A stretch of 54,893 bases of DNA from Chloroflexota bacterium (GTDB lineage: Bacteria > Chloroflexota > Dehalococcoidia > UBA2979): assembly GCA_003670735.1 (NCBI GenBank), contig QWQU01000003.1, positions 1 to 54,893 on the forward strand, given 5' to 3'. Shown here piece by piece: positions 1-54,893 of the stretch. Under the pieces are notes generated by a model. That model made no database searches, was not told where the DNA came from, and was given only the letters and a program-made list of their open reading frames with translations. A program made the position numbers and the translations under genes. Each line of letters opens with the position of its first letter. Within the stretch, counting starts at the first letter, position 1.

Positions 1-866
1 CCCTGGCCGGCGTTGCCGTAGGGACCTCGATCGCGACGGAGTGAGGGGGGCGCGCGTCGGGCAGCGCCGAGCAGGTCACCAGTCCTACCGGAGTCGACGG
101 AGCGGGTGGAGACGGTCGCAGAGGCGGCATCCCAGACATCGCGCCAAGGGCTAGCAGGCGTGCCCTGGCGGGGCTCGCCGTGCTCGCCATCGGGAGTGGC
201 CGCGGCGGCAAGCATCTCCTCGGGTACATCGAGGTCGGCGACGAGCGCCGCGGTCATGTCGGTGATGTTGCGGGTGCGCGTGAAGAGGTCGGCGAGGGCG
301 CGCTCGGCGCCGGTCGCGAGGGCGCTCGCGACGGCAGACTGGCCGATCGCCTGATCGACATTGCTCGTGAGCATCAGCATCAGGCGGTGCTCGACGAGTA
401 GCTGCTGGAACTGCGGGTTGATGCTCTCGGCACCACCGACGGGCTCGGCGCCATCGCCTTCGGCGGCGGCGATGCGGGCGAGGCCCTCGGGGCCCTGGAT
501 GTAGACGACGCCGGGGCCGACCTGGGCGATGGTCGCCTCGCCGTCGCGGATGGCGATGCAGGTGAGGCCGACGGAGACGGCGTGCTCCCGGAGCGAGCGG
601 CGATTCCACTCGGCGAGGTTGGCGTGGGCCTGGCGGAGGGCGCGGAGCAGACCACCGGTGACGGAGAGGGACTCGCGCGCGAAGAGCTCAGAGACGGCGT
701 CGGCAACCTGCGGGGCGAACTCGGTGGAGCGGGCGTCGACCGGCTCGACGAGGACGAGCAAGCGGACGGTCTCGTCCTCGCGCGTCCGTGTGCGGTCAAC
801 GAAGGCGGGGCCGTGCTCGCGCACTGCACCGTCGACGATCGCGTAACGGCCGACCCAAATGCTCAT
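1..866 (-). CDS. PP2C-like (PPM-type) protein, 3' part missing at window edge
   Basis: The minus-strand frame opens with ATG at 866 (MSIWVGRYAIVDG) and stays open to base 1, so the C-terminus lies outside the window; about 288 residues are visible. The sequence alternates hydrophobic strands and acidic turns in a way that recalls PP2C/SpoIIE phosphatases: an early block (LLVLVEPVDARS), a helix (SVTGGLLRALRQAHANLAEW) and a core strand pair (VGLTCIAIRDGEATIAQVGP). The canonical metal-binding DG pair near the N-terminus is not obvious, so it may be a catalytically inactive relative. A GAGG just before the ATG can serve as the ribosome binding site. The family call is by resemblance only; the reading frame itself is convincing because of its length and codon pattern. 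Confidence 0.6.
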   Translation of the reverse strand, partial: MSIWVGRYAIVDGAVREHGPAFVDRTRTREDETVRLLVLVEPVDARSTEFAPQVADAVSELFARESLSVTGGLLRALRQAHANLAEWNRRSLREHAVSVGLTCIAIRDGEATIAQVGPGVVYIQGPEGLARIAAAEGDGAEPVGGAESINPQFQQLLVEHRLMLMLTSNVDQAIGQSAVASALATGAERALADLFTRTRNITDMTAALVADLDVPEEMLAAAATPDGEHGEPRQGTPASPWRDVWDAASATVSTRSVDSGRTGDLLGAARRAPPSLRRDRGPYGNAGQ

Positions 867-1095
867 GCGCCTCGTGTCTGTTTCAACCGTGGGGAGCAGG
901 CCGTTCGGGCGAGTGTAGGCGGCGTGTTCGGGCCCGTCGACCTGCCATTTTGCTGACGGAGGCCGTTCGTGCGCGGTCTCCTGCGTTTGCAACGGGCTCC
1001 GCGCACTCGCGTTCGCCTCGATGCATCGGGGTGAGCGTGCATCACGTATGGTATCCGGGTGATGGTGTGAGTCGACCTCGGGAATGGAGCGCGGG

Positions 1096-1386
1096 ATGCC
1101 AAACCGACGAGTGCCCCGGGCGTTTTCGTTGATCTGGGGCAGTGGCAAGGTGATCGAGGAAGCAGCGATCGAGGGTGGTCTGCACGCCCCGGCGTTGCAG
1201 CTGCTGTCGTACGAAGACGGCGAGAAAAAGGGCCAGATGGCGATTCGCTTCGCCGCCTATGACACGGACGGCGAGCTGGAACGACGGCCACTGATCATCA
1301 ATGAGCGTGAGCTGTCTTCACTGAAGAAGGAGCTCGATCGCTCGCCGAAGATGAAGGCGCTGCTGAAGAAGCTCGTCGCCGACTAA
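1096..1386 (+). CDS. Hypothetical protein (96 aa), basic C-terminus
   Basis: Small intact gene. I chose the ATG at 1096 over the upstream in-frame ATG at 1084 because GGAG sits about six bases before it. The product begins MPNRRVPRAFSLIWGSGKVI and ends in a lysine-rich amphipathic helix (LKKELDRSPKMKALLKKLVAD). A central segment (QMAIRFAAYDTDGELERRPL) looks like a beta hairpin. There is no signal peptide, membrane segment or known motif. It stands alone on the plus strand, and its stop overlaps the stop of the converging Doc remnant by three bases. I do not recognise the family. Confidence 0.7.
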   Translation: MPNRRVPRAFSLIWGSGKVIEEAAIEGGLHAPALQLLSYEDGEKKGQMAIRFAAYDTDGELERRPLIINERELSSLKKELDRSPKMKALLKKLVAD

Positions 1387-1988
1387 ACGTCACCACCAGT
1401 TGCTCGCCGAGCGCGGAGATGAGTTAGCCACGAATCCAGTAACTCTGGATTGAGATCTCCGCGAGCATGGGCCGACATGAAAGGGCCCCACGAATCCGTT
1501 GCCTCAGCGTTCTCGACAAAGAATTCCTCACGCGCGCGACTCAGTTCAAACATTTCATGCCGGATGAAATCAGCGGTTAACGGGATCGTTGGCCCTCCAC
1601 CAGTCGTCCAAGACTCGATGAACTGAGACAGCCAAACGAAGTTCGTCTCACCAGACGCACATCGAAGCGCCACATCGACAGCATCGTCATTGCTCCAGAA
1701 GTACACGAACCCATTCGCTAGTAGCGTCGAGTGCAGCACCGTGACAGCAAGTCTTTTGTTCCCGTCTTCCAGAGCATGATTCGCGGCGATAGAACGCACC
1801 ATCGCTGCAAGCCCGTCGTAGAACGACTCGTAGTAGGGCTGATGAGGCAACGCAATCGCGGACTCTTAGAGTCCGCGATTGAGCACTCTGAATGCTGGGT
1901 AGGGGTTATCAGCAGAACCGAACAGACCCGTTGCAAGCTCGTACAGGATGTCGACCAGCTCAACGAAGGTGGGCCACCGATACGCTAC
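1383..1988 (-). pseudogene. Doc-type (Fic fold) toxin, broken by in-frame TAA and lacking a start codon
   Basis: The frame from about 1988 down to 1383 reads as one Doc/Fic protein of about 200 residues. The C-terminal part carries the Fic signature HALEDGNKRLA, matching HxFx(D/E)(G/A)N(K/G)R. Doc-family toxins phosphorylate EF-Tu; other Fic proteins AMPylate. A TAA at 1866-1868 splits the protein exactly where the family normally has Leu in the GLLESA motif (here RGL-stop-ESAIALP), so one T-to-A change of TTA would explain it. No ATG, GTG or TTG exists in frame between the upstream small gene and the stop: the frame passes through GTA at 1988, next to that gene's TAG. Two lesions point to a pseudogene. 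The distal 155 codons could still be made from an internal ATG at 1850, keeping the catalytic motif but losing the N-terminal helix. Confidence 0.8.
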
Positions 1989-2104
1989 TTGTCCTTCAGG
2001 TCCTCCAGCGCCTTGCGGTTGATCTCGATCACCACTCGCGCTGCCTGACGGAACGGGTTGTCCGACGGAGTCGTCGGCTTGCTGATGTCGATGTTCTCGG
2101 CCAT
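1985..2104 (-). CDS. 39-aa upstream partner of the Doc toxin, putative antitoxin
   Basis: ATG at 2104 follows a clear GAGGAG about nine bases upstream. The peptide starts MAENIDISKPTTPSDNPFRQ and ends in a charged helix (VVIEINRKALEDLKDK). Its TAG overlaps the first recognisable codon of the Doc frame, the tight coupling expected of a toxin-antitoxin pair. It lacks the N-terminal DNA-binding fold of Phd; the disordered head plus amphipathic helix is more like a toxin-neutralising segment alone. Function is inferred from position only. It is too short to be found by ordinary gene length cutoffs. Confidence 0.65.
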   Translation of the reverse strand: MAENIDISKPTTPSDNPFRQAARVVIEINRKALEDLKDK

Positions 2105-2142
2105 GTGCTGACGTCTCCTCTCGTGTCATACATCGCTCCGCT

Positions 2143-2164
2143 GCGTGACAACATGTTGTCACGC
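2143..2164. promoter_or_regulatory. 22-bp perfect palindrome upstream of the antitoxin/Doc pair
   Basis: A perfect inverted repeat centred on TGACAACATGTTGTCA, extended by GCG/CGC on the outside, lies 39 bp upstream of the small antitoxin-like gene. On the minus strand its right half supplies a TTGTCA that could be a -35 box, with TATGAC about 15 bp further on, so a bound repressor would cover the promoter. Toxin-antitoxin operons are commonly autoregulated through such sites, but the 39-aa partner has no obvious DNA-binding domain. Confidence 0.6.
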
Positions 2165-2245
2165 ACTCGAAGGCCTCGCAAAACGGAGCACTCGCCTACT
2201 CATATCTTCGAGCAAAGGAGTAACTCCAATAGCCGTCAGGCACCG

Positions 2246-5200
2246 CTACGCGCGTTGGAGGGCGAGCGTGACGGTGTGGCCCTCGATGTCGACTTCGACG
2301 GAGGTGCCTGCGGGGGCCGGGACGTCGGGGCCGTCGCCGGCGTCGAGGGAGAGTGCGAGCACTTCCTCGGCGATGGTGGGGCCGTGGTCGGCGAAGACTT
2401 TGCCGATGATGGCATCGCCTCGCCACACGACGCGCACGCGATCGGTGACCTCGAGGTCGGCTTCGCGGCGGAGGTCCTGGAGGCGACGCACGAGCTCGCG
2501 GGCGAGGCCTTCGCTCTCGAGCTCGGCGGTGATGGTCGCGTCGACGAGCGCGACGTAGCCGGCTTCTTCGGCGGCAGACCAGCCTTCGCTCGCCTCGACA
2601 CCGACAAGCAGGTCGCCGGCGGTCAGCTCGTACTCACCGATCTGCAGCGGCTCGCCGGCGCGCATGCGACGAGAGATCTCGGCGGCATCAGCGCCGTTGA
2701 TCGCGGCACGCAGCGGGCCGAGCGCCGAGCCGAAGCGCGGGCCGAGCACGGGCAGGTTCGGGCGCAGCGAGTAGCGCAGGCGCTCGTCGGTCGCGACGAC
2801 GGTGACCGTCTTCACGTTGAGCTCATCGGCGACCTGGTCAGCAAGACGCGTGAGCGCGTCGCGCTCGTTGTCGTTGCGCGGAACGAGCACGGCCTCGGCG
2901 AGCGGCTGGCGCACACGGAGGTCGGCCTGCTGCCGCGCGGCGCGACCGAGCGAGACCATGCGCTGCACGAGCGCGACATCCGCACTGAGCTGCTCATCAA
3001 TCGCGGACTCATCGACCTCGGGCCACATGTCGAGGTGCACCGAGTCCGGCGCACCGGTGACAGAGGCGGCGACGAGGTTGCGGTACATCGACTCCGCGAG
3101 GAACGGCGTGAACGGCGCGAGCAACCTCGCGATCGTCGTGAGGCACTCGTAGAGCGTGTGCAGCGCGGCCTGCGTGTCGGTGGAGTCGTCGGACTTCCAG
3201 AAGCGACGACGACTGCGACGCACGTACCAGTTGGACAACTGCTCGACGAACTCGCCGATGGGGCGCGCGGCGTCAGCAGGCTCGTAGGCCTCGAGCGCAT
3301 CGGTGACACGGCGCACGGTGCGGTGCAGCTCACTGCGCACCCAGCGGTCGAGGTCGGTGCGTTGCGCGTCCGTCGGCGGTGCGCTGTTGGCATCGAAGTT
3401 CGCGATGTTCGCGTAGGTGACGAAGAACGAGTACGTGTTCCACAGCGTCGAGATGAAGCGACGCGACACCTCGCCGACCAACTCCGTCGAGAAGCGACGT
3501 GGGTTGCCGGGAGGCGATGCGGTGTACAAGCACCAACGCAATGCGTCGGCGCCATGCACGTTGAGCACGCTCCACGGGTCAACGACGTTGCCCTTGGACT
3601 TCGACATCTTCTGGCCGTTGCCATCGAGGATGTGACCGAGGCTGATCACGTTGCGATACGCGATCGACTCCGGCAGATCCTCGGTGCGGTGCAGCAAGGT
3701 CGCGAGCGCGTGCAGCGTGTAGAACCAGCCACGCGTCTGGTCGACGGCCTCGCAGATGAAGTCGGCGGGGAAGACGGAGTCGAAGTCGTCCGAGCCCTCG
3801 AAGGGGAAGTGGCGCTGCGCGTACGGCATCGCCCCGGAGTCGAACCACGCGTCAGCAACCTCGGGCGTGCGGCGCATCTCGCCACTGCACTCAGGCTGAG
3901 CGCAGGGGAGTGTGACCGCGTCGATGTACGGGCGGTGCGGATCCTCGATCTCGCTCGATGCACCGGAGCGTGCGCGCAACTCGTCATACGAGCCGATGCA
4001 CTCGGTGGTGCCGCACTCCTCGCACGTCCAGAAGGGCAGCGGCGTGCCCCAGTAGCGCTCGCGCGAAACGGCCCAGTCGATGTTGCCAGCGAGCCATTCG
4101 CCGAAGCGGCCGTCCTTGATGTGGTCGGGCACCCAGTGGATGCGCTGGTTGCCCTCGATCAGGTCGTCGCGCACGGCGGTGGTGCGGATGTACCAGCTCG
4201 GCTTCGCGTAGTAGAGGACGGGCGTGTCACAGCGCCAGCAGAACGGATACGTGTGCTGGATCTGCTCGTCGCGCAGGAGCACACCTCGACCGCGCAGGTC
4301 GCGGCGGATGTCGCGGTCGGCATCCTTCACGAACTGACCAGCCCAGGGGCCGGCAGTGAAGCGACCATCGAGGCCGACCGGCTGCAGGAAGAGCAGCCCT
4401 TCGGCACGACCGAGCGCGTAGTCGTCCTCACCGAAGGCGGGAGCGATGTGCACGATGCCGGTGCCGTCATTGGTGGCGACGAAGTCGGCGGCAACGACGT
4501 GTCGCGTCGGGCCGGTGTCACCTTCCTCCAGTGGGCGCGTGCGGCCGTTGACGAAGGAGAGCGCCTCGACGCCCCAGTCGCGGGACTCGTAGAGCGGCTC
4601 GTAGTTCACGCCGACGAGGTCGGTGCCCTTGAGCATGCCAACGAGGCGCGTGTCACCGGACCACACGGGGCGACGACCGCTCTGGTCGTGGCCTTCCGGA
4701 TCATCCATCGCGACGCCCGGGATGATCTCGGCGCGGTCGTAGGCGACGACCATGCGGACACGGCCCTGGCTCGGGTGATCCGAGCCGTACTCGACGAGCA
4801 CGTAGTCCGCCTCGGCGTTGACGGCGAGGGCGACGTTGCCGGGGAGCGTCCACGGGGTCGTGGTCCAGGCGACGATGTAGGTCGGCACCTCGTCCTTGAG
4901 CTTGAGCACGTCCGGCGCGTCGCGGTTCATCGAGAGCGGTGCGTGGAAGAGCACGGTGACGCTGGGGTCGGGGGTGTCCTCTTTGTAGCCGAGTGCGATC
5001 TCGTGCGATGAGAGCGAGGTCTCACAGCGCGGGCAGTGCGGCGTGACGCGATAGTCACGGAACATCAGGTTGTTGTCCCAGAGGCGCTTGAAGATCCACC
5101 AGCAGCTTTCGACGTACTCGCGGTGGTACGTGACGTACGGCGTGTCCATGTCGACCCAGTAGCCGATGCGGGAGGTCATACGCTCCCACTCGGAGACGTA

Positions 5201-5578
5201 CTTGAAGACGGACTCGCGGCACATCTGGTTGAAGGCCTCGATGCCGTAGGCCTCGATCTCCCGCTTCGAGTGCAGGTCGAGCTGGCGCTCTACCTCGAGC
5301 TCCACGGGCAGGCCGTGCGTGTCCCAACCGCCTTTGCGGGGGACGCGGTAGCCGCGCATCGTGCGGTAGCGGGGTACGAGATCCTTGAACACGCGCGCGA
5401 GCACGTGGTGGATGCCGGGGTTGCCGTTCGCGGTGGGCGGACCTTCGTAGAACGAGAAGATCTTGTCGGCGGGGCGCTCTTCGACGCTGCGCTTGAAGAT
5501 GTCGTGGTCGTGCCAGAACGCGAGGATGCCTTCCTCGAGATCCGGGAACGAGACGCGCGATGCAACTGGCTCAAACAT
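2246..5578 (-). CDS. ileS: Isoleucine--tRNA ligase (long form)
   Basis: Class I aminoacyl-tRNA synthetase of 1110 residues that charges tRNA-Ile with isoleucine in the cytoplasm. The HIGH site is the variant PGIHH at residues 54-58, the KMSKS loop is GQKMSKSKGN, and WDTHGLPVE is the usual block after HIGH. The CP1 editing domain (TTTPWTLPGN, GTGIVHIAPAFGEDD) and several zinc-type cysteine pairs (CPRC, CWRC, CEEC) are present. I chose ATG at 5578 (MFEPVASRVSF) instead of upstream in-frame starts because GAGGAG lies seven bases before it and the T-box leader ends just there. The convergence of a T-box with an Ile specifier and this product makes the assignment firm. Confidence 0.97.
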   Translation of the reverse strand: MFEPVASRVSFPDLEEGILAFWHDHDIFKRSVEERPADKIFSFYEGPPTANGNPGIHHVLARVFKDLVPRYRTMRGYRVPRKGGWDTHGLPVELEVERQLDLHSKREIEAYGIEAFNQMCRESVFKYVSEWERMTSRIGYWVDMDTPYVTYHREYVESCWWIFKRLWDNNLMFRDYRVTPHCPRCETSLSSHEIALGYKEDTPDPSVTVLFHAPLSMNRDAPDVLKLKDEVPTYIVAWTTTPWTLPGNVALAVNAEADYVLVEYGSDHPSQGRVRMVVAYDRAEIIPGVAMDDPEGHDQSGRRPVWSGDTRLVGMLKGTDLVGVNYEPLYESRDWGVEALSFVNGRTRPLEEGDTGPTRHVVAADFVATNDGTGIVHIAPAFGEDDYALGRAEGLLFLQPVGLDGRFTAGPWAGQFVKDADRDIRRDLRGRGVLLRDEQIQHTYPFCWRCDTPVLYYAKPSWYIRTTAVRDDLIEGNQRIHWVPDHIKDGRFGEWLAGNIDWAVSRERYWGTPLPFWTCEECGTTECIGSYDELRARSGASSEIEDPHRPYIDAVTLPCAQPECSGEMRRTPEVADAWFDSGAMPYAQRHFPFEGSDDFDSVFPADFICEAVDQTRGWFYTLHALATLLHRTEDLPESIAYRNVISLGHILDGNGQKMSKSKGNVVDPWSVLNVHGADALRWCLYTASPPGNPRRFSTELVGEVSRRFISTLWNTYSFFVTYANIANFDANSAPPTDAQRTDLDRWVRSELHRTVRRVTDALEAYEPADAARPIGEFVEQLSNWYVRRSRRRFWKSDDSTDTQAALHTLYECLTTIARLLAPFTPFLAESMYRNLVAASVTGAPDSVHLDMWPEVDESAIDEQLSADVALVQRMVSLGRAARQQADLRVRQPLAEAVLVPRNDNERDALTRLADQVADELNVKTVTVVATDERLRYSLRPNLPVLGPRFGSALGPLRAAINGADAAEISRRMRAGEPLQIGEYELTAGDLLVGVEASEGWSAAEEAGYVALVDATITAELESEGLARELVRRLQDLRREADLEVTDRVRVVWRGDAIIGKVFADHGPTIAEEVLALSLDAGDGPDVPAPAGTSVEVDIEGHTVTLALQRA

Positions 5579-5583
5579 GGGAC

Positions 5584-5880
5584 CGCTCCTCGACGACATT
5601 TCGAGAAGCGGGACGGGCACGACGCCGAAGCGTGCTACCCGCGGTACCACCCGCGTTGCGCGCTGACTCGTGCGTTACGAGTTGCGCGCCACTCAGTGCA
5701 CGGCGATCACCGTGCTGCCCTGGTAACGGTGGGCAGTCCGGCCGCGTCTACTGCCTCGGACGTTGCGAGTCCTGAGGGTTCGGGCGGCGGCTCGGGAGTG
5801 ATGTTCGCTGCGACGCGGGGCGTCCGACTTGCACCGTCTCGGACTCGCTAAGCCTCGTGGTGTCGCAGGTACTGTCTCCG
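5584..5880 (-). promoter_or_regulatory. Isoleucine T-box riboswitch, probably translational
   Basis: The leader of ileS shows all main T-box parts on the minus strand. Stem I has an AGTA bulge opposite GAAC-ATC-A; the specifier ATC (Ile) is at 5800-5802, flanked by matching stems (GGAG/CTCC below, CTGCG/CGCAG above). The antiterminator carries GGGTGGTACCGCGGG at about 5638-5652, where CGCGG/CCGCG closes around the TGGT bulge that reads the tRNA ACCA end. There is no U-tract terminator. Instead 5602-5610 pairs with 5584-5592 (CGCTTCTCG with CGAGGAGCG), hiding the GAGGAG ribosome binding site. Uncharged tRNA-Ile would therefore free translation. The pairing is my own hand fold. Confidence 0.9.
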
Positions 5881-5897
5881 TCAGCGCCTGTCTGTAT

Positions 5898-6134
5898 TCA
5901 GTCTAGATTGCGCGGCGTCGCGTCAGCAATGAGCGCCATCTGTGCTTCCACCGCGCGGATGGCTGCTTCGAGCGCATCCCAACTGATGGCGAGCTGGCGC
6001 TCTTCCTCGGCGGTTGGTGGATCGCCGATCGCGTTTCTGAGGTGCTCATGCTCGGACCGTGCGTCGAAATGACGAGCCCACAGTTCGGCGAGTACTTCGG
6101 CATCGCTCAAATCCTCGTCGGTCTCACCTGCCAA
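5898..6134 (-). CDS. Hypothetical 78-aa alpha-helical protein
   Basis: The frame reads as a charged, probably all-helical protein (AEVLAELWARHFDARSEHEH, then EEERQLAISWDALEAAIRAV). It would start from TTG at 6134 with only a weak ribosome binding site; an alternative TTG lies a few codons in. No membrane segment or known motif is visible. It ends 18 bp before the ileS T-box, so the riboswitch promoter may lie inside its 3' end or the two may be co-transcribed. The composition is protein-like, and the rival frame over the same bases is rich in Ser/Arg and looks like a shadow. Confidence 0.5.
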   Translation of the reverse strand: MAGETDEDLSDAEVLAELWARHFDARSEHEHLRNAIGDPPTAEEERQLAISWDALEAAIRAVEAQMALIADATPRNLD

Positions 6135-6176
6135 GAGTTGTACCCGTAGTTCGAGAACTGGCTCGTGAGGGCGAGT

Positions 6177-6220
6177 GATGGTGCGGCCCCACCAGGATGT
6201 CCTGGCGGGGCCGCACCATC
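6177..6220 (-). terminator. Long perfect hairpin after the zinc-ribbon gene
   Basis: Arms GATGGTGCGGCCCC (6177-6190) and its exact complement (6207-6220) are extended inward by CCAGGA/TCCTGG. The hairpin begins six bases after the stop of the 6226-6687 gene. It has no T-tract on either side, like several other hairpins at gene ends in this window. Confidence 0.7.
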
Positions 6221-6225
6221 TCGGA

Positions 6226-6687
6226 CTACTCGGCGGAGGGGAGCACGACGTTCGCGCTCGGCTCGACCTCTTCCTCTACTTCTTCGGCGGGGGCGCTAGC
6301 GCCGGCTGCAACCAGCGAGGCGAGGCGCTGGGCGGCAGCCTCCTCGGCGGCCTCCTGGCGCTCGCGGACAGCGTTGTAGCAGTTGGAGCAGAAGACCGGG
6401 CGGTCACCGCGGGGGAGGAACGGGATCTCGGTGGTCTGGCCACACTCGTTGCACACGGCAGCGTGGAGCTGGCGCGGGGTGCGACCACCCCACGAGACGA
6501 AGACGCCGTAGCTCGGGGCCTCCTCGCGCTCATCGGGGCGCATCGTGCGGCGGTTAGCGCGGCAGCTGGGGCAGCGCACGGGGTCGTGCTGCAGGCCCTT
6601 GGTGGCGTAGAACTCCTGCTCGCCAGCGGTGAAGACGTAGGTAGAGCCGCAATCGCGGCAGGTCAGCTCGCGGTCGGAAAAGGCCAC
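6226..6687 (-). CDS. Zinc-ribbon protein with two CxxC modules (153 aa)
   Basis: GTG at 6687 follows GAGGAG at six bases, giving a product that starts with the conserved SDRELTCRDCGSTYVFTAGE. The first zinc module pairs CRDC with CPSCRANRR about 30 residues later, as in the probable zinc-binding domain common in Chloroflexota and other bacteria. A second module (CNECG ... FCSNCY) follows around residues 95-120. The tail is an Ala/Glu-rich, likely disordered segment. Such proteins are usually annotated only as zinc-ribbon proteins; a role in RNA or DNA binding is plausible but unproven. It is transcribed away from the 6841 gene. Confidence 0.85.
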   Translation of the reverse strand: MAFSDRELTCRDCGSTYVFTAGEQEFYATKGLQHDPVRCPSCRANRRTMRPDEREEAPSYGVFVSWGGRTPRQLHAAVCNECGQTTEIPFLPRGDRPVFCSNCYNAVRERQEAAEEAAAQRLASLVAAGASAPAEEVEEEVEPSANVVLPSAE

Positions 6688-6738
6688 GGTGAGCTCCTCT
6701 CGAACGCCCCGGGATGGATTTGGGCACAACGCAGTGAG

Positions 6739-6768
6739 GCGCAGGCTGTCGCCTGCGCTTTGTTTGTG
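6739..6768 (+). terminator. Orphan intrinsic terminator between divergent genes
   Basis: GCGCAGGC (6739-6746), TGTC loop, GCCTGCGC (6751-6758), then TTTGTTTGTG form a classic rho-independent terminator on the plus strand. No plus-strand gene precedes it, so it would stop antisense transcription coming through the zinc-ribbon gene or a short RNA starting nearby. On the minus strand the same hairpin sits in the 5' leader of the zinc-ribbon gene. Confidence 0.6.
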
Positions 6769-6793
6769 TCCCTTGTGTTGTTGGGGCGCGCTA

Positions 6794-6799
6794 ATTATA
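6794..6799 (-). promoter_or_regulatory. Perfect -10 box for the zinc-ribbon gene
   Basis: The minus strand reads TATAAT here, 107 bp before the GTG start of the zinc-ribbon gene. I could not find a good -35 hexamer 16-18 bp upstream. The same AT-rich patch may also serve the divergent gene at 6841. Confidence 0.4.
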
Positions 6800-6840
6800 G
6801 CAGGTCACAGACCATTACGATTGCGCGTGGAGGGCGCGCC

Positions 6841-7719
6841 ATGGGAGTCGATGAGCCTGATGTTCTCTCGGTCGGCGATGCGGACAGCCTCGAGGCTGCT
6901 GCTACGCAGTACATCCGAGGCGAATTGGAACGCGCGCAAACAGGCCCCGGCGCGGCAGGCGCTGAAGCCTACCTGCTCGCCGCTCTCGAAGGGCTCCCCT
7001 GGGTAGGCGGGTTTATCGCTGCCGGTGCTGCGATGCGCGAACGCGGTGAAACGATCCGGCGCGACTCACTACAAGGCATGTGGCTTGAACCGCACGAGGC
7101 GAAGCTGGCGCGTCTCCGGGCATTGATCGACGAGATGCGAAAGTCTTTCGAGAACCTCGGCGAGGAGGTTCTTCAGCGGGTTCGGAGCGAGGAATATCTA
7201 CAACTCGTTCGGAAAGCTATCCGCGTCTGGGATCAAGCCGACACCGAGGAGAAGCGTCGATACGTCGCGAACCTGCTGATGAACGCCGGCGGAGGAGCGC
7301 GCCTTGCGAGCGACGACGTCGTGCGGTTATTCATCGAGTGGCTCGACATGTACCACGAGTCGCATTTCACAGTGATTCGCGAGATCTATCAGCACCCAGG
7401 CTCTACGCGATTCGATATCTGGACTCGCGCGTGGGGCGAGGTACCTCGCGAAAACTCAGCCGAGGCTGATCTCTACCGACGACTCATTCGCGATCTCAGT
7501 ACGGGCGGCGTGATTCGTCAGGAGCGCGAAGTTACAGTGACCGGCGAATTTGTTCGGAAAACTCCCGCTCGGCGGCCTCGCGGCGCTCCGCGTTCCACAA
7601 CACGGGACTCGTCATTTGACGATGAAGACCCTTACGAGCTGACCGAACTTGGGGAACAGTTCGTTCACTACACAATGAATGAAGTGGTTGATCGCATAGG
7701 AGGACCGGGCAGCGCCTAG
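6841..7719 (+). CDS. Unknown 292-aa protein with a hydrophobic hairpin, possible defence-type protein
   Basis: ATG at 6841 follows GGAGGG. The N-terminal third holds a hydrophobic glycine-rich stretch (LEGLPWVGGFIAAGAAM) that could insert in a membrane, then a long charged helix (LARLRALIDEMRKSFENLGE). The middle contains EEKRRYVANLLMNAGG followed by DDVVRLFIEWLDMYHESHFTVI, a layout I have seen in poorly described proteins with a hydrophobic hairpin and a C-terminal winged-helix-like segment. The tail is basic then acidic (KTPARRPRG ... DDEDPYELTELGEQFVHY). Codon use is less GC-biased than its neighbours (many TTC/TTT, GAA, CGA), hinting at transfer. No enzyme motif is visible and I do not assign a function. 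Confidence 0.75.
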   Translation: MGVDEPDVLSVGDADSLEAAATQYIRGELERAQTGPGAAGAEAYLLAALEGLPWVGGFIAAGAAMRERGETIRRDSLQGMWLEPHEAKLARLRALIDEMRKSFENLGEEVLQRVRSEEYLQLVRKAIRVWDQADTEEKRRYVANLLMNAGGGARLASDDVVRLFIEWLDMYHESHFTVIREIYQHPGSTRFDIWTRAWGEVPRENSAEADLYRRLIRDLSTGGVIRQEREVTVTGEFVRKTPARRPRGAPRSTTRDSSFDDEDPYELTELGEQFVHYTMNEVVDRIGGPGSA

Positions 7720-7745
7720 TTCTCGCAGAGGCCGGCGGCTCAGGG

Positions 7746-8291
7746 CTAGGCGCGGAGCAGCTCGAGGAGCTTCGTCGTGGTGTTCCAGTTGCGGATCGTC
7801 ATCGACGCGTACACGGGCGTGCCCACGATCGTGCTGAGGCGGCTCTTCGTGCGCTCCGCGCTGAGGCGCTGGGAGTAGACAACGCCTTTGCCAGGCCAGA
7901 CGGCATCGACGCCCTCGCGCGGGTTGAAGACACGCATCGCCTCGGTGGCGGTGACGCCCATCAAGAAGATGACATCGCTGTGGTAGCGGTCGGGTTGGCC
8001 GCCAAAGCCTTCGGGGCGGTCCTCGACGATCGAGGTGAATTGCGCGCGGGTGAGGACGAGCACGCGGATCAGCGCGCTGTCGAACTCGAAGCGCTTGATC
8101 AGCATCTGCTCGATGGACTCGGCGAGGGTCTTCGCGCGCTCGGTCGAGGTGAGCACGACGTTGCCGCTCTGGATGTAGGTCGCGACCTCGGTGCAGCCGT
8201 GCTCGATGAGGGCTTGCTTCAGCTCGGCCATCGGCAGCTTGTTCTTGCCGCCGACGTTGATCCCGCGGAGGAGCACGACGTAGCGCGGCAT
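7746..8291 (-). CDS. DUF1697 family protein (181 aa)
   Basis: The N-terminus YVVLLRGINVGGKNKLPMAE is the hallmark of the DUF1697 family, and EVATYIQSGNVVL, the central VLVLTRAQF strand and SRLSTIVGTPVYASMTIRNW complete the fold at normal length. The family is widespread and its biochemical role is not established. The ATG overlaps the region just before the end of murJ on the same strand (two-base gap), so it is probably co-transcribed with murJ. It converges with the unknown gene ending at 7719. Confidence 0.93.
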   Translation of the reverse strand: MPRYVVLLRGINVGGKNKLPMAELKQALIEHGCTEVATYIQSGNVVLTSTERAKTLAESIEQMLIKRFEFDSALIRVLVLTRAQFTSIVEDRPEGFGGQPDRYHSDVIFLMGVTATEAMRVFNPREGVDAVWPGKGVVYSQRLSAERTKSRLSTIVGTPVYASMTIRNWNTTTKLLELLRA

Positions 8292-8293
8292 CG

Positions 8294-9934
8294 CTAGCTG
8301 CTGCCGAGGCGGTCGAGGATCTCCTCGACTTCCTGGCTGTGCAGCCAGGCGGCGGTGACGAGGAAGGCTGCAGCGCCGCCGATGCCGGCAACGACGCAGA
8401 TCAGAAGCGCGCCGACGAGCGTGTGGATATCCGCGCCGAACCAGCGCAGCGCGAGTGTGGCGATCACCATCACCTCCGCCATGACGGCAGTAGCGGCGAC
8501 GGTGCGATAGATCGAGGTGGCGACGCCGCGACCGCGCATGTCGCCGATCCTGTGTGTGAGCGCTCGGAAGAGCAGCGCGAACTCGATGATCGCGGCGACG
8601 GAGGTCGCAGCGGCGAGGCCACGCACACCGAAGGGTGAGACGAGTGCAGCGGAGAGCCCGGCGTTGACGATGACCGCAAGCACAGCCAACGCGACGGGCG
8701 TCCTCGTGTCAGCGACGGCGTAGAAGCCGCGGCTGAGAATCTCGGTACCCGAGTGCGCGAAGACGGCGATCGAGTACCAGATCACCGCAGCGGCCACCAG
8801 GTCGGTGGAGTGCCCATCGAATGCACCTCGTTGCAGTGTGATGCGGACGACAGGCCATGCAAGCAGCATCAACGCGACGCTCGCGGGGATGGCGAGGAAG
8901 AGGATGAGCCGCAGGCTGCGCGAGAGTGACTCGCGCATCGTCTCCATCTGCTGCGCGGCGGCTTGCTGCGCGAGTGTGGGGAAGACGGCGGTGGAGATGG
9001 CCATGCCGACGACGCCCACGGGCAGCATCGCGATCAGGAACGCGTAGGTCAGCGCGCTGATCGCCTCGTCGGACACGTACGAAGCGAAGAAGACGACGGT
9101 GATGAAGTTGAGCTGCGCGGCGGCGAGGCCGATCACGCGCGGGCCCATCAAGCGTGCGACCTCGCGGACACCGGGTGAGTTGAGATCAATGCTCGGCGCC
9201 CAGCGCATGCCGACGGTGCGCAGCGCGGGCAGCTGCACGAGCAGGTGGCCGACGCTACCGATGACGACGCCCGCAGCCAGACCTCGCACACCGAAGGGGC
9301 GCGCGAGCAACAGTGCGCCGGCGATGATCGACAGGTTGTAGATGAGCGGCGCGAGCGCAGGCGCGAAGAAGTGCTGCCGCGCGTTGAGGATGCCAGTGAC
9401 CATGCCAGAGACACCGAACATGATCGGTGAGAGCAGCATGACGCGTGTGAGGTTCACCGCGAGCTGACGCAGCTCGAGCGCGCGGCCACTCGAATTACCG
9501 AGGCCGGGCGCGAGCCACGGCACGATCACGGGCGCGAGGATGAAGGCGATGATCGCCATGATCGTGGTGGCGATGCTGACGATGTTGAGCACGTCGCTGG
9601 CGAGCCGCCACGCAGACGCCTCGCCGTTGCGCATGCGCACTCGGGAGAAGGTAGGGATGAAGGCCGCGGAGAGCGTGGCGCCGGCGAGCACTTGGAAGAC
9701 GAGGTCGGGCAGGCGGAAGGCGACCCAGTAGGCGCTCAGCTGCGGGTCGGTGCCGAAGGCGTGGGCGATGGCGACGGAGCGGAGCAGGCCAAGCAGCCGG
9801 GAGGCGACGAAGCCCATGGCGACGATGCCGGCGGCGGCGAACACGCTCTGCGACCGCGTCCCCTGTTGGAGGAAGCGGCCCAGTCCCTCGGCGGGGCTGT
9901 CTTCGCCAGGTGCGCCCTCGGGCCGCTCGTTCAT
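8294..9934 (-). CDS. murJ: Lipid II flippase MurJ (MviN family)
   Basis: A 546-residue polytopic membrane protein of the MOP superfamily that moves lipid II across the cytoplasmic membrane for peptidoglycan synthesis. Recognisable blocks are the first helix (VFAAAGIVAMGFVASRLLGL), SAYWVAFRLPDLVFQVLAGA, LSAAFIPTFSRV and the later VARLMGPRVIGLAAAQLNF, all typical of MurJ. About 14 hydrophobic segments are evident. A hydrophilic N-terminal tail of about 30 residues precedes the first helix. It is immediately followed by DUF1697. Its presence suggests a peptidoglycan-containing cell, unlike the wall-less Dehalococcoides group. Confidence 0.95.
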   Translation of the reverse strand: MNERPEGAPGEDSPAEGLGRFLQQGTRSQSVFAAAGIVAMGFVASRLLGLLRSVAIAHAFGTDPQLSAYWVAFRLPDLVFQVLAGATLSAAFIPTFSRVRMRNGEASAWRLASDVLNIVSIATTIMAIIAFILAPVIVPWLAPGLGNSSGRALELRQLAVNLTRVMLLSPIMFGVSGMVTGILNARQHFFAPALAPLIYNLSIIAGALLLARPFGVRGLAAGVVIGSVGHLLVQLPALRTVGMRWAPSIDLNSPGVREVARLMGPRVIGLAAAQLNFITVVFFASYVSDEAISALTYAFLIAMLPVGVVGMAISTAVFPTLAQQAAAQQMETMRESLSRSLRLILFLAIPASVALMLLAWPVVRITLQRGAFDGHSTDLVAAAVIWYSIAVFAHSGTEILSRGFYAVADTRTPVALAVLAVIVNAGLSAALVSPFGVRGLAAATSVAAIIEFALLFRALTHRIGDMRGRGVATSIYRTVAATAVMAEVMVIATLALRWFGADIHTLVGALLICVVAGIGGAAAFLVTAAWLHSQEVEEILDRLGSS

Positions 9935-10064
9935 TGCGGGATCATCCGGGCACGGGTCGCGTATGGGAAGCCCAGCGTTCCGCTGGACCTTCGCCCTGCG
10001 TGTTGCGGCCTCGAACTACAGAAGGAGAGACGGCTGCGAACCGATAGGTCGTTGGGGGACAGCG

Positions 10065-10085
10065 AAGCCCGCGCTAGGCGGGCTT
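10065..10085 (-). terminator. Hairpin downstream of the 54-aa zinc-finger gene
   Basis: AAGCCCGC and GCGGGCTT flank a five-base loop, 27 bp after the stop at 10112 on the minus strand and upstream of murJ. It has little T-tract. Confidence 0.55.
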
Positions 10086-10111
10086 ACGGAGTGCCTCGAA
10101 CGCTGGAGGCG

Positions 10112-10276
10112 TTAGCCGCCGGGCTTGGACTTCAGAATGTCCTCGTGGTTGGCGTAGGAGTCGTGGGTCGTCGTGCAGTTGATGCAGACGAAGTTCTCGC
10201 ACGACATGCAGGCCTGCACGGTGGCGGCTTTGCAGTGGTAGCAGGGGCCGACTCGGGTGGTTTCGCGGTAGTACAT
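10112..10276 (-). CDS. 54-aa zinc-finger protein with three CxxC pairs
   Basis: ATG at 10276 (MYYRETTRVGPCYHCKAATV) gives a compact protein with cysteine pairs at 12/15, 23/26 and 31/34 plus His14 and a TTTHDSY segment. The spacing fits a treble-clef or B-box-like zinc site, or two ribbons sharing ligands. The ribosome binding site is weak. It lies between the broken APH gene and murJ on the same strand and ends with its own hairpin. Cysteine density in one frame is strong evidence for a real gene; the function is unknown. Confidence 0.75.
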   Translation of the reverse strand: MYYRETTRVGPCYHCKAATVQACMSCENFVCINCTTTHDSYANHEDILKSKPGG

Positions 10277-10371
10277 GGTCAGATTCTAGGCCACTTCGTG
10301 GCTTCTCGCCCATCCGGTCGTTCGTCGGTCGACGCTCGCGGAGTCCGGCGGCATGGCTGACCTCGGGCGGA

Positions 10372-11283
10372 TCAGTCGGAGGCGACGAGCTCGGCGATGG
10401 TGCGGGCGGCGATGCCGGCGAGCGCGGGGTTCGTGTCGCGGTAGTACGGGTAGGCGGCGATGGCCTGCCAGAGCGACCAGCCGCGGCCGCGCTGCCATGC
10501 ATCGTCGTCGAGGCCAACGGCTGCGCGGAACGCCTCGCGAGCGTCGCCGTCGAAAACGCTCCAAACGGGCTGGAGGTCGCAGGCGGGGTCGCCGACGGCA
10601 AGGCAACCGAAGTCGAGCACGCCGGCGAGCTGTCCGTCGCGGACGAGGAGGTTCGCAGGAAGCAGGTCGCCATGCAGCCACCTCGGCGGTTCGGACCAGG
10701 GGACGGCGCTCACAGCGCGATCCCAAATCGTGGTCAGCCTCGCCGCATCGAAGTGGGGGGCTATGCCGTCGACCTCGGCGATGCGAGTGCGGGTGCGTGC
10801 GTCGCGCTCGGCGAGGTGGTCACCACGCATCGAGTTGTGCGCGCCGGGGGTCGGCCCGCCGGTGGAGTCGATGGCGTGGAGCGCGCGGATGAACGCGGCG
10901 AGCTGCTCGGCGGCCTGCGCCGGGTTGGCGAAGGGCTCGCTGTAGGCGTCGCTGCCGTCGAGCCAACGGGCGACGGTCCAGACCGACGGGTAGTCGTGGG
11001 TGGGTGTGCCGACCTCGAGGGTCACGGGAATGGGGAGCGGCAGCTGGCGAGCGAGGCGCGGGAGCCAGTGGCGCTCGTGCTCGATCTGCTGTGCCGCGCC
11101 GGGGCGAAGCGGGAGGCGGACGGCGAGCTCTTCGCCGAGGCGCTAGATGGCGTTGGCGGTGCCAATGCTGGGGATGCGGCGCAGCGAGAGCTCGCTCCAG
11201 CGTGGGAACTGGGCGGCGACGAGGCTGCGAACGAGATCGTCAGTGACATCGAGCTCATCGTCGTGGAGGCGTCCGTGGACCAT
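10372..11283 (-). pseudogene. Aminoglycoside phosphotransferase-family kinase interrupted by TAG
   Basis: From ATG at 11283 (MVHGRLHDDELDVTDDLV) the frame encodes a normal APH-family kinase of about 303 residues, except for TAG at 11143-11145. The interruption falls in the P-loop-like region, where relatives read NAIYRLG and this copy reads NAI-stop-RLG, a single-base change of a Tyr codon. Downstream the same frame carries the catalytic LHGDLLPANLLV and the metal-binding VLDFGCLAVGDPACDL. The rest shows no decay, so the lesion is recent or a sequencing error. The family phosphorylates small molecules; an antibiotic substrate should not be assumed. It diverges from rpsT. Confidence 0.85.
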
Positions 11284-11385
11284 GCGCGGAGGATACGGCG
11301 CAGGAATTGCGCAGGTGGGCGCGCAGGATAGACGCACGCGTGAGGGGGCGGGTATCCTTCCAGTCCGTCCGTGGAGGGACGTTTT

Positions 11386-11658
11386 ATGGCTCACTCGAAG
11401 CAGGCGCGAAAGCGCATCATCACGAACCTGAAGTCTGAGGCGCGTAACCGTCCGGTGCGCACCTTCACCTCGCGCCGCGTGCGTGACGCCCACACGGTCA
11501 TGGCGGCCGGCGGCGGCACCGACGCAATCGAGGCTGTGCGCCAGGCGCAGTCGGCGCTGGACAAGGCTGCGAAGGCCGGTGTGATTCACCGCAACGCGGC
11601 ATCGCGTCGCAAGTCGCGCCTGGAGAAGGCACTGAAGGCGGCCAAGGCCGCCGCCTAG
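11386..11658 (+). CDS. rpsT: 30S ribosomal protein S20
   Basis: ATG at 11386 with GGAGGGA eight bases upstream gives MAHSKQARKRIITNLKSEAR, the characteristic S20 start, and a 90-residue basic helical protein ending KALKAAKAAA. S20 binds 16S rRNA early in small-subunit assembly. The motif GVIHRNAASRRKSRL is the conserved C-terminal helix region. It is a single-gene unit closed by a strong terminator, normal for rpsT. Confidence 0.97.
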   Translation: MAHSKQARKRIITNLKSEARNRPVRTFTSRRVRDAHTVMAAGGGTDAIEAVRQAQSALDKAAKAGVIHRNAASRRKSRLEKALKAAKAAA

Positions 11659-11683
11659 CCAACTTCGTTGGTTTCCGCCCTGC

Positions 11684-11713
11684 GAGGCCGCGTGAGCGGC
11701 CTCGTTTGTTTGT
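11684..11713 (+). terminator. Intrinsic terminator of rpsT
   Basis: GAGGCCGC, loop GTGA, GCGGCCTC followed by GTTTGTTTGT, 25 bp after the rpsT stop. Confidence 0.9.
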
Positions 11714-11796
11714 CCGGTCTCGAGCTCGTGTTGGCTTGATGCTCGCAAGTTCGGACGAAGCGGCGCATTTTGGGCAGACGTCCCGAATCGCATCGG

Positions 11797-11802
11797 TATA
11801 CT
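11797..11802 (+). promoter_or_regulatory. Candidate -10 box for the dehydrogenase gene
   Basis: TATACT preceded by GG lies 105 bp before the start at 11907 in the otherwise empty gap after the rpsT terminator. The -35 region is poor. Confidence 0.35.
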
Positions 11803-11906
11803 GCGCTTGGCTCCGCTCCCGCGAGGACGCCTCGAACCTCGCTCATCGCCAGCCATTCCGACCCTCGTATCGATCGACCTCGAGAGACTGAGAAGGCAGG
11901 TCACCC

Positions 11907-12947
11907 ATGCGCGCAACGATCTTCGAAGCTCCCGGCAAGGTGACCGTCGTCGACAAGCCAGTGCCGATCCCGGGCCCCGGTGAGATTCGCCTGAAGACGG
12001 CGGCGACGGCGCTGTGCGCCTCCGACGTGCGCGTGTATCGCGGCGAGAAGTACGCGAAGCCGGGCGTGACGCCCGGTCACGAGCTGGCCGGCGTCGTCGA
12101 CATGATCGGCGAGGGCGTGACGGGGATCAGCGAGGGCGACCGCGTCGTGATCTGCCCGATGGTGACGTGCGGCAAGTGCCGTTACTGCATCGTTGGCCGA
12201 CAGAACCGCTGCGAGCAACGCAAGACGATGGGCTACGACCTGGACGGCGGCTTCGCGGAGCACGTGCTGATCCCGGCGGACATCGTGCGCGTCGGTCACG
12301 TGCTGCCGGTGCCGAAGGACCTGCCGCTGGACCTCGCGGCAATCACTGAACCGACGGCGTGCACGCTGTCATCGATCGAGCTGCTCGGTGTGCGCGCCGG
12401 CACCAGCCTCGCGATCATGGGCGCGGGGCCGATGGGCTTGCTGCACGTACTACTCGCGCGTGCCGTGGGGGCAGGCGTGATCATCGTGAGCGAGCCGGTC
12501 GCGGAGCGCCGCGAGATCGCGAAGCGCTGGGGCGCGGACATCGTGATCGACCCGACGACGCAAGACGCAGTGGCGATCACGAAGGATGCGACCGGTGGCG
12601 ATGGCGCCGACGCCGTCGCGCTGACCATCGGCTCGCACGCGGCGGTGATTCCGTCGTTCGACCTGGTGCGCAAGCAGGGGACGATCAACCTGTTCGCCGG
12701 CTTCCCGCCGAAGCAGACGGTGCCGTTCGACCCGAACTTCCTGCACTACAACGAGGTGATCCTGACCGGATCGCAGAACGCGACGACGGACCAGTACCGC
12801 CGCACGATCCAGATGATGAAGCACGTCGCACACATCGACGAGGTTGTGACCAACCGCTACGACGTCGAGCACGGCCCGCAGGCCTACGAGTCCCGGCTGT
12901 CGATGTCGGGCTTGAAGTCGCTGGTCCAGTTCCCCGGCGTCGAATAG
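11907..12947 (+). CDS. Zinc-dependent alcohol dehydrogenase (MDR family)
   Basis: A 346-residue medium-chain dehydrogenase of the sorbitol/threonine dehydrogenase type. The catalytic zinc ligands are Cys37 (ALCASD) and His58-Glu59 (TPGHEL); structural zinc cysteines are 88, 91, 94 and 102 (CGKCRYCIVGRQNRC). The Rossmann motif is GAGPMG around residue 170. It would oxidise a secondary alcohol or polyol with NAD(P)+, but the substrate cannot be told from sequence. A gap of three bases to the next gene suggests an operon with the HTH-PASTA protein, although no functional link is obvious. Confidence 0.93.
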   Translation: MRATIFEAPGKVTVVDKPVPIPGPGEIRLKTAATALCASDVRVYRGEKYAKPGVTPGHELAGVVDMIGEGVTGISEGDRVVICPMVTCGKCRYCIVGRQNRCEQRKTMGYDLDGGFAEHVLIPADIVRVGHVLPVPKDLPLDLAAITEPTACTLSSIELLGVRAGTSLAIMGAGPMGLLHVLLARAVGAGVIIVSEPVAERREIAKRWGADIVIDPTTQDAVAITKDATGGDGADAVALTIGSHAAVIPSFDLVRKQGTINLFAGFPPKQTVPFDPNFLHYNEVILTGSQNATTDQYRRTIQMMKHVAHIDEVVTNRYDVEHGPQAYESRLSMSGLKSLVQFPGVE

Positions 12948-12950
12948 CGC

Positions 12951-13913
12951 ATGCAAGACCGCGACGGCGTACGCGCGACTGAGGCGGCCACGATGGCCGC
13001 CTCGGACGATGTGGCGGATTCCGCCTCGCCGCAGCATGTGCGCCTCGGTGCATGGCTGCGGTCGGAGCGATTGCGCCGCGGGTTCTCGTACGCCGAGGTT
13101 GAGCGCGACACGCACATCAACCGGCTGTACCTCGAAGCGCTCGAGGATGAGCACTACGACGTGCTGCCGGCACCGGTGTACACGCGCGGATTCGTGAAGC
13201 TGTACGCGCGCATGCTGGGCATCGACCCGAGCGGCGCGTCGGCGATGCTGCCGGATGATTTGCCGACACCACCTGGACTCGAACCATCCGCAGCGCTGCG
13301 CCGACAGCGCGAGAAGGCAGCGATCACACTGCCCAAGCTGCCCTCGATGCGCGTACCGGCACTGCGTGTGCCGGAGCTGCGCACGCCACGGACTGGGATT
13401 CGGCTGCCGTCACTCGGTGGCGGCGGGGCGTCCTCGAGCGGTGGTGGGGCAGCGCTCGGGCTGAAGGTGCCGGCGATCTCGCTCGGACCGGACGCCAGGC
13501 GCTACCTGCTGGCTGCGGTCGGCGTGGCGATCCTGCTGGCGGCGGGATACTTCCTGCCTCGGTACTTCGAGTCGCAGGGCTCGACCGGAACACAGGCCGT
13601 GGCGACGTCGGCAGCCTCGACGGTGCAGCCGGGCACGAACACAACGCAGGCGACGCCGGGTGCGGCGAGTACGAGCAGTCCGAACGTGACGCCGCCGGTG
13701 CCAACCGGGCCGGCGCTCGCGAACTACGTGGGGATGTCGCAGGCGGACGCACAGAAGGCGCTCGAGACGCTCGGTCTGACGTTCGTCGTGAACCAGGCAG
13801 CGAGCGTGACGGTGCCGCAGGGCCAGGTGATCGCGCAGTTCCCGTCGGCAGGCTCGCGCCTAAACGCCGGCGACAACGTGGTCTTGTCGGTCTCCCGCGG
13901 CGCCCCTCGGTAG
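12951..13913 (+). CDS. Membrane-anchored HTH protein with extracellular PASTA domain (RodZ-like)
   Basis: The 320-residue protein has a RodZ-type helix-turn-helix at residues 31-92 (LGAWLRSERLRRGFSYAEVE through PAPVYTRGFVKLYARMLGID), a Pro-rich cytoplasmic linker, one membrane helix at about 185-203 (YLLAAVGVAILLAAGYFLP), a Ser/Thr/Pro linker, and a C-terminal PASTA domain at about 250-318 (NYVGMSQADAQKALETLGL ... AGDNVVLSVSRG). RodZ links MreB to the elongation machinery; PASTA domains bind peptidoglycan fragments or lipid II in PknB kinases and PBPs. The combination suggests a link between cytoskeleton and wall sensing, which is inference. Possible alternative starts are at 12951 and 12993. 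Confidence 0.88.
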   Translation: MQDRDGVRATEAATMAASDDVADSASPQHVRLGAWLRSERLRRGFSYAEVERDTHINRLYLEALEDEHYDVLPAPVYTRGFVKLYARMLGIDPSGASAMLPDDLPTPPGLEPSAALRRQREKAAITLPKLPSMRVPALRVPELRTPRTGIRLPSLGGGGASSSGGGAALGLKVPAISLGPDARRYLLAAVGVAILLAAGYFLPRYFESQGSTGTQAVATSAASTVQPGTNTTQATPGAASTSSPNVTPPVPTGPALANYVGMSQADAQKALETLGLTFVVNQAASVTVPQGQVIAQFPSAGSRLNAGDNVVLSVSRGAPR

Positions 13914-14033
13914 CGCAGCTACTTCTCGCCCAGCCTCGCGGTCGTTCGTTTCAACTCGGAAGTCTCGTGGGATCTGCGCACGACGCTGTGCGGGATCGCC
14001 GTGATGCTGCGTAACACGTAGAGTGGATCGCCT

Positions 14034-15404
14034 GTGAAGTACCATCTTGTCACGCTTGGCTGCGCGAAGAACACCGTCGATTCGATGCGGCTCGAACGCG
14101 CGCTGCGCAATGGACGGCACACCTCGGTGGGGACGCCCGATGAGGCGGACCTGCTGCTGGTGAACACGTGCGGGTTCATCGACGCGGCAAAGGACGAGTC
14201 GGTGAGCGTCGTGCGCGCGCTGGACGAGGGGCGCAAGCCCGGTCAGCAGATCTATGTCGTGGGCTGCATGACGCAGATCGCGAAGGACGAAGTGCTGGAG
14301 GCCGTACCCACGGTCGACGCCACGTTCGGCGCGGAGGCATGGGACGACATCGCCGCCAGCCTTGGCCCGGCGGATGCAGCGTTCGACATTCCGGAGCCCT
14401 CCATGCCATCCACGAGCATCCCGATGCTCGACCTGGGTATGCCGAGTGCGTACCTGAAGATCTCGGACGGCTGTGACCGACCGTGCACGTTCTGCATCAT
14501 CCCGACGATCAAAGGACGGATGCACTCCGACACCACGGAGCGACTGCTCAACGAGGCGCGCTGGCTCGCGAACAGCGGCGTGCGCGAGCTCGTGCTGGTC
14601 GCGCAGGACTCGACCGCCTACGGCGAGGACGCGGGTGAGCGGGACGGGCTCGCGACCTTCCTCGAACGACTGTCGGAGCACGTGCCGGATGTGCCGTGGA
14701 TCCGACTGATGTACGCATACCCCGGCCGCGTGACGCCTCGACTGGCGGAGACGATGGCGCGGCTGCCGAACGTGGTGCCGTACCTCGACATGCCGTTGCA
14801 GCACGGGAGCGACGCGGTGCTGCGGCGCATGAAGCGGCCGAGCCTGCGCGTGGCGCGGCAGAGCATCGAGGCGGTGCGGTCGGCGATGCCGGACGTGACG
14901 CTGCGGACGACGTTCATCGTTGGCTACCCCGGCGAGACGGAATCGGAGTTCCAGGAGCTGCTGTCGTTCGTCGAGGAGCAGCAGTTCGACCACGTCGGCG
15001 CGTTCACCTACTCGCCGCAGCCGGGCACGCCGGCGGCCGCTGAAGGCGGCGCGCTGAGCGAGCGCGTGAAGCAGCAGCGCTACGGTCGAATCATGGAGCT
15101 GTCCCAAGGGATCGCGCTCAAGAAGAACCGAACGATGGTCGGCCGCGAGTTCGATGTGCTGATCGAGTCAGAGCACCCGACCGAGAGCCAGGGTGGCGGA
15201 CTCGTGGTGGTGGGTCGCACGGTGCGCGACGCGCCCGAGGTGGATGGCCTGGCGCTGGTGCGCGGGGAGTTCGCAGCGGGCTCGATGGTGCGGGTGCGGG
15301 TCGATGGCGCGCTGCCATACGACCTGCTCTGCACGCCCGTCGGCACCCAGGGGGTGTCTTCGCCCAGCTTCAACGCGGCCTCGTTGCCGTTTACGGGTCG
15401 CTAG
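14034..15404 (+). CDS. rimO: Ribosomal protein S12 methylthiotransferase RimO
   Basis: A 456-residue radical-SAM methylthiotransferase that adds a methylthio group to the conserved Asp of ribosomal protein S12. The N-terminal cluster cysteines are in GCAKN (Cys10), NTCGF and GCMTQ; the radical-SAM CxxxCxxC is CDRPCTFC; the start MKYHLVTLGCAKNTVDSMRL is typical of RimO, as opposed to MiaB. A C-terminal TRAM-like region (VLIESEHP ... GSMVRVRVDGALPYDL) is present. Translation starts from GTG at 14034. It is preceded by 120 bp with no gene and no clear terminator. Confidence 0.95.
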   Translation: MKYHLVTLGCAKNTVDSMRLERALRNGRHTSVGTPDEADLLLVNTCGFIDAAKDESVSVVRALDEGRKPGQQIYVVGCMTQIAKDEVLEAVPTVDATFGAEAWDDIAASLGPADAAFDIPEPSMPSTSIPMLDLGMPSAYLKISDGCDRPCTFCIIPTIKGRMHSDTTERLLNEARWLANSGVRELVLVAQDSTAYGEDAGERDGLATFLERLSEHVPDVPWIRLMYAYPGRVTPRLAETMARLPNVVPYLDMPLQHGSDAVLRRMKRPSLRVARQSIEAVRSAMPDVTLRTTFIVGYPGETESEFQELLSFVEEQQFDHVGAFTYSPQPGTPAAAEGGALSERVKQQRYGRIMELSQGIALKKNRTMVGREFDVLIESEHPTESQGGGLVVVGRTVRDAPEVDGLALVRGEFAAGSMVRVRVDGALPYDLLCTPVGTQGVSSPSFNAASLPFTGR

Positions 15405-15552
15405 TCTCCTAGCGGCTGGGCTCTCGAGTCACCTCGTTTCGTACGGTTCGTCCTCGATAACTTTCGTGCATCGCCTCGATCTGCTCGTGGGATAACGGGT
15501 CAGTTTGTTGTGTGGTCAGGGTAATCCCGCGTTTCCCCGCATTTAACGTCGA
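15405..15552. other. Gene-free stretch after rimO
   Basis: I see no coding frame, no hairpin with a T-tract and no RNA gene in this stretch. It is more AT-rich toward its right end, where the first small-protein promoter region begins. Confidence 0.4.
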
Positions 15553-15607
15553 TTTCACGTGAAAGTGGTCACAAGTACTTGCGAGGGTTTAGGCGAGCGC
15601 GCATGAT
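15553..15607 (+). promoter_or_regulatory. Putative promoter/operator of small-protein unit 1
   Basis: A perfect 12-bp palindrome TTTCACGTGAAA occupies 15553-15564. Fourteen bases later a candidate -35 TTGCGA (15579-15584), 17-bp spacer and -10 CATGAT (15602-15607) match the consensus at four of six positions each. The palindrome lies where an activator or repressor would sit. The promoter is moderately supported; the palindrome is exact. Confidence 0.45.
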
Positions 15608-15623
15608 GTTTCTGCAGGCAAGG

Positions 15624-15637
15624 GAGGGCGAGGCCCA
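15624..15637 (+). promoter_or_regulatory. Leader box 1 (GAGGGCGAGGCCCA)
   Basis: A 14-nt sequence identical to 16097-16110, 26 bases before the start of small protein 1. It contains a GGGC-GAG-GCCC mini-hairpin. Being the longest exact match between the two leaders, it is probably functional in the RNA. Confidence 0.55.
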
Positions 15638-15663
15638 CCGAGCCACGAAGGGACTAAGACACC

Positions 15664-15792
15664 ATGAATAACGAGTACATCCAGCGGTATTACAGCGCAG
15701 TCGTAGGCTCGAAGCGCATCAACAGCCCGAGCTTCACCGAGGCTGCGAAGGACTTGGCCAGCGCCAACGAGTGCATCCTCCTGGTCTACTAG
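15664..15792 (+). CDS. Small protein 1 of a two-member family (42 aa)
   Basis: ATG at 15664 is preceded by GAAGGGA. The peptide contains RYYSAVVGSKRINSPSFTEA followed by AKDLASANECILLVY. It shares about 20 of 33 aligned residues with small protein 2 (RYYS, VG, RIN, P-F-EAAKD, AN, IL), and most remaining differences are conservative (V/I, K/R, S/A, S/T). The gene has its own leader and terminator. There is no signal peptide or membrane segment; a short strand then a helix are likely. The conserved paralogue is the evidence that it is translated. I do not recognise the family. Confidence 0.75.
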   Translation: MNNEYIQRYYSAVVGSKRINSPSFTEAAKDLASANECILLVY

Positions 15793-15846
15793 CTCTCGAT
15801 CTTCCGCGGCGGAGGCCCCCTCTCTCTCTTCTGCCGCTTCGATGCC

Positions 15847-15876
15847 AAGAGGCGCCCACCCCCCGGGGCGCCTCTT
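15847..15876 (+). terminator. Terminator of small-protein unit 1
   Basis: AAGAGGCGCCC (15847-15857) pairs with GGGCGCCTCTT (15866-15876). A second small hairpin, CCCAAC-GTA-GTTGGG followed by GTTTT, lies at 15882-15900. Confidence 0.8.
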
Positions 15877-16030
15877 GTGCGCCCAACGTAGTTGGGGTTT
15901 TGGCCCAGATTCTCTGATTCGGACTTGGCAAGACTCGAACGCTCGCTTCCTAGCGGAGCACGCCGGTTCTTGCTCCCTCTCGATGGCTCGTTTGTACGAG
16001 CGGATGCTCGGAATTAGTGCCATAACACTC

Positions 16031-16059
16031 TTTACATATACCCCGTATAGGTATATATT
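16031..16059 (+). promoter_or_regulatory. Strong sigma70-type promoter of small-protein unit 2 with embedded operator
   Basis: TTTACA (16031-16036), 17-bp spacer and TATATT (16054-16059) make the best promoter I found in the window, in an AT-rich island. The spacer carries the inverted repeat ATATACC (16036-16042), seven bases, GGTATAT (16050-16056), so a dimeric repressor bound there would block polymerase. Predicted transcription start is near 16066, giving a leader of about 70 nt. Confidence 0.8.
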
Positions 16060-16096
16060 TCTCTTGCGGCAGTAGACCTGCCAACAGTTCGGGCAC

Positions 16097-16110
16097 GAGG
16101 GCGAGGCCCA
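16097..16110 (+). promoter_or_regulatory. Leader box 2 (GAGGGCGAGGCCCA)
   Basis: Exact copy of the box at 15624-15637, here 24 bases before the start of small protein 2 and directly before the GGGAAGGA ribosome binding site region. Confidence 0.55.
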
Positions 16111-16134
16111 GTGCACCGGGAAGGACCCAGTCAG

Positions 16135-16254
16135 ATGTTGAAGATTGAGCGGTACTACAGCGGAATCGTCGGAGCTCGTCGGATTAACGCCCCGACGTTT
16201 GCCGAGGCGGCGAAGGACATGGAGCGGGCCAACTCTCGCATCCTGGTCGCGTAA
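16135..16254 (+). CDS. Small protein 2 of a two-member family (39 aa)
   Basis: ATG at 16135 follows GGAAGGA at about nine bases. The peptide runs MLKIERYYSGIVGARRINAP then TFAEAAKDMERANSRILVA, paralogous to small protein 1 along its whole length. It is basic in the middle and ends in a helix-forming stretch. It has a strong dedicated promoter and a perfect terminator, so it is expected to be an abundant monocistronic product. Possible roles include a regulatory peptide or a small subunit of a larger complex; nothing in sequence decides this. Confidence 0.8.
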   Translation: MLKIERYYSGIVGARRINAPTFAEAAKDMERANSRILVA

Positions 16255-16328
16255 GCGATTCACCTCGCACCTCGGACGCCTGAGTCTCTCGGAGGCAAGG
16301 CGACCGACGGTTGTAGGCCAACAACCAT

Positions 16329-16355
16329 GAAGGGGCGCCCAATGGGCGCCCCTTC
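16329..16355 (+). terminator. Terminator of small-protein unit 2
   Basis: GAAGGGGCGCCC (16329-16340), AAT loop, GGGCGCCCCTTC (16344-16355): a perfect 12-bp stem, similar in core sequence (GGCGCCC) to the terminator of unit 1. It also lies at the end of the converging membrane-protein gene. Confidence 0.85.
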
Positions 16356-16388
16356 GTCATGTCCGGTGAGCCGCAAGCCGCGCTCGAG

Positions 16389-16565
16389 CTAGCGGGTGGC
16401 ACGCCAGAGGCTGCGGCCGATGAGGCCAGTCGCGACGAGGACGATCGCAGCACCGATGAGCTGCAGGCCGGGAGAGTCGTCGAGGCCGCCAGCGACGATC
16501 GCGAAGGCACCCAAAGCGGCGAGGATCAGCCAGGTGCCGACGAGCGTGACGACGTGGAGCGTCAC
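16389..16565 (-). CDS. 58-aa two-helix membrane protein
   Basis: GTG at 16565 overlaps the TGA of the HTH gene (GTGA), which indicates translational coupling. Two membrane helices are clear: VVTLVGTWLILAALGAFAIV and LIGAAIVLVATGLIG, separated by a short acidic loop (GGLDDSPG) and ended by a basic RSLWRATR tail. It is the third gene of an operon with the HTH regulator and the DUF2975 protein. Small membrane partners are frequent in such operons. Function unknown. Confidence 0.7.
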   Translation of the reverse strand: MTLHVVTLVGTWLILAALGAFAIVAGGLDDSPGLQLIGAAIVLVATGLIGRSLWRATR

Positions 16566-16804
16566 AGGGCTTCCTCGATCTCCGGGTCGTCGTCGGCATA
16601 GCCCTCGATCCACTCGAGGAGGTCGCCGGGCTGGCACTCCAGCACTCGGCACATGGCCTCGAGGGTGCTGAAGCGGATGGCCTTGGCTCGGCCGTTTTTG
16701 AGGACGGCGACGTTGGCAGGGGTGAGGCCGACGCGCTCCGCGAAGTCACCGACGCTCATCTTGCGCTTCGCGAGCTCGACATCGATGCGGACAACGATGG
16801 GCAT
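16562..16804 (-). CDS. Cro/C1-type HTH regulator (YozG-like, 80 aa)
   Basis: A short xenobiotic-response-element type HTH: MPIVVRIDVELAKRKMSVGD, then FAERVGLTPANVAVLKNGRA as helix-turn-helix, FSTLEAMCRVLECQPGDLLEW as closing helices, and an acidic tail. It matches the YozG group, which is almost always encoded beside a DUF2975 membrane protein, as here: the upstream gene ends one base before this ATG. It probably represses its own operon through the inverted repeat at 17275-17297. Confidence 0.92.
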   Translation of the reverse strand: MPIVVRIDVELAKRKMSVGDFAERVGLTPANVAVLKNGRAKAIRFSTLEAMCRVLECQPGDLLEWIEGYADDDPEIEEAL

Positions 16805-17284
16805 CTAGATCACTCCTTCGAGGTCGGAGCGGAGGAGGGTGGCCTGCCGGAGCAGGGCGCGCATCACCACCATCAGCAGGCCGACGACGGTCACTGAGAG
16901 CGTCAGGAAGATCAGGACCATCGGCATGCCGGGGTCATCGGCCTGCGAGAGCACCCAGGCGGTGAAGCTCGCGAGCACCAGCCAGCCGCCGGCGATCGAC
17001 CAGATGATGGCGTTGACCCACTTGAACGCCTCGGTGCTGAAGATGCGGTCGGACTGGACAAGGCTGAGCAGACGCCAGATCGAGACGACGATGACCTCGG
17101 CGCAGAGGATGCAGAAGCCAGCGAGGAAGGTCAGCGGCCAGCGGAGGTAGGCCTGGTCCGGGTGCTGCTGGGAGTTGTAGGCGAACGTTCCGGGGAACGA
17201 CAGGAACTGGAAGACGAGCAGCACCAGAAACAGCGCTGCCATCACGGCTTTGAGAAGGATGACCGATCGACGTTCGATATTCAT
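16805..17284 (-). CDS. DUF2975 membrane protein (159 aa)
   Basis: ATG at 17284 (MNIERRSVILLKAVMAALFL) is chosen because the upstream extension runs through the operator region. Four membrane helices are visible: LLKAVMAALFLVLLVFQFL, WPLTFLAGFCILCAEVIVVS, AIIWSIAGGWLVLASFTAWV and MVLIFLTLSVTVVGLLMVVM. The central RIFSTEAFKWVNAI after LLSLVQSD is typical of DUF2975. In known DUF2975-HTH pairs the membrane protein is thought to modulate the regulator, but the signal is not established. First gene of the three-gene operon. Confidence 0.88.
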   Translation of the reverse strand: MNIERRSVILLKAVMAALFLVLLVFQFLSFPGTFAYNSQQHPDQAYLRWPLTFLAGFCILCAEVIVVSIWRLLSLVQSDRIFSTEAFKWVNAIIWSIAGGWLVLASFTAWVLSQADDPGMPMVLIFLTLSVTVVGLLMVVMRALLRQATLLRSDLEGVI

Positions 17285-17297
17285 GAATCGAATATCG
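17275..17297. promoter_or_regulatory. Inverted repeat over the DUF2975 start codon, likely operator
   Basis: CGATATTC (17275-17282), seven bases, GAATATCG (17290-17297). The repeat contains the ATG of the DUF2975 gene and lies 53 bp before the divergent VOC gene. It is a plausible binding site for the operon's own HTH protein. Confidence 0.6.
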
Positions 17298-17349
17298 ATA
17301 GTTAGGAGATGATTGTCAATAGCGTTCTGAGCGCTGGTAGATTTGTCGC

Positions 17350-17793
17350 ATGGCAATCATGCGAATGGATCACGTGAGCATCATCGTCGAGGATCTCCCG
17401 GGGGCGATCGAGTTCTTCTCGACGCTGGGGATGGACCTGCTCGGGGAAGCGGCGGTGGAGGGCGACTGGGTCGACCGCATCAACGGCCTCGATGGCATGC
17501 AGGTGGAGATCGCGATGATGCGCACGCCCGACGGTCACGGGCAGATCGAGCTGACGAAGATTCGCCGCCCAGCACTAGTCGAGGTGACGCCGGCGGTGCA
17601 GCCGCCGAACACGCTCGGGCTACGGCAGGTGATGTTCGAGGTGGACGACCTCGACGGCACGATCGCGCGGCTGCACGAGGCGCACGGCACCGAGCTGATC
17701 GGTGAGGTCGTGCAGTACCTGAACTACTACCGGCTCGCCTACGTGCGTGGGCCGGTGGGGATCATCGTGGCGCTCTCGGAAGCTGTGTCCTGA
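17350..17793 (+). CDS. VOC (glyoxalase/bleomycin resistance) family protein
   Basis: A 147-residue protein with two beta-alpha-beta-beta-beta modules: MDHVSIIVEDLPGAIEFFST with metal-type His8, then GQIELTKIRRP, and the second module LRQVMFEVDDLDGTIARLHE ending in VRGPVGIIVALSEA. The fold usually binds a divalent metal and catalyses isomerisation, epoxide opening or ring cleavage. Its DWVDRINGLDGMQVEIAMM block is common in uncharacterised members. It diverges from the DUF2975 operon and converges with DUF503, leaving one base between the stops. Confidence 0.88.
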   Translation: MAIMRMDHVSIIVEDLPGAIEFFSTLGMDLLGEAAVEGDWVDRINGLDGMQVEIAMMRTPDGHGQIELTKIRRPALVEVTPAVQPPNTLGLRQVMFEVDDLDGTIARLHEAHGTELIGEVVQYLNYYRLAYVRGPVGIIVALSEAVS

Positions 17794-17794
17794 G

Positions 17795-18100
17795 CTAGTA
17801 CTCCGCCTCGAGCTCTAGCTCGTCGATGTCGGTGGAGATGACTTCGGCTTTGCCGAGCAGCTCGAGGTCGATGAAGCGGCGGGCATCCTCGGCGACACGG
17901 TGGGCGGTCGCACGGTCCTCGGAGACGACGGCGAAGCCCACCTCGGCGCGCTGCATCAGGTCCTGCGAGCCGACCTCGGCGGCGCTGAGCTGGAGCCGCG
18001 CGTGGATGCGGTCGACCAGCGAGCGCACGACGGCGCGCTTGTCCTTCAGGCTTTGCGAGCCGGGCAGGTGGAGCGTGAGCAGGACGCTCACGGTGACCAC
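17795..18100 (-). CDS. DUF503 family protein (YlxP-like)
   Basis: The 101-residue product VVTVSVLLTLHLPGSQSLKD ... AEVGSQDLMQRAEVGFAVVS is a full-length DUF503/YlxP protein, a small ferredoxin-like domain usually found near ribosome maturation and nusA-infB genes. GTG at 18100 has GGAG at seven bases; GTG at 18091 is an alternative. Here it follows scpB by 22 bp and ends in an acidic tail (DIDELELEAEY). The role in ribosome biogenesis is suggested for the family but not established. Confidence 0.88.
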   Translation of the reverse strand: MVTVSVLLTLHLPGSQSLKDKRAVVRSLVDRIHARLQLSAAEVGSQDLMQRAEVGFAVVSEDRATAHRVAEDARRFIDLELLGKAEVISTDIDELELEAEY

Positions 18101-18122
18101 CTCGTAACTCCGGTCGGCTCGG

Positions 18123-19127
18123 CTAGAGGTTGAAGGTCGCGCCGGGCGGGAGGCTCGGTGCACCCATGGGCGGGATCGAGGTCGCGCCGCCGGGCAGCGA
18201 GATGCCCGCGTAGGGCAGGCCACCGCGCGCGGGCCAAACTCGACCCTCGGGCGTCTCGATCGCCTCGGGGACGTTGAGGTCGGTCGACTCCTCGGCGACC
18301 TCCTCGGTGGCGGCATCGGTGGGCGCGGCACCGCTGAGCGGCAGCTGCTGCGAGAGGTTCTCGGGCAGGCGGTTGGCAGCCTCAACGATGTCGGCGGGCA
18401 GCGGGGGCAGGTCCTCGGGCTTCTCGAGGCCGAAGTACTCGAGGAACTTCTGGGTCGTGGCGAAGAGCGCGGGGCGGCCGGGGCCGTCGGCGCGGCCAGC
18501 GATGTCGATCAGTCCACGGTTACGGAGCGTGTCGATCGCGCCGTCGCAATTCACGCCTCGAATCGCCTCGAGCGTGCCGCGGGTGACGGGCTGGCGGTAG
18601 GCGATGATCGCGAGGGTCTCGAGCGCGGCGGCGGAGAGCCGGCGACCGGCCTCGAGGCCCAGGAACTGCTCGATGTAGGTGGAGGTGTCGGGCGCGGTGA
18701 CGAGCTGGATGCCGTCGGGGCCGCGCTGGAGGCGGATGCCGCGCTCACGCAGCGACTCGCCGAGGTTGTCGAGGCCAGCTCGAACCTCACGACGCGAGAG
18801 GCCCAGCGCTCGTGCGAGCGCGCCCTCGTCAGTGGGACCGTCAGAGACGAAGAGCAGCGACTCGATCAGGTAGGGGACTCGCTCAGCCGGGAAGGCGGGC
18901 GTCTGGCCCTCGAACTCCTCGGCTTCTTCCTCGGCGGCTTCTCCCGACTCGTCGGCGAGGGCCGCTTCCGCAGCCGCGTCCTCGGTCGAATCGATGACCT
19001 CGACGGCTGCCGTGGCTTCCTCGACGGCCTCGCCCTGAGTCTCCTCAGGGGCGAGGTCGGTGGTGGGCTCGACGGCGGCGTCGGTGGTCATCTCGGGCGC
19101 GTCGCCCCGGGCTTTCGCCTTAGCCAT
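18123..19127 (-). CDS. scpB: Segregation and condensation protein B with long acidic N-terminal tail
   Basis: ScpB is the kite subunit of the SMC-ScpA-ScpB complex in chromosome segregation. The core (ERVPYLIESLLFVSDGPTDE, then LETLAIIAYRQPVTRGTLEA and IRGVNCDGAIDTLRNRGLI) spans about residues 75-260 and ends with GRPALFATTQKFLEYFGLEK. It is preceded by about 70 Ala/Glu-rich acidic residues and followed by a 60-residue Pro/Gly tail, both unusual lengths for ScpB. ATG at 19127 overlaps the stop of the upstream membrane-protein gene. ScpA is not next to it. Confidence 0.93.
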   Translation of the reverse strand: MAKAKARGDAPEMTTDAAVEPTTDLAPEETQGEAVEEATAAVEVIDSTEDAAAEAALADESGEAAEEEAEEFEGQTPAFPAERVPYLIESLLFVSDGPTDEGALARALGLSRREVRAGLDNLGESLRERGIRLQRGPDGIQLVTAPDTSTYIEQFLGLEAGRRLSAAALETLAIIAYRQPVTRGTLEAIRGVNCDGAIDTLRNRGLIDIAGRADGPGRPALFATTQKFLEYFGLEKPEDLPPLPADIVEAANRLPENLSQQLPLSGAAPTDAATEEVAEESTDLNVPEAIETPEGRVWPARGGLPYAGISLPGGATSIPPMGAPSLPPGATFNL

Positions 19128-19755
19128 TGGCCTCCAGGCGCGTATCGAGGGGCCGCGGTCGCAGCCTGAGTTCCTCGTAGCGCAACTCGATTGTCGGTTG
19201 TGCGGCGAGGGGAACGCCGATTCGGGTGGCAAGTGTCTGCTCGATGGCGGCGCGAGCGCCGTTGGCGGTGTCCTGGAGTCGGGCGTCGGCGGTGACGGCA
19301 ATCCGAGCGGTCACGCGCACTCCCTTCCCCTGCGACTGCACCTGCACGTCTGCACTGCGGACGTCGTCGCGCTCCTCGATGCCATCGCGGAGCCACGCGC
19401 CGAGCTCGTGCACGGCGATGGTGCCACGTCCACCGGGCACGCGCACGGGGCGGTCAGGATCGGTGGTGCGAGCCCAGGCAATCACGAAGGCGAGCGCGCC
19501 GGCGGTGGCGAGGATGACGCTGAACACGGCCTTCGTCGTGAGGTCGTCGTGCGTGCGTGCCCACTCGATGCCGGCGGCGATGGTGCCGAGCACTTCGGTA
19601 GATGCGGTCCAGGTGAGGGCGATGACGCCAAGCATCACAGCCGCAAACAGCGTGGCGACGATGACGGGCCGACGATCCTTGCGGGTCTCGGTATCAGCGT
19701 CGGAACGAGGTTGCGGGCGATAGGCGTGCGACAGAGCGGGGAGTCGTGGGGTCAT
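19120..19755 (-). CDS. AmaP-like membrane anchor / Asp23-type protein (211 aa)
   Basis: ATG at 19755 follows GGAGG. Two membrane helices (VIVATLFAAVMLGVIALTWT and AVFSVILATAGALAFVIAWA) are followed by a soluble domain with GRGTIAVHELGAWLRDGIEE, DVRSADVQVQSQGKGVRVTA and an AIEQTLATRIGVPL helix. This matches the layout of the alkaline shock response membrane anchor AmaP and Asp23-like domains of Gram-positive bacteria. Its stop overlaps the scpB start by eight bases, so the two are co-translated. The link to chromosome segregation, if any, is unknown. Confidence 0.75.
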   Translation of the reverse strand: MTPRLPALSHAYRPQPRSDADTETRKDRRPVIVATLFAAVMLGVIALTWTASTEVLGTIAAGIEWARTHDDLTTKAVFSVILATAGALAFVIAWARTTDPDRPVRVPGGRGTIAVHELGAWLRDGIEERDDVRSADVQVQSQGKGVRVTARIAVTADARLQDTANGARAAIEQTLATRIGVPLAAQPTIELRYEELRLRPRPLDTRLEANG

Positions 19756-19789
19756 CGTCCTCCAGGGCCGCTGCACAAGGCGAGCGACC

Positions 19790-20662
19790 GTGAGTAACCC
19801 CACCACCACTTCCGCTACGATGACCCGAATGATCGTTGATGTCCACACCCACATCTTTCCGCCATCACTGATCGCCGATCGCGCACACCTCGCGAGTATC
19901 GATGCGGGGTTCGGCGAGCTGTATGCGAGCCCGAAGGCGGGGATGGCGACGGCGGAGCATCTGCTCGCCTCGATGGATGCGGCGGGGGTCGATGTCTCCG
20001 TGGCGTGCGGGTTCTGGTGGCAGCACGGCGCGCAGGCTGCCGAACACCGCGCGTACCTGCTCGACGCTGCCGCGCAGTCGGACGGGCGGATCGTGCCGTT
20101 CGTGCCAATCGCGAGCGACGAGGACGCGAGCGTGCTCGACGCGGCGGTGGCGCAAGGCGCGCGCGGGCTGGGCGAGTGGCGCGGCGGCGGTGAGCTGGAC
20201 GATGCGAGCGCAGAGTTCGTGCGACGCGCGACGGCGCTCGGGCTACCGGTGCTGGCGCACTGCTCCGAGGATGTGGGGCACCTCTATCCCGGCAAGCACG
20301 GCGGGCTCACGCCGGGCGGGCTGTGGCGACTGATCTCGACGCAACCGGAGGCGCGCGTGATCGCGGCGCACTGGGGCGGTGGCTTTCCGTTCGCGGGCTT
20401 GATGCCTGAGGTGCGGGCGGCACTCGAGGCAGGGCACGTGCTGTTCGACACAGCGGCGACGCCGCTGCTCTATGAGCCGCGCGTGTTCATCGCGGCACGG
20501 ATGCTGCTCGGTGACGCGATCGTGGCGTGGGGCTCGGACTTCCCACTGCGCGAGCAGGAGCGCGACCGCGCACAGGTCGAGGCGGCAGGCGCGGGGTTCG
20601 CCGAGACATACCGCGACGCGATCCTTGGCGGGAACGCAGCGCGCTTCCTCGAACTGTCCTAA
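19790..20662 (+). CDS. Amidohydrolase-family metal-dependent hydrolase (TIM barrel)
   Basis: The motif MIVDVHTHIFPP near the N-terminus gives the HxH metal ligands; further conserved sites are PVLAHCSEDVGHLYPGKHGG, VIAAHWGGGFPF and IVAWGSDFPLREQE, the last giving the barrel-end Asp. This is the ACMSD/TIM-barrel branch (amidohydrolase 2). Substrate unknown. GTG at 19790 has AAGG upstream; ATG at 19829 would trim 13 residues and begin exactly at the conserved motif. The next gene, thpR, starts three bases after the stop. Confidence 0.88.
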   Translation: MSNPTTTSATMTRMIVDVHTHIFPPSLIADRAHLASIDAGFGELYASPKAGMATAEHLLASMDAAGVDVSVACGFWWQHGAQAAEHRAYLLDAAAQSDGRIVPFVPIASDEDASVLDAAVAQGARGLGEWRGGGELDDASAEFVRRATALGLPVLAHCSEDVGHLYPGKHGGLTPGGLWRLISTQPEARVIAAHWGGGFPFAGLMPEVRAALEAGHVLFDTAATPLLYEPRVFIAARMLLGDAIVAWGSDFPLREQERDRAQVEAAGAGFAETYRDAILGGNAARFLELS

Positions 20663-20665
20663 CGC

Positions 20666-21235
20666 GTGCGGCTGTTCGTCGCGGTCGAGATCCCCGATGC
20701 GTGGCGCTCCATTGCGAGCGCGACCAACGAGCTGATCGGCGCGTCGGTCGGGCCACTGAACGCGAACATGCGCTTTGTCGATCCATCGCTGATGCACATC
20801 ACGCTGCGCTTCCTGGGCGAGGTGCCCGAAGAGCGCATCGCCGACCTCGATGCGGCGTTGCGACATCGGATGTCGCCAGTGGACGTCGGGCTCGCGCTGG
20901 GGACGCCGAGCACGTTCGGGCCGCCAACTCGAACGCAGGTGGTGTGGCTCGGTGTGCGCGGCAACGTCGAAGGGCTGCGCGTGCTGGTGCGGCGCGTAGA
21001 CCTCGCGCTGGCGGATGCGGGCGTGAAGGCGAACGACGCACGGTTCAATCCGCACATCACGCTGGCACGCCTCGACCGCCACGTGAGCGGGGATGACCGG
21101 CGGCAGATCGCGGAGCTGGTGGGCTTTCTGCCGGCGCCTCACCCATACACGCTGCGCGTGACATCAGTCGCACTCGTGCGTTCGACGCTGGGTGGGCCGC
21201 GTCCGGTGTACGACGTGTTGAAGCGCTACTCGTGA
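20666..21235 (+). CDS. thpR: RNA 2',3'-cyclic phosphodiesterase
   Basis: A 189-residue 2H phosphoesterase. The two HxT motifs that define the family are His44-Ile-Thr46 (MHITLRFLGE) and His130-Ile-Thr132 (NPHITLARLDRH). The N-terminus MRLFVAVEIPDAWRSIASAT is typical of ThpR/LigT proteins, which open 2',3'-cyclic phosphates on RNA ends and can reverse ligate tRNA halves in vitro. The start is GTG at 20666, without an independent ribosome binding site, so it is probably coupled to the amidohydrolase gene. Confidence 0.93.
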   Translation: MRLFVAVEIPDAWRSIASATNELIGASVGPLNANMRFVDPSLMHITLRFLGEVPEERIADLDAALRHRMSPVDVGLALGTPSTFGPPTRTQVVWLGVRGNVEGLRVLVRRVDLALADAGVKANDARFNPHITLARLDRHVSGDDRRQIAELVGFLPAPHPYTLRVTSVALVRSTLGGPRPVYDVLKRYS

Positions 21236-21431
21236 GATTCGTGAGCACATTCACACTGCGCTGACGTGCACGCGAGCGGGCCTTGCAGTTGGCGATGCGT
21301 GGCGAAATCTCGTTGACGATCCTGTGCGGTAGGACTACGTTGCGCGTGAGGTACTCGACCTATGAATCACCTCGCTCGCACCGTTACCGTGTTGTCCGAG
21401 GCGTCGTTGCGCGACGCTTCGCAGCTCTCCA
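21236..21431. other. Gene-free stretch with possible promoter
   Basis: No credible coding frame. TTGACG at 21313 with TACGTT 17 bp later, or TTGCGC with TATGAA about 15 bp later, could start a short RNA that would end at the terminator at 21432. Just before the terminator, GGCGTCG-TTGCG-CGACGCT forms a second hairpin. Confidence 0.3.
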
Positions 21432-21462
21432 GAGGCGCCGCCTGCGGCGCCTCATTTGTTGT
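21432..21462 (+). terminator. Intrinsic terminator after thpR
   Basis: GAGGCGCCGC (21432-21441), CT, GCGGCGCCTC (21444-21453) followed by ATTTGTTGT. It lies 200 bp after the thpR stop, so either thpR has a long 3' tail or a short separate RNA ends here. Confidence 0.85.
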
Positions 21463-21511
21463 CTGATGACTGCGGCACACCTCGTGCTGCGGTCGTAGGA
21501 AGGGAGACTCG

Positions 21512-21766
21512 ATGGACTCCGGAATGATCGGCAAGATCGAGAAGGCACACCGCTACATCGAAGAGCGCGAACGTTTCCGGTTCTCCGGGCTGCAAGTCTC
21601 TGTACAGGGCGATAACAGCGCGCACACCGTCTCACTGAACGGCGACGACTGGGCGTGCGATTGCGACTACTTCGGCAACCGCCAAGAGTGCGCGCACACG
21701 ATGGCAGTGGCCTTAATGCTGGACGGCATGGTGCCAGACCGCACGCCGGTGCCAGCGCTGGCATAG
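21512..21766 (+). CDS. SWIM-type zinc finger protein (84 aa)
   Basis: ATG at 21512 follows AGGAAGGGAG. After a helical head (GKIEKAHRYIEERERFRFSG) come a short beta region (QVSVQGDNSAHTVSLNGDD) and the motif WACDCDYFGNRQECAHTMAV, giving CxC ... CxH, the SWIM zinc signature. SWIM domains bind nucleic acids or protein partners. Isolated SWIM proteins of this size are common in Actinobacteria and Chloroflexota and remain uncharacterised. It has its own upstream and downstream terminators, so it is a single-gene unit. Confidence 0.85.
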   Translation: MDSGMIGKIEKAHRYIEERERFRFSGLQVSVQGDNSAHTVSLNGDDWACDCDYFGNRQECAHTMAVALMLDGMVPDRTPVPALA

Positions 21767-21782
21767 CACAGCACACGACGCG

Positions 21783-21811
21783 AACCGGCCTCGAACGACT
21801 CGGGGCCGGTT
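21783..21811 (+). terminator. Hairpin after the SWIM gene
   Basis: AACCGGCC (21783-21790) pairs with GGCCGGTT (21804-21811) around a 13-base loop, 16 bp after the stop. Confidence 0.65.
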
Positions 21812-21827
21812 AGCACACTGCTCGTTG

Positions 21828-22277
21828 ATGGAGGCTGTTCTGTCGCAGCTCGATGACGCATTGCGCATTGCGGTTGCCGCGCACGCGGGGCAAGTCGACA
21901 AGGCAGGGCAGCCGTACATCCTGCATCCGCTGCGGCTGATGATGCGGATGACCTCGGAAGCCGCGCGGATCGTGGCCGTGCTGCACGACGTGGTCGAGGA
22001 CACCGATGTGAGCCTCGATGATCTACGTGCGGCGGGGTTCGGCGACGAGGTGATCGAAGCGGTCGAGCTCGTGACTCGGCGCGACACCGAGACATACGAC
22101 GAGTTCATCGCGCGGATTGCGCCACACGCACTCGCACGTCAGGTGAAACTCGCCGACCTCGAGGACAACATGGACACGCGCCGCCTGCAGACGATCGACG
22201 AGCGCACCGTCGAGCGGATGCAGCGCTATCTGCGCTCGTGGCAACTGCTCCGGTCGATCGAGGACGCCAACACGTAG
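21828..22277 (+). CDS. Small HD-domain hydrolase (MESH1/SpoT-hydrolase-like)
   Basis: A 149-residue protein made only of an HD domain. Residues match the hydrolase half of Rel/SpoT proteins: His19 (AHAGQVDKAGQPYILHPLRL with His33), His53-Asp54 followed by Glu57-Asp58 (VLHDVVEDTD) and KLADLEDNMD, the latter giving the second metal-site Asp. It would hydrolyse (p)ppGpp if it behaves like small alarmone hydrolases, but the family also includes other nucleotidases. ATG at 21828 is preferred to the TTG three bases earlier. No synthetase is nearby. Confidence 0.85.
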   Translation: MEAVLSQLDDALRIAVAAHAGQVDKAGQPYILHPLRLMMRMTSEAARIVAVLHDVVEDTDVSLDDLRAAGFGDEVIEAVELVTRRDTETYDEFIARIAPHALARQVKLADLEDNMDTRRLQTIDERTVERMQRYLRSWQLLRSIEDANT

Positions 22278-22349
22278 GAGCCTCCGTTATCGTTTCATGC
22301 CTGATACTGACTTGAGTAGTTGGTGGGGCATGAGAGGCGACGGCGAGCG

Positions 22350-22817
22350 ATGAGCGGTTCCACTCGTTGGCTGGCTGGCGTGTGCGCGGTGGTGCTCGTG
22401 ATTGTCGTGGCGGGCGTGATCGCCGCGACACGAGGCGGAGCGCAGTCGTATCCGACGGACTCGCCTGAGTACACGGTGCAGCAGTACGTGCGCACCGTGG
22501 CGGACCGCGACGCCAACAAGGCGATCTCGTACATGTCGTCGGACCTCCAGGCGCGCTGCGACACGCAGCCGCGCGACATGATCACGAGCCGCAGCCGATC
22601 GAACGTGCGCGCGACGCTTGAGGATGTGAAGCGCGGGGATAAGACCGCGACGGTGCGCGTCGGGATCACCGAGAGCTTTGGGAGCGGGCCGTTCGACGGT
22701 GGTGACTCGACGCAGACGGTCGTGTTCGAGCTGCAGCAGCAGGCGGACGGCTGGCGCTTCACCGACGCGCCCTGGCCGCTGTACTGCCCCTCGGCGCCCG
22801 CGAAGCCGGTGCGATAA
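22350..22817 (+). CDS. Membrane-anchored exported protein (155 aa), DUF4878-like
   Basis: From ATG at 22350 there is one N-terminal membrane helix (WLAGVCAVVLVIVVAGVIAA) and an extracytoplasmic domain beginning SPEYTVQQYVRTVADRDANK, which recalls the NTF2-like DUF4878 lipoproteins, and ending in VVFELQQQADGWRFTDAPWP. It lacks a lipobox. The stop touches the ATG of the DUF5671 protein, so the two are one transcription unit. Role unknown. Confidence 0.75.
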   Translation: MSGSTRWLAGVCAVVLVIVVAGVIAATRGGAQSYPTDSPEYTVQQYVRTVADRDANKAISYMSSDLQARCDTQPRDMITSRSRSNVRATLEDVKRGDKTATVRVGITESFGSGPFDGGDSTQTVVFELQQQADGWRFTDAPWPLYCPSAPAKPVR

Positions 22818-24617
22818 ATGATCTCCAGCATCCTGCTCGGACTGCTGTTCGGGGCGGTGCCGATTGGCGTCATCGCCGGCGTGATCGGGGCGGCGGTCGC
22901 GGCGCGTGACGCTCGCGATGAGCCAGCGGAGCCCGGCATCGGTACCGTGCGCCGGCTGTTCGTGTACGTGCTCGCACTGGTGGGGCTCGTATTCGCGGCG
23001 ATCGGCGTGTCGCTGCTCGTCTCGGGTGCGCTGCAGGTGGCGTTCGAGTCGGTGTTGGTGAGCCAGCGCTCCGAGGCACTCTCGACGGCGCTCGCGTTCA
23101 CGCTCGTGGGCACGCCAGCGTGGGTGGTGTTCGCATATCTCGCGCAGCGTTCGGTCGCGCAGCACCTGGTGGAGGCAGCCTCGCAGGCGCGGCGGCTGTA
23201 CTTCGTCGTGGTGCGCGGGGTCGCACTCGTGTTTGTCGTGTTCAACGCGATCGGGGTCGGCAAGCAGCTCGTCGGTGTCGAACCGCTCTCGTCGCACGGC
23301 TGGGGCTGGCTCGTGGCATGGGGCGGTGTGTGGTTGATCCACGACCGATTCGTGGCGAATGAGCCGACGACCACGGCGATGACTCGACTGCTCGAGCGGC
23401 TGTATCTGGCGTTCGGGACGGTGCTCGGGCTGATGGTGCTGCTGATCGGCATCAACAGCGTCGTGGTCGCGCCGGTGAACAGCGCATACGAGCAGCTCGG
23501 CGCGACACGACTGGTGGATTCCGCGCTGCTATTCGGGCTGCGCGACGGCGTGGTCGTGCTCGTGGTCGGCGCACTGGTGTGGGCATGGCACTGGCTGCTG
23601 CATCTGGCGCGCGAGCGCGGGACGACGCTGTGGCACGTCGTCGTGTTCGTGTTTGGAACGCTCCCGGGTGTGGCGCTGACGGTCGTGCCAGTGGCGGTGC
23701 TGCTGTACACGACGCTGACATGGTTCCTCGGCACGCGGGACGTTTCAGGGGCGCACGCTCACTTCCACGAGGTGCCGGCACTACTCGGCGCGCTCGTGAC
23801 GGGCGTGGCCACGTGGGGCTATCACCGCGCGGTGCTGGTCGAGTCGATGCGCGGGAACGAGGCGCAGTCGGAGCCGGAGCGCGTCTATCGCTACCTGGTG
23901 GCGGCGGCGGGCCTGCTGACAGCGGCGATCGGCATCGCGACGCTGCTGGCACTGGCGTGCGAGGGGATTGCGGGCGCGGGCAATAGCCTCGTGCGATCCG
24001 CAGGATGGTGGCGCAATCCGCTGTTGCGTGCGGTGACACTGCTCGCGATCGGTGCGCCGCTGTGGGCGTGGTACTGGGGCCAGCTGCAGCGCGTTGTCAC
24101 GCGCGAGGGCGCTGTGGCGCGCGCCTCGCTGTCGCGGCGCGCGTTCGTGTTCGCAGCGGTCGGCGTGTCGCTGATCGCGCTGCTGATCAGCCTCGTCGTG
24201 CTGCTGTTCCAGGTGCTGCGACCGCTGCTCGATGGTGACGCGTCGCTGGCGGTGCTGCGGGATGCGCGCTGGAGCATCGCCACCGTGGCGACCTCGGCGT
24301 TTGTGACGATGTACTACCTGCTCGTGATGCGCGAGGACCAGGCAGCGTTGCGCGATACGCCGGCGCCCGAGCGCGCACGCACTCGCGAGGTCACGGTGAT
24401 CGCGTCGGCGGATACGGCCGACGAGCTCGTCGTAGCGCTACGCCGGATCGACGGCGTGCGTGTGCGATCGTGGCAACGTACCGACTCGAGCCACCGGGAG
24501 CTGAGCGGTGCGCAGATCGAGATGGTGCGCGCCGGGGTCGCCATCGCTGACGCCGAGCACATCGCGGTGATCGTGAATGACGATGGCGTCGAGGTGGTGC
24601 CGTTCCGCGAGGCATGA
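22818..24617 (+). CDS. Polytopic membrane protein with repeated DUF5671 domains (599 aa)
   Basis: At least 14 hydrophobic helices arranged as repeats, each about 130 residues: VRRLFVYVLALVGLVFAAIG, LLERLYLAFGTVLGLMVLLI and VYRYLVAAAGLLTAAIGIAT open successive copies, and ALVWAWHWLL / GAPLWAWYWGQLQ are equivalent W-rich helices. This is the DUF5671 pattern known from Chloroflexota. The last 90 residues are soluble (REVTVIASADTADELVVALR) and may be a ligand-binding or regulatory domain. Co-transcribed with the preceding exported protein. Function unknown. Confidence 0.88.
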   Translation: MISSILLGLLFGAVPIGVIAGVIGAAVAARDARDEPAEPGIGTVRRLFVYVLALVGLVFAAIGVSLLVSGALQVAFESVLVSQRSEALSTALAFTLVGTPAWVVFAYLAQRSVAQHLVEAASQARRLYFVVVRGVALVFVVFNAIGVGKQLVGVEPLSSHGWGWLVAWGGVWLIHDRFVANEPTTTAMTRLLERLYLAFGTVLGLMVLLIGINSVVVAPVNSAYEQLGATRLVDSALLFGLRDGVVVLVVGALVWAWHWLLHLARERGTTLWHVVVFVFGTLPGVALTVVPVAVLLYTTLTWFLGTRDVSGAHAHFHEVPALLGALVTGVATWGYHRAVLVESMRGNEAQSEPERVYRYLVAAAGLLTAAIGIATLLALACEGIAGAGNSLVRSAGWWRNPLLRAVTLLAIGAPLWAWYWGQLQRVVTREGAVARASLSRRAFVFAAVGVSLIALLISLVVLLFQVLRPLLDGDASLAVLRDARWSIATVATSAFVTMYYLLVMREDQAALRDTPAPERARTREVTVIASADTADELVVALRRIDGVRVRSWQRTDSSHRELSGAQIEMVRAGVAIADAEHIAVIVNDDGVEVVPFREA

Positions 24618-24664
24618 CGTGCGGACGTGATGCCCTCGAAACACACGGCTGGCATACTCGACGC

Positions 24665-25636
24665 ATGGTTACTACATCGCACGAAGCCGTTGCCGCGCTC
24701 TACCGACAGTTCGCGACCGAAGAGGTGCGGGACATCTCGCCGCTCTACGACGAGATCTGCACCGGGATCGCTGAGGACGCGCAGGTGCTCGAGCTGATCG
24801 GGACGTTGCCGCGACCAAAGTGGCAGCCGAACTTGCTCCTCGCGGCGTGGAAGCTCGTGCACGGGATCGCCTCGGGATATCCGGAGTTTCGCGAGCGACT
24901 GCTCGACGAGCCCGAGGCCGTGCTGTCGGTGATGCGCACACACGCGACGCAGACCAACGAGGCCGCACGGTGCGCAACGACGCTGCCGGTGCTTGCCTCG
25001 ATCGAAGGGCCAATCGCGCTGTTCGAGGTGGGCCCGTCGGCCGGGCTGTGCCTGTTCCCGGATCGCTATCACTACCGGTATCTGCTCGACGACGACGTGA
25101 TCGAGGTGGGGGAGCCGAGCGGCGTTGACCTCGAGTGCGTCGTGACCGGGCCGATGCCGGTGCCGACGCGGCTGCCCGAGGTCGTGTGGCGCGGGGGGAT
25201 CGATCTCAACCCGCTGGACATTCGCGACGACGAGGCAGTGCGCTGGTTGCGCGCGTTGATCTGGCCAGAGCAGACGGAACGCCTCGAGCGACTCGATGCG
25301 GCGATCGCAATCGCACGCACGGAGCGCACGCAGGTCGTGACGGGCAACGCTGACACTGCATTCGAAGCAGCACTCGCTGCGGTGCCGCGCGCGGCGACGC
25401 TGGTGGTGCTGAACACGGCAGCGGCGACGTACTTTCCGCCGGACGCGCGCGAGCGGTTCGCGGAGCGGGCCAACCGCGCGGGCGTGTGGATTTCACAGGA
25501 GGCGCCGGGCGTCTTCCCGAGCGTGGCGGCGATGTTGCCGGTGCGTGCGCCTCTCGGACGATTCGTGCTGTCACGCAACGGCGAGCCACTGGCGTTCACC
25601 GCGCCGCACGGCGGCACGATCGACTGGATCGAATAG
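24665..25636 (+). CDS. DUF2332 family protein (323 aa)
   Basis: The N-terminal half follows DUF2332: LYRQFATEEVRDISPLYDEI, LPRPKWQPNLLLAAWKLVHG, TNEAARCATTLPVL and EGPIALFEVGPSAGLCLFPD. The SAGLCL-like glycine-rich loop resembles a methyltransferase SAM loop, but no catalytic activity is established. The C-terminal half is a Rossmann-like domain (TLVVLNTAAATYFPPDARE). ATG at 24665 is preferred because the upstream in-frame start overlaps the previous gene. Length is normal for the family. Confidence 0.88.
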   Translation: MVTTSHEAVAALYRQFATEEVRDISPLYDEICTGIAEDAQVLELIGTLPRPKWQPNLLLAAWKLVHGIASGYPEFRERLLDEPEAVLSVMRTHATQTNEAARCATTLPVLASIEGPIALFEVGPSAGLCLFPDRYHYRYLLDDDVIEVGEPSGVDLECVVTGPMPVPTRLPEVVWRGGIDLNPLDIRDDEAVRWLRALIWPEQTERLERLDAAIAIARTERTQVVTGNADTAFEAALAAVPRAATLVVLNTAAATYFPPDARERFAERANRAGVWISQEAPGVFPSVAAMLPVRAPLGRFVLSRNGEPLAFTAPHGGTIDWIE

Positions 25637-25678
25637 GCGCCACCGCATATCGAACACGCCGTGGCGCGTTCGAGTGAC

Positions 25679-26554
25679 TTACCGAGTCGGAAGCAGGCTC
25701 GCGCAAGCCTCGAGCGTGCCAGCTCGGTAGCCGGTCAGGAACGCGTCGTGGCGCTGCTGCGCGGAGCCGTGCGTCCATGACTCGGGATCGACGCGGCCCT
25801 GGGTCTTGGCCTGGATGCGATCGTCGCCCACGGCGGCGGCGGCATTGAGCGCCTCGTTGAGCTCGGCCTCACCGATCGAGTAGTTGCCGCGGCGGTTTGC
25901 CTGCGTGCTCCAGACACCGGCGTAGCAGTCGGCCTGCAGCTCGGTGCCAATCGAGATGCGCTGCTGGCCCGCGGAGTCGCGCGCGTTCGCGGCGAGCCGA
26001 TCGGCGCCCGCGAGGTGCTGAATATGGTGGCCTGCCTCGTGCGCCACGATATAAGTCTGGGCGTAGCGACCATTGGCGCCGAAGCGCTTCTGGAGCTCAG
26101 CGAGGAAGCCGAGGTCGATGTAGATGCTCTGGTCGGCGGGACAGTAGAACGGGCCGACATTCGACGACGCGTTGCCGCAGCCGGTCTGTGCGGCCTGCTC
26201 GAAGAACACGAGCTGGGGATGCTCGTAGCGCACACCGAGCTGGGCGTCCCATACCTCGTTGATCTCGTTGTAGGACTTCACGACGTAGCAGTCGTCGTAC
26301 TGCTCGATCGCGCCGGACACATTGCAGCGCTGCGCGAGGCTCGAGGCAGGCGCGGCGGTGGAGTATGTATCGGTAGCCGCGGGGTGCGAGCCGCCGAGCT
26401 GCGAGCTCAGCACGTTGAAGAGGATGATCACGATCAGGCCGACGATGCCCCCACCGCCGCCGATCGCGATCGGCATGCTGCCCAGGCCACCAATCGAGCG
26501 ACCTCGACGGTCGTCTACGCCAGAGACATCTACTTGCTGATTGTCGAATGGCAC
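25679..26554 (-). CDS. ypfJ: Neutral zinc metallopeptidase, YpfJ family
   Basis: A 291-residue membrane-anchored protein: a hydrophilic N-terminus, a Gly-rich single membrane helix (IGGGGGIVGLIVIILFNVLS), then an extracytoplasmic peptidase domain. The zincin motif is HEAGHHIQHLAG with a downstream ELQADCYAGVW giving the third ligand; SIGEAELNEALNAAAAVGDD and GSAQQRHDAFLTGYRAG are family blocks. Family members are neutral zinc metallopeptidase-like proteins of unknown substrate. It is preceded on the same strand by the fabF terminator. Confidence 0.92.
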   Translation of the reverse strand: MPFDNQQVDVSGVDDRRGRSIGGLGSMPIAIGGGGGIVGLIVIILFNVLSSQLGGSHPAATDTYSTAAPASSLAQRCNVSGAIEQYDDCYVVKSYNEINEVWDAQLGVRYEHPQLVFFEQAAQTGCGNASSNVGPFYCPADQSIYIDLGFLAELQKRFGANGRYAQTYIVAHEAGHHIQHLAGADRLAANARDSAGQQRISIGTELQADCYAGVWSTQANRRGNYSIGEAELNEALNAAAAVGDDRIQAKTQGRVDPESWTHGSAQQRHDAFLTGYRAGTLEACASLLPTR

Positions 26555-26604
26555 GCGTGGCCACCTTCGCGATTGCTGAGTAGCAGATGGTCAGGGGGTA
26601 TGAA

Positions 26605-26632
26605 GAAGCCCGCCGATTGCTCGGCGGACTTC
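26605..26632 (-). terminator. Hairpin between fabF and ypfJ
   Basis: GAAGCCCGCCGA and TCGGCGGACTTC (one mismatch) flank a TTGC loop, about 110 bp after the fabF stop and 50 bp before the ypfJ start. Confidence 0.75.
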
Positions 26633-26743
26633 GTCATTTCCGACTGCATTGCTGCTGTCGACATGAAGAGCATGCAGCCGTGACCGCTACAGCCTCAGCA
26701 CTGCGCGCGGGTGCGGCGTTACAAGCGCCTCGCGAGTTTCGGG

Positions 26744-28003
26744 CTAGGGCTCGTAACGGCGGAAAATGAGCACGGCGTTCTGGCCGCCGAAGCCGAACGA
26801 GTTCTTCATCACCGTGCGCACGTCGGCGGCTCGAGCGACGTTGGCGACGTAGTCGAGGTCGCAGTCCTCGCCGGGATTCTCAAGGTTGAGCGTGGGCGCG
26901 AGCATGCCGTTGCGAATGGTCTGGACGGCCATGACCGCCTCGACGCCGCCGGCGGCGCCGAGCAGGTGGCCGACCTGCGACTTAAAGCTGGAGAGCGGCA
27001 CCTGGTAGGCGCGCTCGCCAAAGACGGTGCGCACGGCTCGGGTCTCCGCGAGGTCGCCAATGTCGGTCGCGGTGGCGTGCGCAGAGATGTAGTCGATCTC
27101 GTCGATGCCGACGCCGGCGTTGCTGAGGGCGAGACGCATTGCGCGTGCGGCGCCCTCGCCATCCTCGGGCGGGGCGACGAGGTAGCGCGCGTCGGCACTC
27201 ACGCCGTAGCCGATCACCTCAGCGAGCGGCTCGGCACCGCGGGCGAGGGCGTGCTCGAGCGCTTCGAGGACGAGGACGCCGGAGCCCTCGGCGGGGGCGA
27301 AGCCGTCGCGGTCGCGGTCGAAGGGCCGCGAGGCCCGCTGCGGCTCGTCGTTGTGGCCAGTGGTCAGGGCGCGCATCGCGCAGAAGGCGGCCAGGCCCAG
27401 CTCGGTGATACCCGCCTCGGCACCACCGGCGAACATGACGTCGGCGTCGCCGCGGCGAATCACCTCGGTCGCATCACCGATCGCCTGCGTGCCTGCCGCG
27501 CAGGCGGTAGTGACGGTGTTGCTATAGCCGAGCAGACCGAGCTGGATGGTGACGTTGCCGGCGGCCATGTTGCCCAGGAACTTCGCGACGTAGAACGGGT
27601 CGACCTTGGAGCCGCCTCGCTCCAGGAGGGTGCGCATCGTGGCGTCCGTCTCCGGGAGGCCGGCACCGCCGTTGCCGATGATCGTGCCGACGCGCTCTCG
27701 ATCGATCGAGGCGAGGTCGAGACCCGAGGCGTCGAGTGCCTGGCGCGCGGCACCAACGGCGAACTGCGCGAAGCGGCCCATGCGCCGCGCGTCCTTGCGG
27801 TCCATGTACTGACTCGGGTCCCAGTCGGGGACCTCGCCGCCGACCTGGCAGGGGTAGTTCGAGGGGTCCACGAGCGTGAGGCGGCGGACGCCGGACTCGC
27901 CCGCGATGGCGCGCGTCCACATCTCCTCGACACTGGTGCCGAGCGGCGAGAGCGCGCCCATGCCAGTGACGACGACACGACGGCGATTGCGGTACTCGGG
28001 CAT
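26744..28003 (-). CDS. fabF: 3-oxoacyl-[acyl-carrier-protein] synthase II
   Basis: A 419-residue condensing enzyme of fatty-acid elongation. The catalytic Cys168 lies in NTVTTACAAGTQAIGDA, the two histidines are His309 (ISAHATATDIGD) and His346 (QVGHLLGAAGG), and Lys341 is present. The usual NAHGTST block is altered to SAHATATD, a departure worth noting although His is kept. ATG at 28003 (MPEYRNRRRVVVTGMGAL) has AGG six bases upstream. It follows folC by 44 bp on the same strand, with no other fab gene in the window. Confidence 0.95.
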   Translation of the reverse strand: MPEYRNRRRVVVTGMGALSPLGTSVEEMWTRAIAGESGVRRLTLVDPSNYPCQVGGEVPDWDPSQYMDRKDARRMGRFAQFAVGAARQALDASGLDLASIDRERVGTIIGNGGAGLPETDATMRTLLERGGSKVDPFYVAKFLGNMAAGNVTIQLGLLGYSNTVTTACAAGTQAIGDATEVIRRGDADVMFAGGAEAGITELGLAAFCAMRALTTGHNDEPQRASRPFDRDRDGFAPAEGSGVLVLEALEHALARGAEPLAEVIGYGVSADARYLVAPPEDGEGAARAMRLALSNAGVGIDEIDYISAHATATDIGDLAETRAVRTVFGERAYQVPLSSFKSQVGHLLGAAGGVEAVMAVQTIRNGMLAPTLNLENPGEDCDLDYVANVARAADVRTVMKNSFGFGGQNAVLIFRRYEP

Positions 28004-28047
28004 GGCTGCCTGATCCTTCACGCACGAGTTTGGGACGTGGAACGAGT

Positions 28048-29454
28048 TTAGCGCAGCCCGAATGCTCGGTCGCCAACGATGCCGAGGAGCACCTCACGGG
28101 CCTCGGCGACGGTGTAGATGCTCCCGGCGACGAGCACAGTGCCGCGCTCGCCGACCTGGGCAGTGGCGATCTCGAGCGCCTCGGCCACGGAGGCGCACTG
28201 CTGGACCATCGCGCCGGCGTCGCTGAAGGCGCGGCGCGTCATCTCGACGTCGGCGGCGCGGGGCGAGGACGGCGGGGCGACGATCACCTCCTCGGCGACT
28301 GGGTTGCCAGCGCCGACGAGCTCGTGCGCAATGGCCTGAGCGTCCTTGCCGGCGAGCAAGCCCGCGACGAGCACGCGCGGGCGCGGCAGAGCGAGCTCGT
28401 GCACGGCCTCGCGGAAGCGCTTCGCAGCGAGCGGGGTGTGCAGGCCATCGATCACGACGAGCGGCTTGTGCTTCAGCACCTCGAACCGGCCGGGCCAGCG
28501 CACGCCCTCGATGCCGGCGCGCACGGCGGCTTCGGGCAGTTCCTCGCCGATGGCCTGCATCGCGAGCTCGGCGGCGCGAATGGCGGTCGCCGCGTTCTCG
28601 CGCTGGTGCGCGCCGAGCAGCGGGTACTTGAGGCCTCGATAGAGACGGACGGGGGTGCGCAGGTCGAGGGTCTGACCTTCGAGGCCTTGCTGCGTGACGT
28701 TCAGCGCGCACTCGTCGGGGACGTGGTGGTGCGTCGCGCCCATCTCGACGGCGCGGGCGTGAATCACCTCGAGCGCAGAGTCGCGCATCGGGGAGGTGAC
28801 GAGGTCGCAGGGGCCAATGATGATGCCGGCCTTCTCGGCGGCGATCTTCGCGATGGTGTCACCGAGGATCTCGGTATGCTCGAGGTCGATGGGGGTGATG
28901 ACGGCGACGTCCTTCGAGGGCATCGCGTTCGTCGTGTCGAGGCGGCCACCGAGGCCAACCTCGACGACCTGCCAGTCGCACTGCGCTTCCGCGCCGGCGA
29001 GCCAGCCGAGCAAGGTCATCGCCTCGAAGTAGGACCAGCCAGCGAGCGACGGGTCGGCGAGCAGGCGATTGGCCAGCGTGGCGAACATGGCGTAGTCGAT
29101 GGGCGCGCCGTCGATCGCGATGCGCTCCCGGGCCTGATGCATGTCGGGCGAGGTGAGCAGCAAGGTGTGCGCGCCAGCCGCGCGCAGGATTGCCTCCGTG
29201 ATCGCGGAGACAGAGCCTTTGCCCTTCGAGCCGGCGACGTGGACGGTGTGGCGCACCTCGGGGTGACCGAGTGCCTCGAGGCGTTCCGTGACGTGGTCGA
29301 CTCGGAAACGACGAGCGTCAGCGGCGTTGCCGGTGCGCTCGAAGCCGCCGTGGTTCAGCAGCCCACGCACGGCGTCGACGTAGCGACGCAGCACGTCCTC
29401 CGCCGGGAGGGCGAGCGCGGCCGCGCTGGCTCGAAGGATGGGGTCAGTGGTCAC
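28048..29454 (-). CDS. folC: Bifunctional folylpolyglutamate/dihydrofolate synthase
   Basis: A 468-residue Mur-ligase-family enzyme that adds glutamate to folates. The ATP loop is HVAGSKGKGSVSAITEAIL; substrate and metal sites include LTSPDMHQARERI, EVGLGGRLDTTNA and ITPIDLEHTEILGDTIAKIA. The late motif usually read as DGAHNP is IDGLHTP here, a small departure. Start ATG at 29454. It precedes fabF and follows a gene for a secreted repeat protein, an unrelated neighbour. Confidence 0.94.
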   Translation of the reverse strand: MTTDPILRASAAALALPAEDVLRRYVDAVRGLLNHGGFERTGNAADARRFRVDHVTERLEALGHPEVRHTVHVAGSKGKGSVSAITEAILRAAGAHTLLLTSPDMHQARERIAIDGAPIDYAMFATLANRLLADPSLAGWSYFEAMTLLGWLAGAEAQCDWQVVEVGLGGRLDTTNAMPSKDVAVITPIDLEHTEILGDTIAKIAAEKAGIIIGPCDLVTSPMRDSALEVIHARAVEMGATHHHVPDECALNVTQQGLEGQTLDLRTPVRLYRGLKYPLLGAHQRENAATAIRAAELAMQAIGEELPEAAVRAGIEGVRWPGRFEVLKHKPLVVIDGLHTPLAAKRFREAVHELALPRPRVLVAGLLAGKDAQAIAHELVGAGNPVAEEVIVAPPSSPRAADVEMTRRAFSDAGAMVQQCASVAEALEIATAQVGERGTVLVAGSIYTVAEAREVLLGIVGDRAFGLR

Positions 29455-29503
29455 GGCTGCATCTTAGGCGCGTGGTCGCGCATGCGCCCCAACCAAATCG
29501 CCG

Positions 29504-30784
29504 CTACCGGCAGGTGCCGATGATCGGCTGATTCGCGGGAATGCCGGTCGCAAAGAGCTGGTTCCATTGCGAGTTCACGGCCTCGATCTGGGTGCCGACG
29601 ACGTAGACCACGAAGTCCCCAGCAGAGTTCGCGACCCAGAACACCCCACGACCAGTCGGACAGCCAGCGGCCGTGACGAGCTGAGCATTCGTGCCCCCGC
29701 TGAACACGAAGACTGCGAACCCGCCATTTGCAGGAGGCGGGGAGCCAGCGGTGATCGTGCCGGCACCGGGCGTGGGGGTCACGGTCGGTGTTGCCGTAGT
29801 CGTGGCGGTCGCGGTCACGCTCGCAGTCGCCGTCGGCACTGGGGTGGCGGTTGGCACTGGTGTGGCGGTCGTGGCCGCGGTTGGCGCGACAGTCACTGTG
29901 ATTGATGCGGTGGCGGTCGGCGTTGGTGTCGGGGTCGAGCCCGTCAGCGTGACCGTGTATGTGCTCGTACCACCAGCGGCAGCAGTGATCGTGATCGTGT
30001 CCGTGCCGGCGAGACCGCCTGACACCTCATATCGGAGTCCGAACATGCCGTCGCCATCCGTACTGAACGACTGGGAATGCGCCCCGTTCAGCAGACCAAT
30101 GCTCGCAGTCACCGTGATCGGGATCCGAGGAGCACGGATGCCCGTGTTGTCGTACACGCTTCGATAGCCGCTCGCGAGAGCACAGAGCGTCTTTGGCCTC
30201 GAACCATCCGCAGGCACGGGGCCGAGCGTGCGGGACGATCCGGGGAAGTCAGACGGCCCACCGCAGCGGCTGCTCGGATCACGGAAGTCAGCATGGAAAT
30301 CGAATGGCGGGATCGGCCCGGCAGGGACGGGAGTTGCCTCGGGGCCGGTCAGGCCGATCGAGTAGTGCTGGCTGTCGCCGGGGTAGTTGATGGTGAGGGC
30401 GTCGGTCGCCGTCACCCCGCCCGCGCCCTGGTAGGTCATCGTGAAGACGCCTCGAGAGTCGGTGACAAAGGACGCTGTCTTGGCGGAGCCGTTGAGCAGG
30501 CCGACCGATACAGAGACGGTGCCCGCGATCTCCGGCGCTCGAATGCCATTCGGCAGCGTCGCGACCAGACCGCAGACCATCATCGTTTGTGAGCCGTCCG
30601 CTTTGACGGGACCACCGAGCGGTTGAGGCAATGGCGATGAGCACGTGGAGGACGTGGCCTGCAGGGCGACATTGGCACCGTATCGATCGGCCGCCGAGGT
30701 GTGCGTAGGCCAGACAGTCGTGAGCACGACAGCCAACGCAAACCCAGTGATCACCAGCGATGCCAGGCCACGAAACAGTCGCAT
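29504..30784 (-). CDS. Secreted protein with two Ig-like repeats, Thr/Pro linker and C-terminal extracellular domain
   Basis: ATG at 30784 gives a signal peptide (GLASLVITGFALAVVLTTVW ... TSAAD). Two homologous domains of about 110 residues follow: each has ADGS(Q/R), a Cys, NGIRAP or TGIRAP, then TVSVSVGLLNGSAKTASFVTD or its counterpart TASIGLLNGAHSQSFSTDGD, and a closing TATDALTINYPGDSQHY-type strand, so they look like Ig/invasin-like repeats. A 60-residue Thr/Ala/Pro linker leads to a C-terminal domain (FVFSGGTNAQLVTAAGCPTG ... WVANSAGDFVVYVVGT) that reappears in the secreted peptidase at 51360. Likely a surface or envelope protein; function unknown. Confidence 0.8.
   Translation of the reverse strand: MRLFRGLASLVITGFALAVVLTTVWPTHTSAADRYGANVALQATSSTCSSPLPQPLGGPVKADGSQTMMVCGLVATLPNGIRAPEIAGTVSVSVGLLNGSAKTASFVTDSRGVFTMTYQGAGGVTATDALTINYPGDSQHYSIGLTGPEATPVPAGPIPPFDFHADFRDPSSRCGGPSDFPGSSRTLGPVPADGSRPKTLCALASGYRSVYDNTGIRAPRIPITVTASIGLLNGAHSQSFSTDGDGMFGLRYEVSGGLAGTDTITITAAAGGTSTYTVTLTGSTPTPTPTATASITVTVAPTAATTATPVPTATPVPTATASVTATATTTATPTVTPTPGAGTITAGSPPPANGGFAVFVFSGGTNAQLVTAAGCPTGRGVFWVANSAGDFVVYVVGTQIEAVNSQWNQLFATGIPANQPIIGTCR
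29764..29935 (-). repeat. Degenerate Thr/Ala/Pro-coding short repeats
   Basis: Repeated ACG/ACC-GCG/CCG-type triplets encode the TPTPTPTATA and VPTATPVPTATASVTATATT linker of the secreted protein. The opposite strand appears open here only because of this composition. Confidence 0.7.
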
Positions 30785-30892
30785 GTCGTCCCCCACACCA
30801 AGCGTAATCGAAGCTGCCGGCCTACCCAACGATGATCTCGGTGAAGTCCGCACGCCTCGACCGCATGAGTGGGGGTCGGGTAGGGTGCGGCA

Positions 30893-31597
30893 ATGACGAC
30901 GAGCGACCGTGGGGTGTGGGTGCGGGCGGCGAGCGATCCGCTGGCGGGGCCGGCGGCCTGGGATGGGCTGCAGGTCGGCGACGACGTGCGCCTGGAAGTA
31001 TGGCTGGGGCCGCGCAACGGCGTGGGGGCACAGTACTTCCGCTGCTTCCTGACCTCGGAGCAGGGTCGGCCGGATGACTTCGTCGTGTTCGGACTGCAGC
31101 ACACGGGGCCGTATCCGGCCATGTGCTGGGTCGATGTGATCGAGTACCACGAGACGCTAACGATGCCGGACGGGCGCGCGATCGGCGTGCCGCCGGGGAT
31201 CGAGCGGGCGATCTTCCAGGCGCTGGGCACCTCGGTACCGGCGGGCGGGCACGTGATGGCCGAGTACGACTCGCCGGGACGGCGCGTGACGGCTCGAGCG
31301 CTGGAGCTGCGGGTGCCGCCGGCGGCGACGCCGCTGGGCACGGTGCTGCGGATGGCCGGGCTCGGGGACTACTTCCGAGACTGGTACTACGCCGAGGGCG
31401 GCCGCGAGGGGGCTCGGAAGCTGCAAGGGTTCCGAGCGCTGAACGAGCAGCATGCGCGGGAGCGTGGCCTCGAGATGCTCGTGGAGCTGCGAGCGTTCAT
31501 GGCGGGCGCGGCAGAGCTCGACTGGGGGATCCAGGCCCAGACTCGGCCGCTGGCCGAGGCGGCGATCGCGGACCTGAGCGAGCGCTACGAGAGCTAG
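30893..31597 (+). CDS. DUF1122-like protein (234 aa)
   Basis: The C-terminal half resembles DUF1122, a family found in archaea and Chloroflexota: GGHVMAEYDSPGRRVTARAL, VPPAATPLGTVLRMAGLGDY, FRDWYYAEGGREGARKLQGF and LNEQHARERGLEMLVELRAF. The N-terminal half is a beta-rich region (RLEVWLGPRNGVGAQYFRCF). No catalytic motif is obvious and no function is established for the family. It lies divergently from the secreted repeat gene with about 108 bp between starts. The family name is from memory of these blocks and should be verified. Confidence 0.7.
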   Translation: MTTSDRGVWVRAASDPLAGPAAWDGLQVGDDVRLEVWLGPRNGVGAQYFRCFLTSEQGRPDDFVVFGLQHTGPYPAMCWVDVIEYHETLTMPDGRAIGVPPGIERAIFQALGTSVPAGGHVMAEYDSPGRRVTARALELRVPPAATPLGTVLRMAGLGDYFRDWYYAEGGREGARKLQGFRALNEQHARERGLEMLVELRAFMAGAAELDWGIQAQTRPLAEAAIADLSERYES

Positions 31598-31944
31598 CGG
31601 CCTGTCGCTCGGCCTCGGGCGGTGCGAGACAGCCACAGCCGCTCACCATTCCGGCAACACGCTCGTGCGAGTTTCCGCTCGGCGATGACCTCGAACCCTC
31701 CGTGGCTCGTTCGCGCCTGACCTCGCGATTGGCAGGCGGTGGATACTTCGGCTCGCGCCGCCGCGGAGTCGCTGGGAGCGGCCGGTTCGGGGTATAAGGG
31801 CTGGAGAGAGACCGGCTATTCCGCCCCCACGCGGATTCTCGATGGATCACTCACATGTACACGGATGCGGCGGCCACGCCGCGATGCTGCGGACTGACGC
31901 AGCCAACGTCCGTCTGGCTCGTATTCGCTCAGGAGGAACAGGCA
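31598..31944. other. Gene-free region upstream of glpX
   Basis: About 350 bp with no convincing gene. GGTATAAGGG near 31791-31800 could hold a -10 box (TATAAG) for glpX, but I see no good -35. A histidine-rich frame from 31842 overlaps the glpX start in another frame and is not supported. Confidence 0.35.
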
Positions 31945-32907
31945 ATGAGTCGCAACATGGCGATCGAGTTGGCTCGAGTGACCGAGGCCGCCGCGCTGGC
32001 CGCCTCGCTGCACGCGGGCAACGGCGACAAGGAGATGGTCGACCAGGCGGCGGTCGACGCGATGCGCCGCACGCTGCAGGAGATCGACGAGTTGGAAGGC
32101 CTGGTGGTGATCGGTGAGGGCGAAAAAGACGCCGCACCGATGCTCTACAACGGCGAGGTGATCGGCTCCGGCCCCCTCAAGTTCGACATTGCAGTGGACC
32201 CGATCGACGGCACGACGCTGATGTCGAAGGGCCTGGCCGGCGCGATCGCGGTGATCGCGATGTCGACACGCGGCAGCATGAACGTGCCGGTCGAAGTCTT
32301 CTATATGGACAAGATCGCGGTCGGTCCGGCCGCGAAGGACGCGATCGACATCAACCTGTCGAAGACCGAGAACCTGCAGCGCATCGCCAAGGCGCTGGGC
32401 AAGCCGATTAACGAGGTCACCGTTGTCGTGCTCGACCGCCCGCGTCATGCGGAGCTGTTGCAGGAGATTCGCGACGCCGGTGCGCGCGTCAAGCTGATCT
32501 CAGACGGTGATGTCGCAGCGGGCATTCAGGCGTCGCTGCCGGGCAGCGAGATCGATGTGCTGATGGGCATCGGCGGTACGCCCGAGGGTGTGATCGTCGC
32601 CGCTGCCATGCGCTGCACGGGCGGCGCGATCCAGTGCAAGCCCTGGCCGCGCGATGACGCCGAGCGCGAGAAGTGCATCGCCATGGGCAGCCTGGACAAG
32701 GTCTACACGACCGAGGACCTGTGCGGTGGCGAGGACGTGTACTTCAGCGCGACGGGCGCGACGACGGGCGAGATGCTCAAGGGCGTGAACGTGCGCGCCG
32801 AGGGCGCGTCTACACACACCGTCGTGATGAGCTCGCACTCCGGCACGATTCGGTGGATCGAGTCCACGCACAACTTCACGCGCCTCGACAAGATGCCGCC
32901 TAAGTAG
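31945..32907 (+). CDS. glpX: Class II fructose-1,6-bisphosphatase
   Basis: A 320-residue GlpX enzyme that hydrolyses fructose 1,6-bisphosphate to fructose 6-phosphate in gluconeogenesis. Metal-site motifs are VIGEGEKDAAPML (residues 55-67) and DPIDGTTL (85-92); LISDGDVAAGIQASLP and IDVLMGIGGTPEGVIVAAAM are family blocks. ATG at 31945 has AGGAGGA upstream. Within 5 kb there is a second enzyme able to perform the same reaction (35307-36401). It converges with the class I aldolase gene, sharing a terminator. Confidence 0.96.
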   Translation: MSRNMAIELARVTEAAALAASLHAGNGDKEMVDQAAVDAMRRTLQEIDELEGLVVIGEGEKDAAPMLYNGEVIGSGPLKFDIAVDPIDGTTLMSKGLAGAIAVIAMSTRGSMNVPVEVFYMDKIAVGPAAKDAIDINLSKTENLQRIAKALGKPINEVTVVVLDRPRHAELLQEIRDAGARVKLISDGDVAAGIQASLPGSEIDVLMGIGGTPEGVIVAAAMRCTGGAIQCKPWPRDDAEREKCIAMGSLDKVYTTEDLCGGEDVYFSATGATTGEMLKGVNVRAEGASTHTVVMSSHSGTIRWIESTHNFTRLDKMPPK

Positions 32908-32935
32908 GCGGCTACCTCGTAGGACTCGGATAAGC

Positions 32936-32965
32936 AGAGAGGCCCGGTTTGCACCGGGCCTCTCT
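32936..32965. terminator. Bidirectional terminator between glpX and fba
   Basis: A perfect 13-bp stem, AGAGAGGCCCGGT with ACCGGGCCTCTCT, loop TTGC, midway between the two converging stops. Confidence 0.9.
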
Positions 32966-32992
32966 GTTGAACTCTGTCGTGTGGCTCGCGAG

Positions 32993-34021
32993 CTAGCTGT
33001 TCTCCATCGCAGTCGAGTACGCGCCCTGGCGAGCAGCGGCCGTGACCTTCGCGCGGTGGTAGTACGCCTGCTGTGCAGCCTCGACGTTCTCGGCCTTGCC
33101 GGACCACGCCTTCTGCGGCGCGCCCTGCAGACCTCGGCCGTAGCTGAAGCTGATCTCCCACGGCACGCCGACCTTCTGCGCTTCGCGCGAGACGGCGTCG
33201 AGGTTGATCGTCGCCTCGTCGTCGGGCATGCCGCCGGAGAGGAAGACGATGCCGGGGACGGAGGCGGGGACGCTCTGCTTAAAGCAATCCACGGTCAGCC
33301 GAGCGACCTCGGATGCCGGGGCGCGGTTCGACGCCTGGTTGCCGGACAGCACCATGTTGGTCTTGAGGACGAGGCCCTCGAGCAGGACGCGCTGCTTCGC
33401 GAGCTCTCGGAAGAGCGTGCGCAGCGTGAGGATCGAGACCTCGTGGCAGCGCTCAATCGAGTGCGCGCCGTCGAGCAGGACTTCCGGCTCGACCATCGGG
33501 ACGATGCCGGCCTCCTGGCTCAGCGCGGCATAGCGAGCGAGTGCGTGCGCGTTGGCCTGGATGCAGTACGTCGAGGGGATACCGTCGCCGATCGTGATCA
33601 CGGCGCGCCACTTGCTGAACTTCGCGCCCAGCTGCTTGTACTCGGCGAAGCGCTCACGGAGGCCGTCGAGACCCTGCGTGACGAGCTCGTTCTCCGCGAA
33701 CGGCAGCGCGACCGCGCCGGCGTCCACCTTGATGCCGGGGATCAAGTTCTGGCCGCGCAGCACGTCGACGAGCTGCGTGCCGTCGGCGCCCTTCTGGCGG
33801 AGCGTCTCGTCGTAGAGGATGACGCCGCTGATGAACTCGTTGGCGCCGGCGGTGCGGAACAACATCTCGCGGTAGTCGCGACGGTTGTCCTCGGTGCTCT
33901 CAACCCCGATGGCGTCGAAGCGGCGCTTGATGGTGCCGGAGCTCTCGTCCGCGGCGAGGATGCCCTTGCCCGGGGCGACCATCGCGCGCGCAGTCTCGAT
34001 CAGTTCCTCGTTGATTCCCAC
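32993..34021 (-). CDS. Class I fructose-bisphosphate aldolase
   Basis: A 342-residue Schiff-base aldolase of the eukaryote-like type: GKGILAADESSGTIKRRFDA (about residues 18-37), Glu178/Glu180 in MVEPEVLLDGAHSIERC, the Schiff-base Lys220 in VLLEGLVLKTNMVLSG, and GIVFLSGGMPDDEAT. It cleaves fructose 1,6-bisphosphate into two triose phosphates, or the reverse. The C-terminal AYSTAMENS lacks the Tyr end of the muscle enzyme. GTG at 34021 is chosen because GAGGAAG precedes it and MGINEELIETARAM is the usual start; longer in-frame starts run through the promoter region. Confidence 0.95.
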   Translation of the reverse strand: MGINEELIETARAMVAPGKGILAADESSGTIKRRFDAIGVESTEDNRRDYREMLFRTAGANEFISGVILYDETLRQKGADGTQLVDVLRGQNLIPGIKVDAGAVALPFAENELVTQGLDGLRERFAEYKQLGAKFSKWRAVITIGDGIPSTYCIQANAHALARYAALSQEAGIVPMVEPEVLLDGAHSIERCHEVSILTLRTLFRELAKQRVLLEGLVLKTNMVLSGNQASNRAPASEVARLTVDCFKQSVPASVPGIVFLSGGMPDDEATINLDAVSREAQKVGVPWEISFSYGRGLQGAPQKAWSGKAENVEAAQQAYYHRAKVTAAARQGAYSTAMENS

Positions 34022-34193
34022 AGTGAACTTCCTCTCGACTGGGGTGCGCCCGGACGGGGCGCTGGCTGGCCCCCAAGGCGCGGCAATATTACTGCCATTT
34101 CTCGGGCGCGAGCATAGCAGCGAAGGTGCGCTAGGAGCCCTCCTACATTGTGCTGAATCGCGCAGAACAGAGTTATGGCGAGCGGGTGGGGTG

Positions 34194-35138
34194 CTACTCG
34201 GGCAGGCGGGAGACTCGAACCTGCGGGCGGAGCTCCTCGACGTCCGCGCGGGTGCGCAGGACGTTGCCCTGCGCCAGACAGGTGGCACTGCCGGTGGCTG
34301 CCGCGAGGGTCAGGGCTGGCTCCCATGCACCGTCTCGTACCAGCCCGCAGACAAGACCGCTCGTGAAGCCGTCGCCGGCGCCTACGGCCGATTCGACCGT
34401 GATCTGCGGCGGGCGGACGAGGTACTCGCCGTCCGTCGTGACGGCGACGGCACCCTCGCCGCCGAGGGTGATCACGACATTGGCGATACCTGTGCCCTGC
34501 AGCTTGCGAGCCGCCTTGAGCGCCGCTTGTTCGTCGTCGATCTCGGTATGGCAGAGCCTCGAGAGCTCGTACTCGTTCATCTTCAGCAGCGTCGGGTACG
34601 CGCCAGACGCCAGTACGACTTCGACGACCGGACCGTCCGCATCGAGCGCCGTGAACGCGGCCATCTCGGTTGCCATGCGAATCAGACCGGCATAGATCGC
34701 GGGGTCACCCGGCGGCGGGATCGATCCGGCCAGCACCACCCACGAGCCTGGCGTCAGGTGTGCTCGCAGGCGCTGGTGCAGCTCGTCGATCGCCGCGGGC
34801 TCTAGCTGCGGGCCGGGCAGCAGGAGCTGCGTCGAGGTGTGCGTGGAGCGGTCGAGCACGGTGATGTTCGTGCGCGTCTCACCGGAGACATGGACGAAGT
34901 CGCACTCGATGCCGCTGTCGATCAGCTGCTGCTCGATCAGGCGGCCGCGCTGCCCCGGCGCCAGCCCACAGGCGAGCGCATCGAAGCCGAGCGCCTTCAC
35001 GCCGCGCGCGACATTGATGCCCTTGCCGCTGATGTCGAGACGCAGGGGCGCGCACACGCGGTTGGTATCGGAGATGGCAAACCCCTCGACCTCTACGGTC
35101 TGGTCGAGTGCCGGGTTGAGGGTGACCGTGACGATCAT
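34194..35138 (-). CDS. PfkB-family hexose kinase (1-phosphofructokinase/LacC type)
   Basis: A 314-residue ribokinase-family enzyme. MIVTVTLNPALDQTVEVEGF and SGKGINVARGVKALGFDALA are diagnostic of the FruK/LacC/PfkB branch; the catalytic base lies in SAVGAGDGFTSGLVCGLVRD (GAGD). It phosphorylates fructose 1-phosphate, tagatose 6-phosphate or fructose 6-phosphate; the last would produce the substrate of the neighbouring aldolases. No PTS genes are nearby, which argues mildly for a phosphofructokinase role. ATG at 35138 has GGAG upstream. Codirectional with the class I aldolase and divergent from the FBP aldolase/phosphatase. Confidence 0.9.
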   Translation of the reverse strand: MIVTVTLNPALDQTVEVEGFAISDTNRVCAPLRLDISGKGINVARGVKALGFDALACGLAPGQRGRLIEQQLIDSGIECDFVHVSGETRTNITVLDRSTHTSTQLLLPGPQLEPAAIDELHQRLRAHLTPGSWVVLAGSIPPPGDPAIYAGLIRMATEMAAFTALDADGPVVEVVLASGAYPTLLKMNEYELSRLCHTEIDDEQAALKAARKLQGTGIANVVITLGGEGAVAVTTDGEYLVRPPQITVESAVGAGDGFTSGLVCGLVRDGAWEPALTLAAATGSATCLAQGNVLRTRADVEELRPQVRVSRLPE

Positions 35139-35306
35139 GGGGGGAGAGCTCCGGGGTGTGATTCCCCTGTATTCCAATCTTAGGAGCCTCTGCACGCTCC
35201 CGACTAGCCCTCGCCGAAGCGACGGCGCGGCCGGTGGCGCGCGTGTTTGCCCGCGTGGAGGGCGCCTCGCTACCCTCGGGGCTCGAGAGCACGAGAGGAG
35301 CGGCGT

Positions 35307-36401
35307 GTGCCGCAGACCCTGAGCGTCATCAAGGCAGACGTTGGCGGCTGGGTGGGCCACTCGGCCATGCACCCGGACGTACTGGCACGAGCGGCGGAGG
35401 CGATGGCCGCAGCGACGGCATCGGGGATGCTGCTCGACGGGCAGGCGCACGCGTGCGGCGACGACCTGTTCCTGGTGATGTCGCACATCCACGGGGTCGA
35501 CCACGAGATCGTGCACCGGCTGGCGTGGGATACGTTCCGCGCCGGGACCGAGGTCGCGAAGGGCCTCGGGCTCTACGGAGCGGGGCAGGACCTGCTCGCC
35601 GACGCGTTCTCCGGGAACATCCGCGGGATGGGGCCGGGCTCGGCAGAGATGGAGATCGAGGAGCGCCAGTCCGAGCCGGTGATCGTGTTCATGGGCGACA
35701 AGACCTCGTCGGGCTCGTTCAACCTGCCGCTGTTCAAGATGTTCGCTGACCCGTTCAACACCTCCGGGCTCGTGATCGCGGAGACGCTGCACCAGGGCTT
35801 CTCGTTCGAAGTGCATGACATCAAAGAGCACAAGAAGCTGATGCTGACGGCGCCCGAGGAGGTCTATGACCTGCTCGCGTTCATCGGGTCGCCTTCGCGG
35901 TATGCGGTGAAGCGCGTGGTCTCGCGCGCGACGGGCGAGGTGGCGGCGGTGTCGTCGACGGACAAGCTGTCGTTGCTCGCCGGTCGGTACGTCGGCAAGG
36001 ATGACCCGACGCTGATCGTGCGCTGCCAGGGGAACTTCCCGGCGGTTGGCGAAATCCTGGAGCCATTCACGACGGCGTGGACGGTCGAGGGGTTCATGCG
36101 CGGCTCGCACTACGGGCCGTGGATGCCGGTCGCACAGCGCAACTCGAACGCCTCGCGGTTTGACGGGCCACCTCGTGTGGTAGCGCTGGGGTTCCAGCTG
36201 CACGATGGCAAGCTTGGGATGTCGCGCGACCTGTTCGACGATCCAGGCTTCGACAACGCGCGCGCCGAGGCGAACCGCGTCGCGGACTACCTGCGCAAGC
36301 ACGGCCCGTTCGAGCCGCACCGGTTACCACTCGACGAGATGGAGTACACCTCGATGCCGGCAGTCGCCGCGAAGATCGGCACGCGCTGGGTGGATCTTTA
36401 A
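35307..36401 (+). CDS. Fructose 1,6-bisphosphate aldolase/phosphatase (archaeal-type, bifunctional)
   Basis: A 364-residue enzyme of the family known mainly from archaea and deep-branching bacteria that both condenses triose phosphates and dephosphorylates the product, driving gluconeogenesis. Recognisable blocks: LSVIKADVGGWVGHSAMHPD, HACGDDLFLVMSHIHG, LYGAGQDLLADAFSGNIRGM, VFMGDKTSSGSFNLPLFKMF (metal Asp and Lys) and LHQGFSFEVHDIKEHKKLML. GTG at 35307 follows GAGAGGAG at six bases. It is transcribed divergently from the PfkB-type kinase and ends before two hairpins. Confidence 0.95.
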   Translation: MPQTLSVIKADVGGWVGHSAMHPDVLARAAEAMAAATASGMLLDGQAHACGDDLFLVMSHIHGVDHEIVHRLAWDTFRAGTEVAKGLGLYGAGQDLLADAFSGNIRGMGPGSAEMEIEERQSEPVIVFMGDKTSSGSFNLPLFKMFADPFNTSGLVIAETLHQGFSFEVHDIKEHKKLMLTAPEEVYDLLAFIGSPSRYAVKRVVSRATGEVAAVSSTDKLSLLAGRYVGKDDPTLIVRCQGNFPAVGEILEPFTTAWTVEGFMRGSHYGPWMPVAQRNSNASRFDGPPRVVALGFQLHDGKLGMSRDLFDDPGFDNARAEANRVADYLRKHGPFEPHRLPLDEMEYTSMPAVAAKIGTRWVDL

Positions 36402-36465
36402 CTTCTGCTCTTCGCGCGAGCGCTCATCGCCTGCGTCTCTGTGTCGTTCGATGCTTCCGACTCGT

Positions 36466-36503
36466 GGCTGCTTCGCAGCCAGCAGGAGGGGGTGCCCTCC
36501 TGC
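36466..36503 (+). terminator. Tandem hairpins after the FBP aldolase/phosphatase gene
   Basis: GGCTGC-TTC-GCAGCC (36466-36480) is followed immediately by GCAGGAGGG ... CCCTCCTGC (36482-36503). No T-tract. Confidence 0.7.
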
Positions 36504-36543
36504 ACCTCCCGCGTCGCTTCGATGGTCGGGTGTTGAGCACACA

Positions 36544-36549
36544 TACAAT
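36544..36549 (+). promoter_or_regulatory. Candidate -10 box for rdgB and its operon
   Basis: TACAAT in a short AT-rich patch, 33 bp before the rdgB start. No strong -35 at the right distance. Confidence 0.4.
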
Positions 36550-36581
36550 TAGTCACGACTGACTGAGATTCGGAGCACCTC

Positions 36582-37208
36582 ATGCCTCGACTGCTGATTG
36601 CGACGACGAACGCGGGGAAGGCTCGCGAGATCGGGGAGCTGCTAGCCGGGACGGGCTGGGAGTGCGTCTCCGTGCGGGAGGCGGGGTTGCCCTCGATCGA
36701 GGTGATTGAGACGGGGCGGTCCTACCTCGAGAACGCGGTGCTCAAGGCGGAGACGTACGCGGCGGTGTCGGGGATGCCGACGCTCGCGGACGACTCCGGG
36801 CTCGAGGTTGACGCGCTGGACGGGGCGCCGGGGGTGATCTCGGCGCGGTTCGGCGGGCCCTCGGTCGGCTCGGACGCCGAGCGGACAGCGCTGCTGCTCC
36901 AGCGCCTCGAGGGGGTGCCGATGGCCCGCCGCAGGGCGCGCTTCCGAGCGGTGGTCGCCCTCGGGCTGCCGGGTGGGCAGGTCTTCGTGCGTGAGGGCGT
37001 GCTGCCGGGGCGAATCGCGCTGGCGCCACGTGGGAGCTCGGGCTTTGGGTACGACCCGGTCCTCGAGCTGGCCGACGGACGGACGGTGGCGGAGCTGGGC
37101 GACGAGAAGCAGACGATCAGCCATCGCGCGCAGGCAGTTCGTGCGATGATATCTGTGCTACAGAGTCTCAACGAGCACGCGAGCGGGGCTCCCTCCCGCC
37201 ACCGCTGA
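36582..37208 (+). CDS. rdgB: XTP/dITP diphosphatase (RdgB/HAM1)
   Basis: A 208-residue housecleaning nucleotidase that removes non-canonical purine triphosphates. The N-terminus LLIATTNAGKAREIGELLAG, the metal site TLADDSGLEVDALDGAPGVI and GSSGFGYDPVLELADGRTVA plus ISHRAQAVR near the end are all diagnostic. ATG at 36582. The moaA gene starts 30 bp later, and short gaps continue through 39859, so a run of five co-transcribed genes is likely. Confidence 0.95.
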   Translation: MPRLLIATTNAGKAREIGELLAGTGWECVSVREAGLPSIEVIETGRSYLENAVLKAETYAAVSGMPTLADDSGLEVDALDGAPGVISARFGGPSVGSDAERTALLLQRLEGVPMARRRARFRAVVALGLPGGQVFVREGVLPGRIALAPRGSSGFGYDPVLELADGRTVAELGDEKQTISHRAQAVRAMISVLQSLNEHASGAPSRHR

Positions 37209-37238
37209 CGCTCGTCTGGGCTCACTGGGAGCACCCAT

Positions 37239-38285
37239 ATGACCAGCTCGAACGCTTCGACAGAGGGCAACGGCCCGCTGACCATCACCGACCGCCTTGG
37301 GCGGCCGCTGCGCGACCTGCGCATCTCCGTGACCGACCGCTGCAACTTCCGCTGCCGCTACTGCATGCCTCGCGAGGTGTTCGGCGCGGACTTCGCATTC
37401 CTGCCGCGCTCCGAGATCCTCTCGTTCGAGGAGATCACGCGACTGGCGCGCATCTTCGCGGACCACGGCGTACAGAAGATTCGCCTCACGGGTGGTGAGC
37501 CGACGCTGCGCGCGGAACTGCCGACGCTGATTCAGATGCTGAAGGAGACGATTCCCGGCATCGAGATCGCGATGACGACCAACGCCTCGCTGCTGGTGCA
37601 GCAGGCGGAGAAGCTGGCCAAGGCCGGCCTCGACCGGATCACGGTGTCGCTCGACTCGCTCGACGACGACGTGTTCCGCGCGATGAACGATGTGAACTTC
37701 CCGGTCGCGCGCGTACTCGAAGGCATCGAGGCGGCGCAGGCGGCGGGCATCGGCCCGATCAAGGTGAACGCAGTCGTGAAGCGCGGCGTGAACGACCACA
37801 CGATCGTCCCGCTCGCGAAGTTCATTCGTGAGCGCGGGCTGATCCTGCGCTACATCGAGTACATGGACGTCGGCACCAAGAATGGCTGGCGCATGGACGA
37901 TGTCGTGCCCGGCTCCGAAGTCGTCGAGATGATCTCGAAGGAACTGCCGCTGGAGCCGATGGACGCGCAGTACCGCGGCGAGGTCGCGAAGCGCTGGCGC
38001 TACGCGGACGGCAGCGGCGAGGTCGGCGTGATCACCTCGGTGACGGCGCCATTCTGCGGCGACTGCACGCGCGCGCGGCTGTCGGCGGAGGGCTCGATCT
38101 ACACGTGCCTGTTCGCGGCAGCCGGCACTGACTTCCGCGCGCTGCTGCGCAACGGGTCCAGCGACGAAGAGATCGGGCTCGTGATCCGCGAGATGTGGGG
38201 CATGCGCGACGACCGGTACTCGGAGATTCGCTCCGACAACACGGTGCACATGCCCAAGGTCGAGATGTCTTACATCGGCGGATAG
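37239..38285 (+). CDS. moaA: GTP 3',8-cyclase MoaA
   Basis: A radical-SAM enzyme of 348 residues for the first step of molybdenum cofactor synthesis. The N-terminal cluster cysteines are 35, 39 and 42 (CNFRCRYC), with [20 protein letters not shown] behind it. The second cluster is CGDC plus the later Cys in [16 protein letters not shown]. The protein ends in the conserved Gly-Gly (SYIGG) needed for activity in MoaA. Followed by moaC after 25 bp. Confidence 0.97.
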
Positions 38286-38310
38286 TGCCGCTGCCTTGAG
38301 AGGTACGTGC

Positions 38311-38793
38311 ATGACCCAGGCTGAGCTGTCACATCTCGATGCCGAGGGGCACGCGCGCATGGTCGATGTGTCGGCCAAGGACGAGACGCATCGTGTTGCC
38401 ACGGCGCGCGGTCGGATCGTGATGCAGCCGGAGACGCTCGCGATGATCGTCGAGGGCAAGATGCCGAAGGGCGATGTGTTCGCCGTGGCGCGCATCGCCG
38501 GGATCATGGCGGCGAAGCAAACCTCCTCGTTGATTCCGCTGTGTCATCCGCTGGCGATCACGGGGGTTGAGGTCAACCTCACGCCCAGCGCCTCGAACGC
38601 CTCGGTGGAGATCGAGGCGACCGTGCGCACGACCGGGCAGACGGGCGTCGAGATGGAGGCGCTCACCGCAGTGAGCGTGACGGCGCTGGCGGTGTACGAC
38701 ATGTGCAAGGCAGTCGAGCGCGGGATGCTGATCGAGGACATCCGTCTCGTCGCCAAGTCAGGCGGCAAGTCCGGCGACTACGTAGCACAGTAA
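38311..38793 (+). CDS. moaC: Cyclic pyranopterin monophosphate synthase MoaC
   Basis: A 160-residue enzyme that acts on the MoaA product. ATG at 38311 has GAGAGG upstream. Conserved blocks: [40 protein letters not shown]-like segment ([20 protein letters not shown]), [15 protein letters not shown] with its catalytic region, and [20 protein letters not shown] ... KSGGKSGDY. Pairing with moaA indicates a molybdoenzyme elsewhere in the genome; the remaining cofactor genes are not here. Confidence 0.96.
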
Positions 38794-38805
38794 GGCGCTG
38801 GCTCG

Positions 38806-39564
38806 ATGGATCCGGTGCGGCGCGCCGCCCTCCGTCAACGATTCAACAACGCTATCGACGTTCCGATGCTCATTCTGGCATTGGCGTTCGTGCCGCTGCT
38901 GATCATCCCCGAAGTCGCAGAAATCTCCCCTGAGCTGCAGTTCGAGCTCGACGTCGTCGACTGGATCATCTGGTCGGCGTTTGCGTTCGAGCTGGTAGTG
39001 AACATCTACCTCGCCGACGCTCGCAGGTCGTACGTCCGTCAGCGGTGGTTCGATGTCGCCATTGTCCTGCTGCCGTTCCTCCAACCGCTGCGTATCACGC
39101 GTTCCGTGCGGGTACTCCGCCTGCTGCGTGCGATTCGCGTCGTATCGGTCGCGGCGCGCATTCACCACGCGATTCGAGACATCTTCTTCGTGCATGGCGT
39201 GCAATACGTCCTCGCGGTAGCGATGCTGCTGCTAGTCATCGCCGCAGCCGCTGTGACGCACTTCGAGCGCAGCGCCGGCGGCAGCATCAATAGCTTCGGC
39301 ACTGGGCCCTGGTGGGCGCTCACGACCGTGACGACGGTGGGCTACGGCGATACGTACCCGGTCACACCTGAAGGCCGCGGCATCGCTGTATTTGTGATGC
39401 TGCTTGGGATCGGGTTGTTCGGCACGCTGACTGCTTCAGTCGCCGCGTACTTCGCGACCTCCAGTGAACGGCCTTCAGAAACAACGCTCGACGACGTCCT
39501 GACCGAGATCCGACGGCTCGAGTCCCGACTCGACGAGACGCTCAGCGAGCGAAGGAGCACGTGA
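38806..39564 (+). CDS. Voltage-gated-type potassium channel (6 TM)
   Basis: A 252-residue ion channel. Helices S1-S3 are visible from residue 18, S4 is the Arg-rich segment around LRITRSVRVLRLLRAIRVVS with arginines every third or fourth position, and the selectivity filter is TVTTVGYGDTYPVTPEGRGI. The C-terminus is a coiled-coil-like tail (LTEIRRLESRLDETLSERRS), likely for tetramer assembly. It starts 12 bp after moaC; the functional link with the cofactor genes is unclear. Confidence 0.93.
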   Translation: MDPVRRAALRQRFNNAIDVPMLILALAFVPLLIIPEVAEISPELQFELDVVDWIIWSAFAFELVVNIYLADARRSYVRQRWFDVAIVLLPFLQPLRITRSVRVLRLLRAIRVVSVAARIHHAIRDIFFVHGVQYVLAVAMLLLVIAAAAVTHFERSAGGSINSFGTGPWWALTTVTTVGYGDTYPVTPEGRGIAVFVMLLGIGLFGTLTASVAAYFATSSERPSETTLDDVLTEIRRLESRLDETLSERRST

Positions 39565-39571
39565 TGCACGG

Positions 39572-39859
39572 ATGATCGGCAAGATGACGACCGTGTTCGG
39601 GCGACGCGATGAGCTGGTCTCGATATTGCTGAAGAGCACGGTCGAGATGCCGGGGTGCCTGAGCTATGTGCTCGCGGCAGACCCGACGGATGCTGATGCG
39701 ATCTGGATCACCGAGGTGTGGGACAACGAGGCCTCGTGGTCGGCATCGCTCCAATTGCCCGAGGTGCAGGCGGCGATTGCCGAGGCTCGACCGCTGATCA
39801 CGGGGATGGAGCCGCGGTATGTCACGACGCCACTCGGGGGCGTGGGGCTGCCTCGATAG
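39572..39859 (+). CDS. Antibiotic biosynthesis monooxygenase (ABM)-domain protein
   Basis: A 95-residue ferredoxin-like protein: MIGKMTTVFGRRDELVSILL, then CLSYVLAADPTDADAIWITE and VWDNEASWSASLQLPEVQAA, matching small ABM-fold proteins of the quinol monooxygenase type. Such proteins act as dimers; substrates vary and many are uncharacterised. It starts seven bases after the channel gene, so it is the last member of the run. It converges with the yihY gene. Confidence 0.85.
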   Translation: MIGKMTTVFGRRDELVSILLKSTVEMPGCLSYVLAADPTDADAIWITEVWDNEASWSASLQLPEVQAAIAEARPLITGMEPRYVTTPLGGVGLPR

Positions 39860-39886
39860 CTGCGAGGGATAGCTCCGGGTGGATAG

Positions 39887-40867
39887 CTAGCGGCGGGACT
39901 GCTCGCTCGGCGGGGCAAAGATGAGGCCGCGCACGAGCTGGATGAGCGAGGTGCGCCAATCGCCCTCGCCGTTGGGTGCGTAGCCTCGACGCGGCTCACC
40001 GCGCATGACATGGCCCACCTCGGCGGACACCTCGGCGCCAAACAGCAGGATGTTCGCGCTGACGTAGACCCAGAACAGCAGCGCGATCACGCCTCCGAGC
40101 GAGCCATAGACAAGCTGGTACGCGTTGAAGTGCGCGAGGTAGACAGCAAAGCCCGTCTTGGCCACCTCGAACAGGACGGCTGCGAGCAGGGCGCCGGGCC
40201 AGATGTGCAGCAGCCTCGTGGCGCGGTGCGGGAGTGCTCGGTACAGCAGCAGGAACGTGCAGAAGGTCGTGGCTGCGGGGAGTGCGAGACCGCCGAGGTC
40301 CCACAACCAGGTCACGCCGGAGACATCGACGTAGGTGTCCGCTCGCGCCTGGATGAAGCGCCAGAACGTGGTGGCGACGGTTGAGGCGAGGAAGAGCAGG
40401 CCGGAGAGCAGCACGATCAGGTAGTCGAGCAGTTTCGCGCGGACGTACGGCAATCCTCGGCTGACATCGAAGACGACTTCCAGCGCGCTCCGAACAGCGG
40501 TAGCGAGCGCGCCGGACGACCATGCGGCGCCGAGCAGTGAGACAACCGAGAGCGTGGGGCCGAGGTCAGCGAGGGCGCGCAGTGACGACTCGATGGTCGG
40601 AGCCTGGACGGGGAGCGCGGTGACAATGGAGTCGAGGACGCGCGCCTGGATGGTCTCGTTGCGCAGGATGATGCCGAAGACAGCGACGACGAGCAGCGCG
40701 AGTGGGAACAGCGAGAAGAGCGCGAAGTAGGAGATGGCGGCCGCGAGGAGCGTGCAGCGGTCCTCGACGAAGTTGACGATCGCACGACGCAGCGACCAGG
40801 TCGCGATGCGCCAGATCGAGAAGGCCGCCACCGATGAGTGCATCGCGTTGGTCGCCTGGGTGCCCAT
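39887..40867 (-). CDS. YihY/virulence factor BrkB family membrane protein
   Basis: A 326-residue protein with about six membrane helices. Family features: NFVEDRCTLLAAAISYFALF near the N-terminus, SLFPLALLVVAVFGIILRNE, and the late GSLGGVIALLFWVYVSANIL LFGAE region. The family was once called ribonuclease BN, but that was a misassignment; it is an uncharacterised membrane protein family possibly involved in transport. ATG at 40867 follows GAGGA. It diverges from proB. Confidence 0.92.
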   Translation of the reverse strand: MGTQATNAMHSSVAAFSIWRIATWSLRRAIVNFVEDRCTLLAAAISYFALFSLFPLALLVVAVFGIILRNETIQARVLDSIVTALPVQAPTIESSLRALADLGPTLSVVSLLGAAWSSGALATAVRSALEVVFDVSRGLPYVRAKLLDYLIVLLSGLLFLASTVATTFWRFIQARADTYVDVSGVTWLWDLGGLALPAATTFCTFLLLYRALPHRATRLLHIWPGALLAAVLFEVAKTGFAVYLAHFNAYQLVYGSLGGVIALLFWVYVSANILLFGAEVSAEVGHVMRGEPRRGYAPNGEGDWRTSLIQLVRGLIFAPPSEQSRR

Positions 40868-40968
40868 GGGCGTCCTCGTTCGGTCGAGTCAGCGCTCTGC
40901 CGCTGGCTCGACTGCCACCCCCCGCCTTGTCATGCTATGCCGCAGAACCGCTACAAGGGATCACCTCC

Positions 40969-42111
40969 GTGACCAGCGATCGCCTGCACGCCCAACACAT
41001 CGAGTACCGCCGCATCGTCGTCAAAGTTGGGTCCAACCTGCTGACGGCGGGCACGGACAGCCTGAACGCAGCCGCGATGGCGGCTGTGGTCGAGCAGATT
41101 GCGGCGATCCGCGAGTTGGGTGCACAGGTCGTCGTGGTGTCCTCGGGGGCGATTGCGGCGGGGCGACACCGACTCGGCGACGCCGAGCAGGGGCACGACG
41201 TGCCGTCGCGGCAGGTGCTGGCGGCGGTGGGCCAGAGCCGGCTGATGTCGGTCTGGGACGAGCTATTCGAGCTGCGCGGGATCGTGGTCGCGCAGGCGCT
41301 GCTGACCCGTGGCGACCTCGTGGATCGGCTCGGGTATCTGAACGCGCGGACGACGCTGCTCGGGCTGATCGAGCGCGGGGTCGTGCCGATCGTGAACGAG
41401 AACGATGTCGTCTCCAGCGACGAGATCCGCGACTCGAAGATTGGTGACAACGACAACCTCTCGGCGGAGGTCGCGAACCTCGTCGACGCGGACCTGCTGC
41501 TGATCCTGACGGACATTGCTGGGCTGTACTCGACCGACCCGAGGCAGGATCCGAACGCGCAGCTCATCGCCGAAGTGACGCGCATCGACGACGTGATCGC
41601 ACGAGCGGCGCAGGGCGCGCCGGGTGAGCGTGGCACGGGCGGGATGGCGACGAAGGTGCAGGCGGCGCGAACGGCCACCTCGGCCGGGGTGCACGTCGTG
41701 ATCTGCGACGGCAGCGCGGCCGACATCGTGCGCCGGATCGCGGGCGGCGAGGTGGCAGGTACGCACTTTCTCCCAACGGCTGACCGGGTCGAGTCGCGAC
41801 GGCGGCACCTGCTCTCCGCACTACAGTCGCGAGGGCGGCTCGTCGTGGACGACGGGGCGGCTCGGGCGCTCGAGTTCGACGGCAAGTCACTGCTGCCGGC
41901 GGGCATCCTGCGGGTCGAGGGCGAGTTCCAGCGCGGGGACGTGGTGCGCATCCTCACGGCGCAGGGGCGCGATATCGCCTCGGGGACCGCGAGCTATGCC
42001 GCGGCGGATATCGAGCGGGTGCGCGGGCAGCGTTCCGACCGGATCGCCGAGGTGCTGGGGTACGAGTACGGCGAGGAAGTCGTGCACCGCAACAACCTCG
42101 TGCTGCTGTAA
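40969..42111 (+). CDS. proB: Glutamate 5-kinase
   Basis: A 380-residue enzyme for the first step of proline synthesis, ATP-dependent phosphorylation of glutamate. Blocks: RRIVVKVGSNLLTAGTDSLN, VVVVSSGAIAAGRHRLG, VPIVNENDVVSSDEIRDSKI, GDNDNLSAEVANLVDADLLL and GTGGMATKVQAARTATSAGV. The C-terminal 75 residues form a PUA domain (SLLPAGILRVEGEFQRGDVV). GTG at 40969 has AAGGGA upstream; the longer frame would extend into the yihY promoter region. proA follows. Confidence 0.95.
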   Translation: MTSDRLHAQHIEYRRIVVKVGSNLLTAGTDSLNAAAMAAVVEQIAAIRELGAQVVVVSSGAIAAGRHRLGDAEQGHDVPSRQVLAAVGQSRLMSVWDELFELRGIVVAQALLTRGDLVDRLGYLNARTTLLGLIERGVVPIVNENDVVSSDEIRDSKIGDNDNLSAEVANLVDADLLLILTDIAGLYSTDPRQDPNAQLIAEVTRIDDVIARAAQGAPGERGTGGMATKVQAARTATSAGVHVVICDGSAADIVRRIAGGEVAGTHFLPTADRVESRRRHLLSALQSRGRLVVDDGAARALEFDGKSLLPAGILRVEGEFQRGDVVRILTAQGRDIASGTASYAAADIERVRGQRSDRIAEVLGYEYGEEVVHRNNLVLL

Positions 42112-42187
42112 CTCTGGCGCGCCTGCGGCGCGACAGGGCGGGCTTTCACGGCGGGTGCGGGGTCGATCAGGTACGATCCTCGGCACT

Positions 42188-43456
42188 ATGACTGCAACGA
42201 CCACGTCCGAAGCCACCACGAAAGCCGCCGCGGCTCGCGTCGCGAGCAAGCGCATGGGCTCGATTTCGAGCGCGCAGAAAGATGCCGCGCTGCGAGCGAT
42301 CGCCGATGCGCTGGTCGCGGAGTCCCCGCGCATCCTCGAGGCCAACGCGGGCGACATGGCGCGCGGCACGGAGCGCGGCATCAACGAGTCGTTCCTCGAC
42401 CGAATGCTACTGACGCCGGAGCGCATCGAGGGGATGGCGCGCGATGTGCGCGCGGTCGCGATGCTGCCGGATCCGGTCGGTGATGTGCTGGAGATGACGA
42501 CGCGGCCCAACGGCATGCAGGTCGGGCGCATTCGCGTTCCGCTCGGTGTGATCGGGGCGGTATACGAGTCGCGACCGAACGTGACGGTGGACATCGCCGT
42601 GCTGTGCCTGAAGTCGGGCAACGGCGTCGTGCTGCGCTCGGGGACGGACGCGCACGCGACCTCCTCAGTGCTCGCGTCGATCGTGATCGCGGCGGTCGAG
42701 GCCGCCGGACTGCCGCAGGGCATCGTGCAATTCATCGACTCGACGGATCGCGCCGAGGTCGGTGCGATGCTGCGCGCGCACGAGTCGATCGACCTGATGA
42801 TTCCTCGTGGTGGTGCAGACCTGATCCGCCGCACGCGCGACGAGGCCACAATGCCGGTGGTCGCCGGCGGCATCGGCGTCTGCCACACCTACGTCGATAG
42901 CGAGGCTGACCTCGAGATGGCGCGCGCGATCATCGTGAACGCGAAGACGCGTCGCGTGTCGATCTGCAACGCGCTAGACACGGTGCTGGTACACCAGGCG
43001 GTGGCGGACTCGATCCTGCCGGCGCTGTCGGCCGAGCTGGGCACGCACGGCGTGACGCTACACACGGACGCGCGCGCAGGTGCGCTCGCGAACGGCGCGC
43101 CGACGGTGCCTGTGACCGAGGACGACTACGACCGCGAGTGGCTGTCGTACGACTGCTCGGTGCGCGTGGTCGATTCGTTCGAGGACGCGCTGGCGCACAT
43201 CGATGTGCACGGCAGCGGTCACTCGGAGGCGATCATCACTGAGGACTACGCGCTGGCTCGACGCTTCCTGCAGCAGGTAGACGCGGCGGCGGTCTATGTG
43301 AACGCCTCGACGCAATTCACTGATGGCGGTGAGTTCGGGTTGGGTGTGGAGTTCGGCATCTCGACGCAGAAGATGCACGCGCGCGGTCCGATGGGGCTGC
43401 GCGAGCTGACCTCGTACAAGTGGATCATCATGGGCGACGGGCAGACGCGGCCCTAG
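42188..43456 (+). CDS. proA: Glutamate-5-semialdehyde dehydrogenase (gamma-glutamyl phosphate reductase)
   Basis: A 422-residue NADPH-dependent aldehyde-dehydrogenase-fold enzyme that reduces the ProB product. Blocks: RIRVPLGVIGAVYESRPNVT, LCLKSGNGVVLRSG, DLMIPRGGADLIRRTRDEAT, the catalytic Cys in NAKTRRVSICNALDTVLVHQ and GEFGLGVEFGISTQKMHARG. It lies 76 bp after proB; the gap carries a small hairpin CGCGCC-TGC-GGCGCG at 42118-42132. Confidence 0.96.
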   Translation: MTATTTSEATTKAAAARVASKRMGSISSAQKDAALRAIADALVAESPRILEANAGDMARGTERGINESFLDRMLLTPERIEGMARDVRAVAMLPDPVGDVLEMTTRPNGMQVGRIRVPLGVIGAVYESRPNVTVDIAVLCLKSGNGVVLRSGTDAHATSSVLASIVIAAVEAAGLPQGIVQFIDSTDRAEVGAMLRAHESIDLMIPRGGADLIRRTRDEATMPVVAGGIGVCHTYVDSEADLEMARAIIVNAKTRRVSICNALDTVLVHQAVADSILPALSAELGTHGVTLHTDARAGALANGAPTVPVTEDDYDREWLSYDCSVRVVDSFEDALAHIDVHGSGHSEAIITEDYALARRFLQQVDAAAVYVNASTQFTDGGEFGLGVEFGISTQKMHARGPMGLRELTSYKWIIMGDGQTRP

Positions 43457-43479
43457 CTCGCGCACGAACAGAGGGCACG

Positions 43480-43800
43480 ATGGCCGACTATCACTTCGAG
43501 CGCGAGGCACGTACGCCGTATTCCGAGGTGTACACGATCGACGACGGCGAGCACTCGCTGGGGCGGGTCGATGTGCATTACACGGCCTCGGCAACACACG
43601 CGACGCTGAACATCCACCAGTCGCTGAGCGACGAGCAAATGCACGACCTCCTCGCGGCGATCGATGAGGAGATCGTCTCGACCGCCGACCCATACCGCGA
43701 AGATCTGATCGTGACGGTCTGGCGCGGCGAGGAAGTCGGCGTATTCGCGGACGACGACAACCTCGATCAGGACGACGACGCAGACGAGCAGATGCCGTAG
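43480..43800 (+). CDS. Hypothetical acidic protein (106 aa)
   Basis: ATG at 43480 after a GAGGGCAC stretch. The protein starts MADYHFEREARTPYSEVYTI, contains a beta segment (LGRVDVHYTASATHATLNIH) and a helix (LSDEQMHDLLAAIDEEIVST), and ends in a very acidic tail (DDDNLDQDDDADEQMP). It is soluble, with no known motif. It starts 23 bp after proA and is followed by a strong hairpin, so it is probably the last gene of the proBA unit. Unrecognised family. Confidence 0.75.
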   Translation: MADYHFEREARTPYSEVYTIDDGEHSLGRVDVHYTASATHATLNIHQSLSDEQMHDLLAAIDEEIVSTADPYREDLIVTVWRGEEVGVFADDDNLDQDDDADEQMP

Positions 43801-43824
43801 GCATCGCTTCGAGCGCACTAATAC

Positions 43825-43849
43825 GAAGGCCGCCCGATGGGCGGCCTTC
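43825..43849. terminator. Bidirectional hairpin after the proBA unit
   Basis: GAAGGCCGCCC (43825-43835), GAT, GGGCGGCCTTC (43839-43849): a perfect 11-bp stem between converging genes. Confidence 0.85.
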
Positions 43850-43875
43850 GCTATGTTCGCGTGAGGACTCGAGTG

Positions 43876-44826
43876 TTAGCGCTTGCGGGCGATCGCGCTC
43901 TGGGCGGCCGAGACGATGTGCTCGGGAGTGAGGCCCATGATCTCCATGAGCTCGCTCGAGGTGCCGGACTCGCCGTAGCGGTTCGGGACAGCGACGAATT
44001 CCATGGGCACGGGCAACTTCGTGGCGAGTGCCTGCGCGCACATGGCGCCGAGGCCGGTCAGTGCGATGTGCTCCTCGGCGACGACGATTGCACCGGTGTC
44101 GCGGGCAGCGGCGACCAGTGCGTCCTCGTCGAGGGGGCGCACACTGGCCATGTTGAGCACGCGAGCCTGGATGCCAGAGTTCGCAAGCGTCTCGGCAGCA
44201 TCGAGTGCGCGAGTGACCATCGTGCCGATGGCGACGATCGTGACGTCGGTGCCCTCGCGCAGCATGTCGGCCTTGCCGAGCTGCAGGCGCACGCCGTCGG
44301 GGTAGATCACGCGCTCACGCGAGCGGCCGGTGCGAATCATGAAGGGGCCGGGCGTCTTCGCAGCGAGCTCGTGCGCGGCGGCTGCCTCGACGACATCGGC
44401 CGGGACGATCACGCGGAAGTTCATCAGCGACGAGAAGAGCGCGATATCCTCGATGGACTGTGCGCTGGCGCCATCCTCGCCGACTGTGACGCCGGCGTGC
44501 GAGATGACGATCTTCACGTTGAGGTTGGGCTGGGCGATGTTCATGCGGATCTGGTCGTAAGCGTGCTCCGCGAAGACCGCGAACGTGCTGGCGAAGACGG
44601 TGAAGCCCATCGTCGATAGACCAGCGGCGGCGGAGAACATGTCCTGCTCGGCAGCGCCGAACTCGAACCAGCGTTCTGGGAACTCGTTCTTGAAGCGACG
44701 CGCCGAGGTCGATGCGCCGAGGTCGGCGTCCACGACGACGAGGTCGTGTCCTTCGTTCTGGAGGCGGATCAGCGTGGGGCCGAGTGCCTCACGCGTTGCG
44801 GCGGGTGCGGGAGCGGTTGTTGTCAT
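43876..44826 (-). CDS. Transketolase, C-terminal subunit
   Basis: A 316-residue protein holding the pyrimidine-binding and C-terminal domains of transketolase: DLVVVDADLGASTSARRFKN, WFEFGAAEQDMFSAAAGLST (catalytic Glu for thiamine diphosphate), ISHAGVTVGEDGASAQSIED and VAEEHIALTGLGAMCAQALA. The N-terminal half is encoded just upstream, with a four-base ATGA overlap. Split transketolases are known in archaea and several bacterial groups. The pair interconverts sugar phosphates in the pentose phosphate pathway. Substrate preference towards 1-deoxyxylulose or other reactions cannot be excluded. Confidence 0.93.
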   Translation of the reverse strand: MTTTAPAPAATREALGPTLIRLQNEGHDLVVVDADLGASTSARRFKNEFPERWFEFGAAEQDMFSAAAGLSTMGFTVFASTFAVFAEHAYDQIRMNIAQPNLNVKIVISHAGVTVGEDGASAQSIEDIALFSSLMNFRVIVPADVVEAAAAHELAAKTPGPFMIRTGRSRERVIYPDGVRLQLGKADMLREGTDVTIVAIGTMVTRALDAAETLANSGIQARVLNMASVRPLDEDALVAAARDTGAIVVAEEHIALTGLGAMCAQALATKLPVPMEFVAVPNRYGESGTSSELMEIMGLTPEHIVSAAQSAIARKR

Positions 44827-45656
44827 GCGTCGGCTCCGAGCTCCTGCATAGCAGCAGCAAACTGATCGGCGTTGGGAGCGGCACCATGGAAGCCCGGGTT
44901 GTTCTCCATGAAGGAGACGCCCTTGCCCTTGGTGGTCTCAAAGATCACGCAGGCGGGCTGACCCTTGGTGTCACGAGCCCACGTCAGGCCTTCTTCGACC
45001 TGAGCGAAGTCATGGCCATCGAGGCCCTCGCGCACGGCCCAGCCGAAGGCGCGGTACTTCTCGCCGATCGGCATCGGGTCCATCTGCTTCTCGACGAAGT
45101 CGTCGTTCTGGATGCGGTTGCGGTCGATGATGGCGACCAGGTTGTCGGCCTTGTGGAAGGACGCGGCCATCGCCGCTTCCCACACCTGGCCCTCCTGCTG
45201 CTCGCCGTCACCCATCAGCACGTAGGTCGTGACGTCGTTCATACCTCGGAGCCTTGCACCGAGGGAGATACCGAGTCCGAAGGACAGGCCCATGCCGAGG
45301 GCGCCGGCGGTGTTGTCGACACCACCGGGCTTGCCGAGCACGGAGTGACCCTGGAGGCGCGTGCCCTTCTTGCGGAAGGTCGAGAGCTCCTCAACAGGGA
45401 AGTAGCCCATCTCGGCGAGGATCGCGTACTGCACCGGGGTGCAGTGGCCCTTGCTCATGACGAAGCGGTCGCGCTCGGACCAGTCGGGCTTCTGCGGGTC
45501 GTGCCGCAGGAGCTTCGTATAGAGCACAGCCATGATGTCGGTCGCGGAGAGAGAGCCTCCGATGTGACCGGACTGGGCGGCGTACACCATGCGGACGACA
45601 TTCTGTCGAACCCGCGAGGTGAGCGCAGAAAGGTCTGGCTGCGTCGTTGCGACCAC
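44823..45656 (-). CDS. Transketolase, N-terminal (thiamine diphosphate-binding) subunit
   Basis: A 277-residue protein with the conserved histidine-containing segments YAAQSGHIGGSLSATDIMAV and VMSKGHCTPVQYAILAEMGY, and the thiamine diphosphate loop VLMGDGEQQEGQVWEAAMAA ending in IIDRNRIQND. Together with the downstream C-terminal subunit it makes a complete enzyme. The TTTTTT stretch just before the start, at 45657-45662, lies in the leader. ATG at 45656. Confidence 0.94.
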   Translation of the reverse strand: MVATTQPDLSALTSRVRQNVVRMVYAAQSGHIGGSLSATDIMAVLYTKLLRHDPQKPDWSERDRFVMSKGHCTPVQYAILAEMGYFPVEELSTFRKKGTRLQGHSVLGKPGGVDNTAGALGMGLSFGLGISLGARLRGMNDVTTYVLMGDGEQQEGQVWEAAMAASFHKADNLVAIIDRNRIQNDDFVEKQMDPMPIGEKYRAFGWAVREGLDGHDFAQVEEGLTWARDTKGQPACVIFETTKGKGVSFMENNPGFHGAAPNADQFAAAMQELGADA

Positions 45657-45768
45657 GTTTTTTTGTCCTTCGCGTCAGAGATCGGCGCGAGTATACGAGG
45701 ACGCGGAGTCGCAGGTCTAGGAATTTTGCCGCGATCCGCGGGTTCGCGGCCCCGAGGCCAACGCGCTG

Positions 45769-45936
45769 TTAGCGCGCGGCGTCGCAGGCCGAGAAGCCGC
45801 AGACCGGGCACACGTTGCAGCCCTCGCCGTGGACGAGCGGACCGGCGCAGTCAGGACAGCGCGGACCGCGGAGCTCCATGCGGCGTAGGCGCCTCGACGT
45901 GAACATCGTGAGCGAGCGAGATGTCGTCTCGTTCAT
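45769..45936 (-). CDS. 55-aa zinc ribbon resembling the C-terminal tail of class II ribonucleotide reductase
   Basis: ATG at 45936 follows GGGAGG. The peptide has six cysteines at 27, 30, 40, 43, 46 and 51: RCPDCAGPLVHGEGCNVC then PVCGFSACDAAR. Spacing CxxC-x9-CxxCxxC-x4-C matches the C-terminal zinc-ribbon of adenosylcobalamin-dependent ribonucleotide reductase (NrdJ), where it shuttles reducing power to the active site. Here it is a free-standing peptide with a short basic head. The promoter carries two LexA-like boxes. That it serves ribonucleotide reductase is inference; a stand-alone RNA/DNA-binding ribbon is an alternative. Confidence 0.8.
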   Translation of the reverse strand: MNETTSRSLTMFTSRRLRRMELRGPRCPDCAGPLVHGEGCNVCPVCGFSACDAAR

Positions 45937-45969
45937 GGGTGGCCTCCCATGACTCCTCGAAGGGGTGAA

Positions 45970-46020
45970 GAACACTTGTTCTTATGAGAGGAGCCTAGAG
46001 AGAACACTTGTTCGTGTCAA
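45970..46020 (-). promoter_or_regulatory. SOS-type promoter: TTGACA with two GAACACTTGTTC boxes
   Basis: On the minus strand TTGACA (46015-46020) is followed by a 17-bp spacer and TAGGCT (45992-45997). Two identical copies of GAACACTTGTTC lie at 46002-46013 (inside the spacer) and 45970-45981 (just downstream of the -10). GAAC-N4-GTTC is the LexA operator core in Bacillus and Actinobacteria. The copies are 32 bp apart, three helical turns, so bound dimers would sit on the same face. Repression of the zinc-ribbon gene is strongly suggested; the divergent membrane-peptide gene may be affected too. Confidence 0.75.
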
Positions 46021-46054
46021 CTGCCGGGTGGCATGAGCCGGTAGGATTCCGGCC

Positions 46055-46246
46055 ATGCGCATCTTCCTGCTGCTCACCCTGACGGCGTTCATCGCGCTCT
46101 CGGTGGCGTTTCTCTACCAGCCAAAGGGCCAGCGGCGCGGCCGCTTCTACAACATTCAGCGACGGATCCGGATCGTGGGCTACGCCTATGTGGCGGCGGT
46201 GATCATTCGTCTGATCATTTACGTCTTCTTCCAGTTCGACTTCTAA
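46055..46246 (+). CDS. 63-aa two-helix membrane protein
   Basis: ATG at 46055. Helix one is FLLLTLTAFIALSVAFLYQP, followed by a very basic loop (KGQRRGRFYNIQRRIRI) and helix two VGYAYVAAVIIRLIIYVFFQ, ending FDF. The basic loop implies a cytoplasmic connection with both ends outside. It lies between the LexA-like promoter and the glycerate kinase gene, 21 bp before the latter. Function unknown. Confidence 0.75.
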   Translation: MRIFLLLTLTAFIALSVAFLYQPKGQRRGRFYNIQRRIRIVGYAYVAAVIIRLIIYVFFQFDF

Positions 46247-46267
46247 GCCGTCGGACACACTCGAAGC

Positions 46268-47395
46268 ATGCGCATCCTCGTCTGCCCGCAGGAGTTCAAA
46301 GGCTCGCTGACCGCGAGCGAGGCTGCGCAGGCGATCGCAGCCGGACTCCGGGATGCGCTGCCCGACGCAGAGCTCGAGTTGCTGCCGATGGCGGACGGCG
46401 GGCCAGGCACGGTAGAGATCGTCTACGCAGCAGCCGGCGGCACGCTGGTCACCTCGGAGGTGCGAGGCCCGCTCGGTGCACCTGTGCAGGCGACATTCGG
46501 GCTGCTGGGCGGCGAGCCCCCTCGCGCGATCGTCGAGGCAGCCGCCGCGGCCGGGCTCCTGCTGCTGCACCCGCACGAGCGACAGCCAACACACGCCTCG
46601 ACGTACGGCGTCGGGCAGCAGATTGCAGCCGCGATCGAGGCCGGTACACGCGAGGTGATCGTCGGAGTCGGTGGCACAGCGACGAACGACGGCGGGGCCG
46701 GCGCATTGCAGGCGCTTGGCGTACGTCTGCTCGATGCCGACGGGCATGAGCTTGGGCCGGGGCCACTGGAACTGTCACGCCTCGACCGCATCGATGCGTC
46801 AGGTGTGACACCCGAGGTACGTGAGACCAGACTGCGGGTGGCCGTCGACGTGCGGAATCCACTGCTCGGACCGGCAGGAGCGACGGCGATCTACGGGCCT
46901 CAGAAGGGCGTGACGCCTGAGTTCGGCGACATGATCGAGGCGGCACTGGAGCACTGGGTCGCGATGCTCGCGCGGGACCTCGGCGTCGTCGCGACCGGGC
47001 TCGAGGGCGGCGGTGCAGGGGGTGGGCTCCCGGCAGGACTCGCCGCCCTGCCTTCCACTGTTGGGGGCGCGGTGGTCGAGGGCGGCGCAGTGCTGGTGGG
47101 CGAGGCGGTCGGGCTCGACGCGGCAATCGCACGAGCCGACCTCGTGGTCACGGTCGAGGGGAGCCTCGACGCGCAAACCGGGTACGGCAAGACCGTCAGC
47201 TATGTCGCTGAACGTGCGGCCTTCCTGCGGGTGCCGTGCATCGCGGTAGCCGGCGTGGTCGCCTCGCTGCCCGAGGGCGTGCGCGATGCCGAGGCGGCTC
47301 AGCCGGACGGCGTGGCGAGCGAGGACGCGATGGCGCGGGCTGCCGAACTCGTGCGCGAGGCAGCGGCACGGCTCGGGCGACGGGTGGCTGGCTAG
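46268..47395 (+). CDS. Glycerate kinase (GlxK/GarK family)
   Basis: A 375-residue glycerate 2-kinase type enzyme. Diagnostic blocks: RILVCPQEFKGSLTASEAAQ, ELLPMADGGPGTVEIVYAAA, ASTYGVGQQIAAAIEAGTRE, GGTATNDGGAGALQALGVRL, NPLLGPAGATAIYGPQKG and VVTVEGSLDAQTGYGKTVSY. It phosphorylates D-glycerate to 2-phosphoglycerate, feeding lower glycolysis and complementing the fructose-phosphate enzymes earlier in the window. The family often reads DEGGEGT where this copy has DGGPGT. Its stop overlaps that of the converging metallopeptidase gene by four bases. Confidence 0.94.
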   Translation: MRILVCPQEFKGSLTASEAAQAIAAGLRDALPDAELELLPMADGGPGTVEIVYAAAGGTLVTSEVRGPLGAPVQATFGLLGGEPPRAIVEAAAAAGLLLLHPHERQPTHASTYGVGQQIAAAIEAGTREVIVGVGGTATNDGGAGALQALGVRLLDADGHELGPGPLELSRLDRIDASGVTPEVRETRLRVAVDVRNPLLGPAGATAIYGPQKGVTPEFGDMIEAALEHWVAMLARDLGVVATGLEGGGAGGGLPAGLAALPSTVGGAVVEGGAVLVGEAVGLDAAIARADLVVTVEGSLDAQTGYGKTVSYVAERAAFLRVPCIAVAGVVASLPEGVRDAEAAQPDGVASEDAMARAAELVREAAARLGRRVAG

Positions 47396-47754
47396 CCCAT
47401 TCCGAGTGCCGTGAGCCGATCATCGTCGATGCCGAAGTAGTGCGCGAGCTCGTGGCGGACGGTCTTCTGCACCTCGCGTGGGATGTCGCGCGGGTGGAAG
47501 CCTCGTTCGAGTGGGCCCTGGTAGATCACGATGCGGTCGGGCAGCGCCTGGAGTGCGCCGGAGCGCTCCGGCAGCGGGACGCCGACGTACAAGCCAAAGA
47601 GATCGTCACCCGGCTCGATGCCCGCAGTCTGGAGGTCGGCGCGGGAGGGCTCGCGCTCGACCACGATCGCGATGTTGTCGAGCGACGCGGACACCTCGGG
47701 CGGCAATCCGTCGAGGGCGCGCTGGACTAGGCGGCGGAAGCGGGCTCGATCCAT
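47392..47754 (-). CDS. Small zincin metallopeptidase (TTHA0227/DUF1025-like)
   Basis: ATG at 47754 (MDRARFRRLVQRALDGLPPE) gives a 120-residue single-domain minimal zincin. The family pattern is LDNIAIVVEREPSR, LFGLYVGVPLPERSG, PDRIVIYQGPLERGF and the metal motif TVRHELAHYFGIDDDRL, where HELAHYFGIDD provides two His and a downstream Asp as third ligand. The fold is known from Thermus thermophilus TTHA0227; the biological substrate is unknown. Normal length. Confidence 0.9.
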   Translation of the reverse strand: MDRARFRRLVQRALDGLPPEVSASLDNIAIVVEREPSRADLQTAGIEPGDDLFGLYVGVPLPERSGALQALPDRIVIYQGPLERGFHPRDIPREVQKTVRHELAHYFGIDDDRLTALGMG

Positions 47755-47883
47755 TGATTGCAATTTCCTGATGATTCGCGAGGACGGGAGGGTACACCTG
47801 TGCATCCCCGGCACCCGTCCGATGATTGCCCATACGGGAATCCCCTACGGGTTCCGCGCTGAGGTCGCTGAAAGGAGGCGGTC

Positions 47884-48348
47884 ATGCTCTTCCGTATGCT
47901 CAACCGCTTCCGCGAAGACCCGCTGCGCGCCCAGATCGAGGAGTCGATTGCCGCCGGCACGGGCCTGCGCAAAGGCGAATGGCTCCTCCCTGAGGACAGT
48001 CAGACTCCCGAAGACCTGCGCGAGACTGCCGAGACGATTGTCGCGTGGTGCCGTGAGCAGATGACCGGGACAAAGAAGCCGTACGGCGTCGACCAGCTGG
48101 CGCTGGCGGTCGCGTGCGCGGTACCGGGCGGGACGCCGATTGCCTCGGCGACGTTCGGGGTATTCCGGCCGATTGATTTCCACCGCGAGGACGGCATCGC
48201 CTCGCGCGTGCTGGCGTTCGTCGAAGGGCTCGCACTGGACGAGCAGCCGCGGGAGACGCCACTGCGCTTCGCGGCCGCGCTCTTCTCGTGGGGCGATGTC
48301 GCTCGAGACACGATCTACCGCGACGAGCACGAGTCAGCCGCCGGCTAA
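47884..48348 (+). CDS. Hypothetical protein (154 aa)
   Basis: ATG at 47884 with AAAGGAGG close upstream, one of the strongest ribosome binding sites here. The protein starts MLFRMLNRFREDPLRAQIEE, has a helical ETAETIVAWCREQMTGTKKP, then an Ala-rich core (GVDQLALAVACAVPGGTPIA) and ALFSWGDVARDTIYRDEHES. It is soluble, without known motifs. The leader carries a repeat of (C)TACGGG near 47832-47852. I do not recognise the family. Confidence 0.75.
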   Translation: MLFRMLNRFREDPLRAQIEESIAAGTGLRKGEWLLPEDSQTPEDLRETAETIVAWCREQMTGTKKPYGVDQLALAVACAVPGGTPIASATFGVFRPIDFHREDGIASRVLAFVEGLALDEQPRETPLRFAAALFSWGDVARDTIYRDEHESAAG

Positions 48349-48423
48349 TGCGCCGCTGGCTCTTCGCCTAGCGGCTCATCGGGGCCGACGGCTGCTACTT
48401 CATTCACTCAGGTTGAGGATTCG

Positions 48424-48648
48424 CTAGCGGACGGCGTCCGAGGCGATCGACTCGGCGATCTGCTGAATCATGCCGCCCTCGGCGGCGAGCGCCGCGCAGA
48501 CGCGCAGCAACTCCTCCAGCTCGAGTGTCCGGTCCTGGGGCACGCCCGCGACGCGGGAGGCCCGGTTCAAGACCGCGCGTGCGTCTGAGCTTGAGGTGAC
48601 CACCTTGATGTGGTCGGCCAGCTCTTCGATCGTCCGTACCTGTGCCAT
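48424..48648 (-). CDS. Hypothetical helical protein (74 aa)
   Basis: ATG at 48648 after GAGGAAACGACG. The product MAQVRTIEELADHIKVVTSS, then SDARAVLNRASRVAGVPQDR and LELEELLRVCAALAAEGGMI, is predicted to be all helical and soluble. No known motif. It stands alone between two plus-strand genes and diverges from the lipoprotein gene. Confidence 0.7.
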   Translation of the reverse strand: MAQVRTIEELADHIKVVTSSSDARAVLNRASRVAGVPQDRTLELEELLRVCAALAAEGGMIQQIAESIASDAVR

Positions 48649-48804
48649 CGTCGTTTCCTCTGGGCTCCGGTGGGGGGCTCACGGGAATGCTCGGTGCTCG
48701 GGAGCACGAGCCCGATGCGGGAACCCCCTCGGATCTGCCCGGCGAATCACGCATCACGGCTCGATGTTTGACCCGGTAGCGAGCGCGCTCCGACAATCCG
48801 CGAC

Positions 48805-49977
48805 GTGCCAACTATCTTTCGGCCCACTACTCATCACACTCGCCTGATTGCCAGCCTCATGCTGGCCGTGCTCGTTGCACTCGCTGCGATGGGGTGCGGC
48901 GCGCGACGCGGAGAGACGTCCACGCCGACCGCGACACCTCGCGCGACCACCGGGCAGCCTCGTGCGTATCGCATGGGGTTCTCCGCGCTGCCGACGACGC
49001 TCACTGATCAGGCGCAGCAAGACGCGTTCGACCTGGGTGCGAAGTACGGCGACGTACTGCTGCTGCAGAAGCCGGTCGCGTGGAGCGAGTTCGCAGCCGG
49101 CGGCACGCCATCGACGAAGACGCGCATGCAAACCGCGAGCGAGCGCGATCACGCGCAAGCACGTGGGCTGCATCTGTTCATCGCGCTTGACCCGTTCGAC
49201 CCCGCGGATCGAGGACGCCTCGCATCACCGCCGGCGGGGAGCGAGACGCGTGACCTCAGCGATCCATCACTACGCAGTGCGCTGGTGGCGCAGGCGAAGT
49301 ACGTCGCGATCAACTACAAACCGACCTACCTCGCGATCGGCGTCGAGGTGAACGGCACGTACGAGCGCAATCCCACGCAGTACCAGAAATTCGTAGAGGC
49401 CTACCGCGAGGCGTACTCCGCCGCGAAGTCCGCATCACCGAACACGATGGTGTTCCCGACATTCGAGTACGAACAGCTGCTCGGCCTCGTGCCGTGGGAA
49501 GCACCGCATCCGCCGCGCTGGGAACTGCTGCGCGACTTCGGGGAGCGCTCCGACATGTTCGCGATCTCGACGTATCCGTCGTTCACGTACTCGGTCGCAC
49601 GCAAGGTGCCGCCTGACTACTACCGACAGATCAAGGATCAGACGAAGCTGCCGGTCGCGTTCGCATCGGCTGGTTACGCATCGGCACCGGGCCGCGATGG
49701 CGTGAACTCCTCGACGCCCGATGAGCAGCGGCGCTTCTTGCAGCGACTGCTCGGCGATGCGGATGCGCTCGCATCACCACTCGTGATCTGGTTCCTTCGC
49801 CAGGACGCGAACCACCTGACGGCGCCACCGTTCGATCTGTTCCAGAGCATCGGGCTGGTCGATCTCAAGGGGATCAACAAGCAGGCCTGGCCGATCTGGG
49901 AGTCCGCCTCGATGCGGCCGTATGACTCATCGACACCGGCGAAGGAGCCGACGCCGGATCCGTCCAGCACGCCGTAG
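48805..49977 (+). CDS. Lipoprotein with glycosidase-like TIM-barrel features (390 aa)
   Basis: GTG at 48805. A lipoprotein signal is clear: LIASLMLAVLVALAAMGCGA with AMGC as lipobox. After a Thr-rich linker the domain reads like a clan GH-A barrel: RMGFSALPTTLTDQAQQDAF, HLFIALDPFDPAD, YLAIGVEVNGTYERNPTQYQ (Glu in the acid/base position), FVEAYREAYSAAKSASPNTM, MFAISTYPSFTYS and LPVAFASAGYASAPGRDG. In true members the nucleophile is a Glu near the last strand; here that position appears to be Ala/Ser, so activity is doubtful. The tail is Pro/Thr-rich. Most likely a surface-bound sugar-binding or degenerate glycosidase protein. Confidence 0.75.
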   Translation: MPTIFRPTTHHTRLIASLMLAVLVALAAMGCGARRGETSTPTATPRATTGQPRAYRMGFSALPTTLTDQAQQDAFDLGAKYGDVLLLQKPVAWSEFAAGGTPSTKTRMQTASERDHAQARGLHLFIALDPFDPADRGRLASPPAGSETRDLSDPSLRSALVAQAKYVAINYKPTYLAIGVEVNGTYERNPTQYQKFVEAYREAYSAAKSASPNTMVFPTFEYEQLLGLVPWEAPHPPRWELLRDFGERSDMFAISTYPSFTYSVARKVPPDYYRQIKDQTKLPVAFASAGYASAPGRDGVNSSTPDEQRRFLQRLLGDADALASPLVIWFLRQDANHLTAPPFDLFQSIGLVDLKGINKQAWPIWESASMRPYDSSTPAKEPTPDPSSTP

Positions 49978-50072
49978 CGGCGCGGCAGCGCCTTTCGCCC
50001 AGCTCCTTGATCGATCTGTCTCATCTCGCATGCGCGGACGCATGCCGTATGCGACACATCCGGACGAAATGA

Positions 50073-50099
50073 AAGAACCCCGGCCAGGCCGGGGTTCTT
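50073..50099. terminator. Bidirectional terminator between lipoprotein gene and 71-aa gene
   Basis: AAGAACCCCGGCC (50073-50085) and GGCCGGGGTTCTT (50087-50099) with a one-base centre; TTGTTG follows on the plus strand. Confidence 0.88.
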
Positions 50100-50119
50100 G
50101 TTGTGTGACGGTGCGCCTA

Positions 50120-50335
50120 TTAGTAGGTGCAGCCGTTCTTGTCGAGCTCGGCCTTGGTCTCGGAGATCTGGCCCTCGAGCTCCTCGGCGCCGACGTTGCG
50201 GTCGGTGCCGGCACTCGGCATGTCCTTCGACCCCAGCGGCTTGATGTCGAGCGGCTTGGCGATCTTGAGACGGGTCTCGAGGTTCTGCAGCTTCGAGCGG
50301 AGCTGGGCGCAGACGACGTTGTTGGTGGTAGTCAT
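50120..50335 (-). CDS. Hypothetical small protein with coiled-coil helix (71 aa)
   Basis: ATG at 50335 follows GGAGGATC. The protein starts MTTTNNVVCAQLRSKLQNLE and ends EELEGQISETKAELDKNGCT-Y, with two Cys, at residues 9 and 69, that could pair or dimerise. The helical ends flank a central Pro/Gly loop (PLDIKPLGSKDMPSAGTD). No known motif. A leader with a good ribosome binding site and a strong terminator mark it as a single-gene unit that may be well expressed. Confidence 0.8.
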   Translation of the reverse strand: MTTTNNVVCAQLRSKLQNLETRLKIAKPLDIKPLGSKDMPSAGTDRNVGAEELEGQISETKAELDKNGCTY

Positions 50336-50508
50336 GGGGATCCTCCCTCGGAACACTCGGCACTGGACTGGCGGGGCGGAGTCTACCTCGCACGGAAGGT
50401 TTTAGGTCAAACGTTATGGCGAGATCTCGGGAAATTTGCGAACGAGTTCGCTGAACCGAGGCTGGCGACGCGCGCTAGAGTGGCGCGCGAGTACGGCGAG
50501 GTGCCTCG

Positions 50509-51288
50509 ATGACCAATGAAATCGCGCAGATCGGCTTTGCGGCATCCAGCTCTGTCTACGAGCGGGGACGGCCGGACTACCCGGCGACCGTGATCGACGG
50601 GCTGATGGCGACGCTACGACTCGGCTCGACGAGCCGGCTACTGGACCTGGCTACCGGGACGGGCAAGCTCGCGCGCGGGTTCATCGGGCGAGTCGACCTC
50701 GTCGCGGCCGAGCCGGCGGCGGAGATGCGCACCGAGTTCGCGCGCATCCAGCCTGGTGTGCCGGTCGTGGGCTCCGTGGGCGAGGTGCTGCCGTTCGCGG
50801 ACGGCTCGCTCGACGCGGTGACGATTGGGACAGCGTTCCACTGGTTCGACGGGCCGGTCGCGGTGCGCGAGCTGCACCGGGTGCTGAAGCCGGGCGGGCG
50901 GGTGGCGCTGCTGTGGCTACAGCGAGATGAGTCCGAGGGTTGGGTGAACGACCTCGTGCGCCTCGTGGACACGTACCGGCCGGCGAATGCTCGGCGCTAT
51001 GCGGAGACGCCGTGGCAGGGTGCGTGGGACACGACCGACGAAGCAGGTCAGCGCCTGTTCACACCGCTCGAGTTTGCACAGACGGCGTTCGAGCAGCCGC
51101 TCGACCGTGAGTCGGTCGTGCAGCGCACGGCCTCGACGTCGTTCGTGGCGGCGATGGAACCGGAGCGACGCGCCGAGGTGCTCGAGCGCGTACGTGACCT
51201 GCTCGACACCCACGAGGCGACGCGCGGCCGCGAGGTGATCGGCATTCCGCACCAGGCCGAGGTGTACTGGGCCGAACGACTGGATTAG
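50509..51288 (+). CDS. Class I SAM-dependent methyltransferase (methyltransferase type 11)
   Basis: A 259-residue methyltransferase. SAM motif I is RLLDLATGTGKLARGFIGRV, motif II region LVAAEPAAEMRTEFARI, motif III/IV LPFADGSLDAVTIGTAFHWF and post-motif LHRVLKPGGRVALLWLQRDE. The DAVTIGTAFHWFD stretch is typical of a group of small-molecule methyltransferases. Substrate unknown. ATG at 50509 follows GAGGTGCCTCG. Upstream is a gene-free stretch of about 170 bp. Confidence 0.93.
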   Translation: MTNEIAQIGFAASSSVYERGRPDYPATVIDGLMATLRLGSTSRLLDLATGTGKLARGFIGRVDLVAAEPAAEMRTEFARIQPGVPVVGSVGEVLPFADGSLDAVTIGTAFHWFDGPVAVRELHRVLKPGGRVALLWLQRDESEGWVNDLVRLVDTYRPANARRYAETPWQGAWDTTDEAGQRLFTPLEFAQTAFEQPLDRESVVQRTASTSFVAAMEPERRAEVLERVRDLLDTHEATRGREVIGIPHQAEVYWAERLD

Positions 51289-51359
51289 CCCCACGAGTGC
51301 TCTGCGATCGCGGATGATGCGCGCGCGTACTCATCCCACATCACTGACTGGGGCATCCG

Positions 51360-52490
51360 GTGATCGCTCGCACCTCCTCGCGCCGCGGGATCGCGGCACT
51401 CGTACTCACGTGCCTGCTCATGTTCGGGATACGCGGAGAGGCGTTCGCTGCCGGGCCCGAGGAGCTACAAGGCTCGCTGCCGGCAACCGGGGGCATCTCG
51501 ATTGCCGTGTGGAACGGCGGGCCTGTCGCACGGCTGCGCGCGGCGGCACTCGAGCGCGGGTGCGCGGTCTCCTCGATCTGGGTGGAGAGCAACGGCGGCC
51601 TGATCGGCTACGTGCCGGGTGCGCCCACGGTGGTGAACCAGGCGTTCACGGCGAAGTACAAGGTCGGCGGGTTCCCGACGCCGACGCCGGTGCTGCCGGT
51701 CGGGACGGCAGCGGTGCTGATCTGCCAGGCGAGCACGGGGCCTGCTCGGGTGAACGGGATGCCCTCGACGGTCTCGTTCACCATCGACGCGGGCGTCTCC
51801 ACGACGGATGAGACGTGGATTCGCAATGGCTCGGCGATCGCGGAGGACTACCTGCGGAACGTGTACGGGGGCGGGCTGACGGCGTTGGACAGCATCAAGG
51901 TGCACGCCGATGGCACGGGCGCCGCGATCACCGGGGCTGGCATCCAGGCGACCTCGTGCAGCACGACGAACGTCGGGATCGTGAACTACTCGACGACGCA
52001 TGCGGACTGGATCGCAGCCGGGACGTTCGTACAGCCATTCGGCTTCGACCCTCGGGTGGCGGTGCCGGCGCATGAGTACTTCCACCTCTGGCAGATCGAG
52101 GTCGGCTGCATCAATACGCAGATTCCGTCCTGGATGACCGAGGGGATGGCGGAATACCTCAGCTTCCAGGCCGTGCAGCGGCGGGACGGGCTGATCTCGG
52201 ACGATCAGCGGCGGCGCTACGAGTACTACGGGGCGTCCGGGGTGCCGAGCAGCGCGACGCTGCAGTCGATGGAGACGCGGGCCGGGATGTTCAAGTACCC
52301 GGGCTCGTACAGCCTTGCCGACCTCGGGTTCCAGCAGCTGCTCAAGGGCCAGCGGGCCGAGGCGATGCGGGAGTTCTGCGTGGACGTGGCCGGCGGGAAG
52401 ACGTGGCAAACCTCGTTCGCGGCGCGGTTCGGGCAGACCCCGGAGGCGTTCTACACAGCATTCGAGGCAACCCGGAGCTCGTTTAGGTAA
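51360..52490 (+). CDS. Secreted gluzincin-type metallopeptidase with N-terminal shared extracellular domain
   Basis: A 376-residue exported protein. The signal peptide is IAALVLTCLLMFGIRGEAFA-A. Residues 45-110 (IAVWNGGPVARLRAAALERG, then SIWVESNGGLIGYVPGAPTV) align with the C-terminal domain of the secreted protein at 29504-30784. The peptidase domain has His238-Glu-Tyr-Phe-His242 (VPAHEYFHLWQIEVGC) and a downstream Glu in WMTEGMAEYLSFQA, the HExxH plus Glu layout of gluzincins in the peptidase MA clan. The end (RFGQTPEAFYTAFEATRSSF) resembles the C-terminus of other secreted peptidases in this clan. Start GTG at 51360. Confidence 0.85.
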   Translation: MIARTSSRRGIAALVLTCLLMFGIRGEAFAAGPEELQGSLPATGGISIAVWNGGPVARLRAAALERGCAVSSIWVESNGGLIGYVPGAPTVVNQAFTAKYKVGGFPTPTPVLPVGTAAVLICQASTGPARVNGMPSTVSFTIDAGVSTTDETWIRNGSAIAEDYLRNVYGGGLTALDSIKVHADGTGAAITGAGIQATSCSTTNVGIVNYSTTHADWIAAGTFVQPFGFDPRVAVPAHEYFHLWQIEVGCINTQIPSWMTEGMAEYLSFQAVQRRDGLISDDQRRRYEYYGASGVPSSATLQSMETRAGMFKYPGSYSLADLGFQQLLKGQRAEAMREFCVDVAGGKTWQTSFAARFGQTPEAFYTAFEATRSSFR

Positions 52491-52776
52491 CAACAGGACA
52501 CATTATTAGCCGCGAGTTACTCGGGTAGCCGAGTGCCACGGAATTGTTGATGCTACCTCGTGGTATCAGTACGGTTTACTTTCGTCCTACGCGCCTTTAT
52601 CCTCGATACAACGTTGGCCGCGGTCATTTCACAGGGCTAGGAACCAAATCACGCCGGTTCGGCAAAGCGGAAGCATGCCGTCCGGTTTCGTGTGTGTTCC
52701 CTGTTCGTCCCCTGCCGTCCCCGTGGCTTGCAGCTGTTTCCGCATTCGCTGCCGTGTCTAGCCTCGGAGGGCCATT
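52491..52776 (+). other. Untranslated region upstream of rpoB
   Basis: No coding frame of quality. It is the longest AT-richer leader in the right part of the window. A possible TTTACT ... TTATCC promoter lies around 52571-52600. The tract 52652-52690 can fold (GCCGGTTCGGC and neighbouring GCGGAAGCATGCCG). No ribosomal protein leader or terminator of the rplJL type is recognised. Confidence 0.4.
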
Positions 52777-54893
52777 TTGGCAACCGACCGGCGCATCGTG
52801 CGCTCTTTCCGTCGGGTCCCGACCACAGTCAAGCAGTACGGCTCAGCACCATCGGTGCTGGACATGCCGCACCTGATCGAGATGCCTCGACAGGCGTACG
52901 ACCGTTTCCTGCGGGACGGCCTGCGCGAGCTGTTCGACGAGATCTCGCCGATCACCGACTTCACCGGTACCCGGATGAAGCTGGAGTTCGGTGAGTACCG
53001 CCTCGAAGAGGCGAAGTGGAGCGAGCGGGAGTGCCGCCAGCGCGACGCGACCTACAGCGCTCCGCTGCGTGTGCGCTCGGCGCTCACGATTCTCGAGACC
53101 GGCGAGATCAAGGAGCAGGACCTCTTCCTGGGTGACCTGCCCCTGATGACGACCAACGGCACGTTCATCATCAACGGCGCCGAGCGCGTCGTTGTGTCGC
53201 AGCTCGTGCGATCGCCAGGTGTGTACTTCACCGCCTCGCCCGACCCGGCAACGGGTCGCCGGCTGACGGCGGCGAAGCTGATCCCGAACCGTGGTGCCTG
53301 GCTTGAGTTCGAGACGTCCAACAAGGACGTGCTGTCGGTGAAGGTCGACCGCAAGCGCAAGATCCCGGTCACGGTGCTGCTGCGCGCGATCGACATGCAG
53401 GACGAGAGTATCCCCGAGGACGAGCGCGGGACGAACGACCGCATCCTTGAGTGGTTCAAGGACATCGACACCAACGAGGACCACAAGTACATCGAGGCGA
53501 CGCTCGCGAAGGACTCGACGGAGAACCGTCGTCAGGCCCTCGAAGAGTTCTACCGCCGCCTCCGCCCTGGAGACCCGCCGACGGCGGACAACGCTCGCTC
53601 TTTGCTGGAGCAGCTGTTCTTCAGCGACCGCCGTTACGACCTGGGTCGTGTCGGCCGCTACAAGGCGAACAAGCAGCTGTCGCTGGTTGACGCGCCGACG
53701 GTTCGCACGCTGCGGCCGGCGGACATCATCGCGATCATCAAGAAGCTGATCCTGGTCAACAACGGCAAGGGTCAGCCGGACGACATCGACCACCTGGGCA
53801 ACCGCCGCGTGCGCGCGGTCGGTGAGCTGATCCAGAACCAGTTCCGCGTCGGCCTGCTCCGCATGGAGCGCGTCGTGCGCGAGCGTATGACGATCACCGA
53901 CCCGGAAGAGACGACGCCATCGGCGCTCGTGAACATCCGCCCGGTCGTGGCCGCCATGAAGGAGTTCTTCGGCGGCTCACAGCTGTCGCAGTTCATGGAC
54001 CAGACGAACCCGCTGGCTGAGCTGGCGCACAAGCGCCGCCTGTCGGCCCTTGGCCCCGGTGGTCTCTCGCGAGACCGCGCCGGGTTCGACGTCCGCGACG
54101 TCCACTTCAGCCACTACGGCCGCATCTGCCCGATCGAGACCCCAGAAGGTCCGAACATCGGCCTGATCGGCAACCTGGCGGCGTACGGTCGCGTAAACGA
54201 CTTCGGCTTCATTGAGACGCCGTACCGCCCCGTGCTGCACGAGGTTGGTACGCGCAGCGCTGAGCTCGTTGGCCGCTTCCTCGCGGAGGAGGTCAAGGAC
54301 GGCTCTGGCAAGGTGATCGGCAAGGACGGCCAGCAGGTCGACGCGGCGATGGCTGCGGCACTAGCGAACGCGGCAAACGACCGCATCGCGGTGCTGCCGT
54401 TCGCCTCGACGGAGACGGCCTACCTCGACGCACACTCGGAGGAGCCGCTGCGCATCGCGCAGGCGAACACCGCACTGGACGAGCACGGCAACATCATCGC
54501 CGCGCGCGTCGAGGTGCGGCACGGCGAGCACCCGCGGATGGTGCTGCCGATCGAAGTCGATTACATGGACGTGTCGCCCCTCCAGATGGTGTCGGTGGCG
54601 GCTGCGCTCATTCCGTTCCTTGAGCACGACGACGCCAACCGCGCCCTGATGGGCGCCAACATGCAGCGGCAGGCTGTGCCGCTGCTGCGCCCCGAGGTGC
54701 CGCTGGTCGGCACGAGCATGGAGCGCCAGGTCGCGATCGACTCCGGCCAGGTCCTGCTCGCTGAGGAGGACGGCGAGATCACCTCGTCGACCGCCAACTT
54801 CATCTCGGTGAAGTACCAGTCGGGCCGCGAGGTGCGCTACCCGCTGCTGAAGTTCGTGCGCTCCAACCAGGGCACCTGCATCACGCAGCGCCC
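52777..54893 (+). CDS. rpoB: DNA-directed RNA polymerase subunit beta, 5' part
   Basis: About 705 codons of the RNA polymerase beta subunit, cut at the window edge. TTG at 52777 follows GGAGGG; the first conserved block is [20 protein letters not shown]. Regions: [40 protein letters not shown], the rifampicin pocket [20 protein letters not shown] with [20 protein letters not shown], all contact residues being wild type, and [20 protein letters not shown]. The start context is unusual: an ATT precedes the TTG and the spacing to GGAGGG is only four bases. rplL is not immediately upstream. Confidence 0.97.

Follow-up and report, generated by a model that had tools for sequence, protein, structure and literature searches.

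The two tandem short genes analysed here belong to a small-protein family of the Chloroflexota that, judged by sequence searches, is undescribed. Codon-level substitution patterns show that the protein is translated and under purifying selection, and one protein core is found under at least five unrelated predicted control elements. We lean towards reading it as a stress-induced two-helix regulatory effector, whose paralogues would feed different stress signals to one conserved target.

Two paralogous small genes lie in tandem downstream of rimO

The window is the whole stretch of 54,893 nucleotides that was analysed (contig QWQU01000003.1 of a Chloroflexota bacterium of the class Dehalococcoidia). 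Two short open reading frames (ORFs) that an earlier note had proposed from the letters of this DNA are indeed present on the plus strand, one at 15664-15792 (copy 1; 42 aa, MNNEYIQRYYSAVVGSKRINSPSFTEAAKDLASANECILLVY) and the other at 16135-16254 (copy 2; 39 aa, MLKIERYYSGIVGARRINAPTFAEAAKDMERANSRILVA), with its ATG at 16135. The note had counted about 20 of 33 shared residues; alignment by MAFFT gives 22 identical columns (56% identity). The DNA upstream of the copies can be aligned as well: both leaders contain GAGGGCGAGGCCC (15624-15636 and 16097-16109), followed by a Shine-Dalgarno-like GAAGG. The note missed this shared element, as it did the dyad at copy 1 and the CsoR-type operator at copy 2 described below. 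A 224-aa ORF on the minus strand (15589-16263) was taken as a shadow of the two small genes and their spacer.

Each gene had been credited with a promoter and a perfect terminator hairpin. Copy 2 has a good sigma-70-like promoter (16031-16059, plus strand; TTTACA-17-TATATT, 10 of 12 consensus bases), whereas the presumed promoter of copy 1 (15579-15607, plus strand) is a weak candidate read by eye, in which TTGCGA (15579-15584) and CATGAT (15602-15607) are spaced by 17. Terminator-like hairpins follow both stop codons on the plus strand, at 15848-15876 (-25.6 kcal/mol) and 16329-16355 (-28.6 kcal/mol), and hairpins stand at the equivalent place in most relatives. However, neither has a real T-tract on that strand, and neither was listed on the plus strand in the terminator scan.

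In many genomes of the window's own family, the gene that separates rimO from DUF503/scpB is an orthologue of copy 1. The same gene order, together with the operator-like dyad described below, recurs in another Dehalococcoidia family (G097). In most relatives DUF503/scpB directly follows the small gene; in the window, the second copy and a pair of HTH and DUF2975-like genes (16562-17282, minus strand) are inserted between copy 1 and DUF503/scpB. The tandem pair is also present in the other genomes of the genus (G001 and G002). Upstream of rimO the window encodes a RodZ-like HTH protein with a PASTA-like C-terminus (12951-13913), whose gene adjoins rimO in several relatives.

The family extends into a second class of the phylum

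A profile built from 16 sequences detected homologues in 27 of the 44 genomes of the window's own family and in 12 of its 17 genera, several of these genomes having 2-6 copies; an earlier two-sequence profile had already matched relatives. The 27 genomes are a minimum, as G012 was missed by the profile yet has the rimO locus, the dyad, the leader and a diverged peptide lacking the PT motif. The 17 genomes with no detectable copy indicate that the gene is not essential, and fragmentary metagenome-assembled genomes (MAGs) and divergence explain some of these absences.

Outside the family, 393 genomes of the class yielded few convincing matches (G036, G056 and G097, and weakly G055). The gene also occurs in a second class of Chloroflexota, in 52 of 150 genomes (families f138, f158, f165, f166 and f167), mostly as a single copy of 56-61 aa with an extra N-terminal segment; one of these genomes fits that of Sphaerobacter thermophilus. 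A 59-aa member is encoded in G696 (C1:2115073-2115249). The profiles of the two classes align with an hhalign probability of 97.9% (E 6.7e-13). Used by itself, the profile of the second class picks up both window copies (E 6.6e-5 and 6.9e-4). All homologue searches were made within Chloroflexota, mostly in fragmented MAGs and with E-values per genome. The search for homologues elsewhere that the earlier note had proposed thus leads well beyond the window locus.

Family members measure about 38-61 aa. Pfam, NCBIfam and PHROGs gave no match above cut-off for 6 + 41 + 8 members, which bears out the view that the peptides belong to no known family. A PDB profile search returned only low-complexity helix matches. 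NF038404 and other family matches below cut-off were treated as chance. Scans of genome and viral contigs with a profile of the single pair found nothing, and the pair was too divergent for pattern seeds. No description of the family was found in the literature searched, a search outside which most subscription journals lay.

One protein core is found under unrelated control elements

The promoter of copy 2 contains a CsoR-type operator (16036-16056, plus strand; ATATACCCCGTATAGGTATAT) that follows the TAC-X9-GTA pseudopalindrome rule for CsoR operators (PMC3902906). TAC-X9-GTA also lies in the promoter region of the second copies of its genus and of G019b and G003b, and the form TACC-N7-GGTA was counted six times, ahead of 5 of 47 family copies, against 0.076 expected. 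The controller of copy 2 is probably a repressor of the CsoR family that responds to copper or reactive sulfur, an assignment that rests on operator shape. With this operator in the promoter, copy 2 and the other second copies in its genus resemble CsoR/RcnR regulons; however, the known targets of such regulons are export and chaperone genes, whereas here the putative target is a Cys-free uncharacterised small protein.

Copy 1 is preceded by an operator-like 26-bp dyad (15557-15582, plus strand; ACGTGAAAGTGGTCACAAGTACTTGC), the right end of which overlaps the presumed -35 element. It differs at 4 positions from the family consensus CACGTGATTGTGNNCACAATCACTTGC; the rimO-locus dyad is also written ACGTGATTGTGCGCACAATCACTTGC. 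In 21 of the 44 family genomes the consensus is found roughly once per genome, nearly always before the small gene, and the reversed-pattern control gave 0 matches. Among 294 genomes of the class the dyad was found in 12, all of the window's own family. The exceptions, L127 (G008:C4, minus strand) and L108 (G001:C19), stand before small ORFs with Cys pairs, for example MNPLCSHCLSALPFGWPEIEDCAECAALEAVDTALAAP, the frame at L108 being doubtful; these ORFs are possibly a second regulon member of the dyad's regulator. In many copies the dyad is preceded, at a distance of a few bases, by a conserved TTTAAC (TTTAAC-N4-6-TTTTACGTGA; 15540-15560 in the window), which is perhaps part of the site of the same factor.

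Other copies are associated with other regulators. One group lies between a kinase-like gene (UbiB-like by eye) and a Pfam-confirmed TetR gene 5 nt downstream, which is followed by an MMPL transporter gene. The promoter spacer of the second-class copies is filled by an 18-22-bp palindrome, GATATCRCGATATYGTGATATC, which lies across -35/-10. It was found at the small gene in 16 genomes, with a second site only in genus g305, where an ArsR-family (HTH_5) gene carries it in its promoter. This second site makes the g305 ArsR protein likely to be an autoregulated repressor acting on both sites. The assignment is based on the shape of the operator and on a single autoregulated gene from one genus. 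This ArsR protein (L291, L292 and L293) is about 397 aa long with a long N-terminal part, and the operator in its promoter, GATATCGCGATATC, is that of the small gene. As with known ArsR autoregulated repressors, an ArsR-type (HTH_5) gene has the operator in front of it; unlike in those systems, the small gene does not adjoin the ArsR gene and its product lacks metal ligands.

In two further families (G036 and G465) the gene is preceded on the same strand by a c-di-AMP aptamer (RF00379; 97.4 and 96.2 bits, against a gathering threshold of 38). The window copies have no such aptamer, as RF00379 was not among the matches in a scan of 15000-17000 at E<=5. Two distant homologues thus lie directly behind a full-length aptamer, as do targets of the c-di-AMP riboswitch ydaO/yuaA. 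This riboswitch typically controls transporters of K+ and osmolytes and enzymes of the cell wall; the literature searched yielded no description of a free-standing target protein of 53-60 aa. In G465 (C130, L211; 2089-2820) the riboswitch is followed by a tandem pair of small genes; the pair belongs to a third lineage, so the gene was duplicated in tandem on more than one occasion. Finally, diverged copies at L102 (G028:C5) and L096 (G014:C52) have TGACGTCA repeats at the promoter, a further candidate control; the copy G028c stands ahead of a zinc-type dehydrogenase gene.

Copies with one core were thus found under different stress controls. The suggestion of an abundant or structural peptide is unsupported; the copies look conditionally expressed, each under an operator or a riboswitch.

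A covarying leader hairpin precedes the small gene in the window's family

In the window's own family the leader RNA can form a two-part hairpin, with a 5' AA, a covarying outer stem and an inner GGGC-loop-GCCC; its fixed inner part, AAGGGC-GAR-GGCCC, lies just 5' of the Shine-Dalgarno sequence. In the alignment 92% of cells are paired, two-sided changes occur in 6 of 10 pairs, and none of 500 shuffles reached the covariation score; the pairing collapses once the register is shifted by one column or more. The covariance model R1 gives 39.8 bits (E 5.8e-10) for the leader of copy 2 (16085-16129, plus strand), which is in the seed, and 18.7 bits (E 3e-4) for that of copy 1 (15612-15656, plus strand), where the inner hairpin GGGC-GAG-GCCC is kept and the outer stem is degenerate. 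Across the 44 genomes, all 17 matches below 1e-4 lie directly before the small gene. Weaker matches (E 0.001-1) were discarded; the ten loci read were coding DNA without the peptide. An Rfam scan of the window leaders gave only sub-threshold matches. The second class does not have this hairpin as a general feature, and no leader of this kind is shared by the riboswitch lineages.

A covarying hairpin exclusive to the small gene and placed before its Shine-Dalgarno sequence, along with the richness of the peptides in arginine (16.5% R), would suit an RNA-binding or ribosome-associated protein. Such a protein would bind the hairpin of its own leader, as well as a comparable helix in rRNA or other RNA, with stress promoters setting the dose. 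We regard this as unlikely, though worth keeping in view. The second class and the riboswitch lineages retain the same core without a common leader, so neither RNA binding nor autogenous control through the leader can be the shared function. Moreover, a hairpin at the 5' end may do no more than stabilise a short mRNA.

Predicted fold, gene neighbourhood and selection

The family has the core F/IxxYY(S/N/G)xI/L...G(R)xxP(T/S)xxEA(R/K)(R/K)D(L/F/Y), or, in shorter form, YYx3(I/V/L)...Gx2P(T/S)x2EAxxD. AlphaFold predicts two helices separated by a G-R-x-x-P-T turn, spanning residues 2-13 and 22-38 in one model and 19-31 and 39-58 in another, with moderate confidence (pLDDT 71-73, pTM 0.38-0.47). 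Foldseek searches with the predicted models returned nothing below E 4.5, and the best VIA-align result for a predicted model had a Z of 2.9 and an rmsd of 3.1 over 46 residues. Resemblances to the LexA winged helix, SHOCT, Sda and bS21 were considered and were supported by no search. Cys and His make up 0.2% and 1.0% of the residues in the family and none is conserved, and no membrane helix was seen in sequences or models.

These features bear on whether the protein might be a stress-specific detoxification helper, such as a small chaperone, a transporter subunit or a metallochaperone, that works with neighbouring stress genes. Some copies head units with TetR-MMPL, OsmC-like or zinc-type dehydrogenase genes, as such a helper might, and CsoR- and ArsR-type control would fit it too. 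The description of the genes as stand-alone units accordingly needs qualifying: it holds for both window copies, and most copies are monocistronic, but some in relatives head multigene units. No partner gene is common to all contexts, however, and a core that stays the same while the signals are unrelated points to a single shared task. In a protein with no conserved Cys or His, direct binding of metals is unlikely; so is direct handling of metals or toxins, given also that the signals are chemically unrelated. A metallochaperone is ruled out, as the ligands are absent, and the missing membrane helix likewise counts against a helper of this kind. Overall, we consider a detoxification role rather improbable.

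Selection on the codons speaks to a different alternative, that the locus is not primarily protein-coding: it might serve as an attenuator or leader peptide, or specify a small RNA whose ORF is incidental. The shortness of the ORF, the hairpins on both sides and the conserved leader RNA could be read in this way. However, dN/dS is mostly 0.1-0.7 in close homologue pairs, and pN/pS, pooled over overlapping sequence pairs, is 0.33 in the core and 0.66 in the flanks. Synonymous change is therefore greater than replacement change, above all in the core, as expected from the note's claim that translation is under selection and from the codon-level comparison it had proposed. Taken with the matches in 27 of 44 family genomes, the dN/dS values argue that the window ORFs are not chance. 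Moreover, the core is kept between classes with unrelated leaders, and an attenuator is hard to reconcile with downstream genes that, at the rimO-locus copies, lie mostly on the opposite strand, and with the lack of a codon run in either ORF. This alternative is thus very improbable.

A selfish or defence gene, either the toxin of a toxin-antitoxin pair or a phage gene, is hardly credible: the gene is small, duplicated and patchily distributed, but it occupies a conserved chromosomal locus between rimO and scpB under purifying selection, has no partner gene, and found no significant homologue in phage, plasmid and viral-contig searches, the plasmid matches at E 0.7-1 being chance.

A putative stress relay

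The reading that we favour, of a stress-induced regulatory effector, keeps the earlier idea of a regulatory peptide as a best guess. A sensor would de-repress or activate one paralogue, copy 2 through a CsoR-family repressor and copy 1 through a factor on the 26-bp dyad, and the short mRNA would then be translated. The helical hairpin would dock by its YY...PTxxEAxxD face on one conserved cellular protein, and different stresses would lead to the same output. The leader hairpin beside the Shine-Dalgarno sequence would add post-transcriptional control, possibly autogenous. The inputs, that is the control elements, are supported by the sequence; the target and the mode of action are inferred. 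That the target is a single conserved partner is purely inferential, the argument being that the protein core stays constant while the sensor changes.

Small regulators made in response to specific stresses are known from other bacteria, among them the Ira anti-adaptors of Escherichia coli, which act on RssB/sigma-S, and Sda and the helical hairpins of the Spo0E type in Bacillus. The proteins described here are like them in being small, predicted to be helical and apparently made under different signals, and the known ones act on a central regulator; Sda, of about 46 aa, likewise folds as a two-helix hairpin. No sequence relation to any of them was found by any search. Furthermore, the Ira proteins are mutually non-homologous, whereas the Chloroflexota copies share one core.

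More tentatively, the family may represent a previously unseen stress relay of the Chloroflexota, in which a duplicated protein has been rewired under CsoR, ArsR, TetR, c-di-AMP-riboswitch and other controls to report to one central machine, such as RNA polymerase, the ribosome or a protease, and in which, in one family, a dedicated leader hairpin also controls the protein's own translation. To our knowledge, the regulatory biology of the Chloroflexota is nearly unexplored. The covarying leader RNA is new, as is this target for c-di-AMP riboswitches and for CsoR- and ArsR-type regulators. A protein of 40-60 residues that has repeatedly been placed under different stress sensors would show how Chloroflexota integrate stress, and this could be tested in cultured Thermomicrobia.
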